Shown here: positions 1 to 64,000 of the stretch, piece after piece | Numbering within the stretch: the first letter of the stretch is position 1 | Layout: every line of letters starts with the position of its first letter | From: Thermodesulfobacteriota bacterium | GTDB taxonomy: Bacteria > Desulfobacterota_D > UBA1144 > Nemesobacterales > UBA2774 | NCBI GenBank assembly: GCA_040754335.1 | Contig: JBFMCV010000001.1 | Location: 62,001-126,000 of the forward strand | Length of the DNA stretch: 64,000 nt | Direction of reading: 5' to 3' | Position numbers and translations under genes: made by a program | The notes under the pieces: generated by a model | The model's database searches: none | The model's input: only the letters and a program-made list of their open reading frames with translations | Told to the model about the DNA's origin: nothing

Positions 1-223
1 CCTGTGTATCGTCGAGGCGCTCGAGGAGTATTAACTGCCCGCCGTCGTCGACGACTGCGATCACCACGGTCGCGCCCCTTTTTGCCGCTTCCATCTCCGC
101 TGCCTCAACTGCCTTCTTCGCGGCGCTGAGTGTGAGGACAGGCTTGGTAGGGGTTTCAGCCTGTGCCGAGAGTGCTGCAGGAAGTAGAAATATTAAGAGC
201 ATAGTTATTAGTTTCGTTCTCAT
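1..223 (-). CDS. Exported GlcG/HbpS-like protein, partial (3' end outside window)
   Basis: The first 74 codons are visible; the gene runs off the left edge. A signal peptide (MRTKLITMLLIFLPAALSAQA) is followed by the start of a GlcG/HbpS (DUF336) domain: LSAAKKAVEAAEMEA, then IAVVDDGGQLILLERLD, which closely resembles the same segment of the next gene upstream (VIAVVDDGGNLVALERLD). Family members are octameric and some bind haem; the role here is not known. The ATG at 223 is preferred over the one at 229 because GGGGAG lies 9 nt before it but only 3 nt before the upstream one. It is the third gene of a minus-strand run (DM13-like, GlcG-cupin, this gene) and starts 20 nt after the GlcG-cupin stop. 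Confidence 0.85.
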   Translation of the reverse strand, partial: MRTKLITMLLIFLLPAALSAQAETPTKPVLTLSAAKKAVEAAEMEAAKRGATVVIAVVDDGGQLILLERLDDTQ

Positions 224-242
224 TTGCATTTTCTCCCCGGAA

Positions 243-1103
243 TTAACCGACCTTGACGACGTAATAGAGTACGGGCCCTTTCACGTCCTTAAACCAGTGC
301 GGGACTCCTGCGGGCACTATAATAACGTCGCCAGGATTGATGTCGCGAGTTTCGCCGCCGGATATCTCCTTCCCGCGTATCTCGTCGGGCGCTGTCGTCT
401 TTCCTTCGACCACTGTCCCGCCGGTTACGAGCGTTGCAGACCCTTCTAGGACGTAGATGATGTCCGTATCTTTAGTATGGATCTCGGCGACGCCCGGCTC
501 TGTCCTCCGGCTCGCGTGTACTTTATAACCCGCGACTTCCGTGAGCGGCACGCCCTTGGCGAATGCCGCCGAGACCTTGCTGTTGTCGAAGTACGTGACG
601 GGACCTGGATTCGCCGCACCTGTCTCCATCGTCATTAAAGCATTTGCCCCGGCTATCGCGAGCTCTTCGTCCTGCTGGGCGCTCGCAGCACCGCTCACTC
701 CGACGGCACCAACTATCTCCCCGTCGATGGTTATCGGCACCCCGCCCTGGAGAGGGGTGAAATCCTGCAAGGCGACCATGCTGGTGCGTCCGTTCTTTAT
801 CACGTCCTCAAAGAATTTCGTCGGCTTTTTAAAGAGCGCAGCCGTCTTCGCCTTGCCGATCGATATATTCGCTCCGGCCGCGAATGTGCCGTCCAGCCGC
901 TCAAGTGCCACGAGGTTCCCCCCGTCGTCCACTACTGCTATAACCCCGCCCGGGGCGTTTAATCTCTCGGCTTCGGCCTTTGCAGCCGCGATCACGGTGT
1001 TCGCGCCTTCGAGAGTGATCGATTTCTTCCCGGTGACCTGCGCGCCGGCAGATACAGCCGACGTTATGAACAGTACCGCTAATACCAGTTCCAGTATTCT
1101 CAT
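243..1103 (-). CDS. Exported GlcG/HbpS-like domain fused to a cupin domain
   Basis: A 286-residue exported protein. After the signal peptide (about residues 1-21, ending AGAQ) comes a GlcG/HbpS (DUF336) domain at about 28-160, with VVDDGGNLVALERLDG and the glycine-rich GAVGVSGAASAQQDEELA. A single-domain cupin follows at about 205-286, with IIYVLEGSATLVTGG and the second cupin motif INPGDVIIVPAGVPHWF. The cupin probably binds a metal or small ligand in the periplasm; the GlcG half may bind haem or act as an oligomerisation module. The ATG at 1103 is chosen because GGAGG lies 8 nt upstream; the upstream ATG at 1139 has no ribosome site and would bury the signal peptide. It is followed by a second, unfused GlcG gene, so the pair may form mixed oligomers (inference). 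Confidence 0.88.
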   Translation of the reverse strand: MRILELVLAVLFITSAVSAGAQVTGKKSITLEGANTVIAAAKAEAERLNAPGGVIAVVDDGGNLVALERLDGTFAAGANISIGKAKTAALFKKPTKFFEDVIKNGRTSMVALQDFTPLQGGVPITIDGEIVGAVGVSGAASAQQDEELAIAGANALMTMETGAANPGPVTYFDNSKVSAAFAKGVPLTEVAGYKVHASRRTEPGVAEIHTKDTDIIYVLEGSATLVTGGTVVEGKTTAPDEIRGKEISGGETRDINPGDVIIVPAGVPHWFKDVKGPVLYYVVKVG

Positions 1104-1199
1104 TTTCGATGCCTCCGATATCGTATTCCTCTTTCCCATTGTCGGACCGGAGGGACTCCGCTCCGGGAGCCCCGCCGATCGGTCTCGCTTTTTTTTACC

Positions 1200-1613
1200 C
1201 TAGTTCACGTGCTGAGCGAACGGTGCTTCCCCGAGCAGCGACTCCGCGTAAGCGCACCAGATCTGGACTTTCGCAACGTCCGGGACGTACGAAGGTACGG
1301 TGATCGACGTATTGATCTTGTCGCCCTTTATGGGCAGGCGCTGGAGAAGATAGACGTTCCCCTTCGAGTCGACTACCTGCCAGTGCGGGTCCGGAGTCTG
1401 GGGCACTACAAAATCGTCGGACAGCGTAAGGACTGTTTTGCCTCCCTCTTTGGTAAGGGTTACGGTCCCGCCGTTCACCTTTACGCCTGAGAAGGGCTGG
1501 GAAATCATCGAATCGGCTGCATAGCTGACCGCTGCTCCGGTCACCAGCATGAGAACCATAATCACCGAGACGACGCGTGACTTGAGACCTGCCGAATTTA
1601 AGATTCTGAGCAT
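1200..1613 (-). CDS. Secreted DM13-like domain protein
   Basis: 137 residues with a signal peptide (cleavage probably after SYAAD, about residue 34) and one small domain. The pattern VNGGTVTLTKEGGKTVLTLSDDF, PDPHWQVVDSKG and a late VQIWCAYAESLLGEA resembles the DM13 domain, a cytochrome/DOMON-related fold proposed to act in extracellular electron transfer and carrying a conserved late cysteine. Only one cysteine (in IWC) is present in the mature protein. GGAGG lies 7 nt before the ATG. It heads the run leading into the two GlcG/HbpS-like genes, suggesting a shared periplasmic redox or haem-related task (inference). The DM13 assignment rests on pattern only. Confidence 0.72.
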   Translation of the reverse strand: MLRILNSAGLKSRVVSVIMVLMLVTGAAVSYAADSMISQPFSGVKVNGGTVTLTKEGGKTVLTLSDDFVVPQTPDPHWQVVDSKGNVYLLQRLPIKGDKINTSITVPSYVPDVAKVQIWCAYAESLLGEAPFAQHVN

Positions 1614-1647
1614 TGTACTTCCTCCTGTGTAATTGGTTTTTATTCTC

Positions 1648-2478
1648 CTAAAGGAAACTCCTTGCTTTTTCAGTCATAAAATCCGTATTTTCGGACTTAA
1701 CTTCCCCCGGATATCCGCAGTGTATGCAGCGCTTGTCGTTCTGGTGATGGAGCTTGGCGCAGGCAACCGCGGCAGACCCTTTGATGAGCACATACGCTTC
1801 AGCGGCGAGCAGCATCCCGAGTACAGGCGCCGTAAAGTAGATCCATAGCCCGGCGTGGCTGTCGGCGAAGAGGCTCGATCCGAGGGAGCGCGCCGGGTTC
1901 ATGCTCATCCCGGAGATAGGGGCTTCGAATGTTATGTAGGCTGCTACGAGGAGCCCCGCGAATATTCCCGTGTATCTCGCTATTCTCGGGGTGTTTGAAA
2001 CAATGAGCACCACGGTCATCAATACGAAGGATATGACAACCTCTGCTATGAAAGCCGGTATCACCCCGTTCATTCCGGGAAACGTCGCGGCGTAGTTCAC
2101 ATGGGGATGGGATGCGATCTTTCCTAACAGCACATGTGCAATGAGCACGCCGGTCGCGGCGCCCGCAAACTGGGCAAGGACGTAGAAAACGGCGTCCCAC
2201 ATCTTTACTTTCCCGAGCCTCAGGAATGTGAGGGTTACAGACGGATTGATGTGCGCCCCCGACTGCTTTCCCCAGGGTGAATAGATTATCGATATGGCGG
2301 TGAGCCCCATTGCGATTCCCATGAACATCCTTCTAGTCATGGGATCTGTTATCGCTAAGTGAACGGGCGATGAGGGGTGCTCGAGAAGCGCGACGAAGAA
2401 GCAGGCGGATATCATGAAGAAACCCAGCCCTACGCCTTCCATCAGATATTCAGGCCAATGTTTTTTTAACATTGTCAT
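1648..2478 (-). CDS. MIP/aquaporin family channel
   Basis: A 276-residue membrane channel with six hydrophobic segments and two half-helix boxes: an unusual NPS in GAHINPSVT (about residues 78-80) and a normal NPAR in GMSMNPARS (about 194-197). It should pass water, glycerol or a similar small neutral solute. The cytoplasmic tail carries a Cys/His cluster (C240, H244, H245, C251, C254 in CAKLHHQNDKRCIHC) that could bind metal. The start is the ATG at 2478 (a second at 2472). The long frame extending upstream to 2631 overlaps the dehydrogenase gene and is rejected. It begins 20 nt after the glucose dehydrogenase stop, so the two are probably co-transcribed. Confidence 0.9.
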   Translation of the reverse strand: MTMLKKHWPEYLMEGVGLGFFMISACFFVALLEHPSSPVHLAITDPMTRRMFMGIAMGLTAISIIYSPWGKQSGAHINPSVTLTFLRLGKVKMWDAVFYVLAQFAGAATGVLIAHVLLGKIASHPHVNYAATFPGMNGVIPAFIAEVVISFVLMTVVLIVSNTPRIARYTGIFAGLLVAAYITFEAPISGMSMNPARSLGSSLFADSHAGLWIYFTAPVLGMLLAAEAYVLIKGSAAVACAKLHHQNDKRCIHCGYPGEVKSENTDFMTEKARSFL

Positions 2479-2498
2479 CACGTCTTTATGACCCCGGC

Positions 2499-3605
2499 TC
2501 AGTTGAGCGGCGCTACCTCGCAGAACACCTTGATCGCTCCCTTTGCGTCGGTGAGCGTGCTCATGAGCTCCTTGTAATTGTCGAGTCCTTTCACTGGATG
2601 TGTGAGGAATTTTGCAAGAAGCCCGGGCCACTCGTGCTCCGCGTGTGAGAGGTCCTTGACCCCCATCTCGAAGTACTCGCGGTTCGCGTTGACTGTGCCT
2701 ACGACCACCTTGTTCCCGAGGACGAACCCGAGGTTTATCATGTCGGCGGGAACCTCTATCTTGCGCTCGCCTCCTGTGACGCTCGACAGCACGAGCACGC
2801 CGTTTTTCCCGAGTATGTTCATCGCCTCGAACACTATGGGAGAAAAGCCCGTCGCCTCGAAGATAATGTCGAACGGACCGTGAATTTCGGAGGCTTCCAT
2901 CAGGTTTATATTGTCCGTGCTGTGGTAGCAGGCGCCCATCTCCTCGATGAGGTCCGAGTTTAGATACGGCGGCTTCGTCCTGCCGAACGTATGCACCTGC
3001 ATCCCTCTAAGCCTGAGAGCCATCGTGGCGAGGAGCCCGATCGTACCCGCTCCCAGAACCGCCGCACGCCTCGGATGCCATACACGCAGGCGTCTCTGTA
3101 TCTCGTATGCCTGGGCTATGCCTTTTTCGATGACGCTCGCGGGTTCCAGCAGCACGCCGTACTCTTTGAGACCCCGGGGCACTTTTACGAGGTATTCGGG
3201 CTCGTCGACGTAATATTCGGTCAGGAATCCGTGCAGGAGATTGATGCCGTGCTCGAAATAGCTGTCGTCGGTCGTCGTATCGTACTTGCCTATCTTGTCG
3301 TATATGCTCCCGCCGGGTCTTCTGACCGTTGCGGTGACGTAATCGCCGGGAACGAACTCCGTCACGTTCTTCCCCACTTCTTCGACAATTCCGAAGCTCT
3401 CGTGCCCGATCACCAGGAAATCGTATCCCGAAGGAGCGGCCCCGTACTCGGCGGCGTTTATCTCCTTATCCGTCCCGTCCACGCCCACGCGGAGCACCCT
3501 CACGAGCACACCTCGCCCGTCAGGGACTACGTTGATGTCAGGTTTCGGCAGCTCGGTTAGGTGCACGCTGCCCGGCTTGCCCGGGATGACTGCTATCGCT
3601 TTCAT
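2499..3605 (-). CDS. Glucose 1-dehydrogenase-like medium-chain dehydrogenase (archaeal type)
   Basis: 368 residues, a zinc-dependent medium-chain dehydrogenase of the archaeal glucose dehydrogenase group: it would oxidise an aldose to the lactone with NAD(P)+. Visible are GVDGTDKE (Asp43 where most family members have the zinc-ligand Cys), GHE (His68, Glu69), [11 protein letters not shown] (Glu154) and the Rossmann motif GAGTIG (185-190). Asp in the catalytic zinc site is known from the Haloferax mediterranei enzyme. The structural-zinc lobe (about 93-120, [15 protein letters not shown]) has no cysteines. AAGGAG lies 9 nt before the ATG. The aquaporin gene follows by 20 nt, hinting at small polyol or sugar metabolism. 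Exact substrate is uncertain. Confidence 0.85.
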
Positions 3606-3729
3606 GACTCGGCTCTCCTTGATTCTGAAGTTGCCAAGTTAGACGAAGGGAGAGAAGGGATGGATTTACGGCGCGGTTATACAGAAGCCATAATAATTCG
3701 CAGACGGGCGAGATAACTAACGGGATGCG

Positions 3730-4500
3730 TCAGACTTTTTTCTCAAGGAGTATCTTCGACGGCTTTGGAATCTTTTTCAGTTTTATGCCGAACTTCTCTA
3801 CTATATTCTTCTCTATGTAGGAGACGGCTTCGTCGACCGAATCGGTGAACACGAGGAAGCCGAGGTCGTTCTCGTCAAGCGTCTGCTCCATGACCATCAG
3901 GTCGAGAAAATCCATTAGGGGCTTGAAGTAGTCCCTGCCTAGCAGGATTATCGGGAAGTTGTATATCTTCTTCGTCTGTATAAGGGTCAGGGTTTCGAAG
4001 AGCTCGTCCATCGTCCCCGCACCTCCGGGGAGCACGACGAACGCGTACGAGTATTTCAGCAGCATCAATTTTCTGACAAAGAAATACTTGAACGTGACCA
4101 TGATGTCGAGGTAGGGGTTCGGTTTCTGCTCCATCGGGAGTTTGATGTTGCATCCGATGGACCTGCCGCCAGCTTCCTTCGCCCCTCTGTTGGCGGCCTC
4201 CATTATTCCGGGGCCGCCCCCCGTCATAACCGCGAATCCCATTGTCGCGAGCTCATACCCCATCCTCCTCGCAAGCTCGTATTTGGGGCTGCCTTCCTTC
4301 GTCCTCGCCGAGCCGAATACCGTCACGACGGGGCCCACGAAATGGAGGATCCTGAAACCCCTGATGAATTCGCGCATCACGCGGAAGAGGAACCAGAGCT
4401 CTCTAAGCCTCGAGTGCGGTCCTTCGATGAACTGCATCTCCTCGACGCGGGGCGAGGGGGTTTCCCTTCGGTAGAAGAAGCTTCTCAGGTCTTTTAGCAA
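3730..4500 (-). CDS. LOG family protein (TIGR00730-type nucleotide phosphoribohydrolase)
   Basis: 256 residues, the Rossmann-like LOG family often misnamed lysine decarboxylase. Members hydrolyse nucleoside 5'-monophosphates such as AMP or cytokinin ribotides to base plus ribose 5-phosphate. The diagnostic motifs are intact: TGGGPGIMEAANRGA (about 93-107) and LPGGAGTMDELFE (about 157-169). There is a longer N-terminal lead (about 55 residues) than in the shortest LOGs, as in the larger bacterial subgroup. No good ribosome site precedes the ATG; an 8-bp inverted repeat ends 13 nt upstream. It is the only gene between two minus-strand neighbours with gaps of more than 120 nt, so it is probably its own unit. 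Confidence 0.88.
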   Translation of the reverse strand: MLKDLRSFFYRRETPSPRVEEMQFIEGPHSRLRELWFLFRVMREFIRGFRILHFVGPVVTVFGSARTKEGSPKYELARRMGYELATMGFAVMTGGGPGIMEAANRGAKEAGGRSIGCNIKLPMEQKPNPYLDIMVTFKYFFVRKLMLLKYSYAFVVLPGGAGTMDELFETLTLIQTKKIYNFPIILLGRDYFKPLMDFLDLMVMEQTLDENDLGFLVFTDSVDEAVSYIEKNIVEKFGIKLKKIPKPSKILLEKKV

Positions 4501-4513
4501 GTTCGTTCCAGTC

Positions 4514-4540
4514 GCGGCGATTTTATAACGTCATCGCCGC
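4514..4540 (-). promoter_or_regulatory. Inverted repeat upstream of the LOG gene
   Basis: GCGGCGAT (4514-4521) and ATCGCCGC (4533-4540) form a perfect 8-bp stem with an 11-nt loop, ending 13 nt before the LOG-family start codon. No T-run follows on the minus strand, so it is not a standard terminator of the upstream lipoprotein gene. It could be an operator or a translational hairpin in the LOG leader; function is inference. Confidence 0.35.
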
Positions 4541-4625
4541 TCCTTAATGCCGTATATCTTTTAAATACCCCAAGCCGGCGGACTATGTCAATAGGCTCAG
4601 GCGCGGAACCGGTTCTAACGCAGGC

Positions 4626-5789
4626 TCAGTAGACGTTTTTATCGGCCGGTTTGCCCGGTTCGATAACGTAGGCGTTAATGATCCCCGTCACGTATTCCCT
4701 GCCTTCCGTCTCGTTGTACTCGCCGCCTTCGGCCAGTCTGTCTGAGTAGTCGAAAAGATATTCATAGAGCTTTCTGTCCTCGTACGTATTCTTTAGCCTG
4801 AGAGTCGGGTTCGCGCTAATGACTCCTTCCCACACCTCTCTTACGTCGGCCCAGAACGGGGACGTCAGCTCCCAGTATTCCTTGGCGGCGGAATCGTTGA
4901 AATCCGATACCCTCTCATACCTGTCGAGTCCTATCTCCTTTGCGATATAGGGGTCTTCTCCGGATGCCTCGCCGTCCTCGCCGACGACCATTTTGTGGTT
5001 GTCCTGCTCGTGCACCCAGCCTGAGGGTGTTATGGTGACGCGGTTCACTCCCGAGAGCACGTTATAATCGTCCCTGACGGTAAATTCACGCCTCGGCAAC
5101 GGACGCGGCGTGACCGCGCTCGTCCAGGCAGCATAATTGCCGTCATACACCCATTCGCCGAGACTCTCGTACCTCGGCGTATCGTCTACCTGATAAACCG
5201 CCTGGGACCACTTTCCCCGGGCTTCGTTCTCCGGCACCCGTACCGTCTGCCACGTGTTGTTGCCCCTGTATTCTAGAATCTCCTCGTCCTCGTATGTCCA
5301 GTCCTGTCGCCAGTGCTTGGTGACAGCCGGGCCTTCCACGTTTCCGTTCTCGTCGAGGAAATACATGACGAGTATGTGCTGTAGGCTTATGAAATTCCCG
5401 TCGTCCTCGATGACCTTTATATATTCAGTCGCCCAGGACTGGTAAGGCCTGTCGACTTTGTATCCGGTACGGAGCGGGATCGTCTCGATGAAGTTGAATG
5501 TGACCCTGTATGTTCCGGCCATGGAAAGGATAGCCCGCCTGTCCCGCTCGTACTTCGTTAATCCAGGCTCCCTGAGGGAGGCGAGAGCGGGATTGGGACT
5601 TTGATCGAGAGTAACCGGAGCGCCTTTCGTTACTCCGCCCCGGGGCTTCATCTCGTCCGCGTCGGAGAATTCCCAGCTGAAAGTAAATTGATGCACTTCG
5701 CCGGGATTGTTCTGAACGCCGGATTTGGCAGCGCAGCCGCTTAGAATAATCGGCAAATAAATAAGTAGCGGCAGGAGCTTCTTCGTCAT
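4626..5789 (-). CDS. Lipoprotein, DUF6607-like
   Basis: A 387-residue predicted outer-membrane or periplasmic lipoprotein. The lipobox is at the end of MTKKLLPLLIYLPIILSGC (lipidated Cys19). The body contains TYRVTFNFIETIPL, ISLQHILVMYF, VTKHWRQDWTYEDEEILEYRG and many tryptophans, a pattern I associate with the DUF6607 family, whose function is unknown. The ATG at 5789 is used (GAGAG 7 nt upstream); frames starting further up would put 23 residues before the signal peptide. It stands alone, divergent from the secreted pair that starts at 6058. Confidence 0.8.
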   Translation of the reverse strand: MTKKLLPLLIYLPIILSGCAAKSGVQNNPGEVHQFTFSWEFSDADEMKPRGGVTKGAPVTLDQSPNPALASLREPGLTKYERDRRAILSMAGTYRVTFNFIETIPLRTGYKVDRPYQSWATEYIKVIEDDGNFISLQHILVMYFLDENGNVEGPAVTKHWRQDWTYEDEEILEYRGNNTWQTVRVPENEARGKWSQAVYQVDDTPRYESLGEWVYDGNYAAWTSAVTPRPLPRREFTVRDDYNVLSGVNRVTITPSGWVHEQDNHKMVVGEDGEASGEDPYIAKEIGLDRYERVSDFNDSAAKEYWELTSPFWADVREVWEGVISANPTLRLKNTYEDRKLYEYLFDYSDRLAEGGEYNETEGREYVTGIINAYVIEPGKPADKNVY

Positions 5790-6057
5790 AACCGATCTCT
5801 CACGCAGACTGATGTTCATGAGTGGTAGACAGGCTCTTGTATATCCCGTTTCTAACATTTGAAAGCATTCAAAAGATTACCCAAACCGGGAGAAGATTCG
5901 AATTAAAAGAGGATTTTTGTAAGTATCAGTGGGAGATAGTTTTAATGATAAGCGCCGGATTCAAGTTATTTGCTTCGGCAGGAGCTTCGGATTTTTTTGG
6001 CTGTATATTTTGTCAACGGTGAGAAATCCAATTCAACGACCGATTAAAGGAGGAATC

Positions 6058-6741
6058 ATGAGCGTTCGTAGTTTCATGATGGCTTTATTCTCATTATTGT
6101 TATTTTCGGCGACCTCAGCGCCGTTGCAGTCGAGCGCCGAAGTACTCTGCTCGAACAAGAAAAGCGGAATCGTAAAGATCCGCCCCGAAGAATGCAAGTC
6201 CAACGAGAATGTGGTCGATCTGAGCGGCATCGCCCAGGCCCCTGGGGTCAAGCCCCCGCGGTGGAGGTGGCTCGGTGAGGGGGAGGGTACCTACTGGTAC
6301 GTACCAAACGCGAACCTGCCCGCAGTCGAATGGGATACTTCCGACCCTGTGAACTATTCGCCTGTCATGGACCAGACCGTCTGGCACATAGAGCATTATG
6401 AGGACGGATATTTCTTCGGCACCGTAGTCGCGCAGATAGGGATGCATCCGCCGCAGTGTCAGTACCTGATAGGCTCGGTAACGCCGAACGGCAGTGTCTA
6501 TATTAGCTTCAATTCTCTCACCGATCCGCCGGTAGGCTCGCCTTCGCTTACAACAGGGACAGGGAAAATGGTGCTTAAGGGGAATGACTGGACTTTCAAC
6601 ATGCAGATGGCTTCGGGCTCCTCTTCAAACCAGGTCACTCACTGGGCATTTATGCTCGAATGTACGCCGGATGAGGAATGCTGGACGGACTTGCCGGGGA
6701 TACAGCAAAGCCTGCCCGATTTCCTTTCCAACTGCGATTAA
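6058..6741 (+). CDS. Secreted protein of unknown function, copy 1 of a tandem pair
   Basis: 227 residues with a signal peptide (about 1-27, ending SSAE) and an extracytoplasmic body. It opens with LCSNKKSGIVKIRPEECKSN, a short Cys-x-Cys module (C.kk.G.vkiR..eC) that recurs at the N-termini of many bacterial surface and collagen-like proteins. A proline/tryptophan linker (PRWRWLGEGEGTYWYVP) and a larger unassigned domain with four cysteines (QCQYLIG, ECTPDEECW) and a terminal NCD follow. The start has a near-perfect ribosome site (AAAGGAGG, 4 nt from ATG); the longer frame from 5929 is rejected. The next gene, 11 nt on, is a close paralogue with the same architecture. Confidence 0.85.
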   Translation: MSVRSFMMALFSLLLFSATSAPLQSSAEVLCSNKKSGIVKIRPEECKSNENVVDLSGIAQAPGVKPPRWRWLGEGEGTYWYVPNANLPAVEWDTSDPVNYSPVMDQTVWHIEHYEDGYFFGTVVAQIGMHPPQCQYLIGSVTPNGSVYISFNSLTDPPVGSPSLTTGTGKMVLKGNDWTFNMQMASGSSSNQVTHWAFMLECTPDEECWTDLPGIQQSLPDFLSNCD

Positions 6742-6752
6742 GGGAGAAAATA

Positions 6753-7442
6753 ATGAGCGTTCGCAATTTCGTGCTGGTTTTATTTTCATTATCCTTACTT
6801 ACAGCAACATCGGCGCCGCTGTATTCGGATGCCGAGGTACTTTGTTCGAACAATAAGAGCGGAATCGTAAAGCTTCGTCCCGAGGAATGCGAGCCCAACG
6901 AGAGTGTCGTCGATCTGAGCGGTATCGCACAGGCCCCGGGAGTCAAGCCGCCCCGCTGGAGATGGATCGGAGAAGGGGAGGGCACCTACTGGTACGTACC
7001 GAATGCGAACCTGCCGGCGGTCGTATGGAATGCCTCCGATCCTATGAACTATTCACCTATCCCGGTCCAGACAGTCTGGCATATAGAGCATTATGAGGAC
7101 GGATATTTCTTCGGCACCGTAGTTCCGCAGTTCGGAGCATTTCCGCCGCAGTGTCAGTATATGATAGGTTCGGTGACTCCGAACGGCAGTGTCTATATCA
7201 GCTTCAATTCTCTCACCGATCCGCCCGCGGGGTCGCCATCGCTTACGACAGGAGTGGGGGAAATGGTGCTAAAAGGGGACGAATGGACTGTCAACATGCA
7301 GATGTCCTCCGGCTCCTCTTCCATACACATAACTCACTGGGCTTACATGCTCGAATGCACGCCCGATGAGGAATGCTGGACGGATTTGCCGGGAGTACAC
7401 GAGAGCCTGCCTGATTTCCTTGCCAACTGTGCTCAGGAATAG
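6753..7442 (+). CDS. Secreted protein of unknown function, copy 2 of a tandem pair
   Basis: 229 residues, similar to the preceding protein over its full length, including the signal peptide start (MSVRNF versus MSVRSF), the LCSNNKSGIVKLRPEECEPN module and the C-terminal block ECTPDEECWTDLPG. Differences cluster in the signal peptide and around residues 95-135 (WNASDPMNYSPIPVQ; VPQFGAFPP). This is a recent tandem duplication in which both copies have kept all cysteines, suggesting both are functional. AGGGAG precedes the ATG. It is probably co-transcribed with copy 1. No catalytic motif is recognisable; a cell-surface or secreted structural or binding role is the most that can be said. Confidence 0.85.
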   Translation: MSVRNFVLVLFSLSLLTATSAPLYSDAEVLCSNNKSGIVKLRPEECEPNESVVDLSGIAQAPGVKPPRWRWIGEGEGTYWYVPNANLPAVVWNASDPMNYSPIPVQTVWHIEHYEDGYFFGTVVPQFGAFPPQCQYMIGSVTPNGSVYISFNSLTDPPAGSPSLTTGVGEMVLKGDEWTVNMQMSSGSSSIHITHWAYMLECTPDEECWTDLPGVHESLPDFLANCAQE

Positions 7443-7459
7443 GGGGGATTTGATAATAG

Positions 7460-7488
7460 TTGACGGCGGGAATTAAATAAGTTAAAAT
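7460..7488 (+). promoter_or_regulatory. Sigma70-like promoter of the cold-shock gene
   Basis: TTGACG (7460-7465), a 17-bp spacer and TAAAAT (7483-7488). Transcription from about 7495 would give a leader of roughly 90 nt, typical of cspA-like mRNAs whose leaders fold differently with temperature. Confidence 0.6.
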
Positions 7489-7586
7489 AAAGTTAAGGTT
7501 GCAGTAGTTCTTGTCAAATGTAAGATTACCATCTTAATGCGTGAACCACTTGCATAACCCAATTTAAAATAGGAGGTAGCACCCTA

Positions 7587-7796
7587 ATGGCTGAACGTAC
7601 AATTGGCACTGTAAAGTGGTTCAATTCTACAAAAGGCTTCGGTTTCATTGAGGTCGAAAACGGCGATGACGTTTTCGTCCATTACAGTGAGATCAAGGCC
7701 ACCGGGTTCCGCACGCTGGAAGAAGGTCAGCGCGTGGAGTTCACCGTTGTAAAGGGACAGAAAGGTCCCCAGGCTCAGAACGTAGTACTGGCTTAA
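7587..7796 (+). CDS. Cold-shock domain protein (CspA family)
   Basis: 69 residues, the normal size for a stand-alone cold-shock protein. It carries RNP1 (KGFGFIEV, about 15-22) and RNP2 (DVFVHYSEI), preceded by [11 protein letters not shown]. It binds single-stranded RNA or DNA as an RNA chaperone or antiterminator. AGGAGG lies about 9-10 nt before the ATG. It has its own promoter and a strong terminator, so it is monocistronic. Whether it is cold-induced or constitutive cannot be told from sequence, although the leader of about 90 nt is compatible with temperature control. Confidence 0.97.
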
Positions 7797-7810
7797 CGGT
7801 AAAAAAAACG

Positions 7811-7836
7811 GTGAGCCGGGGCGATCCCCGGCTCAC
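7811..7836. terminator. Bidirectional rho-independent terminator
   Basis: A perfect 11-bp stem, GTGAGCCGGGG (7811-7821) and CCCCGGCTCAC (7826-7836), with a CGAT loop. It is followed by CTCTTTTAT on the plus strand and, because of the A-run at 7801-7808, by eight Ts on the minus strand. It therefore ends both the cold-shock transcript and the convergent DUF2092 transcript. Confidence 0.93.
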
Positions 7837-7872
7837 CTCTTTTATCTCCAACCTTTCTTTTTTCCCCTATTC

Positions 7873-8709
7873 TTACTGGAAGGCTCTTATACTACCGATC
7901 TTATACTTCTGGTTTTCGGTGATCTGATCGAATTCCACCCGGCTGTTTACGTCTGGTATCTCGGGCTTGAAAGCGAAGTTCGTGATCGGCTTTCCGAAGA
8001 CCCAGTCTTTTATCAGTGCGATGAACTGGGGCGATTCCGCCATGTTCTTATACGTTATCACCAGCTTTCGTGGTACAGGGCGCTTGCCGTCTTCGATCCA
8101 GATCTGCCAGTCGATGTCCTTCTCCACGAACACCAGGTGGTGGCAGTTGGCGCCCATGACCTTGCTCATACCGAAATAGGCGCCTGAAATCACGTCGGCC
8201 GTCATGACCTTATATGTGTCTATGAACAGGAACTCGCTCAGGGCGGGCGTAAACTGATACTGCTCTTTCAGCTTGTTAAGGGCCTGGTCCACGGTTCCTG
8301 GAAGCGTCGCGAGCGAGAAATCGTTGAGCGGCACTTCGAGAAGAGTCGCCTGTCCCGCGTCGTACCAGAGTTTATATCCGCCCAGGTCGGTGACATAGCC
8401 CACGTAAAATTTGTCCGGCTTTTTCAAGTATACGGTTTCTTCGGCGTTATACATGATCTTCTGTTTGGATTCGAGCACGTCATCGAACATCATTTCAGCC
8501 TTATAGGTGTACTCGTATTGACTGCCCATGTAGTAGCTCATGTCCTGGAGGATGCCGGCCGCCTTGGGGTCAATGTTCGGATTAACGTCCTGTGCCAAAG
8601 CGTTTTTGCTCGGGGAAAATGAGCAGTAACCCGCTGACATCACCGTAATCAAAATCGAGAGAAAGACTATACTTGGTTTTTTTAGTAAAGATTGTGCGTT
8701 ATTGATCAT
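7873..8709 (-). CDS. Exported DUF2092-family protein
   Basis: 278 residues. The N-terminal hydrophobic segment (about 13-36, ending NALAQ) is a signal peptide. The rest, with YYMGSQYEYTYKAEMMFDDVL, YLKKPDKFYVGY and a late ANCHHLVFVEKDIDWQIWIEDG, matches the DUF2092 family of periplasmic proteins with a LolA/LppX-like fold, thought to handle lipids or lipoproteins; the actual function is unknown. The ATG at 8709 has GGAGG 7 nt upstream; the frame extends to 8994 but that extension is low-complexity non-coding sequence. It is convergent with the cold-shock gene and uses the shared terminator. Confidence 0.82.
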   Translation of the reverse strand: MINNAQSLLKKPSIVFLSILITVMSAGYCSFSPSKNALAQDVNPNIDPKAAGILQDMSYYMGSQYEYTYKAEMMFDDVLESKQKIMYNAEETVYLKKPDKFYVGYVTDLGGYKLWYDAGQATLLEVPLNDFSLATLPGTVDQALNKLKEQYQFTPALSEFLFIDTYKVMTADVISGAYFGMSKVMGANCHHLVFVEKDIDWQIWIEDGKRPVPRKLVITYKNMAESPQFIALIKDWVFGKPITNFAFKPEIPDVNSRVEFDQITENQKYKIGSIRAFQ

Positions 8710-9053
8710 AACTACCCCTCCTTTTTCTTTATAGTAGGCGCGTATTTTATCTTTGTAAAGCCTCCGGACATCGAATCGGAGTTTATACAGTATCACAATT
8801 GGTTCACTTTTTTCAATATGCCGGCGTCCGGTCGGGATGCGATCCGCCCAGCTCTCCGAATTGCGGGTAGTCGTCCATTCGGACCCGTTTAACTTTTTCT
8901 TCATCCTGTCCGGTCTGAATTCATGGGGGTTGACACGGAATGGAAAGAGACCAATAATTCGACAAATATTTAACAATGCGGATGCCCGCCGCATAAGGCA
9001 CGGAAGACATCGGATTGATTCCGATATTTCAATGACATGAGGAGATGCAGGTT
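8710..9053. other. Divergent intergenic region
   Basis: 344 bp between the starts of the DUF2092 gene (minus) and the cysteine-rich surface-protein gene (plus). I see no gene here; it holds the plus-strand promoter at 8930-8958. No clear minus-strand promoter or repeat was found. Confidence 0.6.
8930..8958 (+). promoter_or_regulatory. Sigma70-like promoter of the cysteine-rich protein gene
   Basis: TTGACA (8930-8935), a 17-bp spacer and AATAAT (8953-8958). The start codon at 9054 is about 90 nt downstream of the expected start site. Confidence 0.5.
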
Positions 9054-10274
9054 ATGAACTATTTACGCATTTTAGCGGTTGTTATTTTCACCGTGCAGTT
9101 TTTCATTGTCCCTCGCTCCTACGCCGGATTCATGTTCGTGCCGAACGACCTGATGACCACACCGTTCGGCCCCGCCTATGCGGACATACTGCTCGAGCCC
9201 ACAAATTTCCTCCCGTGCGAAGGCGGTCCGTTTGCGCTCTGTTATTACTCGGGACCCGAGCCGGAATCCTGCGAGCTCATCGGCGACGGCACTTTCGCAA
9301 ATTGCAAATGCTTCGAGATCGCATACGGAAAATATTTCGTCGATATTAACGCGATACTCGATCTCGACGAGTACCTCGAAACCGTGGACGCGTGCGGAGC
9401 CGACGGGAGCGGGTGCCAGGCTACCAACTCGGCCCCTGTCTGTGAGTCCATCAACAACGGAAGCTTCATTCCGGAATCCGACGTCGTTTCGGTTTTCAGC
9501 TTCGACTGCGTCCCCGAAGAGGGTATCGGGGACACCGACTGCCCGCAGTCCCCGTATGCCGGATGCATGACCGCCCCTTGTTTCAGAACGGGGGAAGCGG
9601 GCATAGTCGAATGCACGTGCCCGACGTACGACGGCCCTTATCAGGTCGGGCTCAACGACCAAGCCTGCACACTGGGGGACGAGCTCGTATGGTCTGCGGC
9701 GTACAACCCCAACCTGACCGGCACTACGCCTGTCCCCCCGCCGGGAGGCTGCATTCCGGATGTGCCTGAATCGCTCGGGGGATGCCCTCTGATAACCCCC
9801 GATATTCCGCCGCCCCCGCCTGGCGTCGACTGCGGCGAGGTGTGCGAAGAATATAACGGGTGTCAGACGTCTGACGGCGTTCAATCGGGATATACATGCG
9901 ACGCGACATTATGCACATCGAGCTGCGACGACAGAAATCTCCTCGGCGAGGCGTGCTCCGGGCTCGAGGGGTGCGATATATCCGAGATAGCGAAGCTCGA
10001 ATCCGAGGTCGGGTGCAGCTGCTGCGCGAGCCAGATATGCGGGTGCGAAGCGAACAACAAGACCGAGAACGCGGTATTCGGCCTTAATCAGATACAGAGG
10101 GACAGGGATATTACGCCCCAGTGCGACATCAACGGTACGCTATGCGGTGAGCGCCGGGGCAGCGGCTCAAGCTGCGCCCTCGCAGCTCCCGGGGAGGGCG
10201 GAGACTTCCCCTTGCTTCTCATTCTTCCCGGGTTGATTCTTGCGATAAGGCTGCGGAGAAAGCTGGGATATTGA
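9054..10274 (+). CDS. Cysteine-rich exported protein with a C-terminal membrane anchor/sorting signal
   Basis: 406 residues with an N-terminal signal peptide (about 1-24, ending SYAG) and 33 cysteines spread through the body, many in CxC, CC or CxxC settings (GCSCCASQICGC). A proline-rich stretch (PDIPPPPPGVDC) separates two Cys-rich halves. The C-terminus reads SSCALAAPGEGG, then a hydrophobic helix (FPLLLILPGLILAI), then RLRRKLGY: a Cys motif plus transmembrane helix plus basic tail, the layout of MYXO-CTERM/GlyGly-CTERM sorting tags. The protein is thus probably processed and anchored at the surface. The ATG at 9054 has GGAG 9 nt upstream; the ATG at 9045 abuts the same site and is unlikely. 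No known domain is recognised. Confidence 0.85.
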   Translation: MNYLRILAVVIFTVQFFIVPRSYAGFMFVPNDLMTTPFGPAYADILLEPTNFLPCEGGPFALCYYSGPEPESCELIGDGTFANCKCFEIAYGKYFVDINAILDLDEYLETVDACGADGSGCQATNSAPVCESINNGSFIPESDVVSVFSFDCVPEEGIGDTDCPQSPYAGCMTAPCFRTGEAGIVECTCPTYDGPYQVGLNDQACTLGDELVWSAAYNPNLTGTTPVPPPGGCIPDVPESLGGCPLITPDIPPPPPGVDCGEVCEEYNGCQTSDGVQSGYTCDATLCTSSCDDRNLLGEACSGLEGCDISEIAKLESEVGCSCCASQICGCEANNKTENAVFGLNQIQRDRDITPQCDINGTLCGERRGSGSSCALAAPGEGGDFPLLLILPGLILAIRLRRKLGY

Positions 10275-10307
10275 TTTGCGCCGCTCTGGGATGATATACT
10301 CGCTTGT

Positions 10308-10514
10308 ATGATGAGAGCGTTAAATATTACAGTTTGGCTGTCCGTTCTGATAATCGCCACATTTTTCTATATGACTGCGAAGCCCGTGAAATGCGACGAC
10401 TGCAATCAGGGCAAGAGGTGCAACACTTCGTTCGACTGCGGGGAGATCGAGGTCTGTTACTGCCAGTCCAACCCCGAGGAAGAAGGCGGCGAAGGGGTCT
10501 GTTATTTTGAATAA
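10308..10514 (+). CDS. Small exported cysteine-rich protein
   Basis: 68 residues: a hydrophobic leader (ITVWLSVLIIATFFYMTA) followed by a short acidic mature part with seven cysteines (KCDDCNQGKRC, DCGEIEVCYC, GVCYFE). It resembles a disulphide-knotted mini-protein, exported or membrane-tethered. It starts 33 nt after the large cysteine-rich protein on the same strand and could be its partner. No good ribosome site is visible, and the start could be 10308 or 10311. An overlapping frame at 10304-10510 lacks a leader and is considered a shadow. Confidence 0.6.
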   Translation: MMRALNITVWLSVLIIATFFYMTAKPVKCDDCNQGKRCNTSFDCGEIEVCYCQSNPEEEGGEGVCYFE

Positions 10515-10522
10515 CCTCGGTC

Positions 10523-10552
10523 AGGCGACGGTGATCTAATAGACTGTCGCCT
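10523..10552. terminator. Weak stem-loop between convergent genes
   Basis: AGGCGAC (10523-10529) pairs with GTCGCCT (10546-10552) around a 16-nt loop, followed by CTCTCCTAT. It lies between the small Cys-rich gene and the convergent SYLF gene. The T-run is poor, so this is a tentative terminator. Confidence 0.35.
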
Positions 10553-10574
10553 CTCTCCTATCAGGTTCGTCCTC

Positions 10575-11276
10575 TCACTCGCACCCCTTTCTCCACTCCT
10601 CTATTGCGCTGTTAAATCCCCTCAGCGCGGGCGGGACGTCGATGCTGAACAGCATTATGTCCACCGGGTCTATGTCCTGCTGATACGCGTTGAAAGTATC
10701 CCCGCTTGCGTAAACGAGGGTGCTGCCGGACGCGTCGAAACTCTCAATTGCACCGCCTGCAGGCTTTGAGTATGCGACGAAGGACTTTAGGTTCTTGGTA
10801 TCCTGCTCGGGACCGACTTTTCCTCCGCTCGAATTTGCGGGCGTAAGCTGAAGCTGATCGCCTAAGATCGCTTTTGCGCCTTTCCTGTCCATGACGAGAA
10901 TAATCAGCCCACCGCCGTTCTCGTCGAACGATTCGATGTTCGCGGCCTGGAAAAATATCGGAGGCGCCAGCTTTCCGGAATCCGAATACCGGCACCCGAG
11001 GAGGCCTGTGCCTGCAAATTCGTTCCTGCCGGGAACTGCCTGGATCGACGGCACGACTAGATAACACTCGGCTCCGCATATGAGATCCCGTGGTATGGAA
11101 ATTTTCGGATCTCTCTTCGAATCCGCCGAGATTCCGTTTATAAGGCTGGATGAATTATCGGATATGGTTTGAAGAGGAGTTTTGACATTGAAACCCTCTG
11201 TCTGCGCATGCGCTGAAAATCCCGTAAATAAGGCGAATAAAACGACTGATACAATCTGCATCTTAAGTTTCATCAT
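10575..11276 (-). CDS. Exported SYLF-domain (Ysc84-like) protein
   Basis: 233 residues with a signal peptide (ending SAHAQT, about residue 25). The rest follows the SYLF pattern: DLICGAECYLVVPSI, a glycine-rich GTGLLGCRYSDSGKLAPPIFF, GGGLIILVMDRKGAKAIL, then KSFVAYSKPAGGAIESFDASGSTL and late Tyr/Ala segments. SYLF proteins bind phosphoinositides or membranes in eukaryotes; the bacterial exported forms are uncharacterised and probably contact lipids. Two cysteines (LICGAEC) may form a disulphide after export. GGAG lies 9 nt before the ATG at 11276. It is a single gene. Confidence 0.85.
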   Translation of the reverse strand: MMKLKMQIVSVVLFALFTGFSAHAQTEGFNVKTPLQTISDNSSSLINGISADSKRDPKISIPRDLICGAECYLVVPSIQAVPGRNEFAGTGLLGCRYSDSGKLAPPIFFQAANIESFDENGGGLIILVMDRKGAKAILGDQLQLTPANSSGGKVGPEQDTKNLKSFVAYSKPAGGAIESFDASGSTLVYASGDTFNAYQQDIDPVDIMLFSIDVPPALRGFNSAIEEWRKGCE

Positions 11277-11371
11277 ATTTATAGTCTCCGGGAGTAGAGG
11301 TCGTTAGAATTCGAGCGACACTTTAAACTATTCTCTGAGTATTAAGAAAGCGTTAAGATAACGTTAAAATA

Positions 11372-11899
11372 CTATTTGCTCTTCTTATAATCTTGCAGCG
11401 ACGGCAGCCAGGGTATATCGGTGATTCCGGGATCGATCCCGAGCTGCTTGATTAGTGTAGTCAGTTGGCCGCGGTGGTGGGTCTGGTGATTGAACATGTG
11501 AGTGGCTAGTATCCATTTCGGCATTGTCCTTGCTATGCCGTCCACATTGCTTATATATTCGTAGTCACTATCCAGGTGTTCAGGGGTTAGTGTCTCAGCC
11601 CACTCTATTATTTCGACGTCTATTTTTTCCTGAGCGGCTCTGATCTCATTAAAATCCTCGAAAATATCTGCACCGAGTCTCCTCGGCGTGAATTTGTTGT
11701 CGCGGAGCCTTTCGAGCCAGGCTATATCGCCGTAATAAATGTGGTTGAGAGTGCCATGGATCGATTTGAAAAACGCCCCCATGTCCTTCTTCCGTTCGGC
11801 ATCCGATAACCGGCTGCAGACGTCATACAGCTTGCCGTCCATCCACCTGTTATATTGGGCCATCAGCTCGAAGTAATTATTGGGGGACAAGACGGGCAC
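11372..11899 (-). CDS. DinB-like four-helix metalloprotein
   Basis: 175 residues of the DinB/DUF664 superfamily: a four-helix bundle with a likely three-His metal site supplied by KSIHGTLNHIYYGD (about 45-58) and HMFNHQTHHRGQ (about 134-145). Members include thiol S-transferases and enzymes of small-thiol metabolism; this one has no assignable substrate. The GTG at 11899 is the longest start, with GGAG only 2 nt away, so an internal start (ATG at 11863 would remove 12 residues) is possible. It lies 16 nt after the small upstream gene and is probably translated from the same message. Confidence 0.88.
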   Translation of the reverse strand: MPVLSPNNYFELMAQYNRWMDGKLYDVCSRLSDAERKKDMGAFFKSIHGTLNHIYYGDIAWLERLRDNKFTPRRLGADIFEDFNEIRAAQEKIDVEIIEWAETLTPEHLDSDYEYISNVDGIARTMPKWILATHMFNHQTHHRGQLTTLIKQLGIDPGITDIPWLPSLQDYKKSK

Positions 11900-11915
11900 G
11901 TCTCCTTTGTTTCCC

Positions 11916-12263
11916 TTACAGCAAATGATAAATGAGCATGAAGACGTAGCGGAGGTTTTTCACTTTGTCCCGCACCTCGTGAGTGTCGCTCATGGTCCTC
12001 ACCTGGAGCTCGAGGAAGCTGTTGTAGTGTGTTGCGACCGTCCGGAACTCGTCGAAGTTGATCCTGATCGGGTCGTAGATCATTATCGGACGGACGTTCA
12101 GAGTAGCGCTTTCGACGACTATATCGTCCCCCTCCACGTGCGCGCGGAACCAGCGTTCGGAATCGGGCAGGGGCAGCTCGATCCCTTCCCCCACCTTCGA
12201 TTTGAGAAGCTCCCATTCTTCCCTTTTGGATTCGCCGAATGCGATCTTTCTGTCGTATAGCAC
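11916..12263 (-). CDS. Hypothetical cytosolic protein
   Basis: 115 residues, not recognised. There is no signal peptide or membrane segment. The sequence alternates charged helices and beta-like stretches (SERWFRAHVEGDDIVVESATLNVRPIMIYDPIRINFDEF) and ends in an amphipathic helix (VRDKVKNLRYVFMLIYHLL). It starts with GTG, with GGAGG 9 nt upstream, which strongly supports it as real. It is the first gene of a two-gene unit with the DinB-like protein. Confidence 0.75.
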   Translation of the reverse strand: MLYDRKIAFGESKREEWELLKSKVGEGIELPLPDSERWFRAHVEGDDIVVESATLNVRPIMIYDPIRINFDEFRTVATHYNSFLELQVRTMSDTHEVRDKVKNLRYVFMLIYHLL

Positions 12264-12387
12264 TGTCCCGTACCTCCTGTGTGAATGCCTGGGCGTAGAG
12301 AGAATTTAACCGTTTTTTCAGGAATTGCTAACTAGCATCCTTTCGTTCCGGTTTAACAGAAGTGCACGCGGGTTCCGGGGCTGCCGG

Positions 12388-12867
12388 TTATTCGTCATCT
12401 ATTATCGGCGTGTTTTCGTTTACGACGGGGTCGGGCTCGTTTACGACTGCTTCGTCGGGCTCTTCGACGACGGGTTCCGGTTCGTCTTCGACCGCTCCGG
12501 CTCCTCCTGCGGCGGGCTCGTTTACGACGTCCACGTCCTCGTTGATTACCGGCTCGTTAATGACTTCGGGCTCGTCATCTATTATATACGGCTCCGGCTG
12601 GTCGATAGGGGGGTCGGGCTCCGTGATTACACTGTCCCCTGAGAGAGCGGGGTCATCTATGTCCTCCGGCCCGGGAGCCTGAGGCACATCCGGCATCGGA
12701 GGCACCATGTCGTCGTCATCGTATTGTACGAGGGGCGTCTCTTCTCCCGAGTAAAGAGCAGACGCTTTGGCGGCGTCTGCATAAGAGACTGCCGGGCCGA
12801 GACCTATGACGGCAAATAGCAATAATACATTGCCCGCCGAAGAAGCGAAGAATCTATAGTTTTTCAT
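12388..12867 (-). CDS. Exported acidic low-complexity protein
   Basis: 159 residues with a signal peptide (ending VSYADA, about 32) and a mature part that is almost entirely acidic and proline-rich, built on irregular repeats of V-I/V-N/E-E-P (INEPVINEDVDVVNEP, EPEPVVEEPDEAVVNEP). Just after the leader it has TPLVQYDDDDMVPP, echoing NPLIEFDETYVAP in the next upstream gene, so the two are probably related. GGAG lies 7 nt before the ATG. Function is unknown; intrinsically disordered surface or periplasmic protein is the most that can be said. Confidence 0.78.
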   Translation of the reverse strand: MKNYRFFASSAGNVLLLFAVIGLGPAVSYADAAKASALYSGEETPLVQYDDDDMVPPMPDVPQAPGPEDIDDPALSGDSVITEPDPPIDQPEPYIIDDEPEVINEPVINEDVDVVNEPAAGGAGAVEDEPEPVVEEPDEAVVNEPDPVVNENTPIIDDE

Positions 12868-12979
12868 GCATTCTCTCCTGTATTGCTATTCAGTTGTTAT
12901 ATTTACCTTTTGCGGTATTGTCAATAGGGCGCTCCCGGCAGTGCTTTAGGTTCTCCCTCCAAATAAGTACCCGACCCTC

Positions 12980-13609
12980 CTAGCGTACAAGTGGCGCGGG
13001 CCGTTTGACGAGCGGTGCGGGCTGCCGTACGAGGGGAGCAGGCTGTTTAACGAGCGGTGCGGATTGACGCACGAGAGGCGCAGGGTGATTGACGAGGGGG
13101 GCGGATTGCCGTACAAGGGGTGCCGGACGGTTGACGAGGGGGGCGGATTGACGCACGAGAGGCGCAGGGCGATTGACGAGGGGGTATGGCTGCTCGACAA
13201 GGGGAGCCGGGTGTTCGACGAGGGGATCCGGCATGTCGACAAGCGGCGGAGGCTGGTCTACGAGCGGGTCCGTTTGCTCCACAAGAGGCTCTTCGTATTC
13301 CGGCAGGACCCATTCCTCTTCCGAATAATACTCCGGCATATCTCCATCCGGGTAAAGCTCGGCTTCATCTCCATTCGGCTCCGTCTCATTATTATAAGGC
13401 TCGGCTTCGCCGATGGGCAGGTCGGTTTCAGGCGCGACGTAGGTTTCGTCAAACTCAATAAGCGGATTTTCTGAGTTCGCGGGAAATTCGGCTCCCGAGG
13501 CGGGAATGCCTTTGACTGATGTAGCGATCATGAAAATTAAAATTGCGGGAAATATTGAGCGAATGAAAGATAAAGTTGCAGGTGCCGAATAATTGCTGAT
13601 TGCTTTCAT
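12980..13609 (-). CDS. Exported protein with 14-15 PLV heptapeptide repeats
   Basis: 209 residues. After an N-terminal hydrophobic signal (about 15-40) comes an acidic region (41-107), then residues 108-209 are a tandem array of seven-residue units beginning P-L-V: PLVEQTD, PLVDQPP, PLVDMPD, PLVEHPA, PLVEQPY, then PLVNRPA/PLVRQSA alternations, ending PLVKRPAPLVR. The early units carry Glu/Asp and the later ones Asn/Arg/Lys, so charge runs from negative to positive along the protein. No ribosome site is obvious at the ATG (13609). It shares a post-leader motif with the 12388-12867 gene. Function unknown; a fibrous or wall-spanning role is inference. Confidence 0.78.
   Translation of the reverse strand: MKAISNYSAPATLSFIRSIFPAILIFMIATSVKGIPASGAEFPANSENPLIEFDETYVAPETDLPIGEAEPYNNETEPNGDEAELYPDGDMPEYYSEEEWVLPEYEEPLVEQTDPLVDQPPPLVDMPDPLVEHPAPLVEQPYPLVNRPAPLVRQSAPLVNRPAPLVRQSAPLVNHPAPLVRQSAPLVKQPAPLVRQPAPLVKRPAPLVR
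12983..13288 (-). repeat. 21-bp tandem repeat array encoding PLV heptads
   Basis: Fourteen 21-bp units plus a short final one encode the heptapeptide array. Units toward the 3' end of the gene (lower coordinates) are most alike at DNA level, suggesting recent expansion there by slippage or unequal crossing-over. Confidence 0.85.
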
Positions 13610-13652
13610 AGTGGAGCCGTGGAATGCCCGGGCTTATCGCCGTATCTATTTC

Positions 13653-14081
13653 TCAGTCTTTGACAGGTGTCGCAGACAACACTTCTATATCGCTTAGCTT
13701 GTAGTTCTGGTTGCCAGCGCCCATCGTCAACCCGCCCTTCAAATAGGTCTGTTTGCTCTTGGGGGGAAGTGTAAGGGGAAGCATTCCTGTCGACGTGGCT
13801 ATGATGCCTGCCGCGGGCTGTGAATATGAGGTATATATAAGATTGACCCTAATATCCTTGTACGTCACGTCAGAGGTGTTCTCGATCGTAACGGAGCTCA
13901 GTATAGCCACTCTCGCTGCCGTGTAGAACGACCAGTCCGTTATCTTGATGTACCACTCAGGGTGCAAGACCTGGTTACTGTCGTAACTGAATTTGTCCGA
14001 ATCGGTAGGGTTCTGGGCAAAAGAAGCGGTGCCGGATAAAACGATAATTATGGCTATTATCAGAGTCAACGTATTTTTCAT
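13653..14081 (-). CDS. Small exported protein of unknown function
   Basis: 142 residues with a signal peptide (ending ASFAQ, about 23) and a single beta-rich domain: WYIKITDWSFYTAARVAILSSVTIENTSDVTYKDIRVNLIYTS, then TGMLPLTLPPKSKQTYLKGGL. The alternating pattern resembles small periplasmic immunoglobulin-like or FxLYD-type domains, but I cannot name a family. The ATG at 14081 is preferred over the TTG at 14099; neither has a ribosome site. It is divergent from the SCO1-like gene across 107 bp. Confidence 0.75.
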   Translation of the reverse strand: MKNTLTLIIAIIIVLSGTASFAQNPTDSDKFSYDSNQVLHPEWYIKITDWSFYTAARVAILSSVTIENTSDVTYKDIRVNLIYTSYSQPAAGIIATSTGMLPLTLPPKSKQTYLKGGLTMGAGNQNYKLSDIEVLSATPVKD

Positions 14082-14188
14082 TGTAAATAGTTTAACCAAT
14101 TATACGTATATACCACAATAATAGATTTCAGGTATGAAATCCCTCCATTGTTTACGGTCTCGGGTTATAATGTACGGAATTATTCGCT

Positions 14189-14815
14189 ATGATAAGGAAT
14201 CTCCTCTTACTCCTGATATTTGCAGCCGCAGTAGCCGGGTGGGCTTTTCTGGCGTATCTGTTTTTTAATTATGACTTTTCCGAGAAATACTTCGGCAAGG
14301 CATACAGCCGGCAGGCTCCTGAGTTCAATCTCATAGACCAGGACGGACGCCCCATATCCCTCAAAAGGTTCCGGGATAAGGTGGTCCTCATAGAATGGGG
14401 ATATACGAACTGCCCCGACGTGTGCCCCGTAACCCTTTCCAAGCTGAATAAAGTAATGGAGTACCTGGGCGATGAAGCGCAGCACGTCCAGGTGCTCTTC
14501 GTTACGGTAGACCCCGGGAGGGATACCGCAGACAGGCTGAAGACATACGTGCCATATTTCAACAAGGCATTTATAGGAGTTACCGGGCCGCCTGAGAAAA
14601 TTGAAAAGGCCGCGAGGGACTACGGCGTCACTGTCGTCAAACACGAGGAGGTGTACGGGAGGAGCGAAAAGGACCATTGGGACAGGTATCTCATGACGCA
14701 CACGAACACTGTTTTCCTCGTCGACAGGGAAGGTATGCTACTTCTGACTTATCCTCACTACCTCCTAGAGCCTGAAAAGATCGCAGGCGATATAAAAAAG
14801 CTATTGCGGGAGTGA
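14189..14815 (+). CDS. SCO1/SenC-type copper chaperone
   Basis: 208 residues, anchored by one N-terminal transmembrane helix (about 4-27), with a thioredoxin-fold domain outside. The copper ligands are all present: Cys75 and Cys79 in NCPDVCP, and His171 in LMTHTNTVFLVD. The protein delivers copper to, or reduces, the CuA site of cytochrome oxidase, or serves other copper enzymes. A multicopper oxidase lipoprotein follows 49 nt downstream, so here it may supply copper to that enzyme (inference). The ribosome site is weak. Confidence 0.93.
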   Translation: MIRNLLLLLIFAAAVAGWAFLAYLFFNYDFSEKYFGKAYSRQAPEFNLIDQDGRPISLKRFRDKVVLIEWGYTNCPDVCPVTLSKLNKVMEYLGDEAQHVQVLFVTVDPGRDTADRLKTYVPYFNKAFIGVTGPPEKIEKAARDYGVTVVKHEEVYGRSEKDHWDRYLMTHTNTVFLVDREGMLLLTYPHYLLEPEKIAGDIKKLLRE

Positions 14816-14864
14816 TGAAATGTCCCTAAAATGTTGATAACCAGGCAGTTAGAAAGGAGGACTG

Positions 14865-16331
14865 ATGCGAACCTATACCAAGGCTGCAGGCGCACTTGCA
14901 ATTATCCTCGTTATTTCCTTTCTGTCGGTGAGCGGATGCGAAAACAACAAGCATAAGCCCCGTGGGGAGGCCTTCCGGAACCCGCCGATCATATCCAGCG
15001 TCGGAGGGGTGATCGACGAGGAATTCGACGTCCTGTTTTCGCTGAATGAAGTGAACGGCAAGCAATTCACGAGCCCGACATATAACGGTCTCTACACGCC
15101 GCCCGTGCTTCGTGTAAATCCGGGGGACACGATCAGGCTCAGGGTGAATAACCTTATCGATCAGATGACGAATATGCATTATCACGGCATGAACGTGAGC
15201 CCTTTGAGCCCGTCGGACGATATATTCATCATGATAACGCCGTCGGGGAGCTTCGACTATGAAGTGCAGATACCGGAAGACCATCCCGAAGGCATGTTCT
15301 ATTATCATACGCACCTCTACGGCCTGACGGAGCAACAGATTATGGGCGGGCTTTCGGGAGGGCTTATAGTCAACGGAGTGCTCGCACCGTTCCCGCAGCT
15401 AGCGGGCATTACGGAGCAGATCATGTACCTGAAGGACGTCCAGATAATAGACGGCCAGGTGCCGCCGGGTGACGACATAGATATAAGTGCCCCGACGAAC
15501 CCTACGGTCAACGGACAGACGAACCCCGTTCTTTCGATACGCCCTGGCGAGACGCAGTTCTGGCACATCGCAAACATAGGCGCAGACCATTACTATAACC
15601 TCGTGCTCGAGGGCCACGAGTTCTATGAAATCGAAAGGGACGGAAACAGGCACAACCAGACTGTGGTGAAGGAAGAGGAATTCATGCCGACAGCCTCCCG
15701 CGTGGGAGTCCTGGTTCAGGGCGGGAAACCGGGTGTTTACAGGCTGAGGGCCAAGAAGATAAATACCGGGCCCCAGGGGGACCAGTACGGCGGTGAGACT
15801 GTTTTGACTATGGTCGTCGAGGGCGATCCCGTCGAAGACCCGATCGAGCTGCCTATTCCCCAGGCGGAGTTCCCGGCCGTGGAGAACCTCTGCGACCAGC
15901 CTGTTCAGAGGGAAAGGAATTTCGTATTCTCCGAGACCGAGAACGGCGATACGTTCTTCATTAACGGTAAGGAATTCGATCCGGAACGTGTCGATACCTT
16001 CGTGGAGATAGGGACCCTCGAGAGGTGGACGATTCAGAATACGTCCCAGGAGCTCCATGTTTTCCACATCCACCTTACAGACTTCCAGGTTTGCGAGATT
16101 AACGGAGTGGAGCAGCCGTTCGTAGGGCATCAGGATACGGTGAACCTGCCTTACCAGGGACAGGACCCCAGCTGGGAAGGCCCAGGCGAGGTCGTCGTGG
16201 TTATCGATTTCACGAACCCGATAATAGAGGGGAAGGCCGTTTACCATTGTCACATCGGGCAGCACGAGGATAACGGTATGATGGCCGTGTTCGAGGCGTG
16301 TTTTGCAGACGAGTGCCCTCCGGATATGTGA
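14865..16331 (+). CDS. Multicopper oxidase, lipoprotein (laccase-like)
   Basis: 488 residues with a lipobox (SFLSVSGC, lipidated Cys25), so anchored to a membrane from the periplasmic side. Three cupredoxin domains are implied by four copper-binding blocks in order: NMHYHGMNVSP, MFYYHTHLYGL, HVFHIHLTDFQV and VYHCHIGQHEDNGMM. The last gives the type 1 copper Cys and His plus an axial Met; the HxH pairs form the trinuclear site. It should oxidise phenolic, metal-ion or similar substrates with reduction of O2 to water. GGAGG lies 4-5 nt before the ATG. Its partner is the SCO1-like gene just upstream. No Met-rich segment typical of CueO was noticed. Confidence 0.93.
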   Translation: MRTYTKAAGALAIILVISFLSVSGCENNKHKPRGEAFRNPPIISSVGGVIDEEFDVLFSLNEVNGKQFTSPTYNGLYTPPVLRVNPGDTIRLRVNNLIDQMTNMHYHGMNVSPLSPSDDIFIMITPSGSFDYEVQIPEDHPEGMFYYHTHLYGLTEQQIMGGLSGGLIVNGVLAPFPQLAGITEQIMYLKDVQIIDGQVPPGDDIDISAPTNPTVNGQTNPVLSIRPGETQFWHIANIGADHYYNLVLEGHEFYEIERDGNRHNQTVVKEEEFMPTASRVGVLVQGGKPGVYRLRAKKINTGPQGDQYGGETVLTMVVEGDPVEDPIELPIPQAEFPAVENLCDQPVQRERNFVFSETENGDTFFINGKEFDPERVDTFVEIGTLERWTIQNTSQELHVFHIHLTDFQVCEINGVEQPFVGHQDTVNLPYQGQDPSWEGPGEVVVVIDFTNPIIEGKAVYHCHIGQHEDNGMMAVFEACFADECPPDM

Positions 16332-16391
16332 CGAGTCCTGAATCCGGCTTGATATGTTGATTGAAGAATTGGCGATATTCTACTGGGAATA

Positions 16392-17411
16392 CTAGGATTT
16401 TTCGGCAGAAAGGCTTTCCAGCCTTTTTGCCGTTTCCATTACTAGCTCTTTTAATCCTTCCCCGGTCGCGGAGGATACCGGAAAGACCTTTATCCTTTTC
16501 TTCTTGAAGTACTTTTCGATTTCTTCAAGCTTTATTCTGGACTCCGTTATATCGATTTTATTAGGCGCGACGATCTGGGGTTTCTTCGAGAGCTCCGGGC
16601 TGTAGGCTTCGAGCTCCCTGTTAAGTGTTTCGTAATCGTCAATCGGGTCCCTTCCCGTTGCCGGAGAGAGATCGAGAAGATGTATGAGGAGCTTCGTGCG
16701 CTCTATGTGTCTCAGGAACTGAATGCCTAGTCCCGCACCCTCATGAGCGCCTTCAATTATGCCAGGTATGTCCGCTACCACGAACGTTTTTCCATCGCCG
16801 TAACTGACGACTCCCAGGTTCGGCACGAGCGTTGTGAAAGGGTAATCCGCGACCTTCGGCCTGGCGGCCGAGATTCTCGATATTAGCGTCGATTTACCGG
16901 CGTTAGGGAACCCGATTATGCCCACGTCTGCAAGGAGCTTCAGCTCAAGGAGTAGCGTCCTCTCTTCGCATTCGCCTCCGGGTTCCGCAATCCTCGGCGC
17001 CTGGTTGGTCGATGTGGCGAACCGGGCGTTGCCTTTTCCGCCCCTGCCTCCTTTTGCGACTAGCAGGGTTTCGTTCTTTTCGGTCAGGTCGCCGAGGACT
17101 TCTCCCGTTTCGAAATCCCTAACTATCGTCCCTACCGGTACCGGGATGTAGAGCGTGTCGGCGTTCTTGCCGTGCATATCCTTTCCCTTGCCGTGCTCGC
17201 CCCTTTTCGCCTTGTAGTGCTGCTTGTACCTGTGGTCGAGGAGGGACGACATGTTTTCATTCGTTATAAGAACGACGTCGCCCCCGTTCCCGCCGTCCCC
17301 TCCGTTGGGACCTCCGTGCGGGACGTACTTCTCCCTCCTGAAACTGACGCAGCCCCTGCCTCCGGCTCCTGATTTCACATATATCTTCGCTTCGTCTATG
17401 AACTTGACCAT
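16392..17411 (-). CDS. obgE: Obg GTPase (ObgE/CgtA)
   Basis: 339 residues, essential ribosome-associated GTPase involved in 50S maturation and stress control. The glycine-rich Obg fold occupies about 1-158 (SGAGGRGCVSFRREKYVPHGGPNGGDGGNGG). The G domain follows, with the P-loop GFPNAGKSTL, DIPGIIEG (switch II) and NKID. There is no C-terminal OCT extension. The start MVKFIDEAKIYVKSG matches the family exactly although no strong ribosome site is visible. The usual rplU/rpmA neighbours are absent. It is divergent from the HugZ-like gene. Confidence 0.97.
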   Translation of the reverse strand: MVKFIDEAKIYVKSGAGGRGCVSFRREKYVPHGGPNGGDGGNGGDVVLITNENMSSLLDHRYKQHYKAKRGEHGKGKDMHGKNADTLYIPVPVGTIVRDFETGEVLGDLTEKNETLLVAKGGRGGKGNARFATSTNQAPRIAEPGGECEERTLLLELKLLADVGIIGFPNAGKSTLISRISAARPKVADYPFTTLVPNLGVVSYGDGKTFVVADIPGIIEGAHEGAGLGIQFLRHIERTKLLIHLLDLSPATGRDPIDDYETLNRELEAYSPELSKKPQIVAPNKIDITESRIKLEEIEKYFKKKRIKVFPVSSATGEGLKELVMETAKRLESLSAEKS

Positions 17412-17573
17412 GGGTCGATATTATAATCGCATCGGAAAACTATTGCATTACGCCGTCAGCGGGAAAGCTTCTTAAGCTGTAATGTATAATTTAAATGCGC
17501 TTGAAAGAGAACGGACTGCATCGTTTGACTCGTATTCTTTTTTGAAATCTGCGCTCATCGGGAGAGATAACGA

Positions 17574-18371
17574 ATGTCTAAGACAAGTTCGAGGCAGCAC
17601 GGATGGACGTCCTCGTCGGAAACACGGGAACCCGCGCCCGCGTCTTCCTTTGCCGAGCGGGTGAGAACACTCGTTTACAGGAACAGGGTAGGGACTCTTT
17701 CGACGAATTCGAAGAAGCACCCGGGCTCGCCGTTCGGATCGCTCATGCCTTACGGGCTCGACGCCATGGGGCACCCGGTGTTCCTTATCAGCACGATGGC
17801 CGTGCATACGCAGAACCTCGAGCGTGACCCGCGCGCAAGCCTATTTATATCGCAGACCGATTCCGAGTGTGACCCGCTCGACGCCTCGCGCGTTACGCTC
17901 ATGGGCGATGTGTCGAAGGTCCCCGAAGGAGAGACGGGCGACGTGAGGGAGCTTTATCTCTCGCGCTACAGAAACGCGTCTTACTGGGTGGACTTCGATG
18001 ATTTCTCGTTCTACCGCATGGATATTGCGGACATCTATTTCGTAGGCGGCTTCGGCGCGATGGGGTGGGTGACTGCTGACGATTATTACGCGGCCGAAGT
18101 CGATCCGCTGGCCGATGACTCGCAGGGGATAGTCAGGCATATGAACGAGGACCACGGAGACGCGCTCCTATTGCTTGCGAAAAAGTTTACCGGCGCGGAT
18201 GCGGAGGAGGCCTCGATGACGTCCGTCGACAGGCTTGGTTTCAATTTGCGCCTTAAAGCAGGCACTGAGATGTTCAACAGGCGGATCGGTTTTATCAGGG
18301 AGGCGAGGAGCAGGGAAGAGGCGAGGGCGGCGATCATCGAGATGGTAGGTCTTGCGAGGAAGGGAGAGTAG
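17574..18371 (+). CDS. HugZ-like haem/flavin split-barrel protein
   Basis: 265 residues: a pyridoxamine-phosphate-oxidase-like split-barrel (about 25-170, with VGTLSTNSKKHPGSPFGSLMPYG, HTQNLERDPRASLFI) followed by a DUF2470 domain (about 185-260, QGIVRHMNEDHGDALLLLAKKF). This is the architecture of HugZ-type haem oxygenases and related haem- or FMN-binding proteins. It may release iron from haem or act as a flavin reductase. GGAG lies 9 nt before the ATG. It leads an operon with a D-amino-acid-oxidase-like flavoprotein (6 nt later) and an exported hydratase-like protein. Confidence 0.87.
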   Translation: MSKTSSRQHGWTSSSETREPAPASSFAERVRTLVYRNRVGTLSTNSKKHPGSPFGSLMPYGLDAMGHPVFLISTMAVHTQNLERDPRASLFISQTDSECDPLDASRVTLMGDVSKVPEGETGDVRELYLSRYRNASYWVDFDDFSFYRMDIADIYFVGGFGAMGWVTADDYYAAEVDPLADDSQGIVRHMNEDHGDALLLLAKKFTGADAEEASMTSVDRLGFNLRLKAGTEMFNRRIGFIREARSREEARAAIIEMVGLARKGE

Positions 18372-18377
18372 TTTTAT

Positions 18378-19349
18378 ATGAGAGAAAGAAGCGCGGTCAT
18401 ACTCGGCGCGGGGGTGTCGGGACTTACGTGCGGGGTAAGGCTGCTGGAAGCGGGTTTCAGCGTAAGCATCAAAGCTTATGCGCTGCCTTCCGACACTACA
18501 TCTAGCGTAGCGCCCGCTTACTGGTATCCCTATAAGGTCGCTCCGCAAGAGAGGGTGCTGGGATGGGCGGCTTATTCGTACGGAAAGTTCGTCGGTCTGA
18601 GCCTTATCCCTGAGAGCGGCATCTCGATGTCCGGTCTCCTCAAGATATATGAACAGAGGGTGGACGAGCCGTTCTGGAAGTCTGCGGTGAGAGCCTTCCG
18701 GCGGGCGGAGCCCGGGGAGCTTCCTCCTGGATACGTCGACGGGTTCGTCACCGAAGTGCCGCGAATAGAGACGCCGGTGTATATGCGGTATCTGCAGAAT
18801 AGGTTCGCCGAATTGGGTGGAGCATTGGAGGAACTCGACAGGGAAGCGGTTTCACTCGAAGAAATTTATGGGGAAGGGCAGTTATTAATTAATTGCACCG
18901 GACTCGGCTCGCGGCGATTATGCCGCGACGGAAGCACATTCCCGATCCGCGGGCAGATAGTGATCGTGAAGAATATAGGGTTAGAGCGTATCGTCAGCGT
19001 CGACTCCGGCAGGCTCGCCCCGATATACATAGTTCCCCGGGACGAAGACTGTATTCTGGGAGGCACTGCGGAAGAGGGTGACTGGGATTTGAATATTGAT
19101 CCCGATACCTCTGACAAAATTCTGACGAAGTGCATAGCGATCGAGCCCTCGTTGGCAAATGCCGAGATCATAGGTCATAAGGTAGGTCTCCGTCCCGGAA
19201 GGACGGAGGTGAGGCTCGAGCTCGAAGAGCTGCCCGGTGGCGGGGCGGTAATACACGACTACGGCCACGGCGGGGCGGGCTTTACGCTCTCCTGGGGCTG
19301 CGCCGAAGAAGTGCTCAGACTTGCGGAGGAATATGTTTCCGGGAACTAG
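18378..19349 (+). CDS. D-amino-acid-oxidase-like FAD oxidoreductase
   Basis: 323 residues of the DAO family. The dinucleotide-binding motif GAGVSGLTCG is at about 10-19. The C-terminal GHGGAGFTLSWGCAEEV is the signature of true D-amino-acid or D-aspartate oxidases, and APAYWYPYKV in the first third also matches that subgroup. It would deaminate a D-amino acid to a 2-oxo acid with H2O2 release. It lies 6 nt after the HugZ-like gene, and its last 17 nt overlap the start of the next gene, so all three are co-translated. Confidence 0.87.
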   Translation: MRERSAVILGAGVSGLTCGVRLLEAGFSVSIKAYALPSDTTSSVAPAYWYPYKVAPQERVLGWAAYSYGKFVGLSLIPESGISMSGLLKIYEQRVDEPFWKSAVRAFRRAEPGELPPGYVDGFVTEVPRIETPVYMRYLQNRFAELGGALEELDREAVSLEEIYGEGQLLINCTGLGSRRLCRDGSTFPIRGQIVIVKNIGLERIVSVDSGRLAPIYIVPRDEDCILGGTAEEGDWDLNIDPDTSDKILTKCIAIEPSLANAEIIGHKVGLRPGRTEVRLELEELPGGGAVIHDYGHGGAGFTLSWGCAEEVLRLAEEYVSGN

Positions 19350-20178
19350 AATCAATACAAGAATCGCAGCGTTATTCGCGCTGGCCGTGTTTTTCGTATT
19401 CGTCTCGGCTTCGGGTACGAAGGAAGGAGCGGTATTAATTCTTGAGGCCGAGCGCGGGAATAGGCCCTTACCCGTTCTTACTCAGCAATATCCCGATCTT
19501 TCAATTGAAGACGCTTATGATATTCAGGCCGAATATGTCCGTTTGAAACTCGGCGGGGATAAGATAGCCGGTTACAAGGCGGGACTCACGTCGAAAGCGG
19601 CACAGGAGAAGTTCGTCGTGGACACCCCTGTTTCGGGCGTATTGTTCTCGTCAGGAACGCATGAGAGCACGGCGGTAATAGAGGGTTCGAAATTCCGGAG
19701 CTTGGTGATAGAAACCGAGATAGGTTTTGTCGCTGGCAAGCGGATAGAGGAAAAGATCATTGACATCGCTCGTCTCAGGGAGTACATCGGCGCGGTCCTG
19801 CCTGTAATCGAGCTCCCCGAAACGGGATTCGCGGATATGAAAAAAATAAAAGCTCAGGACATTGTCGCCGCGAACGTGGGGTCGGCCGTCTTTATAACGG
19901 GCGCTCGAAGACCGCTCGCCGACGCCGATCCGGACGACATTACGGTCAAGCTCGTCTCAGACGGTGAAACTCTTAATCAGGGTAAGGGTTCCGACGCATT
20001 GGGCGGTCAATGGGAGGCTCTCCTCTGGCTCGTAAATTCGGCGATCGGGAACGGATGGAAAATTGAAAGAGGGGATATTCTCATAACGGGCGCGCTGGGT
20101 AAGGTCGTGCCAGCGAAGCCTGGGCGCTACCAAGCGCAATTCGGAGAGCTCGGGGACATATCGTTCGACATAAAGTGA
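19333..20178 (+). CDS. 2-keto-4-pentenoate hydratase-like protein with a signal peptide
   Basis: 281 residues. The core (about 45-281) belongs to the MhpD/fumarylacetoacetase-like family that hydrates 2-oxopent-4-enoates: AGYKAGLTSKAAQEKF, ETEIGFVAGKRI, PVIELPETGF, ANVGSAVFITG, GKGSDALGGQWEALLWLVN. An N-terminal hydrophobic leader (ARIAALFALAVFFVFVSAS region) suggests export, which is odd for a normally cytosolic enzyme. The ATG at 19333 directly follows GGAGG (3-nt spacer); a TTG at 19321 is less likely. It overlaps the upstream oxidase gene by 17 nt. The operon suggests it acts on a product of the oxidase or HugZ-like protein, or binds a ligand (inference). Confidence 0.82.
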   Translation: MFPGTRINTRIAALFALAVFFVFVSASGTKEGAVLILEAERGNRPLPVLTQQYPDLSIEDAYDIQAEYVRLKLGGDKIAGYKAGLTSKAAQEKFVVDTPVSGVLFSSGTHESTAVIEGSKFRSLVIETEIGFVAGKRIEEKIIDIARLREYIGAVLPVIELPETGFADMKKIKAQDIVAANVGSAVFITGARRPLADADPDDITVKLVSDGETLNQGKGSDALGGQWEALLWLVNSAIGNGWKIERGDILITGALGKVVPAKPGRYQAQFGELGDISFDIK

Positions 20179-20224
20179 TACTTCCTTTCGAACCGATGAT
20201 TCCGGGCGCGTTTGTAAATATTTG

Positions 20225-20644
20225 CTACTTGCCGCCCGCCTGCTTCGCAACTTCAAGCTGCATAACATTCTCGAGCACGTCGACCCAGTAACGCCACCAA
20301 TACGAGTTAGGCTTGTGCGCGCTCTTCTGGACGTCAGCCCATGAAATCACCTGGTGTATGTTCCCGTGAAAGAGAAGAAGCTTCTCGGCGGCGTCTTTTG
20401 TCTCCTCGGGGTCGATCTCGATTTTATCGAGCTGCGCCTCGATCTGGTCCTTGATGTCGTCTATGTAGGGGGCGATCCTGTCCGAAAGCTCTTTAATGGC
20501 TTCGGTGGCCTGGATCGTATCGCCTTCGAGCTCTTCCGAGCTTTTGTTGATGAGGTCTACGAAATCGAGAATTTTGTCGAGGTTGAGTCTCGCTTTTACG
20601 CCTTCCTTGGAAAGGTCTGTCAGCTCTTTTGCGTTAAGGGCCAT
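20225..20644 (-). CDS. Hypothetical helical protein
   Basis: 139 residues, not recognised. It is highly charged and predicted all-helical (KELTDLSKEGVKARLNLDKILDFVDLINKSSEELEG, then acidic IAPYIDDIKDQIEAQLDKIEIDPEET), with a tryptophan-rich patch (SYWWRYWVDVLENVM). There is no signal peptide. GGAGG lies 6 nt before the ATG, strong support for translation. It lies alone between a convergent hydratase gene and the TPR gene. Confidence 0.75.
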   Translation of the reverse strand: MALNAKELTDLSKEGVKARLNLDKILDFVDLINKSSEELEGDTIQATEAIKELSDRIAPYIDDIKDQIEAQLDKIEIDPEETKDAAEKLLLFHGNIHQVISWADVQKSAHKPNSYWWRYWVDVLENVMQLEVAKQAGGK

Positions 20645-20714
20645 TTAGTGCCTCCTCTCTTTAGCCTGCGGGAGTAATAAGGTTAGCATCTTTTGATAAA
20701 AATAACAGCTTCGT

Positions 20715-21422
20715 TCAGGGGAGGAGAGCCTTCAGCTCCTCATCGGCCAGGGCCTTTTCCCCGAGCGACGGCTCGAGCTCTAAGGCCCGCTTCAGGTCCG
20801 AAGCTGCTTTTTCAAGCTCGCCTGTTCTGGCGTGAATCCCTGCCCGGTTAAAGAGTGCGTCCGGGTAGTCGGGACTTAGCTCGAGAGCCCTGTCGTAGGC
20901 CTTGAGTGCGCCTTTTATTTTATCCAGATTATGGAGAGATACCGCTTTGTTATACCATGCTTCGATATAATTCCCCTGAATAGCAATGGCCCTGTCGTAG
21001 GCTTCGATCGCTTCGAGGTCTCTTCCGAGCGCGCTCAGGGCGGCTCCCTTGTTGCACCAAGCGACCGAAAACCCGGGATCGAGCCCGAGCGCCTTCCCGG
21101 CGGCTTCGAGCGACTCCTCGTACCTGCCTGCCTTTCCGAGGGCGGACGCCTTGTTGTTCCACGCCTCGGCGTAGCGCGGGTTTATTCTTAACGCATTGTC
21201 GTAGGCAAGAATTTCCTCTTCGACGCGGCCCATGACCGAGAACGTTATGCCCTTGTTATACCAGGCCTCCGCGAATCCGGGCCTGAGCTCAATGGCCTTG
21301 TCGAGCGCCTCTATGGCGAGCTCGAATTCGCCCCTGTAGTAATGATCCGCCGCCTCGAGCACTAAATCTTCCGGGTTCAAATCTCGCTCCGTTCTGTTGT
21401 TCATTGTTGTTAAAGTGCTCAC
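20715..21422 (-). CDS. TPR-repeat protein
   Basis: 235 residues made of about six tetratricopeptide repeats from about residue 20 to the end, each with the W/Y-NKG-L-G-R-Y-EEAI-YD-AL-P pattern (AWYNKGITFSVMGR, AWNNKASALGKAGRYEESLEA, AWCNKGAALSALGR). It is a cytosolic protein-protein interaction scaffold; the partner is unknown. The start is either GTG at 21422 or ATG at 21404, with no decisive ribosome site. The small membrane-protein gene lies 27 nt upstream on the same strand. Confidence 0.9.
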   Translation of the reverse strand: MSTLTTMNNRTERDLNPEDLVLEAADHYYRGEFELAIEALDKAIELRPGFAEAWYNKGITFSVMGRVEEEILAYDNALRINPRYAEAWNNKASALGKAGRYEESLEAAGKALGLDPGFSVAWCNKGAALSALGRDLEAIEAYDRAIAIQGNYIEAWYNKAVSLHNLDKIKGALKAYDRALELSPDYPDALFNRAGIHARTGELEKAASDLKRALELEPSLGEKALADEELKALLP

Positions 21423-21449
21423 CCCTGATGTTTCCGTCGAGTGTGTGAT

Positions 21450-21782
21450 TCAGGAAAGAGCAGTTAATACGATCCATATCAGAAGGATTACATTCAACGC
21501 GCCGAGCACGTAGAACACGATATGGTTTGCTCTCACTGACTTGTTTTTCAGAACGCTGTGTGAGAGTTTCCTTGAAAAATACAGGAAGGCAATCGCGATT
21601 ATTATGACTATCAGGAACGAGGTCGAGCCTATATTGGTTCCGAGCCGGCTGGATATGTAAATTGCGTAAAAGATCACGAAGAAAAACAGGAAATTTGACA
21701 GCAGCCATGAAGAGAAGATCGAATAAGCTTCTTTTATCTTTTCCGGGGTGTTCAGATCGGGCTTCAGTCGTTCGAGTATCAT
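21450..21782 (-). CDS. Small membrane protein of unknown function
   Basis: 110 residues with three hydrophobic segments (about 28-45, 55-68 and 88-108) and short charged loops. No family is recognised. It lies 10 nt after the DUF1460 gene and 27 nt before the TPR gene on the same strand, suggesting a three-gene unit. Confidence 0.7.
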   Translation of the reverse strand: MILERLKPDLNTPEKIKEAYSIFSSWLLSNFLFFFVIFYAIYISSRLGTNIGSTSFLIVIIIAIAFLYFSRKLSHSVLKNKSVRANHIVFYVLGALNVILLIWIVLTALS

Positions 21783-21792
21783 GCGCGGTTAG

Positions 21793-22638
21793 TTATTTTA
21801 AAGGCCTGTATATTACCAGCCCCGGTTTATTTTCCATGTATACGCTCAGGTCTTCGTCGACGACCTTCTGATTCTTTTCCTTAGAGGAAGCGTGTCTCAA
21901 AAAAACCTTCCCGTCCTTTTTGATTACGATCCCCGTATGAGAGACGTCGAGTCCCTCTTTATCGGTATAGATGCCGACGAAGTCGCCCGTCATAAGCTTG
22001 CTCAATACTGACGGGCTCAGCGCCTCTGAGGGTATATAGTAGAAGGTCCTGTTGGTTACAGGAATCCCGGGCAGATAATACGTGCCGTCCGTTTTGAGGT
22101 TGAGGTTTTTCGAGACTTCGACCGCTTTCTTATCGCCCGTCGCGTATGTCACGTCCTCGACGTATACGTAATTATTAATCGGCCAGTCGGAGAAAAAGTG
22201 GTTCCTGTTGCGGAACGAGACAACGCCGTCCCGGTATCTTATCTTTCGGAGATTGTCCTTGAATTCCGGGAACGAGCTCGACAGGCTAATCGCCTCGACA
22301 TAGTCTATGTAGGTAAAACAGTCCATGCCCTCTAGGTCGATTGTGAAGACTTCGGGAGTGTTTATATCTCCCGTGAGCGTCGAGCCGACATAAGGAGTGC
22401 CGAGGAATTTCCCGGATATAAAATCTACACGCTCGCCCGCGCTCCCGATTTTCGAAGATTCGGTCATGATCTCGGTAAGATCGCTCTCTGTCCATTTTCC
22501 GAGCTTTATCACTTCGGTCATGTTCCCTTCCATTCCGGCTTTGGCATAAACGGTGAACAATACAACACAGCAGGCTAACGTCGATGCGCCTAATAATAGG
22601 CGTATGTGCGAAAATATGATATGCCATACGATACTCAT
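21793..22638 (-). CDS. DUF1460 family protein (amidase-like, NlpC/P60 fold)
   Basis: 281 residues with an N-terminal hydrophobic leader (about 12-33). The rest fits DUF1460, whose structurally characterised members are N-acetylmuramoyl-L-alanine amidase-like cysteine hydrolases. The likely catalytic Cys is in DLEGMDCFTYIDYVEA, with the His in VSHTGIVIKKDGKVFLRHAS. The start of the mature domain has GTPYVGSTL as in relatives. It probably acts on murein fragments in the periplasm. Two or three start codons are possible within the first 30 residues; MSIVWHIIF is kept because it gives a complete leader. Confidence 0.87.
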   Translation of the reverse strand: MSIVWHIIFSHIRLLLGASTLACCVVLFTVYAKAGMEGNMTEVIKLGKWTESDLTEIMTESSKIGSAGERVDFISGKFLGTPYVGSTLTGDINTPEVFTIDLEGMDCFTYIDYVEAISLSSSFPEFKDNLRKIRYRDGVVSFRNRNHFFSDWPINNYVYVEDVTYATGDKKAVEVSKNLNLKTDGTYYLPGIPVTNRTFYYIPSEALSPSVLSKLMTGDFVGIYTDKEGLDVSHTGIVIKKDGKVFLRHASSKEKNQKVVDEDLSVYMENKPGLVIYRPLK

Positions 22639-22736
22639 TGATACCCCTTTTGGAAATAATATAAAGTGTACCCGTATGACATGTTAATCGGAATCGTGGA
22701 AGTATGCATATTTATTCGATTCTACGTTCTGTATGC

Positions 22737-23102
22737 TCACTCGGGCTTGTGGCAGACGGCCTCGATATTGTGCCCGTCGGGATCGAGCACGAAGGCCCCG
22801 TAGTAGTTCGGGTGATAATGCGCCCTGATTCCGGGCGGTCCGTTGTCTCTCCCACCGGCTGACAGGGCAGCTTCATGGAACTTCCTGACCTGCTCCCTGT
22901 TCTCCGCCGCAAAAGCGATGTGTATTTTGTCGTGGACTGCGCCTTCGCCGAACCAGAATTCGGGCTTGCCTTTCGCGCCGAACCCTGCCGCTCCCTCTAC
23001 TTCCATAACGAGCTCGTAATTAAGCGGCCTGAGAGCTTTCGTGTAAAACTCTTTTGATCTTGCAAAGTCGCTTACCGGAATACCTACGTGATCCAGCATC
23101 AT
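22737..23102 (-). CDS. VOC-superfamily protein (glyoxalase/bleomycin-resistance fold)
   Basis: 121 residues, one vicinal-oxygen-chelate domain of paired beta-alpha-beta-beta-beta modules. Metal ligand candidates are His5 (LDHVGIPVSDF), His62 (KIHIAFAAE) and Glu in the final HNIEAVCHKPE. The pattern YYGAFVLDPDGHNIEAVCH is typical of a common uncharacterised bacterial subgroup, so neither glyoxalase nor resistance function should be assumed. GGAGG lies 5-8 nt before the two adjacent ATG codons. It follows the alpha/beta hydrolase gene by 38 nt. Confidence 0.88.
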   Translation of the reverse strand: MMLDHVGIPVSDFARSKEFYTKALRPLNYELVMEVEGAAGFGAKGKPEFWFGEGAVHDKIHIAFAAENREQVRKFHEAALSAGGRDNGPPGIRAHYHPNYYGAFVLDPDGHNIEAVCHKPE

Positions 23103-23140
23103 ATGTACCTCCCGTGGAATTTTACGTGCTCACACTTCGA

Positions 23141-24361
23141 TCAATCGAATATCTCGTCGAGCCAGTCCAGTGCAACCGCTGCCGCAAAAGATGGGTTCCC
23201 GACCTGGCAGTGCGTGTCCGCGCCTTCGAAGTCCGTGAACTGGTATTTAGTCACGGGCCCGGGGACTTTTTCGGCGAACTCGTTGAATTGCTTTTCGGGC
23301 TCTCCGCCCTCGCCCGAGCCTTCGAGCGCGAGACAAGGGCATTTTATATTCTTTATAGCGTCGCCTACTGCGAATTCCCTGAGATAAATAAACGTATCCC
23401 TGAACGTGGGCTGACCGTAGCGAACGATGAGGTTCGTAGTCCTCGACTTCGCCTCGGGAGGGAATAAATCGTCCGGGATATTCGGAATGTCCTCCACTGC
23501 AAAATTCCGGTCGTCCGGTATGTCCGCGGGGTCGAATCCGACGAAAGCGCTAAGGTAGTCGTGAAGGTTAAGTATGGGCGAGTTCGGGATGAGGGCCTTA
23601 ATCCTAGGTTCGTACGCGGCAGAGCGGGTCGAGAAATATCCTCCAACGCTTATGCCCATGAGGGCGAGCTTAGAAGGGTCGATCTCAGGTCTGTCGATGA
23701 TAAAGTCAATTACAGTCTTCGTGACGTTCTCGAAATCGGGCTCGAAATGCGTGCGCGTAAAGAACCTGTAGAGGTCCATCTGACCGGGCCCGGCGTAGTG
23801 TACTACGTTGTATCCCCTCTCGAGAGCGGGGTACCCGTGCATCAGGTACTCCTCTTCGAGCGTGCCGTCGAATCCGCTGACTATGAGAAGCGTTTTCCTC
23901 TTCTGCGCTTCGAGGCCGGGCGACATGATGTAAACGGGGAGATCTATGTTCCTGTAGGTCAGCATCTCTTCCTCGAAAGTGTGCCAGACGTACTTCATGG
24001 CTTCGATAAAGCAGTCGCGGGACTTTATCCCGAGCTCCCTGTGCCTGGGGTCGAGCGGGCTCGTGTAGTACTCGGCCGCGCGGAATGAGTTGGAAGCTTT
24101 CAGGAACATCTCGCGGGCGCTCACCGTATGGCCTTTCGATGCCCGTTTGTGCGCGTCTTTCATCTGCCACTCGGCGAGATTCGAGAACTCGTCGACCCAG
24201 CTCCCGGGGTCCCCGTCCTTGATGCGCCCCGCTGCCGAGAGGCATTCCCCGACGGACGCTCCCCCGAACGACGTCGAGCCCAATTGCCTCAGGAGCTGAA
24301 AGTCCATTTCCTCGTTCTCGAAACCTTTGACGCGTGTTTTGCTCCGTGTTATTTCAGCCAT
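23141..24361 (-). CDS. Alpha/beta hydrolase (FrsA / dihydroxypseudooxynicotine-hydrolase-like)
   Basis: 406 residues with an N-terminal helical region (about 1-135) and an alpha/beta hydrolase core. Visible are the nucleophile elbow GISVGGYF (Ser), LLIVSGFDGTLEEEYLMHGYPALERGYNVVHYAGPGQ around the oxyanion loop, and a late His in EGADTHCQVGNPS. The helical lead plus core matches the FrsA/DHPON hydrolase group of C-C or ester hydrolases. The substrate is unknown. GGAG lies 5 nt before the ATG. It is divergent from the GerW-like gene and followed by the VOC gene. Confidence 0.87.
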   Translation of the reverse strand: MAEITRSKTRVKGFENEEMDFQLLRQLGSTSFGGASVGECLSAAGRIKDGDPGSWVDEFSNLAEWQMKDAHKRASKGHTVSAREMFLKASNSFRAAEYYTSPLDPRHRELGIKSRDCFIEAMKYVWHTFEEEMLTYRNIDLPVYIMSPGLEAQKRKTLLIVSGFDGTLEEEYLMHGYPALERGYNVVHYAGPGQMDLYRFFTRTHFEPDFENVTKTVIDFIIDRPEIDPSKLALMGISVGGYFSTRSAAYEPRIKALIPNSPILNLHDYLSAFVGFDPADIPDDRNFAVEDIPNIPDDLFPPEAKSRTTNLIVRYGQPTFRDTFIYLREFAVGDAIKNIKCPCLALEGSGEGGEPEKQFNEFAEKVPGPVTKYQFTDFEGADTHCQVGNPSFAAAVALDWLDEIFD

Positions 24362-24565
24362 GGGGGCTCCAAAAGTTTATAAATGCGGATTTATTATCGA
24401 TGTCGAGACGGATTAAATATAATGTCTGGCAGGTACTTTAACAACTGTTTAATACAATTTTCCAAGGCACTCCTGCTATATTTGTAGTAGTATTATATTG
24501 GTTGATGCACATATCGGCATAATTCGCGCACGAGCGGATTTCCGGATGGCGGAAGGGGGCAGCAA

Positions 24566-24910
24566 ATGACCATTAAAGATTTTTTCGATTCTCTTTCTGA
24601 GCGGATTCACGCAGGGGCGAGCGTAAAAGCGGTGTACGGCGACCCGATCGAGGCTCAAGGGAAGACGATTATCCCCGTGGCGAAGGTTATGTACGGTTTC
24701 GGCGGGGGATACGGCGACCAAAGGTCGGATAAGAAAGAGGGGTTGGACAGGGAAGGGGGCGGTGCGGGAGCCGGGGTACGGGCAAAGCCGGTCGGGGTTA
24801 TCGAAGTGACGGAAGAAGACACTCGTTTTATTCCATGTACGAGCGGGAGAAAGATAGCAGCTCTCCTGGCAGTCGGATTTATAGCCGGGTTTCTAATGGG
24901 CAGGAGATAA
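24566..24910 (+). CDS. GerW/YtfJ family protein
   Basis: 114 residues with the family pattern AGASVKAVYGDPIEAQGKTIIPVAKVMYGFGGGYG, a glycine-rich middle, VGVIEVTEEDTRFIP and a C-terminal transmembrane helix ending in RR (AALLAVGFIAGFLMGRR). GerW is a Bacillus spore-germination protein, but the family is widespread in bacteria that do not sporulate and its general role is unknown. AAGGGGG lies about 7 nt before the ATG. No sporulation gene is seen nearby. Confidence 0.9.
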   Translation: MTIKDFFDSLSERIHAGASVKAVYGDPIEAQGKTIIPVAKVMYGFGGGYGDQRSDKKEGLDREGGGAGAGVRAKPVGVIEVTEEDTRFIPCTSGRKIAALLAVGFIAGFLMGRR

Positions 24911-24951
24911 AAAGCCGGACCGGCTCATTCTTCCCTTGTGGCGACTTATTC

Positions 24952-25380
24952 TCACTTCCTCTCCCCTATAATCGTTACTATCAGCTTCCTCGGGCCGCCG
25001 TGGTTACGGTGCTCGCAGAGGTATATGCCCTGCCACGTGCCGAGATTGAACCTGCCGTCCTTCACGGGGACTGTCACGGAGCTACCGAGGATCGACGCCT
25101 TTATATGGGCCGGCATATCGTCCGGGCCTTCGAGCGTGTGCTCGTAGTAAGGGGCTCCTTCCGGGACAGATTCGTTGAAATAGGATTCGAAATCCACCCT
25201 GACTTCAGGCGATGCGTTCTCGTTTATCGTAAGCGAAGCGGAGGTATGACAGATGAATAAGTGCGCGATGCCTACCGAGTATTCGGACAACTCCCTCACT
25301 TGCTCGGCTATCTCGCGTGTGACGAGATGGAAGCCGCGTCTTTTCGGGGAGAGCGTGATTTCTTTCTGTATGCAGTTCAT
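24952..25380 (-). CDS. yjbQ: YjbQ family (UPF0047) secondary thiamine-phosphate synthase-like protein
   Basis: 142 residues, full length for the family. Conserved segments are HLFICHTSASLTINENASP, YYEHTLEGPDDMPAHIKASILG and LGTWQGIYLCEHRNHGGPR, which supply the conserved His and Glu residues. E. coli YjbQ has weak thiamine-phosphate synthase activity; the physiological role is unclear. It is 24 nt downstream of the SRPBCC gene and convergent with the GerW gene. No ribosome site is evident at the ATG. Confidence 0.92.
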   Translation of the reverse strand: MNCIQKEITLSPKRRGFHLVTREIAEQVRELSEYSVGIAHLFICHTSASLTINENASPEVRVDFESYFNESVPEGAPYYEHTLEGPDDMPAHIKASILGSSVTVPVKDGRFNLGTWQGIYLCEHRNHGGPRKLIVTIIGERK

Positions 25381-25404
25381 AAGCGGGGCAGGGGGATTAT
25401 GCTC

Positions 25405-25884
25405 TCATCCCCCTTTATCTTCAATTACGGCTGCGCAGAGCCTCCGGGCTAACCCCTCGGCTCCCCAGCTCATCACTATGTCGTGGTTCCATTTGAAGAG
25501 CGGCCTCGCAAGTGGGGCGATGAGATTCATCCAGGCTTTGGTGGTGTTAACCTGCCAGTCGTATCTTGCCGTCGTATATTCGCCGTCGTTTGATATATTC
25601 CATATGCCCCTGCCGTCTAATTCCCCTCTGGCAATGCCCTCCATGACCGACATAGGCTCGACGCGTACCGTTTCCATATCGAACGTGAGCCTGTATGGAA
25701 GCATGCTCTTCCACGTGTAGCGGCGTACGCTACCCACGCCCAGGCCGTCTCCCTTTTTAAGCTCAATGACTTCTTCAACCCCTTTCCACCATTCGGGCCA
25801 CCTCTCCGAATAGTAAATTTCGTTCCATACCTTGCCGAGGGGGGCTTTAATGCGCCAGGTCGTCACGAATTTATAATCGGCCAT
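25405..25884 (-). CDS. SRPBCC-family lipid/polyketide-binding protein
   Basis: 159 residues with the START/Bet v1-like pattern: [41 protein letters not shown], a central beta sheet ([31 protein letters not shown]) and a long C-terminal helix ([23 protein letters not shown]). It probably binds a hydrophobic ligand; no ligand can be named. AGGAAC lies about 9 nt before the ATG. It lies between hemH and yjbQ on the same strand. Confidence 0.87.
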
Positions 25885-25936
25885 TATTGCAGGGTTCCTG
25901 AGTAATATATTTATTTCTATATTACGGATACTGCCC

Positions 25937-26869
25937 TCACTCGGATCTCCCGATAGTTCTTTTTACTTCGTCAGCCATCGCCTCTATGAATTTGGGGTCG
26001 TCGTTCACGGTTTGCGCTCGGATGAGCGTTATCCCCGCCTCGTCCGCGGCTTCCTTCGCCTCGATCCCTATATCGAACAGGACCTCCACGTGGTCGCAGA
26101 GGAACCCTATCGGCTGCACGATCAAATAACGCCCCCCTTCTTTCGCGATCTCTCTTATCACTTCGCATACGTCGGGCTCGAGCCAAGGGTCCTGGGGGCG
26201 TCCGCTCCTGCTCTGGTATACGAGCCTCCATTTATCGTGGTTGAGTCTCCCCGCGATGAGGCGCGCGGTTGTCGTGAGCTGCTCGACGTAGGGAGAGCTT
26301 TCCGCCATCGGGACGGGTATGCTGTGCGCGGAGAACAGTATAAGCGTGTCATTCCTCTCATCGGGCGGTATTTGCTCGAAGCATTCGGCTGCGCGATCGG
26401 CGGAATCCTCTATAAAAAGAGGGTGATCGAATAGGGGCGCGGTGTATTCGCATTCGATCTCGACGCCCGTTTCCGCAATCGCGTCCTCAATGTCCTTCAC
26501 GTATCTCTCCCAGCTCGCCTCGCACTGGTGAGCGGCCATTATCATCCCTATTGCTTTCTTGACTCCCCGATCAGACATATCTTTCAGGGTGTCGGGAATG
26601 AACGGGTGCCAGTTCCTCATGCCGACGAATACTGGGATCTTGCTCCCGTTTTCGGAGAGCGCGTTTTCCAGCCCCTTTGCCTGTTTATACGTATATTCGT
26701 TGATCGGAGACCTGCCGCCTATAAGCTCGTAATGGTGGGCTACCTCATCGAGCCTCTCTTTAGGAATGGGTCGCCCCTTCGCCACGAGCTCGAGGAAAGG
26801 GCGGATGTCTTCCGGTTTTTCGGGCCCTCCGTATCCGAGCAGCAGCACGGCATCGAACTTATTCCCCAT
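25937..26869 (-). CDS. hemH: Ferrochelatase
   Basis: 310 residues. It inserts Fe2+ into a porphyrin in the last steps of haem synthesis. Conserved catalytic segments are [10 protein letters not shown] (metal-binding His) and [16 protein letters not shown] (Glu). The opening [17 protein letters not shown] and the FLCDHVEVL block resemble the coproporphyrin-type enzymes of Gram-positives as much as the E. coli type, so the branch is uncertain. The ATG at 26869 has AAGGAAGG 9 nt upstream; that at 26875 is only 3 nt away. It lies 33 nt after the HemD-HemE fusion. Confidence 0.95.
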
Positions 26870-26902
26870 CGTCATCGACCTTCCTTTATTGCCGGAGTCT
26901 TG

Positions 26903-28858
26903 TTATTTCCCCGCCGAGTATTCGTGCACCGTGTCCACGAGCGCGAGCACGTTGTCTACAGGCGTTTTCGGGAGTATGCCGTGGCCGAGGTTGAATATAT
27001 GTCCGGGCCTTCCCTCTGCCTTGTCGAGTATCTCCTCGGCTCTCTTCTTTATCTCGGAGTGTCCCGCATAGAGAACGACCGGGTCGAGGTTCCCCTGCAC
27101 CGCTACGTCGTAGCCGACCCTCTTCCAGGCCGACGCCAGGTCGACCCTCCAGTCGAGTCCGATGATGGAGCTCCCGCATTCCTTCATCATCTCGAGGAGA
27201 GCCGAAGTCCCTGTGCCGAAATATATCACGGGTACGCCTCTCCCGAGCGAGCCTATGAGCTTCGTCATGTGCGGCTGTACGAACTCTTTAAAATCGCCGG
27301 GCGACAGGCACCCGACCCAGCTGTCGAAAAGCTGAACGGCGTCCGAGCCCGACTCTATCTGTTTGTTCAGGTATCTGCCTGTGGCGTCCGTCAATATTTC
27401 CATGAGCGTGTGCCATGCGCCAGCGTCCTTGTACATGAGCTGCTTCGTGTTCTCGTAATTCCGCGAGCCCCCACCCTCTATGACGTAAGAGGCGATGGTA
27501 AAGGGCGCGCCCGCGAATCCGATAAGCGCCTTCTCCGGGTCAAGCGCACGGCGTGTTACGCTCACCGCGTCGTAAACGAATCTCATGCTCTCGGGGTTGA
27601 ATTCCCTCAAGCGTTCTATTGCGTTCCCCGAGCGCACGGGCCTCGGTATTCTGGGTCCTTCCGCCCTGGAGAACTCGAGATCCACTCCGAGCGGCTCGAT
27701 TATGAGCAGGATGTCCGAAAAAATTATTGCCGCGTCCACGCCGAGCCTGTCGACCGCGCTCAGGGTAACTTCCGCCGCGAGCTCGGGAGTTTTGCAGAGA
27801 TCGAGGAACGAAACCTTCGCCCGGAGCTCCCTGTATTCGCGCATGAACCTGCCCGCCTGGCGCATGAGCCAGACGGGCGTGTAGTCTGTCTTCTCCCTGC
27901 GGCACGCTTTCATGAACGCCGAGTTGTACGTTATATCTGTTCTCGTTTCTTTCTTATCCCCGTCCCAGACCATTTGAACGCGGTGCCAGCTGCTCGTGTC
28001 CACTCCGTTGCGGTGAGCTGTCCGTTTTTTCCTCAAGAGCTCGTTACCGCTCCTCGCCATCTCGCGTATAAGGTTCCCCATCTTGGGGCTGTCGGGTTCA
28101 TAGTCGGGGGAAAGGCCGAACCTCATGAGCGCTTCCGTCGTTGTCGGCCCTATGGAGCCTATAGCCACTTCTTTAAAACCCTCTTTGAGACTGTCCTCAA
28201 GCCCATCTTCTGAAGCTACCTTGAAGAGGTGGTAAATCTGTTGCGAGCTCGTAAAGAGGGATATATCCTCTTTTCTTTCCGAGATGGACCTTATAGCCTC
28301 GCGGAGCGGTTTCGTATCTTCGGGCAGGTCCCATTTATATACGGGGACCGCCGTCACGTAGGCGCCCCTTTGCTTTAGCTCCTTTAAGAATTCTTCGTTC
28401 GAGATTCCGTATTCCTGGACGGCGACGTTCTTGCCGCTGATCTCGAGTTCGCTGTCGAGAGTCGTAAGCACGTCGTGCCATGTGTTAGGCTCGGGGACAG
28501 TGATATCCGGTTTCAGTCCGAGCTCTCTGAGCGCGGCTACGGGCTTGGGGCCGCGTACGACGATGGTAGTGTCCTCCAGGGCTTTGACCAATTTATCGAG
28601 CGGATATCTGGTCGAGACCGCCTTGGCCAGCGCGCGCGTGCCCACTCCGGTCATAAGGATTACGATGTCGTATTTACCGGCGAAAAGTTTTTCAGCGAAT
28701 TTGAATACCTCGGTCGCTTCCTCAAACGGGACTTCCCTCATCGACGGGGCGACCCTGGGGACCCCCCCGTGATACTGTATCAGCTTCTCTATTTCCTGGG
28801 CTCTCCGGCTCTCAAACGCCGTGACCCTGAGTCCGTTGAAAGAAAAATTACTCGTCAT
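26903..28858 (-). CDS. hemDE: Fused uroporphyrinogen-III synthase / uroporphyrinogen decarboxylase (HemD-HemE)
   Basis: 651 residues combining two consecutive enzymes of haem synthesis. Residues about 1-285 are HemD-like: VTAFESRRAQEIEKLI, LMTGVGTRAL, DISLFTSSQQIYHLF, VAIGSIGPTTTEALMRFG. Residues about 305-651 are HemE: TPVWLMRQAGRFMREYRE (substrate-carboxylate Arg residues), FSDIL (catalytic Asp), GFAGAPFTIASYVIEGG, LFDSWVG and FNLGHGILPKTP. A lysine/arginine-rich linker joins them. Channelling of uroporphyrinogen III is plausible. There is no clear ribosome site, but a promoter-like sequence lies 27-54 nt upstream. hemH follows directly. Confidence 0.94.
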   Translation of the reverse strand: MTSNFSFNGLRVTAFESRRAQEIEKLIQYHGGVPRVAPSMREVPFEEATEVFKFAEKLFAGKYDIVILMTGVGTRALAKAVSTRYPLDKLVKALEDTTIVVRGPKPVAALRELGLKPDITVPEPNTWHDVLTTLDSELEISGKNVAVQEYGISNEEFLKELKQRGAYVTAVPVYKWDLPEDTKPLREAIRSISERKEDISLFTSSQQIYHLFKVASEDGLEDSLKEGFKEVAIGSIGPTTTEALMRFGLSPDYEPDSPKMGNLIREMARSGNELLRKKRTAHRNGVDTSSWHRVQMVWDGDKKETRTDITYNSAFMKACRREKTDYTPVWLMRQAGRFMREYRELRAKVSFLDLCKTPELAAEVTLSAVDRLGVDAAIIFSDILLIIEPLGVDLEFSRAEGPRIPRPVRSGNAIERLREFNPESMRFVYDAVSVTRRALDPEKALIGFAGAPFTIASYVIEGGGSRNYENTKQLMYKDAGAWHTLMEILTDATGRYLNKQIESGSDAVQLFDSWVGCLSPGDFKEFVQPHMTKLIGSLGRGVPVIYFGTGTSALLEMMKECGSSIIGLDWRVDLASAWKRVGYDVAVQGNLDPVVLYAGHSEIKKRAEEILDKAEGRPGHIFNLGHGILPKTPVDNVLALVDTVHEYSAGK

Positions 28859-28884
28859 TGTGGCTGGTTATAAATATATGTTTG

Positions 28885-28912
28885 AGTTTATCACAGTAAG
28901 GACGGCGGTCAA
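28885..28912 (-). promoter_or_regulatory. Possible promoter of the hemDE-hemH operon
   Basis: Read on the minus strand: TTGACC (28912-28907), a 16-bp spacer and TAAACT (28890-28885). The start codon at 28858 would be about 20 nt into the message. Confidence 0.4.
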
Positions 28913-28958
28913 TCACCGGGGGGACCGTACCAGCGGGAGCGTCGGTAATCTCTCCTCC

Positions 28959-28987
28959 TTGATATTAAACCCCTTATTTCATATAAT
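28959..28987 (+). promoter_or_regulatory. Sigma70-like promoter of the isomerase pair
   Basis: TTGATA (28959-28964), a 17-bp spacer and a consensus TATAAT (28982-28987), 34 nt before the ATG at 29021. Confidence 0.65.
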
Positions 28988-29020
28988 CCCCTTTACACGG
29001 ATGGTGCACGGAGACCGGGA

Positions 29021-29614
29021 ATGGGAAAGAAGGTCGAATTTTACTACGATTTCAGCAGCCCTTACACGTACATAGCCTCGACGAGGATAGAAAGGATATG
29101 CCGGGACAACGGGGCCGAGCTCGAATGGAAGCCCTTTTTGCTGGGCGGGCTCTTCAACGATACGGGAGTGAAACCCGCTGTAGAGATCGGCAACAAATTC
29201 GCGTATATAAAACAGGATACGCAGGATTCGGCGAAATATTACGGCGTCGATTTCAGATTCCCTGCAATTTTCCCCCTCAACTCCGTAAAGGCGATGAGAG
29301 GTGCTTTCGCCGCGGCGGAGAAGGGTAAGTTGGTCGAATACAACCACGAGATGTTCAGGCTGTACTGGACCGAAGGGAAAGACCTCAGCAAGGACGACGT
29401 GCTAAGGGAAGCGGTCGCCGGAATAGGCATCGACTCCGACTGGTTTATCGCGCGCATAGGGGAGCAGGAAATAAAAGACAGGCTCAGGATTGAGACCTCG
29501 AGCGCTGCTGCGCGGGGGGCTTTCGGTGCCCCCACAATATTCATCGGGGAAAAGATGTTCTGGGGGAACGACAGGCTCGATTTCGTGGACCGCTGGTTGA
29601 AGGGGAATTTGTGA
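29021..29614 (+). CDS. DsbA-fold 2-hydroxychromene-2-carboxylate isomerase-like protein, copy 1
   Basis: 197 residues of the DsbA/kappa-GST family: YYDFSSPYTYIASTRIERI at the N-terminus with Ser-Ser-Pro-Tyr in place of a CxxC motif, so no disulphide activity. A helical insert follows, then AAARGAFGAPTIFIGEKMFWGNDRLDFVDRWL with the cis-Pro loop. Related enzymes isomerise 2-hydroxychromene-2-carboxylate in aromatic degradation using glutathione; others are uncharacterised, and no aromatic-degradation genes are nearby. The next gene is a close paralogue, 45 nt on. Confidence 0.9.
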   Translation: MGKKVEFYYDFSSPYTYIASTRIERICRDNGAELEWKPFLLGGLFNDTGVKPAVEIGNKFAYIKQDTQDSAKYYGVDFRFPAIFPLNSVKAMRGAFAAAEKGKLVEYNHEMFRLYWTEGKDLSKDDVLREAVAGIGIDSDWFIARIGEQEIKDRLRIETSSAAARGAFGAPTIFIGEKMFWGNDRLDFVDRWLKGNL

Positions 29615-29659
29615 GCACTGCCCTGATAATCCTGCAATAACCGGTTCCGGAGAATAGCA

Positions 29660-30253
29660 ATGGGAAAGAAGGTTGAATTCTTTTACGATTTCACGAGTCC
29701 CTACACATATATTGCGTCTAAGAGGATAGAGAAGATATGTGAGGACAACGGGGCCGAGCTCGAATGGAAGCCCTTTTTCATGGGCGGCCTCTTCGTTGAA
29801 ACGGGCGTTAAAGCGCCAGTCGATATCGCCAACAAATTCGCGTACGTAAAGCAGGACACGCGGGACCTGGCGAAACACTACGGCGTCGACTTTAAATTTC
29901 CCGCGGTTTTTCCTCTCCACAGCGTAAAACCGATGCGGGGGGCTTTCGCCGCGGAGGAAAAGGGGAAATTGACGGAGTATACGCATGAAATGTTCAGGCT
30001 GTTCTGGACGGAGGGCAAAGACCTCAGCAAGGACGACGCGCTCATAGAAGCGGTCGCCGGCATAGGAATCGACCCCGTGTGGTTTATCGCACGCATAGGG
30101 GAGCAGGAGCTAAAAGACAGGCTCAGGGAGGAGACCTCGAAGGCGGCCGAGCGCGGGGTGTTCGGCGCCCCGACCATATTCGTCGGCGAGAAGATGTTCT
30201 GGGGTAACGACAGGCTCGGTTTCGTGGACGAATATTTGAAGGGGAAACTGTAG
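29660..30253 (+). CDS. DsbA-fold 2-hydroxychromene-2-carboxylate isomerase-like protein, copy 2
   Basis: 197 residues, aligning without gaps to copy 1 and strongly similar throughout (YDFTSPYTYIASKRIEKI; NGAELEWKPFFMGGLF; GVFGAPTIFVGEKMFWGNDRLGFVDEYL). The active-site Ser-Pro-Tyr is kept, with Thr instead of Ser before it. CGGAGAA precedes the ATG. The pair is a tandem duplication under the promoter at 28959; equal lengths and intact motifs suggest both are used, perhaps as a heterodimer since the family is dimeric (inference). Confidence 0.9.
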   Translation: MGKKVEFFYDFTSPYTYIASKRIEKICEDNGAELEWKPFFMGGLFVETGVKAPVDIANKFAYVKQDTRDLAKHYGVDFKFPAVFPLHSVKPMRGAFAAEEKGKLTEYTHEMFRLFWTEGKDLSKDDALIEAVAGIGIDPVWFIARIGEQELKDRLREETSKAAERGVFGAPTIFVGEKMFWGNDRLGFVDEYLKGKL

Positions 30254-30366
30254 AAAATTACGGTCGCTTGTATATCCCGTACGGGTTCCTGCTTCAATAA
30301 TCCCTGTTTTCATTTGAATTAATTCGTGTAAATTTTTACCGGCTTGCTCCAAGGAGAATTCAGAAA

Positions 30367-31623
30367 ATGCACCATTCCTATCGATACAGGGACGGCGAGC
30401 TCTATGTCGAGGACGTCCCCGCAAGAATGATCGCGGAAGCCGTCGGGACCCCGTGTTATGTGTACAGCTGCTCGGTGTTGAGGGACGCGTTCCTTAGCTA
30501 CAAGGACGCATTCTCCGGTATCGATCCGCTCATGTGCTATTCGGTGAAGGCGAATTCCAACCTCGCGGTCCTGAACGCGTTCGCGAGGCTCGGGGCCGGG
30601 TTCGATATCGTTTCTCTGGGCGAGCTCATAAGGGTCAAGCGCGCGGGGGGCGATCCGTCGAAGGTCGTATTTTCGGGAGTGGGCAAGACCGAAGAAGAGA
30701 TGAGGGTCGCGATCGAAGCGGGGATACTCTTTTTCAACGTCGAGTCCGTCGAGGAGCTCCGACTCCTCGACAAAGTGGGGAAAGAGCTCGGCAGGAAAGC
30801 GCCCGTCGCTCTCCGCGTCAACCCGGACATAGACCCGAAGACGCACCCCTATATATCGACCGGCTTCAAGAAGAGCAAGTTCGGCATCGAGATTGGACAG
30901 GCGGTAGAAGTCTACGAGGAAGCGAGCACTATGGAGGGCGTCAGGGTAACCGCTATCGACGCTCACATCGGCTCCCAGATATTCGAGCTCGCTCCGTTCG
31001 TCGATTCGTTAAGGAAGCTCGTGGACCTGGCCGACGGTCTCGTAGGCAAAGGCATCGGTATCGAATACATAGACATCGGAGGCGGCCTCGGGATAAGCTA
31101 CAAGATGGACGAGATACCTCCTCACCCGAAGGAGTATGCGGATGTGATTACGGGCCTCGTCGGTGGCAAGCCGTATAAGCTCGTGCTCGAGCCCGGGAGG
31201 TCGCTCGTGGGAAACGCCGGCATACTCGTGACAAAGGTCTTATTCCTGAAGGAAGGTACTGAAAAGAAATTCGTTATAGTCGACGCGGCGATGAACGACT
31301 TGATCCGTCCCGCGTTCTACGAGTCGTACCACGAGATACTGACCGTGAGCGGCCCGGCAAAGGCCGTAGAAAAAGTGGATGTCGTCGGCCCTATATGCGA
31401 GTCGGGCGACTTCCTCGCGAAGGACAGGAAATTCCCCCATGTAAAGAGCGGCGACCTGCTTACTGTGATGAGCGCAGGCGCCTACGGCTTCGTCATGTCG
31501 TCCAACTACAACACGCGGCCGCGCGTACCGGAAGTCCTCGTAAAAGGCGGCGAGTTCCGGATAGTCAGGAAGAGGGAGACCTACGACGAGATGCTCGGCG
31601 GGGAATCGATCCCCGACTTTTGA
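30367..31623 (+). CDS. lysA: Diaminopimelate decarboxylase
   Basis: 418 residues. It makes L-lysine from meso-diaminopimelate with PLP. Lys61 in CYSVKANSN forms the Schiff base. Other conserved sites are HIGSQI, DIGGGLGISY, LEPGRSLVGNAGILVTKV, GPICESGDFLAKDR (Cys of the facing subunit) and SAGAYGFVMSSNYNTRPR. AAGGAG lies about 10 nt before the ATG. Its last 100 nt recur as a degenerate remnant at 33191-33289, on the far side of the following acyl-CoA ligase gene. Confidence 0.97.
   Translation: MHHSYRYRDGELYVEDVPARMIAEAVGTPCYVYSCSVLRDAFLSYKDAFSGIDPLMCYSVKANSNLAVLNAFARLGAGFDIVSLGELIRVKRAGGDPSKVVFSGVGKTEEEMRVAIEAGILFFNVESVEELRLLDKVGKELGRKAPVALRVNPDIDPKTHPYISTGFKKSKFGIEIGQAVEVYEEASTMEGVRVTAIDAHIGSQIFELAPFVDSLRKLVDLADGLVGKGIGIEYIDIGGGLGISYKMDEIPPHPKEYADVITGLVGGKPYKLVLEPGRSLVGNAGILVTKVLFLKEGTEKKFVIVDAAMNDLIRPAFYESYHEILTVSGPAKAVEKVDVVGPICESGDFLAKDRKFPHVKSGDLLTVMSAGAYGFVMSSNYNTRPRVPEVLVKGGEFRIVRKRETYDEMLGGESIPDF
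31565..31595 (+). repeat. 31-bp direct repeat, copy in lysA
   Basis: A perfect 31-bp match to 33228-33258. It encodes RKRETYDEML near the lysA C-terminus. Flanking sequence on both sides also resembles the second copy but with mismatches. Confidence 0.95.
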
Positions 31624-31647
31624 TCTGGGGACGTAAAGGGGGCTTGA

Positions 31648-33180
31648 ATGATATTAGGCCGCTTATATGAAAGTCATTTAAAATCAAACCCGGAGAAAAC
31701 GGCGGTGTTCTTCCGGGGGAATTCATATACGTATGCGGACCTGGACAGATACGCGAATGACTCGGTCAATGCGCTTCTCGGCATTGGTATCGGCAAGGGA
31801 GACAGGGTCGCGTTGTTTATGCGTAACTGCACTGAGCTGATCGGGCTTTACTTCGCATGTTTTAAGATAGGCGCTATCGCCGTTCCGCTCAACAACCGTT
31901 ATGTGAAGGATGAGGTCGTATATGCGGTAAACCAGTGCGCAGCCGGGGTTTTGATAGCCGATTGCGGGCTCTATCCGAGAGTGGAGGGAATAGGGAGCAG
32001 CGCGCCGTCCGTTAAACGCATGTTTACAATAGGGGAATTTCCGGGCGGCGGCGTCCGCTCATGGGAAAGCGTCGTTAGCAGCTCACCTGTGAAAGAGGAG
32101 CGGCCTCACGTGAATTATGACGATACGGCGATGATTTTTTACACCTCGGGGAGCACAAGCAAGCCCAAAGGCGTAACGCATACTCATAAAGCGCTCTTCA
32201 GTCTTAGCAAGAGCCGTAGCATAACTCAGGAGCTTGCAGCAGATGATATAGGGCTCGTCGTGACAGCGGTCTGTCATCTCGGCGGGTCCGGCGGATTATG
32301 CTTTCCGCTTCTTTATGCCGGAGGGTCGGTAGTAATCATGGAGGGGCCTGACCCTGCGCTTTTTCTCAAATACGTCGAGACATACCGTCCGACACGCACT
32401 CTTTTACTCCCCGCACAACTGATCGATGTGATGGACCATCCGAAGTCGGGAAAGGTCGATTTTGGATGTTTCAAGGAGGTCGAATGCGGTGGGGACTATA
32501 TAGCCAGCGACCTTTACGAGCGCTTCAGTGCGGTCACCGGCTTTGAGCTCAATCAGTTATACGGGCTCACCGAATGTGAAGGCGCTTGTTTCACTCCTCC
32601 CCGCCTGCCGGTCAAGCGCGGATCGATCGGAGTGCCGAGAGACGGGGTTGAAGTATGCCTTGTCGATCATGACGGCCGCGAAGCGGGGATTGGGGAAGCG
32701 GGGGAAATCCGGATAAAGAGCGACAGCACCATGTCCGGTTACTGGAATGACGAAGAAAACACATCGCTGGCGCTACGGGACGGATACCTTTTGACCGGAG
32801 ACATAGGCAAAAGGGATGAATCGGGATACTACTACTATCTGGGCCGCATCAAGGAGATTATCATCAAGGGCGGCTCCAATGTGTCGCCCGGAGAGGTCGA
32901 GGAGGTGCTGGACGACCATCCGGACGTTACGTTGAGCGGAGTGGTCGGAGTGCCCGACAAACACTACGGCCAGCTGATACATGCTTTTATAGAGCTGAAG
33001 TCGGGCTTGAAAGACGCCCCCGATGAGGCGGCGTTTAAGTCATACGCATCGGAAAAGCTTGCCGCCTACAAGGTCCCCGACTACTGGACATTCGTAGATA
33101 GTTTGCCCCGGAACGAGGTGGGGAAAATTGACCGGAGAGGACTTCATGCACTCGCGGGAAAACTGGATGCTTCGAGCTAG
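31648..33180 (+). CDS. Acyl-CoA synthetase (AMP-forming), ANL family
   Basis: 510 residues. It activates a carboxylic acid via an acyl-adenylate to the CoA thioester. Motifs: YTSGSTSKPKG (phosphate loop), LYGLTECEG, GYLLTGDIGKRDESG, GRIKEIIIKGGSNVSPGEVE (hinge) and NEVGKIDR (catalytic Lys near the C-terminus). The acid is unknown; fatty or aromatic is likely. AAAGGGGG precedes the ATG, 24 nt after lysA. Codon choice looks more A/T-tolerant than in lysA, and the gene is followed at once by a lysA-tail remnant, so it appears to be an insertion behind lysA. Confidence 0.93.
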   Translation: MILGRLYESHLKSNPEKTAVFFRGNSYTYADLDRYANDSVNALLGIGIGKGDRVALFMRNCTELIGLYFACFKIGAIAVPLNNRYVKDEVVYAVNQCAAGVLIADCGLYPRVEGIGSSAPSVKRMFTIGEFPGGGVRSWESVVSSSPVKEERPHVNYDDTAMIFYTSGSTSKPKGVTHTHKALFSLSKSRSITQELAADDIGLVVTAVCHLGGSGGLCFPLLYAGGSVVIMEGPDPALFLKYVETYRPTRTLLLPAQLIDVMDHPKSGKVDFGCFKEVECGGDYIASDLYERFSAVTGFELNQLYGLTECEGACFTPPRLPVKRGSIGVPRDGVEVCLVDHDGREAGIGEAGEIRIKSDSTMSGYWNDEENTSLALRDGYLLTGDIGKRDESGYYYYLGRIKEIIIKGGSNVSPGEVEEVLDDHPDVTLSGVVGVPDKHYGQLIHAFIELKSGLKDAPDEAAFKSYASEKLAAYKVPDYWTFVDSLPRNEVGKIDRRGLHALAGKLDASS

Positions 33181-33190
33181 AAACCCGATT

Positions 33191-33289
33191 CCCGAAGTCC
33201 CCGCAAATGGTGGCGGGTTCCGGGCAATCAGGAAGAGGGAGACCTACGACGAGATGCTGAGCCTGGAATCTATACCCGAATTTGACTAA
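33191..33289 (+). pseudogene. Remnant of a lysA 3' end
   Basis: An open 33-codon stretch translating as PEVPANGGGFRAIRKRETY, then DEMLSLESIPEFD and a stop. It aligns with the lysA C-terminus (PEVLVKGGEFRIVRKRETY, DEMLGGESIPDF, stop). There is no start codon or ribosome site. It begins 10 nt after the acyl-CoA ligase stop. At DNA level a 31-bp core is identical to lysA and the flanks have diverged, as expected for the tail of a second or displaced lysA allele. Confidence 0.88.
33228..33258 (+). repeat. 31-bp direct repeat, copy in the lysA remnant
   Basis: Identical to 31565-31595; the two copies are 1663 bp apart and bracket the end of lysA plus the whole acyl-CoA ligase gene. Confidence 0.95.
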
Positions 33290-33448
33290 GGGTGGGTCAT
33301 AGCCGCTCTATTACGAATATCGCCTTTATCCGCCGTGCAGTCTGCTCTTGCGGTTACAAAGATTCTTTCCGCTTACCCAGCCGGCACCATATTTTCAGTT
33401 GTTTATTGATACGGGTCTGCTCCCCCGGGTCTGAACGACCTAAAGGGA

Positions 33449-33688
33449 TTAGATGCTGCCGTTAACGTCGATGAGCTTCTCGGCTTCCTGTATCACTTCT
33501 CCAAGCCTCTCTTTAAAGAGGTTGATTCCACCGAGTGGGATTACTATGCAGGACCTGCCCCCGCTGAGCTCCGTTATCCTGAGATATTTGCCTTTGTGAT
33601 TTTCTTTCACGTCGAAGAAGAAGCGCTTCGATTCGATATCGACGTGCTTGCTCGCATGTTCCTTCTCGTCTTTCTCAAGTCTGTCCAT
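33449..33688 (-). CDS. PUR-domain (PUR-alpha/DUF3276-like) nucleic-acid-binding protein
   Basis: 79 residues, one PUR repeat: VDIESKRFFFDVKENHKGKYLRITEL, then GGRSCIVIPLGGINLFKERLGEVIQEA. Bacterial relatives such as Borrelia BpuR dimerise and bind single-stranded nucleic acids and mRNA, repressing translation. GGAGG lies 10 nt before the ATG. It is a single gene convergent with the lysA remnant region. Confidence 0.87.
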   Translation of the reverse strand: MDRLEKDEKEHASKHVDIESKRFFFDVKENHKGKYLRITELSGGRSCIVIPLGGINLFKERLGEVIQEAEKLIDVNGSI

Positions 33689-33859
33689 TTTCTTTCTACC
33701 TCCGCCTCTTTCCCGCTCGTTTTAGTGGGGAATTCGCTGTAGTTGTGTATTTAGGGTAGGAAATAATAACTCTTGGTTTTAGAAAAATCAAGATAACGGT
33801 TTAAAATAGTTTTGTGTATAATCACTGAGCGTTATGGACATAAAAAGGGGGCTTGGAAA

Positions 33860-34909
33860 GTGGGCGGAAACATAAAATTCGGTATCGCGGCGCCTGTTCC
33901 GGGCGAGTCGGTCGAAGGTCTGATCGAGTTCACGAAGTCCGCGGAGGACGCCGGATTCGACACGGTCTGGTTCCCTGACCATATCGTATTCATGGCACCG
34001 AGGATCACGCCCGAGGTCTGGTCTGTCGTGACCGCAGCCGCCGTGAAGACCGGAAGAATAAAAATGGGAACGGTCGGCGACGCCCACAGGATGCACCCTG
34101 CCGTGTTCGCCCACCGTCTCGCGACCGTGGACAGGATTTCGAACGGGAGGATTTTCGTTTGCGTCGGGTACGGGGAGAAGATGAACCTCGACCCATACGG
34201 CATAGCGTGGGATAGTCCGCTCACGCGCGTCGAGGAATCGATAAAGATCATGCGCTCTCTCTGGAGCGGGGGGCCCGTGAATTTCGACGGGGAGATATAC
34301 AGGCTCAGGGACGCCGAGCTCAGGATAGAGCCCGTGAATGACAAGCGGGTCCCGATATACGTAGCCGCGACCGGGCCGAGGGCGCTGAGAGTCGCGGGGA
34401 AATACGGGGACGGATGGGTGACGAACGCAATGCCGCCGAGGCTCTTCGCCGAGAAGGCGAGGGCGGTCGCGGATGCGGCGCGGGAAAGGGAGGACGGCTC
34501 GTCAGGCCCCGAGAAGACGCTTTACATCTTCACCTCGATTGCGGGGGACAAGGACGAGGCCTACAAATCGCTCGAGCCCATAAAGCACGCGCTCATATGG
34601 CCCGAGCTCCTCGCACAGGCCGGTTACGATATCAAGATCGGCGACGAATATAAAGGGCTCGAATACACGAAGATCATGCCCAACGATACCGTGATGCTGA
34701 AGAAATTCAGGGAGATGGGCGATAAGTATTATTCCCGCGACATCGTATTCGATTTCGTAGCCGCAGGCTCAAAGAGTGACGTAATAAAGAGACTCGAAGA
34801 ATATGCAGGCGCGGGCGTCGATCATTTCATACTGAGAGACTTCAGCCCGGACAGACAGCTTTCGATGAACGTTCTCTCCGGGGAGATTATGCCCTATTTC
34901 AGAGGGTGA
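33860..34909 (+). CDS. LLM-class flavin/F420-dependent oxidoreductase
   Basis: 349 residues, luciferase-like TIM barrel: KFGIAAPVPGESVEGLIEFTKSAEDAGFDTVWFPDHIVFM, HPAVFAHRLATVDRISNGR, ESIKIMRSLWSGGPVNFDG, VPIYVAATGPRALRVAGKYGDGWVTN. The N-terminal pattern is closer to F420-dependent methylene-H4MPT reductase-like and phthiodiolone-type members than to alkanal monooxygenases, but the cofactor cannot be fixed. The start is the GTG at 33860, with AAGGGGG about 10 nt upstream; the frame opens earlier from a TTG at 33812. Confidence 0.87.
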   Translation: MGGNIKFGIAAPVPGESVEGLIEFTKSAEDAGFDTVWFPDHIVFMAPRITPEVWSVVTAAAVKTGRIKMGTVGDAHRMHPAVFAHRLATVDRISNGRIFVCVGYGEKMNLDPYGIAWDSPLTRVEESIKIMRSLWSGGPVNFDGEIYRLRDAELRIEPVNDKRVPIYVAATGPRALRVAGKYGDGWVTNAMPPRLFAEKARAVADAAREREDGSSGPEKTLYIFTSIAGDKDEAYKSLEPIKHALIWPELLAQAGYDIKIGDEYKGLEYTKIMPNDTVMLKKFREMGDKYYSRDIVFDFVAAGSKSDVIKRLEEYAGAGVDHFILRDFSPDRQLSMNVLSGEIMPYFRG

Positions 34910-34954
34910 AACCGTGGGTGTAAAGATGGTGCGGGTATCAGCGCGTCTAAGGCC

Positions 34955-35506
34955 TCAGTGCCTTACCCTCGATAGCTGGGCGGCGAAACTTCTGAAGGGG
35001 TCGCCGTGGTTTTCGGGGCCGAAATAGACCTTCCTCATGTAATCGAGAGCGCCTGAATAGAACTCGAACTCACGCGACAGCTTGCTGAACATGATGGGGT
35101 TCCCCTCGCCCCTTTCCAAATCCAGCCTCGATACGACGAAGTAGGACTTCATCCCCTCGTTCATGTAATAGCGGAGGTATGAGCCCCTGTTCACGTAATC
35201 CCTGAATATGCCGCTCATGAAAAGGGCGAAATCCCCGACGTACTTCCTCACTTCCCTTTCGTACCCGGAGTCGCTAGCCTGCATGTTTTTGCTTTCGAGG
35301 AGCATCTCAACTATCGTCTGTATCTTTTTGCCTTCGGAGTCGCTCAGCTTATACAGGCTCTCTGTGCGGGCGAATTCGGTGAGCATGTCTATCAGGTACC
35401 CGGCTGCGTCCCTGTCCTTTTCCTTGCCCAGGTCCGTGAAGCTCGTGTGGACGAGGCCGCTGAAGAACGATTTAATGGAAGCAGAGTTGATTCTACCGAC
35501 TGTCAT
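34955..35506 (-). CDS. Hypothetical helical protein
   Basis: 183 residues, not recognised. It is predicted mostly helical, with no signal peptide; it opens MTVGRINSASIKSFFSGLVHTSF and has aromatic-rich later helices (YLRYYMNEGMKSYFVVSRLDLE; FEFYSGALDYMRKVYFG). The ATG at 35506 is used. The frame stays open to 35830 but that part overlaps the thioesterase gene antisense and is not protein-like. The ribosome site is weak. It is convergent with the flavin oxidoreductase gene and divergent from the thioesterase. Confidence 0.7.
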   Translation of the reverse strand: MTVGRINSASIKSFFSGLVHTSFTDLGKEKDRDAAGYLIDMLTEFARTESLYKLSDSEGKKIQTIVEMLLESKNMQASDSGYEREVRKYVGDFALFMSGIFRDYVNRGSYLRYYMNEGMKSYFVVSRLDLERGEGNPIMFSKLSREFEFYSGALDYMRKVYFGPENHGDPFRSFAAQLSRVRH

Positions 35507-35680
35507 CGCGCGATGTTCACCCGTGCCGCTTCGTTGAGTATAATACAAATTTAGCAAATGATTCGGCAGGATGTCAACCGGGAATTTAAACCGGGAGATG
35601 AAGCGGCGGTTTCCTTCCGGGCTTCCTGAATTCCGACCGGGCATGGAAGGCAAACAATAAGGTTTTAAAAGGACGCTCGA

Positions 35681-36133
35681 ATGGCGAGGATAAAGATGGA
35701 GTTCCCGAGGAGCCCGGTGTTTTCCACGGACATAGACCTCAGGATAAGCGACATAAACTACGGGGGGCACCTGGGGCACGATTCCATACTGTCTCTCACG
35801 CACGAGGCGAGGGTCAGGTTCTTCAGGCATTTCGGCTTCTCGGAGCTCGACGTGGACGGGCCCGGGATAATAATGTCGGACGTAGCGATCGTCTATAAGT
35901 CCGAGAGCTTCTACGGTGAGACGATGGTGATAGACATAGCGGTGTGCGATTTCGTCAAATACGGCTGCGATCTCGTTTACAGGCTTACAGAAAAGGGGTC
36001 GGGGAAGGTGGTCGCAATCGCGAAAACCGGGATCGTGTTCATGAATTACGCCGAACGGAAGATCGCCCCTGTGCCGAAGAAGTTCAAGAAACTATTCAGA
36101 CCGCGGAAGTATTCGCTCACGATCCAGGGTTGA
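35681..36133 (+). CDS. Hotdog-fold acyl-CoA thioesterase (4HBT type)
   Basis: 150 residues with the YbgC/FadM-like pattern: DIDLRISDINYGGHLGHDSILSLTHEARVRFFRHFGFSE (Asn/His region in place of the classic DxDxxGHVNN), then MSDVAIVYKSESFYGETMVIDIAV and KTGIVFMNYAERKIAPVP. It hydrolyses an acyl-CoA or 4-hydroxybenzoyl-like thioester. AAAGGA precedes the ATG. It is convergent with the thiolase gene, with a stem-loop between them. Confidence 0.88.
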   Translation: MARIKMEFPRSPVFSTDIDLRISDINYGGHLGHDSILSLTHEARVRFFRHFGFSELDVDGPGIIMSDVAIVYKSESFYGETMVIDIAVCDFVKYGCDLVYRLTEKGSGKVVAIAKTGIVFMNYAERKIAPVPKKFKKLFRPRKYSLTIQG

Positions 36134-36174
36134 ATTCGATTACGGTAGGTTATACTGAACGACAGATAAGGCAA

Positions 36175-36196
36175 GGGGAGGGAGGTTACCCTCCCC
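36175..36196. terminator. Stem-loop between convergent thioesterase and thiolase genes
   Basis: GGGGAGGG (36175-36182) pairs with CCCTCCCC (36189-36196) around a 6-nt loop; CTGTTAACTCGTT follows on the plus strand. It is GC-rich and well placed for convergent genes, although the T-run is poor. Confidence 0.55.
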
Positions 36197-36213
36197 CTGT
36201 TAACTCGTTAAAT

Positions 36214-37410
36214 CTAGCTCTTTTCCTTTTCGACTATAATCGCGATACCCATGCCGCCTCCGATGCAGAGAGCGGCGAGCCCGCGCTTAACTTTCTTTCT
36301 CTTCTCCATCTCGTGAAGGAGCGTAACGAGAATTCTCGTCCCCGAAGCGCCGATCGGATGGCCTAACGCGATAGCGCCGCCGTTCACGTTAATCTTCTCT
36401 TCGGGTATCGGCAGGTCCCTCAGCACCGCGAGAGACTGGGCCGCGAACGCTTCGTTCAGCTCGAAGAGGTCTATGTCGTCTAACGACAGCTTTGCCTTGT
36501 CGAGCGCCTTCTGTATCGCCGGGACAGGGCCTATTCCCATGATAGAGGGGTCTACTCCGCCTACGGCGTATGAAATGATTGACGCCACGGGCTTAAGCCC
36601 CAGGTCTTTCGCCTTCTTCTCTGACGTGACGAGCACTGCGGCCGCGCCGTCGTTGATTCCGGAAGCGTTACCAGCGGAAACGGTGCCGCCTACTTTAAAT
36701 ACAGCGCGGAGTCCTTTTAATCCCTCTAAAGTCGTGTCGCCCTTCGGGTGCTCGTCTCTCTCGAAAGCTACGGGGTCGCCTCTTCTCTGGGGGATCATTA
36801 TCGGGACTATCTCGTCCTTGAACTTCCCCTCTTCCTGTGCGGCCTTGCATTTCATCTGGCTCTTGTACGCGAATTCGTCCTGCTCGTCCTTCGTGATGTT
36901 GTATGATTCGGCGAGGTTCTCGGCCGTGACTCCCATGTGGTAGTCGTTGAATATGTCCCAGAGGCCGTCATAAACCATGCCGTCCACGATTTCGTCTTTA
37001 GGCATGCCCATCCTGTAGCCGTAACGGGCTTTCTGGAGATAGAAGGGGGCGAGGTTCATGTTCTCGGTGCCGCCTGCGATAATCGCCTCGGAGTCACCCG
37101 CCTTGATCGCCTGTGCCGCGAGCGCGATCGACTGGACTCCCGATCCGCAAACCCTGTTGATGGTGAACGCAGGTGTTTCCACGGGCAGTCCCGATTCGAT
37201 CGCGACCTGCCTCGAAATATTCATCCCTTGTCCCGCGCTCAGGATGTTCCCCATTATGCAGTCGTCAATTTCCTTGGGATCGACCCCTGTACGGTCGAGG
37301 ATTTCCTTTACTACCGTGGCTCCCAGCTTTGCCGGGCTGATCTCTTTCAATGTTCCGCCAAACGCCCCAATAGCAGTTCTTAGCGGCTCGCTAATTACGA
37401 CTTTCTGCAT
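36214..37410 (-). CDS. Acetyl-CoA C-acyltransferase (thiolase)
   Basis: 398 residues, full length. The acyl-carrying Cys88 is in NRVCGSGVQSI; the other catalytic residues are in GHPIGASGTRI (His) and ALCIGGGMGIA (Cys). NEAFAAQSLAVLRDL is also typical. The KEISPAKLGATVVKEIL opening matches biosynthetic acetoacetyl-CoA thiolases (AtoB/PhaA type). It could feed acetoacetyl-CoA to the PHA synthase at 59.7 kb or run beta-oxidation; the direction is not readable from sequence. AAGGAGG lies about 7 nt before the ATG. Confidence 0.95.
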   Translation of the reverse strand: MQKVVISEPLRTAIGAFGGTLKEISPAKLGATVVKEILDRTGVDPKEIDDCIMGNILSAGQGMNISRQVAIESGLPVETPAFTINRVCGSGVQSIALAAQAIKAGDSEAIIAGGTENMNLAPFYLQKARYGYRMGMPKDEIVDGMVYDGLWDIFNDYHMGVTAENLAESYNITKDEQDEFAYKSQMKCKAAQEEGKFKDEIVPIMIPQRRGDPVAFERDEHPKGDTTLEGLKGLRAVFKVGGTVSAGNASGINDGAAAVLVTSEKKAKDLGLKPVASIISYAVGGVDPSIMGIGPVPAIQKALDKAKLSLDDIDLFELNEAFAAQSLAVLRDLPIPEEKINVNGGAIALGHPIGASGTRILVTLLHEMEKRKKVKRGLAALCIGGGMGIAIIVEKEKS

Positions 37411-37454
37411 ATCTAGCCTCCTTGATATTTATTCCCTTCCAATGCCGTGAGTGG

Positions 37455-37482
37455 ATTTTACATTAAGGCTTTTTATTTGCAA
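37455..37482 (-). promoter_or_regulatory. Sigma70-like promoter of the thiolase gene
   Basis: On the minus strand: TTGCAA (37482-37477), a 16-bp spacer and TAAAAT (37460-37455), giving a leader of about 38 nt. Confidence 0.5.
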
Positions 37483-37500
37483 GCTAGCGGAGACCCGGTC

Positions 37501-37529
37501 TTGACAACGATATGCGGTTTGGGTAACCC
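37501..37529 (+). promoter_or_regulatory. Possible promoter of ddl
   Basis: A consensus TTGACA (37501-37506) with a 17-bp spacer, but the -10 position (37524-37529) reads TAACCC, which is poor. Start codon at 37578. Confidence 0.3.
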
Positions 37530-37577
37530 GTTAATGATTTTTACCTGATAAACTATCTATTCGGGAGTATAGCATAC

Positions 37578-38696
37578 TTGTCCAAATTAACGGTGGGAGT
37601 GATATTCGGCGGGAGGTCCGTTGAGCACGAGGTGTCGCTCCTCTCGGCGAAGTCCATAATCAGTAGCATCGATCCCGGGAAATACGATGTCTTCCCAATA
37701 TTTATAGAGAAAAGCGGGACCTGGCGGAGGGCGTCCGTGTCTTCATGGCTCGACGAAGGCGGTCTCGAATTCTTTGAAGACTCTTTCCTGTCTCCCTCTC
37801 TAAACCCCGGAAAACCCGTATTTTACGAAATATCGGGCAAAAAGATTGTCAGAGAGCACGCAGTCGGAGTGGTCTTTCCCGTCCTCCACGGGACATACGG
37901 GGAGGACGGCACCGTGCAGGGCATGTTCGAGCTTATGGGAATACCGTACGTCGGAGCCTCCGTTCTCGGCTCCGCTGTAGGGATGGACAAGATCGTGATG
38001 AAGACGCTGCTCAAGGAATCAGGGCTCCCTGTCGTCGGGTATCTCGGTTTTTATAAATCCGACTGGGAGTCGGGCAAGCAGGCGGTCAGGGCGAGGATAC
38101 TAAAAGAGATCGGGATACCCTGCTTCATTAAATCGGCGAACCTCGGGTCGAGCGTAGGCATAACGAAGGTAAATTCGGAGGGCGAGCTAGACCGGGCTGT
38201 CGCCTATTCGTGCCGCTTCTCGGAAAGGGTCATAGTCGAGCGCGCGGTGAGGAAGCCGAGGGAGATAGAGGTGAGCGTGCTGGGTAACGACAGTCCCCGG
38301 GCGTCCTGCGCGGGGGAGGTCGTCCCGCACAGGGAGTTCTACGACTACACGGCGAAATATCTCGAGGAGGGGACTGGGCTTATAGCCCCGGCCGAGCTCG
38401 ATGAGAAGACCGCGGAGAGGCTGAGGGACTACGCCGTGCGCACGTTCAGGGCGCTTGACTGCAGCGGTATGGGCAGGGTGGATTTCCTGATCGAAGAGGG
38501 AACGAACCAAATATACGTGAGCGAGATAAACACGATCCCGGGCTTTACTCAGATAAGCATGTACCCGCGCCTCTGGGAGGAGAGCGGGGTGAGCTTTCCC
38601 GAGCTCGTGAACAGGCTTATCGAGCTCGCCGTGGAGAGGCGGAGGAGGGCTGACGGCCTCGAATCCGACTATTCTGAAATCTCCGGGCAGGATTGA
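37578..38696 (+). CDS. ddl: D-alanine--D-alanine ligase
   Basis: 372 residues, ATP-grasp enzyme that makes the D-Ala-D-Ala dipeptide for peptidoglycan. Visible: FGGRSVEHEVSLLSAKS (N-terminal Glu and Ser), GTYGEDGTVQGMFELMGIPYVG, CFIKSANLGSSVGITKV, EVSVLGND, GRVDFLIEEGTNQIYVSEINTIPGFTQISMYPRLWEESG. All standard ddl residues are intact, with the YxE-like SMYP segment of the D-Ala type. The start is a TTG at 37578 with GGGAG about 11 nt upstream; a GTG at 37593 is an alternative. A short C-terminal extension (RRRADGLESDYSEIS) is unusual. Confidence 0.96.
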   Translation: MSKLTVGVIFGGRSVEHEVSLLSAKSIISSIDPGKYDVFPIFIEKSGTWRRASVSSWLDEGGLEFFEDSFLSPSLNPGKPVFYEISGKKIVREHAVGVVFPVLHGTYGEDGTVQGMFELMGIPYVGASVLGSAVGMDKIVMKTLLKESGLPVVGYLGFYKSDWESGKQAVRARILKEIGIPCFIKSANLGSSVGITKVNSEGELDRAVAYSCRFSERVIVERAVRKPREIEVSVLGNDSPRASCAGEVVPHREFYDYTAKYLEEGTGLIAPAELDEKTAERLRDYAVRTFRALDCSGMGRVDFLIEEGTNQIYVSEINTIPGFTQISMYPRLWEESGVSFPELVNRLIELAVERRRRADGLESDYSEISGQD

Positions 38697-38877
38697 TCCC
38701 GGTTCGTTGAAGAATCCGTCCGTTTTTTTTAATTGAATCCACAGGAAGTCGAGAATTCGTATTCACTGAAATACGCCTTAAGACCGCCGGCAGGGCTTCG
38801 ACCCGAATATTCTATGAGCCGGGAAGGCCGGATTTCATGAGGTATATTTTAATGGCAAGTGAGTTTATATTTTGACA

Positions 38878-41800
38878 ATGGATTATTACGGCGGTTGTAA
38901 TAGGTCGATGCGAAAACTAAATTGCGCATTTTCGAACTTATCGCGGGAACCCCGGATGATATGGGTCTTGCCGGTTCTGCTATTGTGTTCGGTACTTGGC
39001 ATCATATCCGGATCGGCGGAGCCTCCGGCCGATAAGGCGGGCATGGATACGAAACCGGACGCCCTCATGCTCCGCTTTCCCGATGTGAGCTCGGACAGGA
39101 TAGTATTCGTCTACGCCGGGGACATCTGGGTTGTCCCGAAAGCGGGCGGGGTCGCGAGCAGGCTCAGCTCTCCCAGGGGGAGCGAGCTCTTCCCCAAATT
39201 CTCTCCCGACGGCGCAGATATCGCCTTCAGCGGCAATTACGACGGCAATACCGATATATATGTGATGCCGTCAGGAGGCGGAGTGCCTGAGAGGATCACT
39301 CACCACCCGGACGACGACCTCGTTGCCGAGTGGTACCCGGACGGGAAAAGCATACTCTTCCGCTCCAACATGCTGAGCCCGACCCAAAGGTACAACAGGC
39401 TCTTCAAGGTCTCGAAACAAGGGGGCATGCCCGAAGCCCTCCCGCTCCCCTACGGCGAGCTCGGGAGCTTCAGCCCCGATGGCCAGAAGCTCGCCTTCGA
39501 ATACATGGCTCCCATGAGAGGCGTATGGAAAAGATACAAGGGCGGGATGGCTAGCGACATATGGATATACGATTTCTCCTCAGGCGCTATCGAGAAGCTG
39601 ACCGATTTCCCCGGGACGGACACGCTGCCGATGTGGCGCGGTGACAGGATATATTTCCTTTCCGACAGAGGGGAGGAGAAGAAACTGAACCTGTGGGTCT
39701 ACGAGACAGGCACGAAGAAGACGAGACAGGTCACGGATTTCGCGGAATTCGACGTGAAGTGGCCGAGCCTCGGGCCTGACGACATAGTTTTCGAGAACGG
39801 CGGCAGGCTCTACCTGCTTAGCCTTCCGGACGAGACCGTGAGCGAGGTCTCCGTCGAAGTCCCGTACGACCTCCCGGAGGTGCGTCCGCGGCAGAAGGAC
39901 CTCTCGGACAATATCTCGGACATGTCCGTATCTCCCAACGGCAAGAGGGCCCTCTTCGAGGCCCGCGGCGAAGTGCTGACCGTTCCTGCGGGGGAAGGGA
40001 GTGTGCGGAACCTGACCAACACGTCGGGCGTTGCGGAGCGCTTCCCGGCGTGGTCGCCCGACGGTAAATACGTCGCATACCTTTCCGATAGATCGGGCGA
40101 GTACGAGCTTTACATGAGGCTCAGCAACGGCGAGGGGGAGGAGCAGAGGATAACGAATGACGGGAAGGTCTACCGCTATCACCCCGTCTGGTCGCCCGAC
40201 AGCAGGAAGCTCGCCTTCAGCGACAAGACCGGAAGACTCTTTATCGTCGATACGAGCGGGAAGGTCCCGAAAGAAGTCGATAAAGACGATTACGAGGGCA
40301 TAGGCTCCTATTCGTGGTCGCCCGACAGCAGGTGGCTCGCTTACGCAAAGAGTACGCCTAACAATCTGAGGTCTATTTTCATATACGATACGAAGTCGGG
40401 AGTAACGCGCAGGGTTACGAGCGATTTCTATAACGACAACGGCCCTGTATTCGATCCCGACGGGAAATACCTCTATTTCTACTCCGACCGCGGATTCAGC
40501 CCCGTGTACGGCGACATGGACGATACATGGGTTTACCCGAATTCGACCCAGGTCTATGCGGTAACCCTGAGAAAAGATACGCAGTCCCCTATCGCGCCAC
40601 GGAGCGAAGAGGAATATTCGCCGGGGAAGGATTCGCAGAAGGAAACTGCGGGCACGGACGGCGGTGTCGCTATCGACTTCGGCGGTATAGAAGACAGGGC
40701 GGTCAAAATACCCGTCGACGCCGGGAACTTCGGACCGCTCAATGCCGCAAAGGGCAGGATCGTCTATCTCAGGTTCCCTCCTGCGGGAAGCGGGAAGGAC
40801 TCCCCAAACGGCGTCCTCCAGTTCTTCGACCTCGGCGACAGGAAGGAAAAGACGGTGATAGCCGGGATAAGCGACTACGCGCTCTCTGCGAACGGCGCGA
40901 AGGCGCTCTACCGGTCGGGCGATACGTACAGTATCATCGATCTCTCGGAGGGGAAGAACCCCGGCGACGGGAGGATAGACGTCGGCGGTATGAAGGCTTT
41001 CGTTGACCCGAGGAAGGAATGGTCCCAGATTTTCAACGACGCATGGAGAATAGAAAGGGACTTCTTCTACGACCCGGGAATGCACGGGGTAGACTGGCAG
41101 GCGGTGAGGGAAAGGTACAGGAAGCTCCTTCCGTTCGTCGTGGACAGGGAAGACCTCAATTACGTGATAAGCGAAATGGTGGGCGAGCTCAATTCCTCAC
41201 ATACTTATGTGGGCGGGGGCGACATGGACGAACCCGAGACCGTGCCCGTCGGACTCCTGGGCATAGATTTCGAGCTCGATAAAAAGAACAACGCGTACCG
41301 TATAAAGAAGATATACAGCGGCGGCGAATTCAACGCCGATATATATTCCCCGCTCGCGGAGCCGGGGGTGAACGTCGGTGAAGGGGATTACATACTGGCC
41401 GTCAACGGCAGGAAGCTCGATACCGCGCGCGACCCCTGGGAGGCGTTCCAGGGACTTAACGGCACTCCGGTGACACTTACCGTTAATTCAGCCCCGGATG
41501 AGCAGAGCGCGAGGAAGATAACCGTAAAGGTCATATCGAAGACCGAAGAGCAGAAGCTGCGGTACCTCGACCGCGTAGCCGGGAATATGAAGAAGGTGGA
41601 TAAAGCGACCGGCGGAAGGGTCGGATACGTATACGTCCCCGATACGGGCATATTAGGGCAGAACGAGCTCGTGCGCCAGTTCACACCTCAGACTGAGAAA
41701 GAAGGGATTATCATAGACGAGAGGTTCAACGGCGGGGGGCAGGTGCCCGACCGTTTCATAGAGCTCCTCAACAGGCCCAACCTCAATTACTGGGCCGTGC

Positions 41801-42225
41801 GTGATTTCAAGGACTCGAAGACCCCGACTGTTTCGAATGACGGGCCCAAGGTGATGATGATAAACGGATGGTCGGGCTCCGGAGGGGACGCGTTCCCCTA
41901 CTACTTCAGGAAGGCAGGGCTGGGCCCGCTCGTCGGGACGAGGACGCTCGGCGGGCTTATAGGCATCAGCGGGAACCCCGGTCTCATAGACGGCGGGTAC
42001 ATCACTGCGCCCGGTTATGCGTTCTGGAACTCGCACGGAAAGTGGGAGATCGAGGGTTACGGAGTAGAGCCGGATTATGAGGTCGAGGATCTGCCTCCAA
42101 ATATCAAGGGCTCGCAGGACCCGCAGCTCGACAAGGCGATAGAGATAATTACCGACCTCCTCGAAAAGAACCCGCCCGCGAAGCCCGAGCGTCCGAAGTA
42201 CGAGGACAGATCAGGGGCCGGATAA
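38878..42225 (+). CDS. Tricorn-protease-like serine peptidase, exported
   Basis: About 1115 residues in tricorn order: beta-propeller repeats with TolB/WD-like blades (about 55-680: FSPDGADIAFSGNYDGNTDIY, WSPDGKYVAYLSDRSGEYELY, WSPDSRKLAFSDKTG), a mixed C1 domain, a PDZ domain (about 830-910) and a C-terminal S41-type protease domain. Catalytic candidates are His in NSSHTYVGGG, Ser in GWSGSGGDAFPYYF and Glu in YGVEPDYEVED, matching His746, Ser965 and Glu1023 of the Thermoplasma enzyme. A hydrophobic N-terminal leader implies export, unlike the cytosolic archaeal form. The start is uncertain (ATG at 38878, 38908 or 38956). Confidence 0.92.
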   Translation: MDYYGGCNRSMRKLNCAFSNLSREPRMIWVLPVLLLCSVLGIISGSAEPPADKAGMDTKPDALMLRFPDVSSDRIVFVYAGDIWVVPKAGGVASRLSSPRGSELFPKFSPDGADIAFSGNYDGNTDIYVMPSGGGVPERITHHPDDDLVAEWYPDGKSILFRSNMLSPTQRYNRLFKVSKQGGMPEALPLPYGELGSFSPDGQKLAFEYMAPMRGVWKRYKGGMASDIWIYDFSSGAIEKLTDFPGTDTLPMWRGDRIYFLSDRGEEKKLNLWVYETGTKKTRQVTDFAEFDVKWPSLGPDDIVFENGGRLYLLSLPDETVSEVSVEVPYDLPEVRPRQKDLSDNISDMSVSPNGKRALFEARGEVLTVPAGEGSVRNLTNTSGVAERFPAWSPDGKYVAYLSDRSGEYELYMRLSNGEGEEQRITNDGKVYRYHPVWSPDSRKLAFSDKTGRLFIVDTSGKVPKEVDKDDYEGIGSYSWSPDSRWLAYAKSTPNNLRSIFIYDTKSGVTRRVTSDFYNDNGPVFDPDGKYLYFYSDRGFSPVYGDMDDTWVYPNSTQVYAVTLRKDTQSPIAPRSEEEYSPGKDSQKETAGTDGGVAIDFGGIEDRAVKIPVDAGNFGPLNAAKGRIVYLRFPPAGSGKDSPNGVLQFFDLGDRKEKTVIAGISDYALSANGAKALYRSGDTYSIIDLSEGKNPGDGRIDVGGMKAFVDPRKEWSQIFNDAWRIERDFFYDPGMHGVDWQAVRERYRKLLPFVVDREDLNYVISEMVGELNSSHTYVGGGDMDEPETVPVGLLGIDFELDKKNNAYRIKKIYSGGEFNADIYSPLAEPGVNVGEGDYILAVNGRKLDTARDPWEAFQGLNGTPVTLTVNSAPDEQSARKITVKVISKTEEQKLRYLDRVAGNMKKVDKATGGRVGYVYVPDTGILGQNELVRQFTPQTEKEGIIIDERFNGGGQVPDRFIELLNRPNLNYWAVRDFKDSKTPTVSNDGPKVMMINGWSGSGGDAFPYYFRKAGLGPLVGTRTLGGLIGISGNPGLIDGGYITAPGYAFWNSHGKWEIEGYGVEPDYEVEDLPPNIKGSQDPQLDKAIEIITDLLEKNPPAKPERPKYEDRSGAG

Positions 42226-42232
42226 GCGGGAC

Positions 42233-42658
42233 GTGAAGAAAGTAATCGGTTTGATAACACTTCTCGCCGCACTCCCCGGTCTCGCAGGCGTCTACCTGCT
42301 CATTAAATCAGGAAACCTACCGCCTGGTGCTTTGCTCATAGTCGTGAACGCGGTCGTTTTCAGGGGCGTGTGCGGAACTGTCGGTGGGATCCTGCTCTTT
42401 GCTGGCAGGAGGTGGGGGAGCTACCTCGCTCTCGTTGCATGGTCTTATCTCATAGTCGTTTCGATACTAACGCTCATAGGGCTCCACGACAAGGGCCTCC
42501 AGCTTGTATCTTTACTTCACGGGGAAGTTCCCGCTTCTTTCGGAAAGCCGCTCTTCTGGTCTCTCGCAAAATTAGTCCTCGGAATTCCGGTAGCTTACGC
42601 CCTAATGATGGACATACTCCGGGCGAGAAGGTCACTTAGCAGCCGCACCGGAGCATGA
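42233..42658 (+). CDS. Small four-helix membrane protein
   Basis: 141 residues with four hydrophobic helices (about 5-25, 33-58, 63-85 and 108-127) and a basic C-terminus (RARRSLSSR). No family is recognised. It starts with GTG only 7 nt after the tricorn-like gene, so it is probably translated from the same message. Confidence 0.7.
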   Translation: MKKVIGLITLLAALPGLAGVYLLIKSGNLPPGALLIVVNAVVFRGVCGTVGGILLFAGRRWGSYLALVAWSYLIVVSILTLIGLHDKGLQLVSLLHGEVPASFGKPLFWSLAKLVLGIPVAYALMMDILRARRSLSSRTGA

Positions 42659-42809
42659 CAGGATCGTTATTTTATCTTTTTGAAAATTTTCCGGATCCCT
42701 CATACAGTTTTGTGCGTACCAATGTAAGATACGTCCGGCTTTTTTACCCGCCGCGCACTACGTATACTAGTTATTTATATGCCCACATGTCTTCAGGGAG
42801 ACTGACACC

Positions 42810-43352
42810 ATGGTAATGACCGATAAGAGATACGAGAAGGCTACATTTTCGGGGGGCTGCTTCTGGTGTATGCAGCCGCCTTTCGACAGGCTCGAGGGAG
42901 TAATATCGACTACGGTCGGGTATACGGGCGGGAAGGAGAAAAACCCGAATTACCACGAGGTCTGCATGGGCAGAACGGCACACTTGGAATCGATAGAGGT
43001 CATATACGATCCGGAGAGAATCTCCTACGACCAACTCCTCGACGTATTCTGGCTCAACATCGACCCGACCGACGACGGAGGGCAGTTCGTCGACAGGGGC
43101 AGGCACTACAAGACCGCTATTTTTTATCATAACGAAGTGCAGAAGAAGACGGCCGAGGAGTCGAAAAGGAAGCTCGGGGAGTCGGGCAGATACAAATCGC
43201 CCGTAGTGACCGAGATAAGGCCCGCAATGGAATTCTACCCGGCCGAGGAGTACCATCAAAAATATTACGAGAAAAATCCCATCGGCTACTCACACTACAA
43301 GGTCGGCTCCGGCAGGGAGAGGTATATAGAATATATGAAGAATATGAAATAA
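42810..43352 (+). CDS. msrA: Peptide methionine sulfoxide reductase A
   Basis: 180 residues. It reduces methionine-S-sulfoxide in proteins. The active-site motif GGCFWC is at about 15-20 (nucleophile Cys17). Conserved features are TTVGYTGGKEKNPNYHEV, GRTAHLESIEVIYDP, FWLNIDPTDDGGQFVDRGRHYKTAIFY and AEEYHQKYYEKNP. The more usual GxTGHAE is TAHLE here. No MsrB domain is fused. GGAG lies 9-10 nt before the ATG at 42810; a second ATG follows at 42816. Confidence 0.97.
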   Translation: MVMTDKRYEKATFSGGCFWCMQPPFDRLEGVISTTVGYTGGKEKNPNYHEVCMGRTAHLESIEVIYDPERISYDQLLDVFWLNIDPTDDGGQFVDRGRHYKTAIFYHNEVQKKTAEESKRKLGESGRYKSPVVTEIRPAMEFYPAEEYHQKYYEKNPIGYSHYKVGSGRERYIEYMKNMK

Positions 43353-43425
43353 ATGTGTATATCCCGCCCGCCCCGGGTGAGCTTTGCGGAATGAGCGCCG
43401 AATTTCACGAAGGAGGACATGCGAA

Positions 43426-43728
43426 ATGGCTGACGATAACAAGAGGTGGTTCGAAAAGAACGCTCCAAAGATGGCGGAGGGGTGGTGGAGCTTCTATAAC
43501 GCGGTCGAGGGGGAGACCGTGCTCGACAAGAAGACGAAGGCTCTCATAGCCGTATCCGTCGCCGTGCACGGGAGGTGCCCCCACTGCACGGAGTCCCGTA
43601 TAAAGAAGGCGCTCGCGCTCGGCATAAGCAAGCAGGAGATAAGCGAGGCCATAATGGAGACCGCTCTCCTTTCCTCGGGGACCGAGATATTCTGGGCGAA
43701 GGAAGTTTACGACAAATACCTGGGATAG
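43426..43728 (+). CDS. AhpD-like / carboxymuconolactone-decarboxylase-fold protein
   Basis: 100 residues of the CMD/AhpD helical family: KTKALIAVSVAVHGRCPHCTESRIKKALALGISKQEISEAIMETALLSSG, with the CPHC redox pair and downstream His expected of AhpD-type peroxidases. It probably reduces peroxides with thiol partners. The ATG at 43426 has AAGGAGG about 9 nt upstream; the frame opens earlier at 43384. It follows msrA by 73 nt, consistent with an oxidative-repair pair. Confidence 0.92.
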   Translation: MADDNKRWFEKNAPKMAEGWWSFYNAVEGETVLDKKTKALIAVSVAVHGRCPHCTESRIKKALALGISKQEISEAIMETALLSSGTEIFWAKEVYDKYLG

Positions 43729-43810
43729 CCCCGCTTAAGGCATTACGACTACCCCGTATTATTGTATTATTAATGACTTCAAGTTCCTATGAAGGCGGAA
43801 GTTCTGCGCC

Positions 43811-43838
43811 TTGTTGTTTTTCCCGGCATGGGTATACT
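43811..43838 (+). promoter_or_regulatory. Promoter of the tRNA-Pro gene
   Basis: TTGTTG (43811-43816), a 16-bp spacer and TATACT (43833-43838), ending 14 nt before the mature tRNA 5' end. Confidence 0.55.
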
Positions 43839-43852
43839 CATTCTTCCTCGGT

Positions 43853-43929
43853 CGGGGTGTAGCGCAGTCTGGTAGCGCGCGGCGCTTGGGACGCCGAGGT
43901 CGGAGGTTCGATCCCTCTCACCCCGACCA
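43853..43929 (+). tRNA. tRNA-Pro (anticodon TGG)
   Basis: A 77-nt cloverleaf. The acceptor CGGGGTG pairs with CACCCCG, followed by discriminator A and an encoded CCA. The D arm is GCGC/GCGC. The anticodon stem CGGCG/CGCCG has loop CTTGGGA, giving anticodon TGG (43887-43889). The T arm is GGAGG/CCTCT with loop TTCGATC. The last part (43907-43927) is repeated exactly at 45388-45408. Confidence 0.97.
43907..43927 (+). repeat. 21-bp direct repeat in tRNA-Pro (attL-like)
   Basis: Covers the T loop through the first C of CCA. Identical to 45388-45408. Duplication of a tRNA 3' end is the usual mark of tyrosine-recombinase integration. Confidence 0.93.
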
Positions 43930-43933
43930 CTCT

Positions 43934-45370
43934 TCATTGTTCTCTAAGCGAGACCGGCGGGAAGTAAAGTGCTACGAGCTCTCGGTTCCAAATGGCCCCT
44001 GTCCGGCTCCGTTCCTCAGGCGTAGTGAATCGATATTCGTATAATAACGCTCGGACATATTTCGGCGGCTTATCGGGAAAGGGGTTATGCCGGAGAAGTC
44101 TTAGTACGGCCTCATCGCCCTCTAAAAGTTTTTCCATAAAATTTATAAACCACGGATGCTGCATCGGCGAAGAGAGCGCGGCAAACCACATCAGCCATTC
44201 GAGCCGCAGGTGATAGGGCGCTATCTGCGGCGGTGTGCGGCTCACGTCCCCCGGCTTGCCGATGAATTCATACTCGCGCCAGCGGGTAGACTCCGTAAGC
44301 ACGGGCTCGTCCGTTCCCTCGACGATCACTTCATAGCGCGGCCGCGTGATTGACCCGAAAGCGCCGTAAGTATTCACCAGGTGGAGCGGCTCGAAAGATG
44401 CGTTCATTAGTTGGTTCGGGGACATCATGTTGCTCACAGTAAAAAAACTCAATACCGCAACAAGTGCTGTAAGACCCAGTGTGGCTGACACATAAAAACG
44501 GCCGGGCTTGGCAAACTCGGGAAGGCGGATCGGAATAACGCGCTTTAACCATGAGTCGCTGATGGTGCTCAGCGCCAGGACCATCGTGAGCAGTCCCAGA
44601 AATGAAAAGTTCCCGCTGGCAAAGAGCCACAAATGAAAGAATATGGTTATGAACCCCGCAACCGCACTTATTTGATACGGCGCAAAATAGGCAAACGGGA
44701 CGATTAGCTCGGCGAAGTGATTAAAGAGCACTCCCGTTTTGTGGACCCATGCCGGCAGCCAATGGAAATACCAGCTAAATGCGTTCGGCATAGGCTGGGT
44801 TTCGTAGTGGTACTGGAGACAGGTCAAATCACGCCAGCAGGCGTCTCCCCGGATTTTTATAAGTCCCGCGCCGAACATCACGCGGAAGAGCAGCCAATTG
44901 AAAAGAAGTATTACGAGATAGGACGGTTTGGTCCTTTCGGAACCCAGGAAGATCGCAAGAAACCCGGCTTCCAGAAGCATCATCTCCCAGCCGAATCCGT
45001 AAAACGTTTGACCCACGTTTACAAAAGAGAGGTAAACCAGCCAGAGCGCACCCCAGGTTCCTGCAGAGATATAATTGCCGAATTTCTCAGAGAACCCCGA
45101 AAGTGCAAACAGGGAAAGAGCGATACCGATCCATCCGAACAAATCGAAGGCGAAATCGGTCGGGGACCAGAAGAAGATGCTCGGCGATTCGATGAAACGC
45201 ACCTGCTCTACGAATTGCGGGACTGGAAGAAGTCCGTGCTCTCCTAAAAGAGGCTTGAACTGATGAACGACGGCTATGAAAGCGATCAGATAAACGAATG
45301 CCAGGCCCCGCTGAAGGACGAGTCTTGTCAGCCAGTAGCTATCTGTCCATTTAATCCCTTTTATGTTCAT
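43934..45370 (-). CDS. Lipase maturation factor (LMF1/LMF2) family membrane protein
   Basis: 478 residues with about eight to ten membrane helices. The family signature is clear: FRVMFGAGLIKIRGDACWRDLTC, then LQYHYETQPMPNAFSWYFHWLP, and a soluble C-terminal part (RYEVIVEGTDEP, YEFIGKPGDVSRTPPQIAPYHLRLEW, VRALLYEYRFTTPEER). In animals LMF1 helps lipases fold in the ER; the bacterial role is unknown, perhaps in folding or export of envelope proteins. The gene is bracketed by the tRNA-Pro repeats: its stop lies 4 nt past the tRNA and its ATG 17 nt from the second copy. No ribosome site is seen. Confidence 0.93.
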   Translation of the reverse strand: MNIKGIKWTDSYWLTRLVLQRGLAFVYLIAFIAVVHQFKPLLGEHGLLPVPQFVEQVRFIESPSIFFWSPTDFAFDLFGWIGIALSLFALSGFSEKFGNYISAGTWGALWLVYLSFVNVGQTFYGFGWEMMLLEAGFLAIFLGSERTKPSYLVILLFNWLLFRVMFGAGLIKIRGDACWRDLTCLQYHYETQPMPNAFSWYFHWLPAWVHKTGVLFNHFAELIVPFAYFAPYQISAVAGFITIFFHLWLFASGNFSFLGLLTMVLALSTISDSWLKRVIPIRLPEFAKPGRFYVSATLGLTALVAVLSFFTVSNMMSPNQLMNASFEPLHLVNTYGAFGSITRPRYEVIVEGTDEPVLTESTRWREYEFIGKPGDVSRTPPQIAPYHLRLEWLMWFAALSSPMQHPWFINFMEKLLEGDEAVLRLLRHNPFPDKPPKYVRALLYEYRFTTPEERSRTGAIWNRELVALYFPPVSLREQ

Positions 45371-45387
45371 ATCATTTTATCATCACA

Positions 45388-45408
45388 TTCGATCCCTCTC
45401 ACCCCGAC
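45388..45408 (+). repeat. 21-bp direct repeat, second copy of the tRNA-Pro 3' end (attR-like)
   Basis: Identical to 43907-43927, with no tRNA body attached. It bounds a 1.48 kb segment that contains only the lipase-maturation-factor gene. Confidence 0.93.
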
Positions 45409-45645
45409 TGTATACCCCCGGTACGCACATCCACGATTCAATTTCCGGATCCCGGGAAGGCTGTCCCTGTCCTGACCCGTTAACTCAATTCGGTCAAAAT
45501 ATGTACCTTGTGCCGAAATTGATATTTATTTAATATTAGTTATATCCCCGTTTGCAGTGGAGAAGGCGGTTGAATGCGGGTTTCGCGGAACCGATAATCG
45601 GATGCGGCGTTCGAAAAGCTCTGATTAAATATTCAACCAACAGAA

Positions 45646-46899
45646 ATGAAACACAAGCATATTATTCTCTCGGTTATAACCGCTCTGCTGACTCTTGTTT
45701 TCGTGGAGATCGGGCTGCGTTTATTGGTGCGTCCGTCTAATAACTCCTACGGAGTGCTTTTTAACAAAGATTTGCCCCCCTTCAAACTTATCCCCTCGGA
45801 TATTATTCCGGAATGGGAAAGCGGCAAAAAACGCGAGCTGTTCGATTTCAAAGTCGTTGACGGGAAGAAGCTGAGGTTTGACGATTTCTTCCCCATTCTC
45901 AGGGACGACCCGCTGCTGGGTTTCACGGTCGGGGAAAATTACATCTCAACCAACGGCTGGAGACATTCCAACAACTTCGGAGCGAGATCAAGCGAGCCGC
46001 TTTCCCCGGATAAGCCGCACAACCGAGAGCGGGTCCTTTTTTTCGGCGATTCTTATACCGCCGGGGCTACCATTCCGCAGGACCAGACAATCATTCACTA
46101 TCTGAATGAAAAAAGGCCGGACGTGGAGTTCGTGAATTTCGGCGTCGAAGGCTACAGCACGGGACAGGCGTTTCTTAGGTTTCGGACTTTAAAAGACAAA
46201 CTCGAATTCGACCGTGTATTCCTGGTGTTCGTTCCGAACATGGACCTGTGGAGGGATATTAACGTGAACAGATATATCGGCGGCTCCTGGGCTGGATATT
46301 ATTGCTATAACATACCCGTATTTGTTATCGAAGGCGGGAAACTCGAGCTTATACCGCCTCCCTACGGCTCGCTCGAAGAATTATTCGAGGATAACCGGGA
46401 TTCTGTACAGTCCCGGTACAGGGAGCACCTGAGAAAATATGATAATTACTACAGCTCCATGTATGAATCTGTGTACCTGCTCGACAATTTTGTTGTTTTC
46501 AAGCTTCTCAGAAAATTCTTCAACCGCGTGAAATTCGAGTACGAAAGAACGTTCGGTATTTCGGAGAGCGTCATGGACGCGCGCTCCGAAGCTCAGACAG
46601 TGACTAAAGGAATCATCGACGAGATGGGCAGGGAAGCTCAATCTAATGGCGCTCGGTTTTCATTGATCGTTCTTCCCACGGACTCCGATATAAGAAGGTA
46701 TAAGACAGAAGATTCGTATAAGAAATCCTGGGATGAGATGACTCGATTTATCTGTTCGGGAGAGATCGTCTGTTATGACTTTATGGACGACCTGTCGGGC
46801 CTTACCGAGGAAGAGCTGGATACAGGAAACGACGGTACGCATTACGGTCCTAAAACTAACGAACGGATCGCTGACCTCATATTAGAAAAATCCTTTTGA
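45646..46899 (+). CDS. Membrane-anchored SGNH/GDSL-hydrolase-like protein
   Basis: 417 residues. An N-terminal transmembrane segment (about 5-25) precedes a short linker and an SGNH-type domain. Block I is VLFFGDSYTAGATIP (Ser), later FVNFGVEGYSTGQAF (Gly), LVFVPNMDLWRDIN (Asn) and DGTHYGPKTNERIADLI (catalytic Asp and His). Such proteins often acylate or deacylate polysaccharides at the cell envelope. No ribosome site precedes the ATG, and A/T content looks higher than in neighbouring genes. With the adjacent tRNA-flanked gene it may be imported DNA (inference). Confidence 0.85.
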   Translation: MKHKHIILSVITALLTLVFVEIGLRLLVRPSNNSYGVLFNKDLPPFKLIPSDIIPEWESGKKRELFDFKVVDGKKLRFDDFFPILRDDPLLGFTVGENYISTNGWRHSNNFGARSSEPLSPDKPHNRERVLFFGDSYTAGATIPQDQTIIHYLNEKRPDVEFVNFGVEGYSTGQAFLRFRTLKDKLEFDRVFLVFVPNMDLWRDINVNRYIGGSWAGYYCYNIPVFVIEGGKLELIPPPYGSLEELFEDNRDSVQSRYREHLRKYDNYYSSMYESVYLLDNFVVFKLLRKFFNRVKFEYERTFGISESVMDARSEAQTVTKGIIDEMGREAQSNGARFSLIVLPTDSDIRRYKTEDSYKKSWDEMTRFICSGEIVCYDFMDDLSGLTEEELDTGNDGTHYGPKTNERIADLILEKSF

Positions 46900-47176
46900 A
46901 ACTCTCTCGTCGAAGGAACTTCGCGCCGTATCGAAGCTGTGCGGTGAGTCCGCCGCTGGCCCCGCGCGGGTCACTGTCCGGGACGTGTTTCTCGAGCGCC
47001 CGGGATACCTTCGAGCCTCCCGATTTAAAGAGCCGGCTGATAATCAGAACCGCGGGACGGGGACTGACCTGGAACGCAACGTAAGCAGCTGCGCCGAGGA
47101 CGACGATCACGATGAGAATCCAGAGAAGGACTCTGATCGCGACAGGCATCAATCTCCGGCCGCCTGCTTCGTTCAT
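46877..47176 (-). pseudogene. Possible N-terminal remnant of a membrane-anchored alpha/beta hydrolase
   Basis: A 99-codon frame with a good ribosome site (GGGAG 8 nt before the ATG) and one membrane helix (VLLWILIVIVVLGAAAYVAF). The part after the helix, QVSPRPAVLIISRLFKSGGSKVSRALEKHVP, resembles the lead region of some membrane-anchored alpha/beta hydrolases just before their catalytic domain, but no catalytic domain follows. The last codons run antisense into the 3' end of the SGNH gene, so the gene may have been cut off there. It may also be a real small membrane protein. Confidence 0.45.
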
Positions 47177-47578
47177 TTTCGTCTCTCCCTGCAGTGACTG
47201 ATTATCAGGCCTTAAGAATGCGGTGCGGATAACCGACTTCCCCCATACTACAAAGAATCTTATTCCGAGTCAATACACGGCAAGGCCTGCTGGGACCGTA
47301 TGTTCGTTTGTCTGTCATCTGTCCTATATTCTTACACTTGCAGGCTCCCTGAAATTGATTATAACTTCCTGTTAACATGCAAAATAATCGGATGGCATCG
47401 CTCTTGCCATAATTTAATATCGAATAAAATTACTTCTGCATCCCGCATAGACGCATATGCATCGTAACTGATGTTTTTGAACGGTCGTAAGGAGGGCGAG
47501 GAAGAAGATAGAGAACGCGCTCCGAAAATTATAGGGAGCGGTCTTGAATTATTCGACGGAGTCGAGAAAAATCACAAG
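47177..47578. other. Intergenic region upstream of the efflux operon
   Basis: 402 bp before the TolC-like start. No gene is apparent. The last half is A/T-rich and should hold the operon promoter; the best match (TTGCCA, 15-bp spacer, TAAAAT, about 47404-47430) has a short spacer and is not called. Confidence 0.5.
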
Positions 47579-48931
47579 ATGATAATAAAAGGTAAGATGG
47601 GAAACGTATCCGTTTGTTTTGTTTTTCTCTTTCTTATCGCCCGCGTCGGTTTTGCCGAAGATGTCGTTTTCAACCTCAGGGACGCCATCAGTACCGCGCT
47701 CGAGAACAACAACGAGCTCAGGGCATTCGAGAGTTCCGTTTCGGCGGAGAAGGCGGACGTAGGCATTTCGCGCAGTTATCTGCTCCCTCAAATAAATCTC
47801 GAGGAGGCCTTCGTACGCACTAACAACCCGACCGGGGTGTTCTCCATCAAGCTGAACGAGGGACGTTTCAAGGAGTCCGATTTCGAGATCTCGAGCCTGA
47901 ATAACCCCGACCCTGTTAGCGATTTCGAGACGGACATCTCCGTGGAGCAGCCGGTATTGGCAGTACAGGAGGCGCTCGCCCTGAAATCGGCCAAGAAAGA
48001 ATATCTGGCAAAGAGGGAAGAGTACGGAAGGCAGAGGGAATATGTCGCCTTCAGGGTAGTGGAGACCTACGTGCAGGTCGGGACTGCGAAGGAGTTCGTC
48101 GAGGTCGCGCGGAAGGCGCTCGAGGACGCAAATGAGCAGCTGAGGATAGCGAATTCGAGGTTCAAGTCGGGCATGGGCATTTACTCGGACACGCTCCGGG
48201 CGGAGACCGCTGTAACGGAGGCGGAGCAGCAGCTCGTGAGCACGGAGAAGAACCTCAAGGTCGCTAAGCGTTCTCTCGGGCTCCTACTCGGTCTCGACGA
48301 GTCGGTCGATACCGAAGCCGTGACGGAAGAGATCGAGCTCAGGGAATTCGACTACTACGCTGAGAAATCCCTCTCGCGCAAGGATGTGGCCTCCCTCCAG
48401 CACCGTTATGAAAGTGCCAAGACGAACGTGAGCATTGCCGATGCGGGATACCTTCCGAGGATAGGTGTTAGGGGCACGTACCAGCTTAACGACAGGGACG
48501 TGCCGTTCGGCTCGGAAGGCGACAGCTGGTTCGTAGCGGCTTTCCTACGATGGGAGATTTTCAACGGAGGTAGGAGGGAGTACGAGAGGGCGAGGGCGAG
48601 CCACACGGCATCGCAGATCGAGGAGAGCCTCGAAGGCATGAAAAAGAGCGTCTCCCTGAGCGTATACGATTCCTATCTCGCTGTCGAGGAAGCGAAGAAG
48701 AACGTGGAGCTCGCGGAGAAATCTCTCGAAACGGCGGCGGAAGGGACAAGACTCGTGAGGAAGAGGTACGAAAACTCGTTGTCTCCGTTCTACGACCTCC
48801 TCGACTCGCAGCTTAATCTCGACAGGGCGAGGGCAAACCTCGTCTCCAAACGCAACGGGTGCTTAGTCTCGGTCGCTAGGCTCTCGTTCGAGAGCGGGAC
48901 TATTCTCGATGATTTAGGAATAACGGATTAA
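47579..48931 (+). CDS. TolC-family outer-membrane efflux protein
   Basis: About 450 residues: a signal peptide (ending VGFAE) and two long coiled-coil outer-membrane efflux domains (LRDAISTALENNNELRAFESSVSAEKADVGISRSYLLPQINLEEAF; RVVETYVQVGTAKEFVEVARKALEDANEQL; SLSVYDSYLAVEEAKKNVELAEKSLETAAEGTRLV). It forms the trimeric exit duct of the tripartite pump encoded by the next two genes (gaps of 6 and 5 nt). The start is uncertain: ATG at 47579 or 47597. A longer frame from 47471 adds an acidic lead with no signal-peptide character. Confidence 0.92.
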   Translation: MIIKGKMGNVSVCFVFLFLIARVGFAEDVVFNLRDAISTALENNNELRAFESSVSAEKADVGISRSYLLPQINLEEAFVRTNNPTGVFSIKLNEGRFKESDFEISSLNNPDPVSDFETDISVEQPVLAVQEALALKSAKKEYLAKREEYGRQREYVAFRVVETYVQVGTAKEFVEVARKALEDANEQLRIANSRFKSGMGIYSDTLRAETAVTEAEQQLVSTEKNLKVAKRSLGLLLGLDESVDTEAVTEEIELREFDYYAEKSLSRKDVASLQHRYESAKTNVSIADAGYLPRIGVRGTYQLNDRDVPFGSEGDSWFVAAFLRWEIFNGGRREYERARASHTASQIEESLEGMKKSVSLSVYDSYLAVEEAKKNVELAEKSLETAAEGTRLVRKRYENSLSPFYDLLDSQLNLDRARANLVSKRNGCLVSVARLSFESGTILDDLGITD

Positions 48932-48937
48932 ACCGAT

Positions 48938-50050
48938 ATGAACGGCATGAAAAGCATAAGGGTATTGCTGATTTTGTTTCTACTCGTTGCTTCCTGCGGG
49001 GGCGGCTCGGATTCCGATAAAAAAGACGCCGATAGTGACGTTATCAAGGGCGTCGGGACGGAGAGAGTCCACAAAAAAGTGGTCGTCGAATATTACAGTA
49101 CTTCCGGGACCGTGAGGGCTAAAACCGTAAGCGACGTCGCGAGCAGGGCGATGGGCACCGTAACCTCCATTAAGGTGCGTGAAGGGGACACGGTTGCGGA
49201 AGGAGATGTCCTGCTCACGCTTGACGACAGGGACTTCAGGCAGAGGGCGCTTGCGGCGAAAGAAGCGTACAGCGAGGCGCTCCATTACCTGGAGACGGCG
49301 GAGAGCAGCAAACGCCTCACGGAGCTCACGTACGAGAGGTATAAGAGCCTTTACGACGATAAAGCCATATCCGCTCATGAAATGGACGAGATGGAGAGCC
49401 AAAGGGAAATAGCCGCGAGCGAATTCGAGCGTGCGCGGGCATCGCTCGGCAGGGCCAAAGCGAATATGGAGGAAGCCGAGATCAACCTGGGATTCACGGA
49501 GATCAGGTCCCCTGTCACGGGCATCGTGACCGGGAAGGAAGCGGAAGTCGGCAGCATGGCCGTCCCCGGCCGTGTCCTGCTCAGGGTTGAGGACAATTCT
49601 TCTTTCAGGCTGGATGTGAATGTCGACGAAAAAATGTCGGGCCGGCTCGAGCCCGGCATGACCGTTTACGCCGACGTGGACGCGCTCGGCAGCCGTCTCG
49701 AGGGAACGGTTACGGAGGTCGTTCCGGCGGTCGACCCCTCGACGAGGACCTTCCTCGTGAAGATCGGGCTCGGCGGCGAGTCCCTGAAGACGGGTCTCTA
49801 TGGTACCGTCCTCATACCGTCGGGCAAGCGTGAGGCGATACTCATTCCCCGTTCCGCCGTCGTGGAAAAAGGCCAGCTCGAAGGGGTCTATACAGTAGAC
49901 GAAAACGGGACCGCGACATACAGGCTCGTCCGGACCGGCAGGGAATATGACGGTAATGTAGAGGTGCTGTCAGGGCTCAGGGACGGCGACGTTGTCGTAG
50001 TGGAAGGGGCCGGCAGGGTAACCGACGGAGTGCGCGTCGAGGTCGACTGA
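48938..50050 (+). CDS. RND-efflux periplasmic adaptor (membrane fusion protein), lipoprotein
   Basis: 370 residues with a lipobox (LLVASCGGG). The order is lipoyl half-motif ([32 protein letters not shown]), alpha-helical hairpin (about 95-165), second lipoyl half ([26 protein letters not shown]), beta-barrel and membrane-proximal domain ([23 protein letters not shown]). It links the inner-membrane RND pump to the TolC-like duct. It lies 6 nt after the TolC-like gene and 5 nt before the RND gene. Confidence 0.95.
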
Positions 50051-50055
50051 CTGTT

Positions 50056-53000
50056 ATGAATACGGGAATAGCGGGCAGAATAGCCGGCACTTTTATTGAG
50101 TCGAAGCTCACGCCGCTCATCGTAATCGCGTCTCTCGCGATGGGCATATTCGCCGTGATCATAACCCCCCGTGAAGAAGAGCCCCAGATAATCGTCCCCA
50201 TGGTCGATGTTTTCGTTTCCTACCCCGGAGCTTCGTCCGCAGAGGTGGAGGAGCGCGTGACGAGACCCATGGGTAAGCTCCTCTGGGAGGTCGAAGGCGT
50301 CGAATACCTCTATACCATGTCCAAACCGGGGATGAGCGTCGCGACAGTGAGGTTCTATGTCGGCGAGGACATGGAGGACAGCATCGTAAGGCTCTACAAC
50401 AAGCTCATGTCAAATTACGACATGATTCCTCCCGGAGTGTCCGAGCCTCTCGTAAAACCGAAATCTATAGACGACGTGCCTATTTTGGCGTTCACGCTAT
50501 GGAGCGACAGGTACGGCGGTTATGAGCTGAGGAGGGTGGCATATGAAGTCGCCGATGAGCTCAAAAAGGACAGCGAGGTCTCGGAATACAGAGTAACAGG
50601 GGGACAGCGGAGACAGATAACCATTACCCTCTATCCGGCTAAGCTAAGGGCTTACTCACTCACCCCTTTGGGTATCGCGGACGCTCTCGACAAGTCTAAT
50701 TTCACCATCAAGAGCGGCGCATTCCCCTCTGCCGTCGGTGAGTATGTGGTCGAGACGGAGGGATTCCTCAGGAATGCGGACGATATAGGCGGTGTCACGG
50801 TCGGCGTTCGCGACGGACGCCCGGTCTATCTCCGTGACGTCGCCGGTATAACGGACGGGCCCGGAGAGCCGTCCGAGTACGTATTCATAGGGTTCGGCGG
50901 GGCTTCTGAAAAATACAGGAAAGGGTATTCTGAAGCGGTCACGGTCTCGCTCGCCAAGAAAAAGGGCACGAACGCGACTCACATCGCCGAGAGGCTCCAT
51001 GAGAAGCTCGAGCACATGAAAGGGAGCGTCATACCCGAGGGGGTGGAGATTGAAACGACCAGGAATTACGGCGAGTCGGCTAAAGAGAAATCGGACGAAC
51101 TCCTGAAGCATATGTTCATCGCGGCCCTCTCGGTCACGTTCCTAATCGCAATTGCGCTCGGATGGAGGGAGTCCATAGTCGTGCTCGTGGCGATACCTGT
51201 CACTCTCGCGCTCACTATATTCGTTACATATATGTTCGGCTACACGCTCAACCGTGTGACACTCTTCGCGCTTATTTTCTCGATCGGCATACTCGTCGAC
51301 GACGCCATAGTTGTCGTCGAGAATATTTACAGGCACTTCAAGATATCGGGCGTGAGCGCAGCCGTCGCCGTAAGGGCGGTAGACGAGGTCGGGAACCCGA
51401 CCATACTGGCCACGTTCACGGTCATAGCCGCGTTACTTCCGATGGCGTTCGTGTCGGGGCTCATGGGGCCATATATGAGACCCATACCGATAGGGGCGTC
51501 CGCGGCCATGCTGATATCGCTATTCATCGCGTTCATAATCAGCCCGTGGCTGAGCTACATCGTGCTCAGGGGCGTAAAAAGGTCCGGCAAGCCCGAAGGT
51601 GAAGAGGGCAGGCTCCTGAGTAGGCTCAACCATATATACGAGGGGAATCTCAGAGGGCTTCTCGGAAGCGGCAAAAAGAGGGTCAAGGCCTATGCGCTGG
51701 TATCTCTCCTGCTCGCGGCGTCGTGCCTCCTCGTACTCTTCAAAGCCGTGACTGTGAAGATGCTACCTTTCGATAACAAGAGCGAGCTCCAGGTGATAAT
51801 AGACATGCCCGAGGGGAGCACACTCGAGGATACGGCCGCTCTGTCGCGGGAGATTGGAGATTACCTGGGGACTGTGCCCGAAGTCCTCGACTATGAGCTC
51901 TACACCGGCACCGCGGCCCCTGTCAACTTCAACGGCCTCGTAAGGCACTATTTCCTGAGAGAGGGCCCGAACGTATCCGACATACAGGTGAATTTCGTTC
52001 CCAAGGGCGAGAGGGACGCCCAGAGCCACGACATAGCCAAGAGGATAAGGCCCCGCATCAAGGAGATAGGAGATAAGTATGGCGCCAGGATAAAAATCGC
52101 AGAAGTCCCGCCGGGGCCCCCGGTGCTGAGCACTCTCGTCGCCGAGATATACGGGCCCGACCCGAAACGGCAGACAGAGATAGCCCGTCAGGTGATGAAG
52201 ATATTTGAAGGGACGGAAGGAGTCGTCGACGTGGACTGGTACGTCGAGGACGATCAGAAAAAGGCGGTATTCGAGGTCGACAGGGAGAAGGCCTCTAGGA
52301 ACGGTATAAGCCCCGAGGACATTGCGAGGACGCTCCGGATCCTCCTCTCCGGGAGCCCCGCCGGCCTCGCTCACGTAGAGAAGGACAAGGAGCCGGTAGA
52401 GCTCGTCCTGAGGGCCCCTCTATCCGAGAGGGCCGGAATCGAAAGCCTGAAGGAGATAGGGGTCGCCGCGCCCGAAGGCGGACAAGTGAGCGTCTCGGAA
52501 CTTGCCGACGTTAGGGAAACCGTCGAGGACAAGACCGTCTACGGAAAGAATCTGAAGAGGGTCGTATACGTAACTGCCGATGTGGCCGGGAGGGAAGAGA
52601 GCCCCGTCTACGCGATTCTCGGTATGGGGGAAGCGATTAACGGCCTCGAGCTGCCGGAAGGATACGTATTGAAACAGTATTCCTCCATTCAGCCCCCTCT
52701 TGAAGACGTGTATTCGATGAAATGGGACGGCGAGTGGCAGATAACCTACGAAGTCTTCAGGGACCTGGGAATAGCCTTCGCCGCTGTCCTCGTGCTCATA
52801 TACGTCATGATCGTGGGATGGTTCAGGTCTTTCATAGTGCCGCTCGTCATTATGGCCCCGATCCCCCTTTCGCTGATCGGCATACTGCCGGGACACGCAC
52901 TCCTGGGCGCGTTCTTCACCGCGACGTCGATGATAGGCTTCATCGCGGGCGCGGGCATAGTCGTAAGGAATTCGATCATACTCGTAGATTTTATAGAGCT

Positions 53001-53235
53001 CAAGCTGTCGGAAGGCATGGCCCTCGGGGACGCCGTAGTGGAGGCAGGAGTCATAAGGTTCAGGCCTATGCTCCTCACCGCATCCGCTGTTGTCGTCGGA
53101 TCGTCCGTTATTCTCTTCGATCCAATCTTCCAGGGCCTTGCGATCTCGCTCATGGCCGGCGAGGTAGCGGCGACTCTCATATCCAGAACGATGGTACCGC
53201 TGCTCTACTACGAGTACAGGAGCAGGGTATCCTAG
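50056..53235 (+). CDS. RND-family efflux permease (AcrB/HAE-like)
   Basis: 1059 residues, full length, with twelve membrane helices in two repeats and two large periplasmic loops. It is a proton-driven trimeric pump. The proton-relay pair is in [17 protein letters not shown] (TM4 Asp-Asp). [32 protein letters not shown] at the N-terminus and [21 protein letters not shown] in the second half are typical. That second segment has Arg-Asn rather than acidic residues. The substrate cannot be deduced; there is no metal-binding Met triad signature that I can confirm. Third gene of the operon; no regulator gene is adjacent. Confidence 0.95.
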
Positions 53236-53254
53236 ATCCGTCCCGTACGCGCGT

Positions 53255-53350
53255 GATTTCCGGTCAATGGAAGACCGTAGAAGTTTTGCTTTACATTCGG
53301 CGGTGAGGGCGTCATGCCTTATTGAGCGATTTGGCTTTACCGGTCCTGAC
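53255..53350 (+). repeat. 96-bp degenerate direct repeat, copy A (MEMO gene 3' end)
   Basis: Aligns without gaps to 55563-55658 at 74 of 96 positions (hand count). It spans the last codons and stop of the MEMO gene plus 57 bp beyond it. Confidence 0.85.
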
Positions 53351-54169
53351 TATTACCGCAGCCGCATAACCGACAACGGACTCGTAGTCACCCGTAACGT
53401 CGCCCGAATTGGCGTAATTGAGGATTTCCACGCGGTCGGCCCCCAGATCGCGGCAAGCCCATAATACCGCGGCTATAGCGCCGCTCCCGCAGGCGAAACC
53501 CGCTCCTTCGCTCTCTGCTTCCGAGACGCCGTCCGGATCGAATGCTCCAATTCTGCGGAGCATCTCTCCATCGAACTTTCTCGCCGGGATGTCCGGATAA
53601 AAGTGAGACAAATCCGAGCTTGCTATGAGCAGAACCTTGCGGCCGGCTATGACACGAGCGAGTGAATGTCCGAGCGCTTTCGCGGCCCTCGGGTTTGAGC
53701 CGTACAGCATTACGGGCAGCATACGGGGAGAGCCCAGCATGTACTGCAGGAAGGGCAGCTCGACCTCGACCGCGTGTTCCGGATCGTTGCTTACGGGGAC
53801 CAATTCTTCCTTGTACGCCTCCATGAGTGTACGGTTGAGCGCGTTCATCAAGTCCTTGTCTATTTCCACTGTCCCCAGAGGAGTTTCGTAGGCATCGTGA
53901 GAGGAAGTGATAATATTTCCGGAAGAGAGAAAATGAGACGGTGAAACGATGACAACTGTTTCGAACTCCATGCCTCTTATACACTTGTATGCGTATGCGG
54001 CGACCTGCCCGGAGTACATGTGACCGGCGTGCGGCGCTATGATGCCGACTACCTCACCGACGGGTTTATTTAATTCCGCATTCGATATGTACCGTTCTAT
54101 GCTTTTGACAAGGAGCCGGGGGTTTCGCTGATACCACGCACCCCCGATCGATGGTCTGATGTTCTTCAT
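53312..54169 (-). CDS. MEMO1-like protein (AmmeMemoRadiSam system protein B)
   Basis: 285 residues of the MEMO family, related to extradiol dioxygenases. Ligands matching the human MEMO iron/copper site are His47 (IIAPHAGHMYSG), His79 (VSPSHFLS) and the Cys in GFACGSGAI; EHAVEVELPFLQ and IASSDLSHFYP are also conserved. Its biochemical role in bacteria is unknown. It lies 80 nt downstream of its usual radical SAM partner; the third usual member (AMMECR1) is not in the window. The last 12 codons lie in a 96-bp repeat whose second copy sits beyond the radical SAM gene. Confidence 0.93.
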   Translation of the reverse strand: MKNIRPSIGGAWYQRNPRLLVKSIERYISNAELNKPVGEVVGIIAPHAGHMYSGQVAAYAYKCIRGMEFETVVIVSPSHFLSSGNIITSSHDAYETPLGTVEIDKDLMNALNRTLMEAYKEELVPVSNDPEHAVEVELPFLQYMLGSPRMLPVMLYGSNPRAAKALGHSLARVIAGRKVLLIASSDLSHFYPDIPARKFDGEMLRRIGAFDPDGVSEAESEGAGFACGSGAIAAVLWACRDLGADRVEILNYANSGDVTGDYESVVGYAAAVIVRTGKAKSLNKA

Positions 54170-54249
54170 TATCTTGCGGCCGTCATGCCTCCGTATCCGC
54201 GCCCGTAAACAATTTCTGCTTGTATGCCGTACATTGACGATCCTGCTTC

Positions 54250-55395
54250 CTAAGCACCGTAAGTATCATCTGCGGAAGGAACGTGTCCGTGTTTCTTTGG
54301 TATTGGCATTATATCTACGGAGAGTCTTCGTGATCCCCAGTTTCCGGGCTCCGGGTCGAGGCGGCCTGACAGCGCGGTTCCGCAAAACGTACAGCGCCCG
54401 TTCTTATCAAGATTCCATTTCCCGAGCTCGTACCTGCTCCTCCCGATCAGAAGGCTGTCGCAGGAAGAGCAGTACGTGGACTCGCCTTCAGGGTCGTGGA
54501 TATTTCCCGTATATACGTGGTTTATGCCTGTCTCTTTTGCGATTCTCCGGGCTTTTTTCAGCGTCAACGGAGGGGTAGGGGGTACGTCCGTCATTTTAAA
54601 GTCGGGATGAAACGCCGAGAAGTGAAGCGGAACGTCCGGGCCGAGATTATCCAGGACCCATTGACTGAGCCTTTCGATCTCTTCGGCCGAGTCGTTGCGG
54701 CCCGGTATTAAAAGAGTGGTTATTTCGAGCCACGAATCCGTCTCGTTCTTTATCCATTTCAGATTGTCCAGGACGGGTTCAAGCTCGGCGAGACATATTT
54801 TCCCGTAGAATTCCTGCGTAAACGCTTTTAAGTCGACGTTTACGGCATCTATATTGGCAAAAAACTCCTTTCTCGACTCGCGTGATATATAACCCGCTGT
54901 CACGGCGACGGTCTTTAGCCCGAGGTCATGCGCTGCCAGAGCGGTGTCCGTCGCATACTCGGCGAAAATAACTGGGTCGTTATATGTAAATGCGATACTC
55001 TTGCACGATTGTCGTTTTGCCTCGAGTGCAATGTCTTCGGGAAGAGCGTGTGAAGTGAGTCTTTCGTCCTGCTTTGCCTTGGAGATATCCCAGTTCTGGC
55101 AGAACCTGCATCCGAGATTACATCCTGCTGTTCCGAATGATAATACGCTTGTTCCGGGGTAGAAATGATTCAGGGGTTTTTTCTCGATCGGGTCGATACA
55201 AAAGCCCGAAGCGCGCCCGTAGCTCGTAAGGACGATTTCTCCGCCCTGCGCCCGGCGGATGTAGCAGAAGCCGCGCTGTCCCACGCGAAGTCTGCAGTAC
55301 CTGGGGCATAGGTCGCACTGCACCCTTTCATCATCCAGCCGGTGCCACCACCCTCCGCTTACCGTATATGGTGCGATAAACTTTCTTTTTTCCAT
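54250..55395 (-). CDS. AmmeMemoRadiSam system radical SAM enzyme
   Basis: 381 residues. The [4Fe-4S]/SAM motif is at Cys92, Cys96 and Cys99 (AGCNLGCRFCQ). An N-terminal cysteine cluster (Cys27, Cys30, Cys34, Cys44) and a C-terminal zinc-ribbon-like pair (YCSSCDSLL; RCTFCGTAL) may bind another cluster or zinc. It resembles pyruvate-formate-lyase-activating-type enzymes (ITTLLIPGRNDS; FHPDFKMTDVPPTP). It is expected to modify a protein or small molecule together with the MEMO protein; the target is unknown. Confidence 0.95.
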   Translation of the reverse strand: MEKRKFIAPYTVSGGWWHRLDDERVQCDLCPRYCRLRVGQRGFCYIRRAQGGEIVLTSYGRASGFCIDPIEKKPLNHFYPGTSVLSFGTAGCNLGCRFCQNWDISKAKQDERLTSHALPEDIALEAKRQSCKSIAFTYNDPVIFAEYATDTALAAHDLGLKTVAVTAGYISRESRKEFFANIDAVNVDLKAFTQEFYGKICLAELEPVLDNLKWIKNETDSWLEITTLLIPGRNDSAEEIERLSQWVLDNLGPDVPLHFSAFHPDFKMTDVPPTPPLTLKKARRIAKETGINHVYTGNIHDPEGESTYCSSCDSLLIGRSRYELGKWNLDKNGRCTFCGTALSGRLDPEPGNWGSRRLSVDIMPIPKKHGHVPSADDTYGA

Positions 55396-55562
55396 GTACT
55401 TTTTACCTTGTTTACTTCATAGCATATATTATATCATCCTTGCGAAATGAGATTTGTTACAGGCTCTTATGGCCACGGCCATCGAACCCGTTCGGCATCC
55501 ACTTTCTCCGCATACGGACATAGAACCGGCGCGAAAACAGGCGCGTCTCGTCCCTTCCCCGG

Positions 55563-55658
55563 GATTTCCGGTCTATTGACAACCGAAGGCGGTTTGCTTT
55601 ATATTGGGGCATGAGGGCGTCATGTTGTGTTGAGAGATTTGGCATTGCCGATCCGGAC
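55563..55658 (+). repeat. 96-bp degenerate direct repeat, copy B (MEMO 3'-end remnant)
   Basis: Matches copy A (53255-53350) at 74 of 96 positions. On the minus strand it still reads VRIGNAKSLNTT-stop, against VRTGKAKSLNKA-stop in the real MEMO gene. It therefore looks like the tail of a lost MEMO gene. It also contains the promoter of the next gene. Confidence 0.82.
55576..55605 (+). promoter_or_regulatory. Sigma70-like promoter of the lipoprotein gene, inside repeat copy B
   Basis: TTGACA (55576-55581), a 17- to 18-bp spacer and TTATATT (55599-55605). Repeat copy A has a mutated -35 (TCAATG-like) at the same place. The start codon is about 75 nt downstream of the expected start site. Confidence 0.6.
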
Positions 55659-55685
55659 TGAAAGCGGCTTTTCAGAAACTATGAC

Positions 55686-56414
55686 ATGACCGGTATAGCG
55701 ACACTCTTATTAATACTTCTTATCTCACCCGTTATATTCCTGCCCGGCTGCTCGTCAACGAAATATGTCCCTATAGAGGACCCCTCGGAGCGGATAATCA
55801 GCGGCTGCATATCCATGCTCCCGCCAGCGGAGGGTGAGTGGTACGTGGACACACACTGGACCGAGGTGCTCTACGGTCCCGATCCGTGCGAGGACAGGCT
55901 CAGGTTGGCGAGCGGAGACGAGGAGGATTTGTACTTTATTTATATCACGACCGGACTCAGGAAATGGAGCGATAAGCTCGATAACGAATATCTCCGGAAC
56001 TGGGTAAAGAATTACCATGACAGGGAGCTGATAAAGAATGAGGAGCTCGGGATTGAGGTCGTAAATTATGAAACTGTTACGTGTAAAAGTATCGAAGGCG
56101 TCTGTGCCGAAGCAAGCTACAGCTTCATAACGTCCAAACGGCTCCAGTTCAAGGCGGGCGGCCCAACCACGACTTTCCGTGATATTAAGCTCATGCCGAG
56201 CGATAAATATTTCTATGAAGTCGTCGAATTTTATGTGTTCGACGGTCCATATGACAATCTCGAGAAGGACAGGAACACTTTTTATTATGAAGTTATGTTC
56301 CTGCACGTATCGGTCGATGAGAAAAAAGACCCCGAATTGAAAGAGCAATCCTACAAGGTCCTCGAGAATATAAAATTCAACGAAAAATGGATTATAGATG
56401 AGAAGTCGTACTGA
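55686..56414 (+). CDS. Lipoprotein of unknown function
   Basis: 242 residues with a clear lipobox (VIFLPGCSS). The mature part has paired cysteines (SGCISM, PDPCEDR, VTCKSIEGVCAEA), an acidic region and many aromatics (VVEFYVFDGPYDNLEKDRNTFYYEVMFLHVSV). No family is recognised. It is transcribed alone from a promoter in the upstream repeat and is convergent with the PEP synthase gene. Confidence 0.78.
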   Translation: MTGIATLLLILLISPVIFLPGCSSTKYVPIEDPSERIISGCISMLPPAEGEWYVDTHWTEVLYGPDPCEDRLRLASGDEEDLYFIYITTGLRKWSDKLDNEYLRNWVKNYHDRELIKNEELGIEVVNYETVTCKSIEGVCAEASYSFITSKRLQFKAGGPTTTFRDIKLMPSDKYFYEVVEFYVFDGPYDNLEKDRNTFYYEVMFLHVSVDEKKDPELKEQSYKVLENIKFNEKWIIDEKSY

Positions 56415-56437
56415 TAACCGCTACACCCGAAGAAATA

Positions 56438-58861
56438 TCAGACCTTGCGTTTTCCGCCGAGCTCTTTTTCGAGCTCTAGCACTCTGAGGGTGGTTTTCAT
56501 AACGGAATCGGGGTTGAGGGATATGGAGTCTATCCCTTCTCTTACCAGGAATTCGGCGAATTCGGGGTAGTCGCTCGGCGCCTGACCGCAGATGCCGCTG
56601 TGCCGCTTGTTTCGTTTGGCTCCTTCTATGGTCATCGAGATCATTTTCATTACGCCGGGGTCTCTCTCGTCGAAGTCGTGAGCCACAAGCTCGGAATCCC
56701 GGTCGACGCCGAGCGTGAGCTGCGTAAGGTCGTTCGAGCCGATGGAAAACCCGTCGAAGAGCCGGCTGAATTCGTCGATCAATATGACGTTATTTGGAAT
56801 CTCGCACATGACGTAAATTTCGAGTCCGTTCTCTCCCCTATTAAGCCCGTTCCTAGCCATCTCGTCCAGAACCTTTCTTGCCTCGTCCGTCCTCCGGCAG
56901 AACGGGACCATCAGAATGAGATTATCGAGCCCCATTTCTTCGCGTACCCTTTTCATAGCCCTGCACTCGAGCGCAAAGCCTTCCCTGTATCTCTCGTCGT
57001 AATACCGTGAAGCCCCCCGGAAACCGATCATGGGATTTTCTTCCCTGGGCTCGAAGAACTGCCCGCCGATCAGGGTCGCGTACTCGTTGGTTTTGAAATC
57101 GCTCATCCTGACGATTACGGGCTTGGGGTAAAAAGCCGCCGTTATGGTTCCGACACCCTGCGCGAGCTTATCGACGAAGTAATCTCCCTTATTCCCGTAA
57201 CCGGAAGTCAGGTTGTTAATCTGGTCCCGGATACCGGGATCGGAGACCCTTTCCGGGTGCGCGAGAGCCATTGGGTGTATTTTGATGTAGCTTGTGATTA
57301 TGAACTCCATTCGCGCGAGCCCGACGCCGTCGTTGGGGATCATGGAGAGGGAAAAGGCGAGATCCGGGTTTGCCATGTTCATCATGATCCTGGTTTTGGG
57401 ACGTTCCAGCTCCTTCAGGTGGATCGTATCGATATGAAAAGGCAGGTCTCCCTCGTAAACTATCCCGTCATCGCCCTCGGCGCAGCTGACTGTCACGATC
57501 TCTCCCGTCCGTATTTTTTCGGTCGCTCCCTCGGCGCCCACCACTGCGGGTATTCCGAGCTCGCGGCTCACGATCGCCGCGTGACAGGTCCGCCCTCCTC
57601 TATTGGTTACGATTGCGGAAGCGGTTTTCATCACCGGCTCCCAATCGGGGGTCGTGGTGTCGGCGACTACGACCTCAGCCGGCATTACCTGTGAAAGCTG
57701 GTCAATGCTGTAGACTACGCGTGCTTTTCCGCCCGCGATCTTTTCTCCCACACTCTTGCCTCGAGCCAGCACAGGCCCCTTTTTATCCAGAAGATATGTC
57801 TCGAGCACGTCCATGTCTTTCTGCGACTGGACGGTTTCGGGACGCGCCTGGACGATGAAGAGGTCCCCGGTCAGGCTGTCCTTTGCCCATTCGATGTCCA
57901 TCGGCTGGGCTTTTCCCGACTTCGTTGAATAGTGTTCCTCTATGTTCACCGCATAATCCGCTAATTTGAGTATCTCCTCATCGGGGACCGAGAAGCGCCT
58001 CCTGTCGGCTTCGGGCACCTCCACGTTCCGCGTGAGCGTTTTCGAGCCTCCCGCTCCGTAGACCATCATTATCTTCTTCTCACCCAGCTCCTTTTTTATA
58101 ATCGCTTTGTACCCTTTTCTGAACGTCGGCTTGAAGACGTAGTACTCGTCCGGATTGACCGCGCCCTGCACTATGTTTTCTCCGAGCCCGTAGGACGCCG
58201 TTATGAAGACTACGTCGCGGAATCCGGTCTCCGTATCGAGCGTGAATATGACTCCGCTCGTCGCGAGATCCGAACGGACCATCTTTTGCACGCCTATGCT
58301 GAGGGCGACTCTGAAATGATCGAAGTTGTTGTCGATGCGGTAGGATATGGCTCTGTCCGTAAAGAGGGAGGCGAAACACTTCGAGCACGCCTCTTTAAGG
58401 GACTGGTAGCCCTGTACGTTCAAATAGGACTCCTGCTGTCCGGCGAATGAGGCTGTGGGAAGGTCTTCCGCGGTCGCCGAGCTTCTCACCGCAACATCGG
58501 CATCATGTCCATACTGCTCCGAGAGTTTATCATAGGCGTTTCTTATCTCCTCCCAGAGGTCTGGGGGGATTCCCGCGCCGAGAATGAGGTCCCTCGCTTT
58601 CTTGCCCCGGTTCGCAAGATCGGCCACGTTTCTCTTGTCGAGACCCGACATGGCGCCTCTGAGCCGATCGAGGATTCCGGCCGAGCTTAATACGTGCCGG
58701 TACGCATCTGCCGTCACGGCGAACCCGTTGGGGATTTTGACGCCTTTCCCGGTGAGCTCTCTATACATCTCCCCTAGGGAGGCGTTCTTGCCGCCGACGA
58801 GCGGGACGTCTTCTATCCCTATCTCGTCAAAGAAGCGAATGTACTTGCTTTGTCCGTTCAT
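56438..58861 (-). CDS. ppsA: Phosphoenolpyruvate synthase (pyruvate, water dikinase)
   Basis: 807 residues in the standard order: N-terminal ATP-binding domain (PLVGGKNASLGEMYREL; AVRSSATAEDLPTASFAGQQESYLN), swivelling phospho-His domain (IVTNRGGRTCHAAIVSRELGIPAVVG) and C-terminal PEP-binding TIM barrel (GVGLARMEFIITSYIKIHP; EIYVMCEIPNN; FSIGSNDLTQLTLGVDRD; ICGQAPSDYPEFAEFL with the catalytic Cys). It converts pyruvate, ATP and water to PEP, AMP and phosphate, so the cell probably grows gluconeogenically. The ATG at 58861 has GGAG 6 nt upstream. Confidence 0.95.
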   Translation of the reverse strand: MNGQSKYIRFFDEIGIEDVPLVGGKNASLGEMYRELTGKGVKIPNGFAVTADAYRHVLSSAGILDRLRGAMSGLDKRNVADLANRGKKARDLILGAGIPPDLWEEIRNAYDKLSEQYGHDADVAVRSSATAEDLPTASFAGQQESYLNVQGYQSLKEACSKCFASLFTDRAISYRIDNNFDHFRVALSIGVQKMVRSDLATSGVIFTLDTETGFRDVVFITASYGLGENIVQGAVNPDEYYVFKPTFRKGYKAIIKKELGEKKIMMVYGAGGSKTLTRNVEVPEADRRRFSVPDEEILKLADYAVNIEEHYSTKSGKAQPMDIEWAKDSLTGDLFIVQARPETVQSQKDMDVLETYLLDKKGPVLARGKSVGEKIAGGKARVVYSIDQLSQVMPAEVVVADTTTPDWEPVMKTASAIVTNRGGRTCHAAIVSRELGIPAVVGAEGATEKIRTGEIVTVSCAEGDDGIVYEGDLPFHIDTIHLKELERPKTRIMMNMANPDLAFSLSMIPNDGVGLARMEFIITSYIKIHPMALAHPERVSDPGIRDQINNLTSGYGNKGDYFVDKLAQGVGTITAAFYPKPVIVRMSDFKTNEYATLIGGQFFEPREENPMIGFRGASRYYDERYREGFALECRAMKRVREEMGLDNLILMVPFCRRTDEARKVLDEMARNGLNRGENGLEIYVMCEIPNNVILIDEFSRLFDGFSIGSNDLTQLTLGVDRDSELVAHDFDERDPGVMKMISMTIEGAKRNKRHSGICGQAPSDYPEFAEFLVREGIDSISLNPDSVMKTTLRVLELEKELGGKRKV

Positions 58862-59259
58862 AGCGTTCTCCGGAGCCAAAGATTTTTGCGGTTTTGGGTC
58901 GTTCTGGTATTAAGTATAGCAATATTTCTACCAAGCTCGGATGCGTATCTTCACAGTCAGGCAGAAGTGTGTTACAGAAATAAGTCCGGCTACAGGAACC
59001 CCCCTTTCATGGCCGTGCGCGATATCATATCGGTCTGGGAGCGGCTGGATGAATATTGAGCATAAGAAGCAGCATGAACGGCTTCTGTAAGCTTTTAAGA
59101 CACTCGACACGGGCTTGCATTGCAAATAACTGCGTAATACCGACTGGTTACGCTATACCATTCCGTGGTACGATGATTGCACCTATATTATTGGCATTCG
59201 TAGATCAAATAACATGTTTTGAATCCGGCAACCGAAGCCGGGTTGAGCGGGTTAAGGGT
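58862..59259. other. Intergenic region between ppsA and the DUF6864-like gene
   Basis: 398 bp between divergent genes. A weak minus-strand promoter for ppsA is possible (TTGGTA, 16 bp, TAATAC near 58910-58937). An open frame on the plus strand (58850-59059) starts with TTG antisense to ppsA and has no ribosome site; it is not called. Nothing else is seen. Confidence 0.5.
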
Positions 59260-59658
59260 ATGCTGCCTGTGCATATAAAATCGGGGCCTCTAAGTCTGAG
59301 GGCGGGCGGGACGGCGATCCAATTCGAGGACGAGGACGTCACGCTGTCTTTTCAGCTCCCCATGTCCGACCGCAGCGTCTTCGATATAGACGTAACTTTC
59401 GTTTTCAGAGAAGATTCCGGCAGGGACTCGGGATATGAGCTTGTAAATCCCCTTGAAGGCATGAGCCCCGACGATATCGGCGGCTCGGCCCGATACGAGC
59501 TTACAATTTATAATTCAAGCTTCCCGGACGGGGTCTCGAATGAAAGTCCGATTCTCCTGGGAGAGTATGCGGGGATCGGACTGTATCTCAATTTTAAGGC
59601 AGAGGGGCATTCATCGGCCTCTCAGAAAATTCTGCAATATTCTTTTTACACGTCCTGA
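59260..59658 (+). CDS. DUF6864-like small beta-sandwich protein
   Basis: About 132 residues: VHIKSGPLSLRAGGTAIQFEDEDVTLSF, VFDIDVTFVFRE, ARYELTIYNSSF, and a C-terminal GIGLYLNFKAEG, then QKILQYSFYTS. This order of beta strands and the final LY-L-F and YSFY blocks look like DUF6864 proteins, whose function is unknown. The frame opens at 59056 but the first 68 codons are not protein-like. The likely start is ATG 59260 or GTG 59269 (AAGGG 10 nt upstream of the latter). It precedes the PHA synthase gene by 78 nt. Confidence 0.65.
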   Translation: MLPVHIKSGPLSLRAGGTAIQFEDEDVTLSFQLPMSDRSVFDIDVTFVFREDSGRDSGYELVNPLEGMSPDDIGGSARYELTIYNSSFPDGVSNESPILLGEYAGIGLYLNFKAEGHSSASQKILQYSFYTS

Positions 59659-59736
59659 GAGCGAAGGTCATGACGGTGATCTAACTGCGAGTAGTGGAGG
59701 GGGAGCGGGAGAGAGAGTTCCAAGGACAGTGCATAA

Positions 59737-61506
59737 ATGACTATGAGAATCAGAGAGGATATGGACGGGGAAGCGGATTTCCCGAACGCGCTTTCGAGTA
59801 TGGACAAGATGATCCATACCGCGATAAGCAGGTTCACGCTCGGCGTATCGCCCGCGGCTCTCATGATGGCCTACCTCGACTGGCTCGTCCATCTGAGCAT
59901 ATCGCCCGCGAAGCAGCTCGAGCTCGTGCAGAAAGCGCTCAGGAAGGCAGTCAGGTTCTACGTTTACGCTGTGAAGTGCGCGTCTCAGCCGGGAGCGCAG
60001 CCTTGCCCTTGCATCGAGCCGCTGCCCCAGGACAAGCGGTTCGGCGGCGAGGAGTGGCGGCGGATGCCGTTTAATCTCATGTACCAGTCGTTCCTCCTGA
60101 CCCAGCAGTGGTTCCACAATGCGACTACAGGGGTCCACGGAGTCAACCGCCACCATGAGGAGGTCGTCTCCTTCGTTACTCGTCAGATACTCGATATATT
60201 CGCTCCCTCCAACTTTATACCGTCGAATCCCGAAATTCTCAGGAAAACGCTGGAGTCAGGCGGCAATAACCTGTTCAAGGGGTGGCTCAACCTGCTCGAG
60301 GACTGGGAGCGGGCTGTAATCGGGAAAAAACCGGTCGGTACTGAACAATTCGAGGTCGGGAAAACAATCGCCGTTACACCGGGAAAGGTCGTATTCAGGA
60401 ACCGCCTGATAGAACTTATACAGTACGAGCCCTCGACGAGAGATGTCTACGCCGATCCCGTCATTATTATCCCGGCCTGGATCATGAAATATTATATACT
60501 CGACCTCTCTCCGCATGATTCTCTCGTCAAATACCTGGTCGATAAGGGACACACGGTCTTTATGATATCGTGGAAAAACCCCGGGCCCGAAGAAAGGGAC
60601 ACAGGCATGGGGGATTATCTGGAGCTGGGGATAATGGAAGCTTTGAGAGCCATATCCGGCATAATCCACGGGAGGCGAATCCACGCACTCGGCTATTGTC
60701 TCGGCGGGACGCTCCTCGCGATCGCAGCGGCCGCTATGGCCCGGGACGGGGACGGCAGGCTCGGAAGCATAACCCTTCTCGCCGCGCAGACCGACTTTCA
60801 CGAGGCGGGGGAGCTTATGCTGTTTATCGACGAGAGCCAGCTAGCGTTTCTCGAGGATCTCATGTGGGAGCAGGGTTACCTGGATACGAGGCAGATGGCG
60901 GGGGCGTTTCAGATTCTCAAGTCGAACGACCTCATCTGGTCGCGCATGGTGCACGACTACCTCCTGGGAGAGCGCGAGCCGATGTTCGACCTTATGGCCT
61001 GGAACGCGGACGCGACGAGGATGCCCTACCGTATGCATTCGGACTATCTGAGGAGCCTTTTCCTCAACAACGACCTGGCCGAAGGCCGGTTCCTCGTGAA
61101 AGACAGGCCCGTCTCTCTCACGGATATAAGGGTGCCGATGTTCGTGGTATCGACCGAGAGGGACCACGTGGCCCCCTGGCGCTCCGTTTACAAGATCCAT
61201 CTCCTGGCGGATACCGAGGTGACGTTCGTGCTCACGAGCGGCGGCCATAATACGGGCATTGTGAGCGAGCCGGGACACCCCGGCAGGAGCTACCGCATAG
61301 GGACGAGGAAAGAGAACGATTCATACATCGACGCCGAAAGCTGGACCGCGAGGACGCCCGGGAAGGAAGGCTCCTGGTGGGAGGCGTGGGAAGCGTGGCT
61401 CAGGAAGCGCTCGGGGGATAAAACAGCTCCGCCTCGTATGGGGGCTCCGAAGAAGGGGTATGCGCCTATAGCCGATGCGCCCGGGATTTATGTAATGCAG
61501 GAGTAG
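59737..61506 (+). CDS. phaC: Poly(3-hydroxyalkanoate) synthase, class I-like
   Basis: 589 residues, the size of class I synthases that work without PhaE/PhaR. It polymerises hydroxyacyl-CoA to PHA storage polymer. The catalytic triad is visible: Cys321 in the lipase-like box GYCLGGT, Asp in STERDHVAPW and His in SGGHNTGIV. The N-terminal domain (WFHNATTGVHGVNRHHEEVVSFVTRQILDIFAPSNF) and C-terminal GSWWEAWEAWL are typical. AAGGA lies about 10 nt before the ATG. phaA/phaB are not adjacent; the thiolase at 36.2 kb could supply the first step (inference). Confidence 0.95.
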   Translation: MTMRIREDMDGEADFPNALSSMDKMIHTAISRFTLGVSPAALMMAYLDWLVHLSISPAKQLELVQKALRKAVRFYVYAVKCASQPGAQPCPCIEPLPQDKRFGGEEWRRMPFNLMYQSFLLTQQWFHNATTGVHGVNRHHEEVVSFVTRQILDIFAPSNFIPSNPEILRKTLESGGNNLFKGWLNLLEDWERAVIGKKPVGTEQFEVGKTIAVTPGKVVFRNRLIELIQYEPSTRDVYADPVIIIPAWIMKYYILDLSPHDSLVKYLVDKGHTVFMISWKNPGPEERDTGMGDYLELGIMEALRAISGIIHGRRIHALGYCLGGTLLAIAAAAMARDGDGRLGSITLLAAQTDFHEAGELMLFIDESQLAFLEDLMWEQGYLDTRQMAGAFQILKSNDLIWSRMVHDYLLGEREPMFDLMAWNADATRMPYRMHSDYLRSLFLNNDLAEGRFLVKDRPVSLTDIRVPMFVVSTERDHVAPWRSVYKIHLLADTEVTFVLTSGGHNTGIVSEPGHPGRSYRIGTRKENDSYIDAESWTARTPGKEGSWWEAWEAWLRKRSGDKTAPPRMGAPKKGYAPIADAPGIYVMQE

Positions 61507-61570
61507 CGCCCGAGCGGTATGGAGTGTTTGTAGATATGCGACGATCGAATAAAATACAAGAGGAGAAGAT

Positions 61571-62119
61571 ATGAAAATTGAGTTCATAGGGAAGGGAATA
61601 GACATATCCGAAGACATAAGGAGCATGACCGAGCACGGCCTTTCGAAGCTGGAGCGGCATTTGAAGGAGATGGGGGAGGGCGAGGTGGAGGCGGTCGTTA
61701 CCTTCACCGTGGAGAAGCACAGGGAGAGGCACCGGGTGGACATAGACCTCTACCTCAAGACCCCTGGCGGCGGGGCGCTCCACGCATGGGAGGAGTCGAA
61801 CGATACGTTCATGTCCCTCGAATTCACGCTCGACGATATCGACAAGCAGCTCAACAGGCTAAAGGAAAGGCGGATCGAGATAAGGAAGGACATCGCGCGC
61901 GAGAAGGCGAAGCGCAGGGTCGAAGAGCCTTCTCCACGCGAGGCGGGGCTGATAACCGAGGAGAGGCTCTCTATAGAGAAGCCGCTCACGCCCGAGGAGG
62001 CGCTCTCGGTGCTCCAGGACGAGGACAGGTTCTTCCTCGTCTTCAGGAACAAGGACACGGGTGACCTCAACGTCGTCTACAGGAAGAAGTCCGGGAAGTA
62101 CGGCGTCATTACGCCCTAG
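61571..62119 (+). CDS. hpf: Ribosome hibernation promoting factor, long form
   Basis: 182 residues. The N-terminal S30AE/RaiA domain (about 1-105: MKIEFIGKGIDISEDIRSMTEHGLSKLERHLKEMGEGE) sits in the decoding channel. After a charged linker, the C-terminal domain (about 130-182: EKPLTPEEALSVLQDEDRFFLVFRNKDTGDLNVVYRKKSGKYGVI) drives 100S ribosome dimerisation. GAGGAG lies 5 nt before the ATG. RtcB follows 54 nt on, a pairing that links ribosome protection and RNA repair. Confidence 0.94.
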   Translation: MKIEFIGKGIDISEDIRSMTEHGLSKLERHLKEMGEGEVEAVVTFTVEKHRERHRVDIDLYLKTPGGGALHAWEESNDTFMSLEFTLDDIDKQLNRLKERRIEIRKDIAREKAKRRVEEPSPREAGLITEERLSIEKPLTPEEALSVLQDEDRFFLVFRNKDTGDLNVVYRKKSGKYGVITP

Positions 62120-62173
62120 GGAAGTCCGGTGCGGGATGGGGGCTCAGAAAATTTTCTTATAGAGAAGTGAACG

Positions 62174-63619
62174 GTGAATGAAAGGATAGAAGTCAGAAAG
62201 ATACACGACTACCTCTGGGAGATTCCCAGGACAGGCGGGATGCTCGTCCCCGGGCGCGTATATACGACCGAAAAAATGCTCGAAGCCATAAGAGAAGAAA
62301 AGGCCCTCGAGCAGGTGATGAACGTCGCCTATCTCCCCGGCATCCAGAAATACTCCATAGCCATGCCCGACATACACTGGGGATACGGCTTCCCCATCGG
62401 CGGCGTCGCTGCTTTCGATGCAGAAGACGGGGTTATATCTCCGGGGGGAGTAGGCTATGACATAAACTGCGGCGTGAGGCTCATGAGGACTAACCTCACG
62501 GAGGGGGAGGTGAAGCCCGCGCTCAGGGACCTCGTCACGGAGATATTCCGCCGCGTCCCCTGCGGGCTCGGCGAGGGGGGCAAGATAAAGCTCACGCAGG
62601 AGGACTACAAACAGATAATATCGAAGGGGATCAATTGGGCTATACAGAACGGGTACGGAGAGAAAGAGGACTCCGAAAGGGTCGAGGACTACGGAACGTT
62701 TCCCGGCGGAGACCCGGCCGCAGTTAGCGAGAGGGCTTACGAGAGGGGGAAGGACGAGATAGGCACGCTCGGCTCGGGGAACCACTTTCTCGAAATAGAC
62801 GTCGTAGACGAGGTCTACATCCCGTTTGTCGCAAACTCGTTCGGCCTCTTCAAGGGCCAGGTGTGCGTCCTCATTCACTGCGGGTCGAGGGGGTTCGGAC
62901 ACCAGATATGCACCGACTACATAGACGTCATGCTCTCCTACATGAGGAAGAAGAGCCTCGAGCTCCCGGACAAGCAGCTCGCCTGCGCCCATATCAATTC
63001 CGAAGAAGGGAGGAGGTACCTCTCGGCGTTCGCGGCCGCGGTGAACTATGCCTGGGTGAACAGGCAGGTGATCATGTCCTTCGTCAGGGACTCCTTTTAC
63101 TCCATATTCGGGATCGGCCCCTCCGAGCTCGGAGGAAGCCTAGTCTACGACGTGAGCCATAATATAGCGAAGTTCGAAACGCACAAGGTGAACGGGGAGA
63201 GGAAAAAGGTGTGCGTCCACAGAAAAGGCGCGACGAGGGCTTTCCCCAAGGGTCATCCGCTCATCCCGGACATATACAAGAACGTGGGCCATCCAGTGTT
63301 CATACCCGGCGACATGGGGAGGGCGTCCTTCGTGCTCGTAGGCACCGAAGCGGCGCTCGACGAAACGTTCGGCTCGAGCTGTCACGGAGCTGGGCGCGTG
63401 CTCTCGCGCACCAAGGCGCTCAAGCTCGGGAGGGGCAGGGACATCATCTCCGAGCTCGGCGAGAAAGGGATAGTGGTCATGGCAAGGGGCAGGAAGACCG
63501 TGTACGAGGAGATGCCCGAGGCGTATAAGCAGATCGAGGAAGTAGTCGACGTCGTCCATAACGCGGGCATAGCGAACAAGGTCGCACGCTTGAGACCCAT
63601 AGGCGTAGTTAAGGGATGA
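62174..63619 (+). CDS. rtcB: RNA-splicing ligase RtcB
   Basis: 481 residues. It joins 2',3'-cyclic phosphate or 3'-phosphate RNA ends to 5'-OH ends with GTP and Mn2+. Metal and guanylate sites are in GYDINCGVRLMR (Cys), GTLGSGNHFLEID (His), IHCGSRGFGHQI (His), YDVSHNIAK (His) and SSCHGAGRVLS (the His that carries GMP). It starts with GTG; the ribosome site is weak. No archease or RtcA gene is next to it. Confidence 0.96.
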   Translation: MNERIEVRKIHDYLWEIPRTGGMLVPGRVYTTEKMLEAIREEKALEQVMNVAYLPGIQKYSIAMPDIHWGYGFPIGGVAAFDAEDGVISPGGVGYDINCGVRLMRTNLTEGEVKPALRDLVTEIFRRVPCGLGEGGKIKLTQEDYKQIISKGINWAIQNGYGEKEDSERVEDYGTFPGGDPAAVSERAYERGKDEIGTLGSGNHFLEIDVVDEVYIPFVANSFGLFKGQVCVLIHCGSRGFGHQICTDYIDVMLSYMRKKSLELPDKQLACAHINSEEGRRYLSAFAAAVNYAWVNRQVIMSFVRDSFYSIFGIGPSELGGSLVYDVSHNIAKFETHKVNGERKKVCVHRKGATRAFPKGHPLIPDIYKNVGHPVFIPGDMGRASFVLVGTEAALDETFGSSCHGAGRVLSRTKALKLGRGRDIISELGEKGIVVMARGRKTVYEEMPEAYKQIEEVVDVVHNAGIANKVARLRPIGVVKG

Positions 63620-63714
63620 TCTGAATACGCAGCGTTCGGTGACACCCTGGTTACTTGGGTGCTGACTCCTCATAAATAGAAATAAAACGGAAGAAGCGTA
63701 GAATTAACCCGGCC

Positions 63715-64000
63715 TCATTTTGCGGCTTTTCTGAGCCTCCTCTTAACCGAAGCCACCTTGCTCTTCATCGTCACTTCCTTGTCCCGACGGTCGTCGATAA
63801 CGATAGTGGTTACGACGCGCTTGATCCCTTTCCTGAAAGACGCCGAATGCATCTTTGCTGCTATCCTGAATAAATCGGCATTATCGCCTTCGAGGAGCGT
63901 GCCCACCGGGCTCACCTCGTACTTCACTTTTTCCTTTTCCAGAACCTTCACCGCTTCGGCAATCCAGTCCCCTATGCTTGGCGACGGCGTGCCTATCGGT
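63715..64000 (-). CDS. MTH1187/UPF0045 family thiamine-binding protein, partial (5' end outside window)
   Basis: The last 94 codons are visible and the frame stays open through the right edge: IGTPSPSIGDWIAEAVKVLEKEKVKYEVSPVGTLLEG, then RIAAKMHSASFRKGIKRVVTTIVIDDRRDKEVTMKSKVASV. The pattern s.s...va.....l......y...p.gT..EG is diagnostic. Characterised members bind thiamine or related pyrimidines. An internal GTG at 63951 is not the true start because the conserved upstream segment would be lost. The basic C-terminus (KRRLRKAAK) is a little longer than usual. Confidence 0.9.
   Translation of the reverse strand, partial: PIGTPSPSIGDWIAEAVKVLEKEKVKYEVSPVGTLLEGDNADLFRIAAKMHSASFRKGIKRVVTTIVIDDRRDKEVTMKSKVASVKRRLRKAAK

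Follow-up and report, generated by a model that had tools for sequence, protein, structure and literature searches.

Integrative elements can insert at the 3' ends of protein-coding genes, as e14 and phage 21 do at icd. In these cases the insert restores the 3' end of the host gene and the old end is displaced. Among Lac- clones obtained by conjugation in E. coli, the majority carried a partial lacZ duplication; the duplications measured 109-950 bp in 14 sequenced clones and were ascribed to a single crossover of a circle carrying a gene end (PMC3240628). Displaced 3' ends have also been described in T6SS effector-immunity arrays and Rhs loci of Vibrio cholerae, for which homology-facilitated illegitimate recombination was proposed (PMC5361080).

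We analysed a locus in a Thermodesulfobacteriota genome in which an acyl-CoA ligase gene is wedged between an intact lysA and a second lysA end. The window, i.e., the whole stretch of DNA analysed, is 64,000 nt long. The locus resembles the lacZ case (PMC3240628) in its succession of gene, insert and second homologous gene end, with duplicated stretches of some 100 bp or longer; here, however, the event is historical, the copies have diverged by 17%, the host gene is intact and the incoming molecule is one that we infer. With the Vibrio loci (PMC5361080) it appears to share a homology-anchored incoming module and the downstream displacement of the previous 3' part. In Vibrio the replacing 3' part has a different function and the events recur, whereas here lysA function is kept and the event is single. 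Like the icd elements, the insert appears to restore the 3' end of its host gene with the old end displaced, but no integrase is found in it.

The lysA-ligase locus and its ancestral arrangement

The features of the locus are as follows:

30367..31623, + strand, lysA, diaminopimelate decarboxylase, 418 aa, intact (TIGR01048 equivalog match)
31528..31620, + strand, functional lysA 3' end, partner of the remnant, direct repeat D1 (83% repeat identity)
31565..31595, + strand, 31-nt perfect run, copy 1, in lysA
31624..31647, + strand, 24-nt spacer with the ribosome-binding-like AAAGGGGG, 5' of the ligase (from sequence)
31648..33180, + strand, AMP-binding acyl-CoA ligase, 510 aa, complete, the inserted gene (PF00501 and PF13193)
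33191..33289, + strand, remnant of a lysA 3' end (~33 codons), relaxed and decaying, occupying the position of the former resident lysA end
33228..33258, + strand, 31-nt perfect run, copy 2, in the remnant
33449..33688, - strand, PurA-like (PF04845) gene, resident, to the right of lysA also in relatives (Pfam and synteny)
33860..34909, + strand, LLM-type oxidoreductase, resident right-hand neighbour (named by eye from sequence; synteny in G003, G002, G006, G012 and G004)

An intact lysA, a ligase start 24 nt later and a remnant behind the ligase stop had been described in a sequence-only reading of this DNA, and both coordinates and layout were found to be correct in the sequence and its open reading frames. 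The lysA product matches TIGR01048 over its full length (residues 7-411) with 523 bits, above the curated cutoff of 298, and is accordingly a member of this family. lysA has host-type codons and is 91% identical to its counterpart in G003 and 89% to that in G002.

The same reading had proposed a comparison of lysA 3' regions in close relatives. Twelve genes of the window were mapped onto the lysA regions of the congeners (G003 and G002) and of three other genomes of the same family (G006, G012 and G004). The order hemH, hemDE, dsbA, lysA, purA-like gene (opposite strand), LLM oxidoreductase was found in G006, G012 and G004, and also in G003 and G002 as far as their contigs reach. The ligase is absent from the lysA locus in all five relatives, which thus display the empty site. 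G001, of the same genus, is uninformative because neither lysA nor the remnant locus was detectable in it. In G006 the interval between lysA and the purA-like gene is altered as well (L062): it contains about 1.3 kb of additional sequence, in which there are small unassigned ORFs and no lysA remnant.

Between the start of the remnant and the purA-like gene lie 258 nt; in the congeners, the matching point of lysA is 262 nt (G002) and 269 nt (G003) away from this gene. In a BLAST comparison with G002, the remnant, spacer, purA-like gene and LLM gene fall in one continuous alignment. Spacing and alignment together therefore place the remnant where the old resident lysA end was. The intergenic stretch to the right of the remnant aligns poorly with the congeners (45-49%) and is too diverged for dating the event, so that the continuity rests on the spacing and on both ends. 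By this comparison, the added DNA amounts to ~1.66 kb, consisting of a lysA 3' end and the intact ligase, and the ligase is an insertion into a conserved locus, recent when set against the divergence from the congeners sampled. The locus is a well-delimited case in which an accessory gene has come to follow a housekeeping gene of biosynthesis directly and has left it intact, and relatives preserve the ancestral state.

The inserted ligase and its probable origin

The ligase runs from an ATG at 31648, 24 nt past the lysA stop, to a TAG at 33178-33180, and its C-terminus lies within a few residues of the ends of its nearest relatives. Matches above the cutoffs to PF00501 (254 bits) and C-terminally to PF13193 (57 bits) assign it to the AMP-binding (ANL superfamily) acyl-CoA ligases. 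Its best NCBIfam match is, over the full length, to the PRK06187-like long-chain-fatty-acid-CoA ligases (NF004837), but the score of 409 bits is below the curated cutoff of 476 and the protein is not assigned to this subfamily. In the PDB it is closest, at modest scores, to fatty-acyl- and feruloyl-CoA synthetases. The 24-nt gap and the plausible ribosome-binding site suggest that the ligase probably rides on the lysA transcript.

Close kin of the ligase (60-61% identity) were found phylum-wide only in G028 and G034, which belong to another family of the same order (f4) and whose ligase proteins are 70% identical to each other. No kin above 35% was found within its own family, and a contig scan beyond the phylum returned relatives of 23-39% only, the best at 39%. 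Of the separate trees suggested earlier, those of the tail and the ligase were built. In the ligase tree the three proteins form one clade with support 100/99, separate from the PRK06187-like proteins. In both G028 and G034 the gene is sited away from lysA, with no convincing lysA-tail fragment near it.

The GC3 of the ligase is 61.8%, versus 65.0-77.5% for its neighbours in the window, and AGG, the main arginine codon in most neighbours, accounts for 2 of its 25 arginine codons. Because of this off-type codon composition and the restriction of its kin to G028 and G034, the data point to acquisition of the ligase, perhaps from within the phylum. Loss elsewhere combined with relocation could also account for its distribution, since an identity of 60% is close to that of resident genes between these two families (hemH 58%, lysA 67-69%).

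The lysA remnant and the 31-nt core

The remnant lies in a frame different from that of the ligase and terminates with TAA. As had been noted earlier, it aligns to the lysA C-terminus: the direct repeat spans 93 nt (31528-31620 and 33191-33283), of which 77 are identical (83%) and 16 mismatched, and it includes one perfect run of exactly 31 nt. A whole-genome search retrieved the remnant at E 7.7e-10 with a 37-aa lysA-tail query and at E 2.2e-7 with full lysA, so that chance does not explain the similarity. The pattern PEV...GG.FR..RKRETYDEML..ESIP.F is matched in register between lysA tail and remnant, so that the similarity is not that of a generic lysine/arginine run. A 29-nt core pattern with three mismatches allowed occurs at two sites only in the 3.26-Mb genome, in lysA and in the remnant. 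A second lysA tail was detected in the studied genome alone among 58 genomes of the phylum, and no relative has the remnant as part of a separate gene.

In the tail tree the branch of the remnant has about three times the length of the lysA-tail branch (0.20 vs. 0.06). The upstream part of the remnant alters residues that are nearly invariant in the functional lysA genes of the family (EVLVKG to EVPANG), and the downstream part retains the appearance of a lysA end. We conclude from these comparisons that the remnant is evidently the old lysA tail, freed from lysA-type constraint. Its loss of function probably postdates the divergence from the congeners sampled, because the adjoining intergenic DNA, at 45-49% identity to congeners, is far below the remnant. 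Two further candidates were rejected: leftward homology of the remnant past 33191 into the ligase end was unsupported in an anchored alignment, and scans for a terminator or promoter in the remnant gave results at chance level. An ATG at 33167 in the frame of the remnant overlaps the ligase end and gives a possible 40-codon ORF (33167-33289) with a lysA-like tail.

The 31-nt core was identical at 30 of 31 positions in the lysA genes of both congeners (G003, G002) and at 29 of 31 in that of G006, although whole-lysA identity between these genomes is only 72-87%. The core is the most conserved stretch of lysA in the clade and not peculiar to the repeat; almost any two lysA ends of the clade would therefore share it. 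A perfect run of 31 nt exceeds the expectation for 16 randomly placed mismatches (p 0.011), a value to be read with the post hoc choice of the run and the non-random placement of mismatches in a gene under constraint. The run is compatible with a crossover at this position and does not prove one; ordinary lysA conservation is the simpler cause.

The lysA body and tail were compared by pairwise identity in 93-nt steps instead of by lysA-body trees. Against G003 and G002, most steps gave 81-88% identity and the tail 86-89%; divergence was even along the gene, with no mosaic break. The tail tree cannot separate the five topologies considered (AU 0.25-0.69 for all) because the 93-nt tail has too few sites.

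How the ligase may have come to lie behind lysA

As the best mechanism we propose, with even confidence for and against, a Campbell-type single-crossover integration of DNA that brought in a lysA 3' end and the ligase. The incoming DNA, presumably circular, would have contained ~33 or more terminal codons of a lysA and, behind them, the ligase. A single crossover between the homologous lysA ends would integrate the circle, rebuild a full lysA upstream and leave downstream a truncated lysA end that begins where the incoming homology began; lysA to the right of the crossover and the remnant to the left of it would then be of donor origin. In agreement with such integration, the insert lies between direct repeats of a gene end, one gene copy is complete, and relatives have the empty site. 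Against it may be held the even lysA and the simpler cause of the 31-nt run; moreover, no donor in which this ligase follows lysA was found. The earlier proposal of recombination into the resident lysA through the core thus stands in part: synteny and spacing identify the remnant as the old tail and the lysA tail plus ligase as the added DNA, but the crossover need not have lain within the core itself, the core being equally conserved in insertion-free relatives and lysA showing no mosaic. The locus is an ordinary gene-gain scar left by a known kind of event; it gives no sign of a new mechanism and leaves the general picture unchanged.

The non-mosaic lysA with its host-type codons would be expected if a break at the lysA 3' end, staggered or re-replicated, had captured the ligase, leaving ~100 bp of resident lysA on both sides, of which the distal copy decayed. 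This target duplication requires no lysA-ligase donor, and many changes in the remnant affect conserved residues, as under neutral decay. A repeat of ~100 bp is, however, long for capture at a break, and an untouched run of 31 nt is unlikely under even decay (p 0.011) unless it arose by chance or gene conversion; we regard this explanation as possible, though rather unlikely.

Somewhat more doubtful is the second option of the sequence-only reading, in which most of the second lysA was lost from a lysA-ligase-lysA tandem; such an arrangement would have come from duplication. The anatomy agrees with it and a tandem duplication adjoins the locus (dsbA1/dsbA2, 80% identical, single in G003), but the intermediate was found in none of the 58 genomes and the deletion would need an endpoint no more than ~10 nt from the ligase stop.

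A dead site-specific element at the lysA 3' end with a replacement tail, like e14 and phage 21 at icd, would have rebuilt a full-length host gene and left the displaced 3' fragment on the far side, as seen here, and six integrase-domain (PF00589) matches occur elsewhere in the genome. We consider it improbable: the integrase would have to be lost, since the 1.66-kb insert holds the ligase alone and no integrase or other mobile gene, none of the six matches lies within the window, and no other of the 58 phylum genomes has a displaced lysA tail. Import of dsbA2, lysA and ligase as one block from a sister lineage, with replacement of the resident lysA except its tail, would account for both the extra dsbA and the remnant; it is very improbable, as lysA has diverged from G003 to the same extent as the resident LLM gene (84.9 vs. 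84.3%) and the dsbA tree gives dsbA2 no firm placement (AU 0.68 vs. 0.32). Least credible of all is that a small, undescribed mobile unit made up of a lysA tail and a cargo gene recombines in the conserved core and uses the lysA 3' end for attachment, this locus being one occupied site, or that the remnant is expressed from the ATG at 33167 as a ~40-aa LysA-tail peptide.

Several other features of the window and one of G002 were observed. The two tandem dsbA-like genes at 29021-30253 encode 197 aa each, are 80% identical and correspond to a single gene in G003, G006, G012 and G004; the second could be either a lineage-internal duplicate or older. In G002, the frame of dsbA (L094, G002:C46, near 2605-3096) stays open but passes at about codon 165 into an unrelated coding sequence rich in G+C, which is probably a chimeric join of the G002 assembly. 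At 26903-28858 on the - strand, a single gene encodes a 651-aa fusion of uroporphyrinogen-III synthase (HemD, PF02602) with uroporphyrinogen decarboxylase (HemE, PF01208), which is matched end to end in G003, G006, G012 and G004. Finally, two similar tandem ORFs of 270 and 254 aa are located at 5929-7442, the first of them without a Pfam match.

Follow-up and report, generated by a model that had tools for sequence, protein, structure and literature searches.

A single gene of the lipase maturation factor (LMF) family, enclosed at a tRNA-Pro (TGG) gene between two exact copies of the tRNA 3' end, is probably a non-autonomous insert resembling a cis-mobilizable element (CIME), which would have entered by site-specific recombination of the tyrosine-recombinase type and would form the tRNA-proximal member of an accreted array. 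It lies in a 64-kb stretch of DNA, hereafter the window, whose genome (G000) was compared with relatives including three genomes of the same genus (G001-G003) and one from another family (G018).

The bracket at tRNA-Pro and its gene

The sequence TTCGATCCCTCTCACCCCGAC stands at 43907-43927 and again, in identical orientation, at 45388-45408, as the original prediction had it; the pair is unique genome-wide, the 21-mer having only these two sites in 3.26 Mb when up to three mismatches are allowed, and a reversed control pattern having no match. The features of the locus are as follows.

42050..43929, + strand: conserved upstream flank (peptidase end, small ORF, msrA, CMD gene, tRNA-Pro), 80-83% DNA identity with G001-G003
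43853..43929, + strand: tRNA-Pro (TGG), the target gene, intact and with CCA encoded (ARAGORN); the same 3' end is kept in G001-G003
43907..43927, + strand: tRNA-proximal 21-bp repeat, from the T-loop to the first C of CCA
43934..45370, - strand: LMF family gene (PF06762 and PF25179), 97% of the bracket length
45371..45387, - strand: 17-nt leader from the LMF start codon to the distal repeat, with an in-frame TAA inside
45388..45408, + strand: distal 21-bp repeat, then TG where the tRNA has CA
45409..47312, no strand: second non-homologous stretch before synteny with G001 returns, presumably an older accreted unit
45646..46899, + strand: SGNH/GDSL-like hydrolase gene in the second stretch, Pfam match slightly under cut-off
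46877..47176, - strand: 99-aa ORF in the second stretch, matching no Pfam family

Identity between the repeats ends sharply on both sides, with GGAGG/TTCG in the tRNA against CATCACA/TTCG at the distal copy on the left and GAC/CA against GAC/TG on the right, so that the distal copy, which covers tRNA-Pro positions 55-75 only, lacks the CA of CCA; it is followed by TGTATACC and then by the GDSL gene. The unit measures 1,481 bp and holds one intact gene and no recombinase gene. Both the sequence and Pfam bear out the single LMF gene and its tight spacing: the 478-aa product matches LMF1 (195 bits) and LMF1_C (180 bits) well over cut-off, its stop falls 4 nt beyond tRNA-Pro, and its ATG lies 17 nt from the distal copy. 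A search with PF00589 found no match in the 64-kb window, the single match on the same contig (C1) being about 290 kb off. As for a promoter of its own within the bracket, the sole promoter-like match (45402-45374) would start transcription inside the gene, and this candidate was rejected.

The gene itself is foreign to the host family, in keeping with the earlier reading of an island scar or a gene cassette. A homologue is absent from all 15 same-family genomes, those at the level of the order reach 36-43% identity at best, and the closest are found in distant phyla (Terriglobales, 74%, with a C-terminal fragment; Chloroflexi, 54%), while its codon usage is the most atypical among the window genes tested. 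Viral contigs and phage records yielded no LMF gene, plasmids yielded five distant matches only (38-52% identity), and no LMF homologue in other genomes adjoins a tRNA with matching geometry.

The tRNA-Pro locus in relatives and a possible course of insertion

Up to and through tRNA-Pro, the window aligns with G001, G002, and G003 at 80-83% identity; these genomes carry the tRNA-Pro without the copy and without LMF, and no second copy of the tRNA-Pro end was found in them or at the other same-family loci examined, in the stretch read. In G001, 77 bp follow the tRNA before homology resumes at window position 47313 (an RND efflux locus), so that 43930-47312 is extra DNA relative to that genome, made up of the LMF bracket and then 1.9 kb with the GDSL-like gene and a small ORF. 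In G002 and G003, 60-70 bp lead to the gene found at window position 55576. The GDSL protein has a counterpart in one of 30 relatives, at 44% identity, and no third or decayed repeat rises above shuffles near 47.2 kb, at the far end of the second stretch. Because the distal flank matches no relative's tRNA-Pro flank, there is no clean empty site for the LMF unit. The comparison of empty sites proposed earlier thus held in part, as relatives do lack both gene and copy, but the nearest relative also lacks the following 1.9 kb. Two further observations concern this region: a DUF302-like gene (named by eye) adjoins tRNA-Pro in G001 and G006 and is deleted in the window at 47484-47495, where its two flanking points now adjoin, and MEMO1-like and radical-SAM-like genes with atypical codon usage (53236-55573) are extra relative to G001.

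Had a single unit simply integrated at the tRNA, the distal copy would be the original end pushed outward, and CA and the native flank would come after it. The distal fragment here lacks CCA and runs instead into DNA foreign to every relative, on which basis the LMF unit most likely inserted ahead of an earlier insert, the GDSL stretch, and would be the newest member of the array, an accretion order that we infer. The crossover would have fallen in the T-loop/T-arm part of the tRNA-Pro gene, and the incoming unit would have brought a copy of the tRNA 3' end, leaving the tRNA whole and turning the displaced 3' fragment into the distal repeat; the recombinase would have been supplied in trans or since lost. 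The LMF copy begins at the T-loop, which is one of the three crossover positions known in tRNA genes, the others being the anticodon loop and the T/acceptor junction (PMC4383910). attP sites occupy about 250 bp (PMC4383910), whereas the bracket leaves 4 and 17 nt free, too little for ordinary attP arms; either these were lost by trimming, or they were dispensable to an arm-independent recombinase, or the coding sequence contains them. An arrival as a small unit seems slightly better than an even prospect, and trimming from a larger island slightly less than one. Of the two readings first offered, a trimmed island scar and a cassette moved in trans, both stay plausible; what stood is the fit of the bracket to an integrase-less tyrosine-recombinase footprint at a tRNA.

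tRNA-bounded segments across the genome

All tRNA genes were located, and the roughly 20 kb that follow each were read where the contig allowed. The proposed search for other genes between tRNA 3'-end copies revealed small integrase-less brackets at further tRNAs: nine of the 46 tRNAs of G000 have a copy of their own 3' half in cis within 19 kb, seven of them within 2 kb. The copies lie at 1.46 kb (Pro-TGG), 1.02 kb (Thr-CGT), 1.19 kb (Met), 1.32 kb (Leu-TAG), 10.4 kb (Ser-TGA), 7.5 kb (Phe), 1.96 kb (Pro-CGG), and 0.85 kb (Arg-CCG), and Ala-CGC has two, at 0.34 and 1.12 kb. The Met copy is the weakest of the set (score 37), and that of tRNA-Pro-TGG scores 42. With G000, G006, and G018 pooled, 11 of 129 tRNAs have a cis copy scoring at least 38, against nine of 5,444 mismatched tRNA/flank pairs from these genomes; at a score of 50, the counts are 10 tRNAs in cis and four mismatched pairs. 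The pooled counts omit copies that the tRNA search itself identified as tRNAs (Arg-CCG in G000, a tandem tRNA in G018). Copies occur at four of 44 tRNAs in G006 and four of 27 in G002, a same-genus genome in many short contigs, and G018 has none beyond tandem tRNAs. Most sibling copies begin at tRNA positions 29-33 and extend to CCA.

PF00589 has six sites in G000, only one of which falls within a segment, namely a 115-aa integrase C-terminal fragment in the Ala-CGC bracket, cut exactly at a T-loop copy. The short segments of G000 carry an SDR, an Mrr-type restriction enzyme, an RNase II/RNB protein, a PhnB/3-dmu-9_3-mt protein, small unknown proteins, and a Cys-rich secreted protein, and intact single genes occupy several brackets (LMF, SDR, RNB, Mrr, and PhnB-like). 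In G006, the cargo is an arylsulfotransferase-like gene at tRNA-Phe and a GH130-like/glycosyltransferase pair (names by eye) at tRNA-Arg-CCT; the latter recurs in the tRNA-Phe segment of G000 with 85% identity over 3.5 kb, so that one cargo pair sits at two different tRNA genes. No end sequences are common to the LMF unit and other segments beyond the similarity of the tRNAs. At Leu-TAG, about 105 bp of the distal copy are identical and run on into a diverged homologous stretch, like two related tandem units. With some nine segments, nearly all free of recombinases, it seems that in this lineage tRNA genes serve repeatedly as landing sites for small gene inserts.

Empty sites and accretion are seen at several of these tRNAs. 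At Phe, the tRNA joins directly, in G003, G004, and G018, to the sequence found 3' of the distal copy in G000; nearly empty sites occur in G006 for Leu-TAG and Arg-CCG and in G005 for Pro-CGG, and at these three the DNA missing from the relative extends past the distal copy, as at tRNA-Pro-TGG. G002 carries at Pro-CGG a different 2.2-kb unit (cupin, YHS-like, and AraC-like genes, by eye) ahead of the same next gene, which indicates that new units enter beside the tRNA; the Ser-TGA units of G002 and G000 also differ in cargo. At tRNA-Gly-CCC of G006, the displaced copy has kept the CCA that the tRNA has lost, an arrangement that agrees with the prediction of the integration model. The gene in place without its repeat, which the original prediction had named as evidence against itself, was not seen at tRNA-Pro, but it does occur at tRNA-Leu-TAA, where G002 has a T-arm copy 1.63 kb downstream, past an HD-GYP-like gene that in G000 too stands beside this tRNA, there without a copy; a bracket therefore need not mean that the enclosed gene was an insert. 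Compared with its siblings, the LMF unit offers weaker evidence, given its T-loop-only copy, the missing distal CCA, the lack of room for attP arms, and the lack of a clean empty site.

Some of the segments share an arm. The Phe and Ser-TGA units of G000 have about 200 bp inside the distal copy in common at 81% identity, of which about 80 bp match the Arg-CCT unit of G006 at 75-78%, and the arm is also present at the tRNA-Phe copy of G002. A motif near CTAAGAACCATCCA lies 129-131 bp ahead of the core in the arm-sharing units and in the G006 Phe unit, and a sequence resembling it stands at a similar distance in the Ser-TGA unit of G002; no such motif was found in the LMF unit, in the other short single-gene units, or in viral contigs. 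Arm-type sequence also marks either end of a 53.85-kb element at tRNA-Arg-CCT (C2:72659-126511), whose 371-aa tyrosine integrase (Pfam-tested) adjoins the tRNA and is a candidate helper for the integrase-less segments. The suggestion of a recombinase acting in trans from elsewhere thus gained a tyrosine integrase that shares arm sequences with some of these segments, but no such link to the LMF unit, which has no arm motif. Other ORFs of the 53.85-kb element resemble, by eye, a large serine recombinase, RND-type efflux, MerR/ArsR-like regulators, a TIR-like protein, and a TraD-like ATPase. Beyond its distal end (C2:72396-72659), three further units at about 88-bp spacing all terminate in CTCTCGGGGACGCA, with which tRNA-Arg-CCT also ends, forming a small tandem array of tRNA-end repeats.

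It is conceivable, albeit rather unlikely, that many tRNAs are served by a single integrase family that has a conserved arm, the Arg-CCT integrase or a relative moving cargo into Phe, Ser-TGA, Arg-CCT, and perhaps others, with the anticodon-loop overlap of each unit setting the target. Armless single-gene units such as LMF would then form a second, simpler class that behaves as integron cassettes do but lands at tRNA genes.

Alternative histories and known systems

A larger integrase-bearing element at tRNA-Pro may have lost everything except its two att copies and the LMF gene, the latter kept because it was useful or by chance; this trimmed scar is a serious minority possibility and also one of the histories that the CIME-like reading accommodates. 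Trimming is seen in this very genome, in the Ala-CGC integrase fragment that ends exactly at a T-loop copy, the space for attP arms is missing at LMF, and CIMEs are usually described as decayed ICEs or IMEs (PMC5704250). Deletions, however, seldom spare two att copies together with an intact gene whose margins are a mere 4 and 17 nt, LMF is flanked by no gene fragments, and several brackets are nonetheless filled by intact single genes (the five named above).

It is improbable that donor DNA carrying LMF and a tRNA-Pro fragment joined the host tRNA-Pro by homology-facilitated or illegitimate recombination, with no site-specific recombinase involved. Such an event would suit a copy that begins at the T-loop and has no CCA, a gene flush with both repeats, and the presence of the 21-mer in the tRNA-Pro genes of many phages, none of which encodes CCA and several of which continue with TG or TC. 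Yet the distal copy comes without any 5' tRNA half, and the bracket geometry repeats at many tRNAs with empty sites, a recurrence that is a hallmark of site-specific integration. A phage attP carrying the 21-mer was considered and rejected, as each of the 22 viral matches proved to be a complete phage tRNA-Pro gene. That chance or an assembly artefact made the bracket has a negligible probability: the genome is in 20 contigs and a single bracket alone might mislead, but the locus lies deep within a 720-kb contig with conserved flanks, the 21-mer is confined to its two sites, and own-tRNA copies stand far above the mismatched controls.

These brackets bear on how tRNA islands are counted. Islander, a main finder of them, requires an integrase and at least 2 kb (PMC4383910), so that the LMF unit and most of its siblings are excluded and single-gene tRNA-bounded inserts go uncounted there. 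Such inserts mark about one-fifth of the tRNA genes of G000, and in relatives the cargo at a given tRNA differs. Provided that the units move as such, tRNA genes would be general capture sites for single genes, an idea that a candidate helper recombinase within the same genome makes testable. As in Islander's islands, a tRNA and a displaced 3' fragment mark the ends, and the LMF fragment lies downstream in the same orientation and ends at the first C of CCA, but the unit has no integrase inside and, at 1,481 bp, falls short of 2 kb.

Among known systems, two candidates were rejected, the integron gene cassette, because the window has no PF00589 match and the boundary is a tRNA gene, and the Tycheposon, because the tRNA-bordered bracket holds no XerD-type recombinase. 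CIMEs with tandem accretion have been described (Pavlovic 2004, as cited in PMC5704250), and like them the LMF unit keeps a putative att copy on either side, appears to have accreted at a tRNA 3' end, and has no integration or transfer genes; unlike them, single-gene units occur at many tRNA genes of one genome and no autonomous neighbor stands at tRNA-Pro. As to a possible ICE/IME ancestor, an integrase remnant is seen at Ala-CGC only and none at tRNA-Pro. The ssrA islands of Dehalococcoides, which have 20-bp 3'-end repeats and stand in tandem, 15 of them without an integration module and interpreted as possible CIMEs (PMC3146451), are similar in their repeats and missing module, and differ in their tmRNA target, serine recombinase, and larger cargo. 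In "Ca. Actinomarinales", small cassettes likewise stand beside several tRNAs, the newest being marked by a partial tRNA direct repeat at its end, and cassettes are exchanged between genera (PMC7771536); they lie mainly in one envelope island, whereas here unlinked tRNA genes and mixed cargo are involved. The additive island fGI-2 of "Ca. Methylopumilus" also has inserts bounded by a tRNA-end repeat, a repeated 20-nt tRNA-Lys end delimiting islands that range from 330 bp to 42 kb and carry 1-63 CDS, although it uses one tRNA and the present genome many (PMC10872708). The G000 segments fit such an additive tRNA-repeat cassette island, in that a partial tRNA repeat ends the cassettes and these vary among the genomes compared. 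The LMF unit thus joins published kinds, namely CIMEs, ssrA islands without an integration module, the Actinomarinales cassettes, and the Methylopumilus tRNA-Lys islands; what is unusual is how many unlinked tRNA genes a single genome uses and that different tRNA targets have an arm in common.
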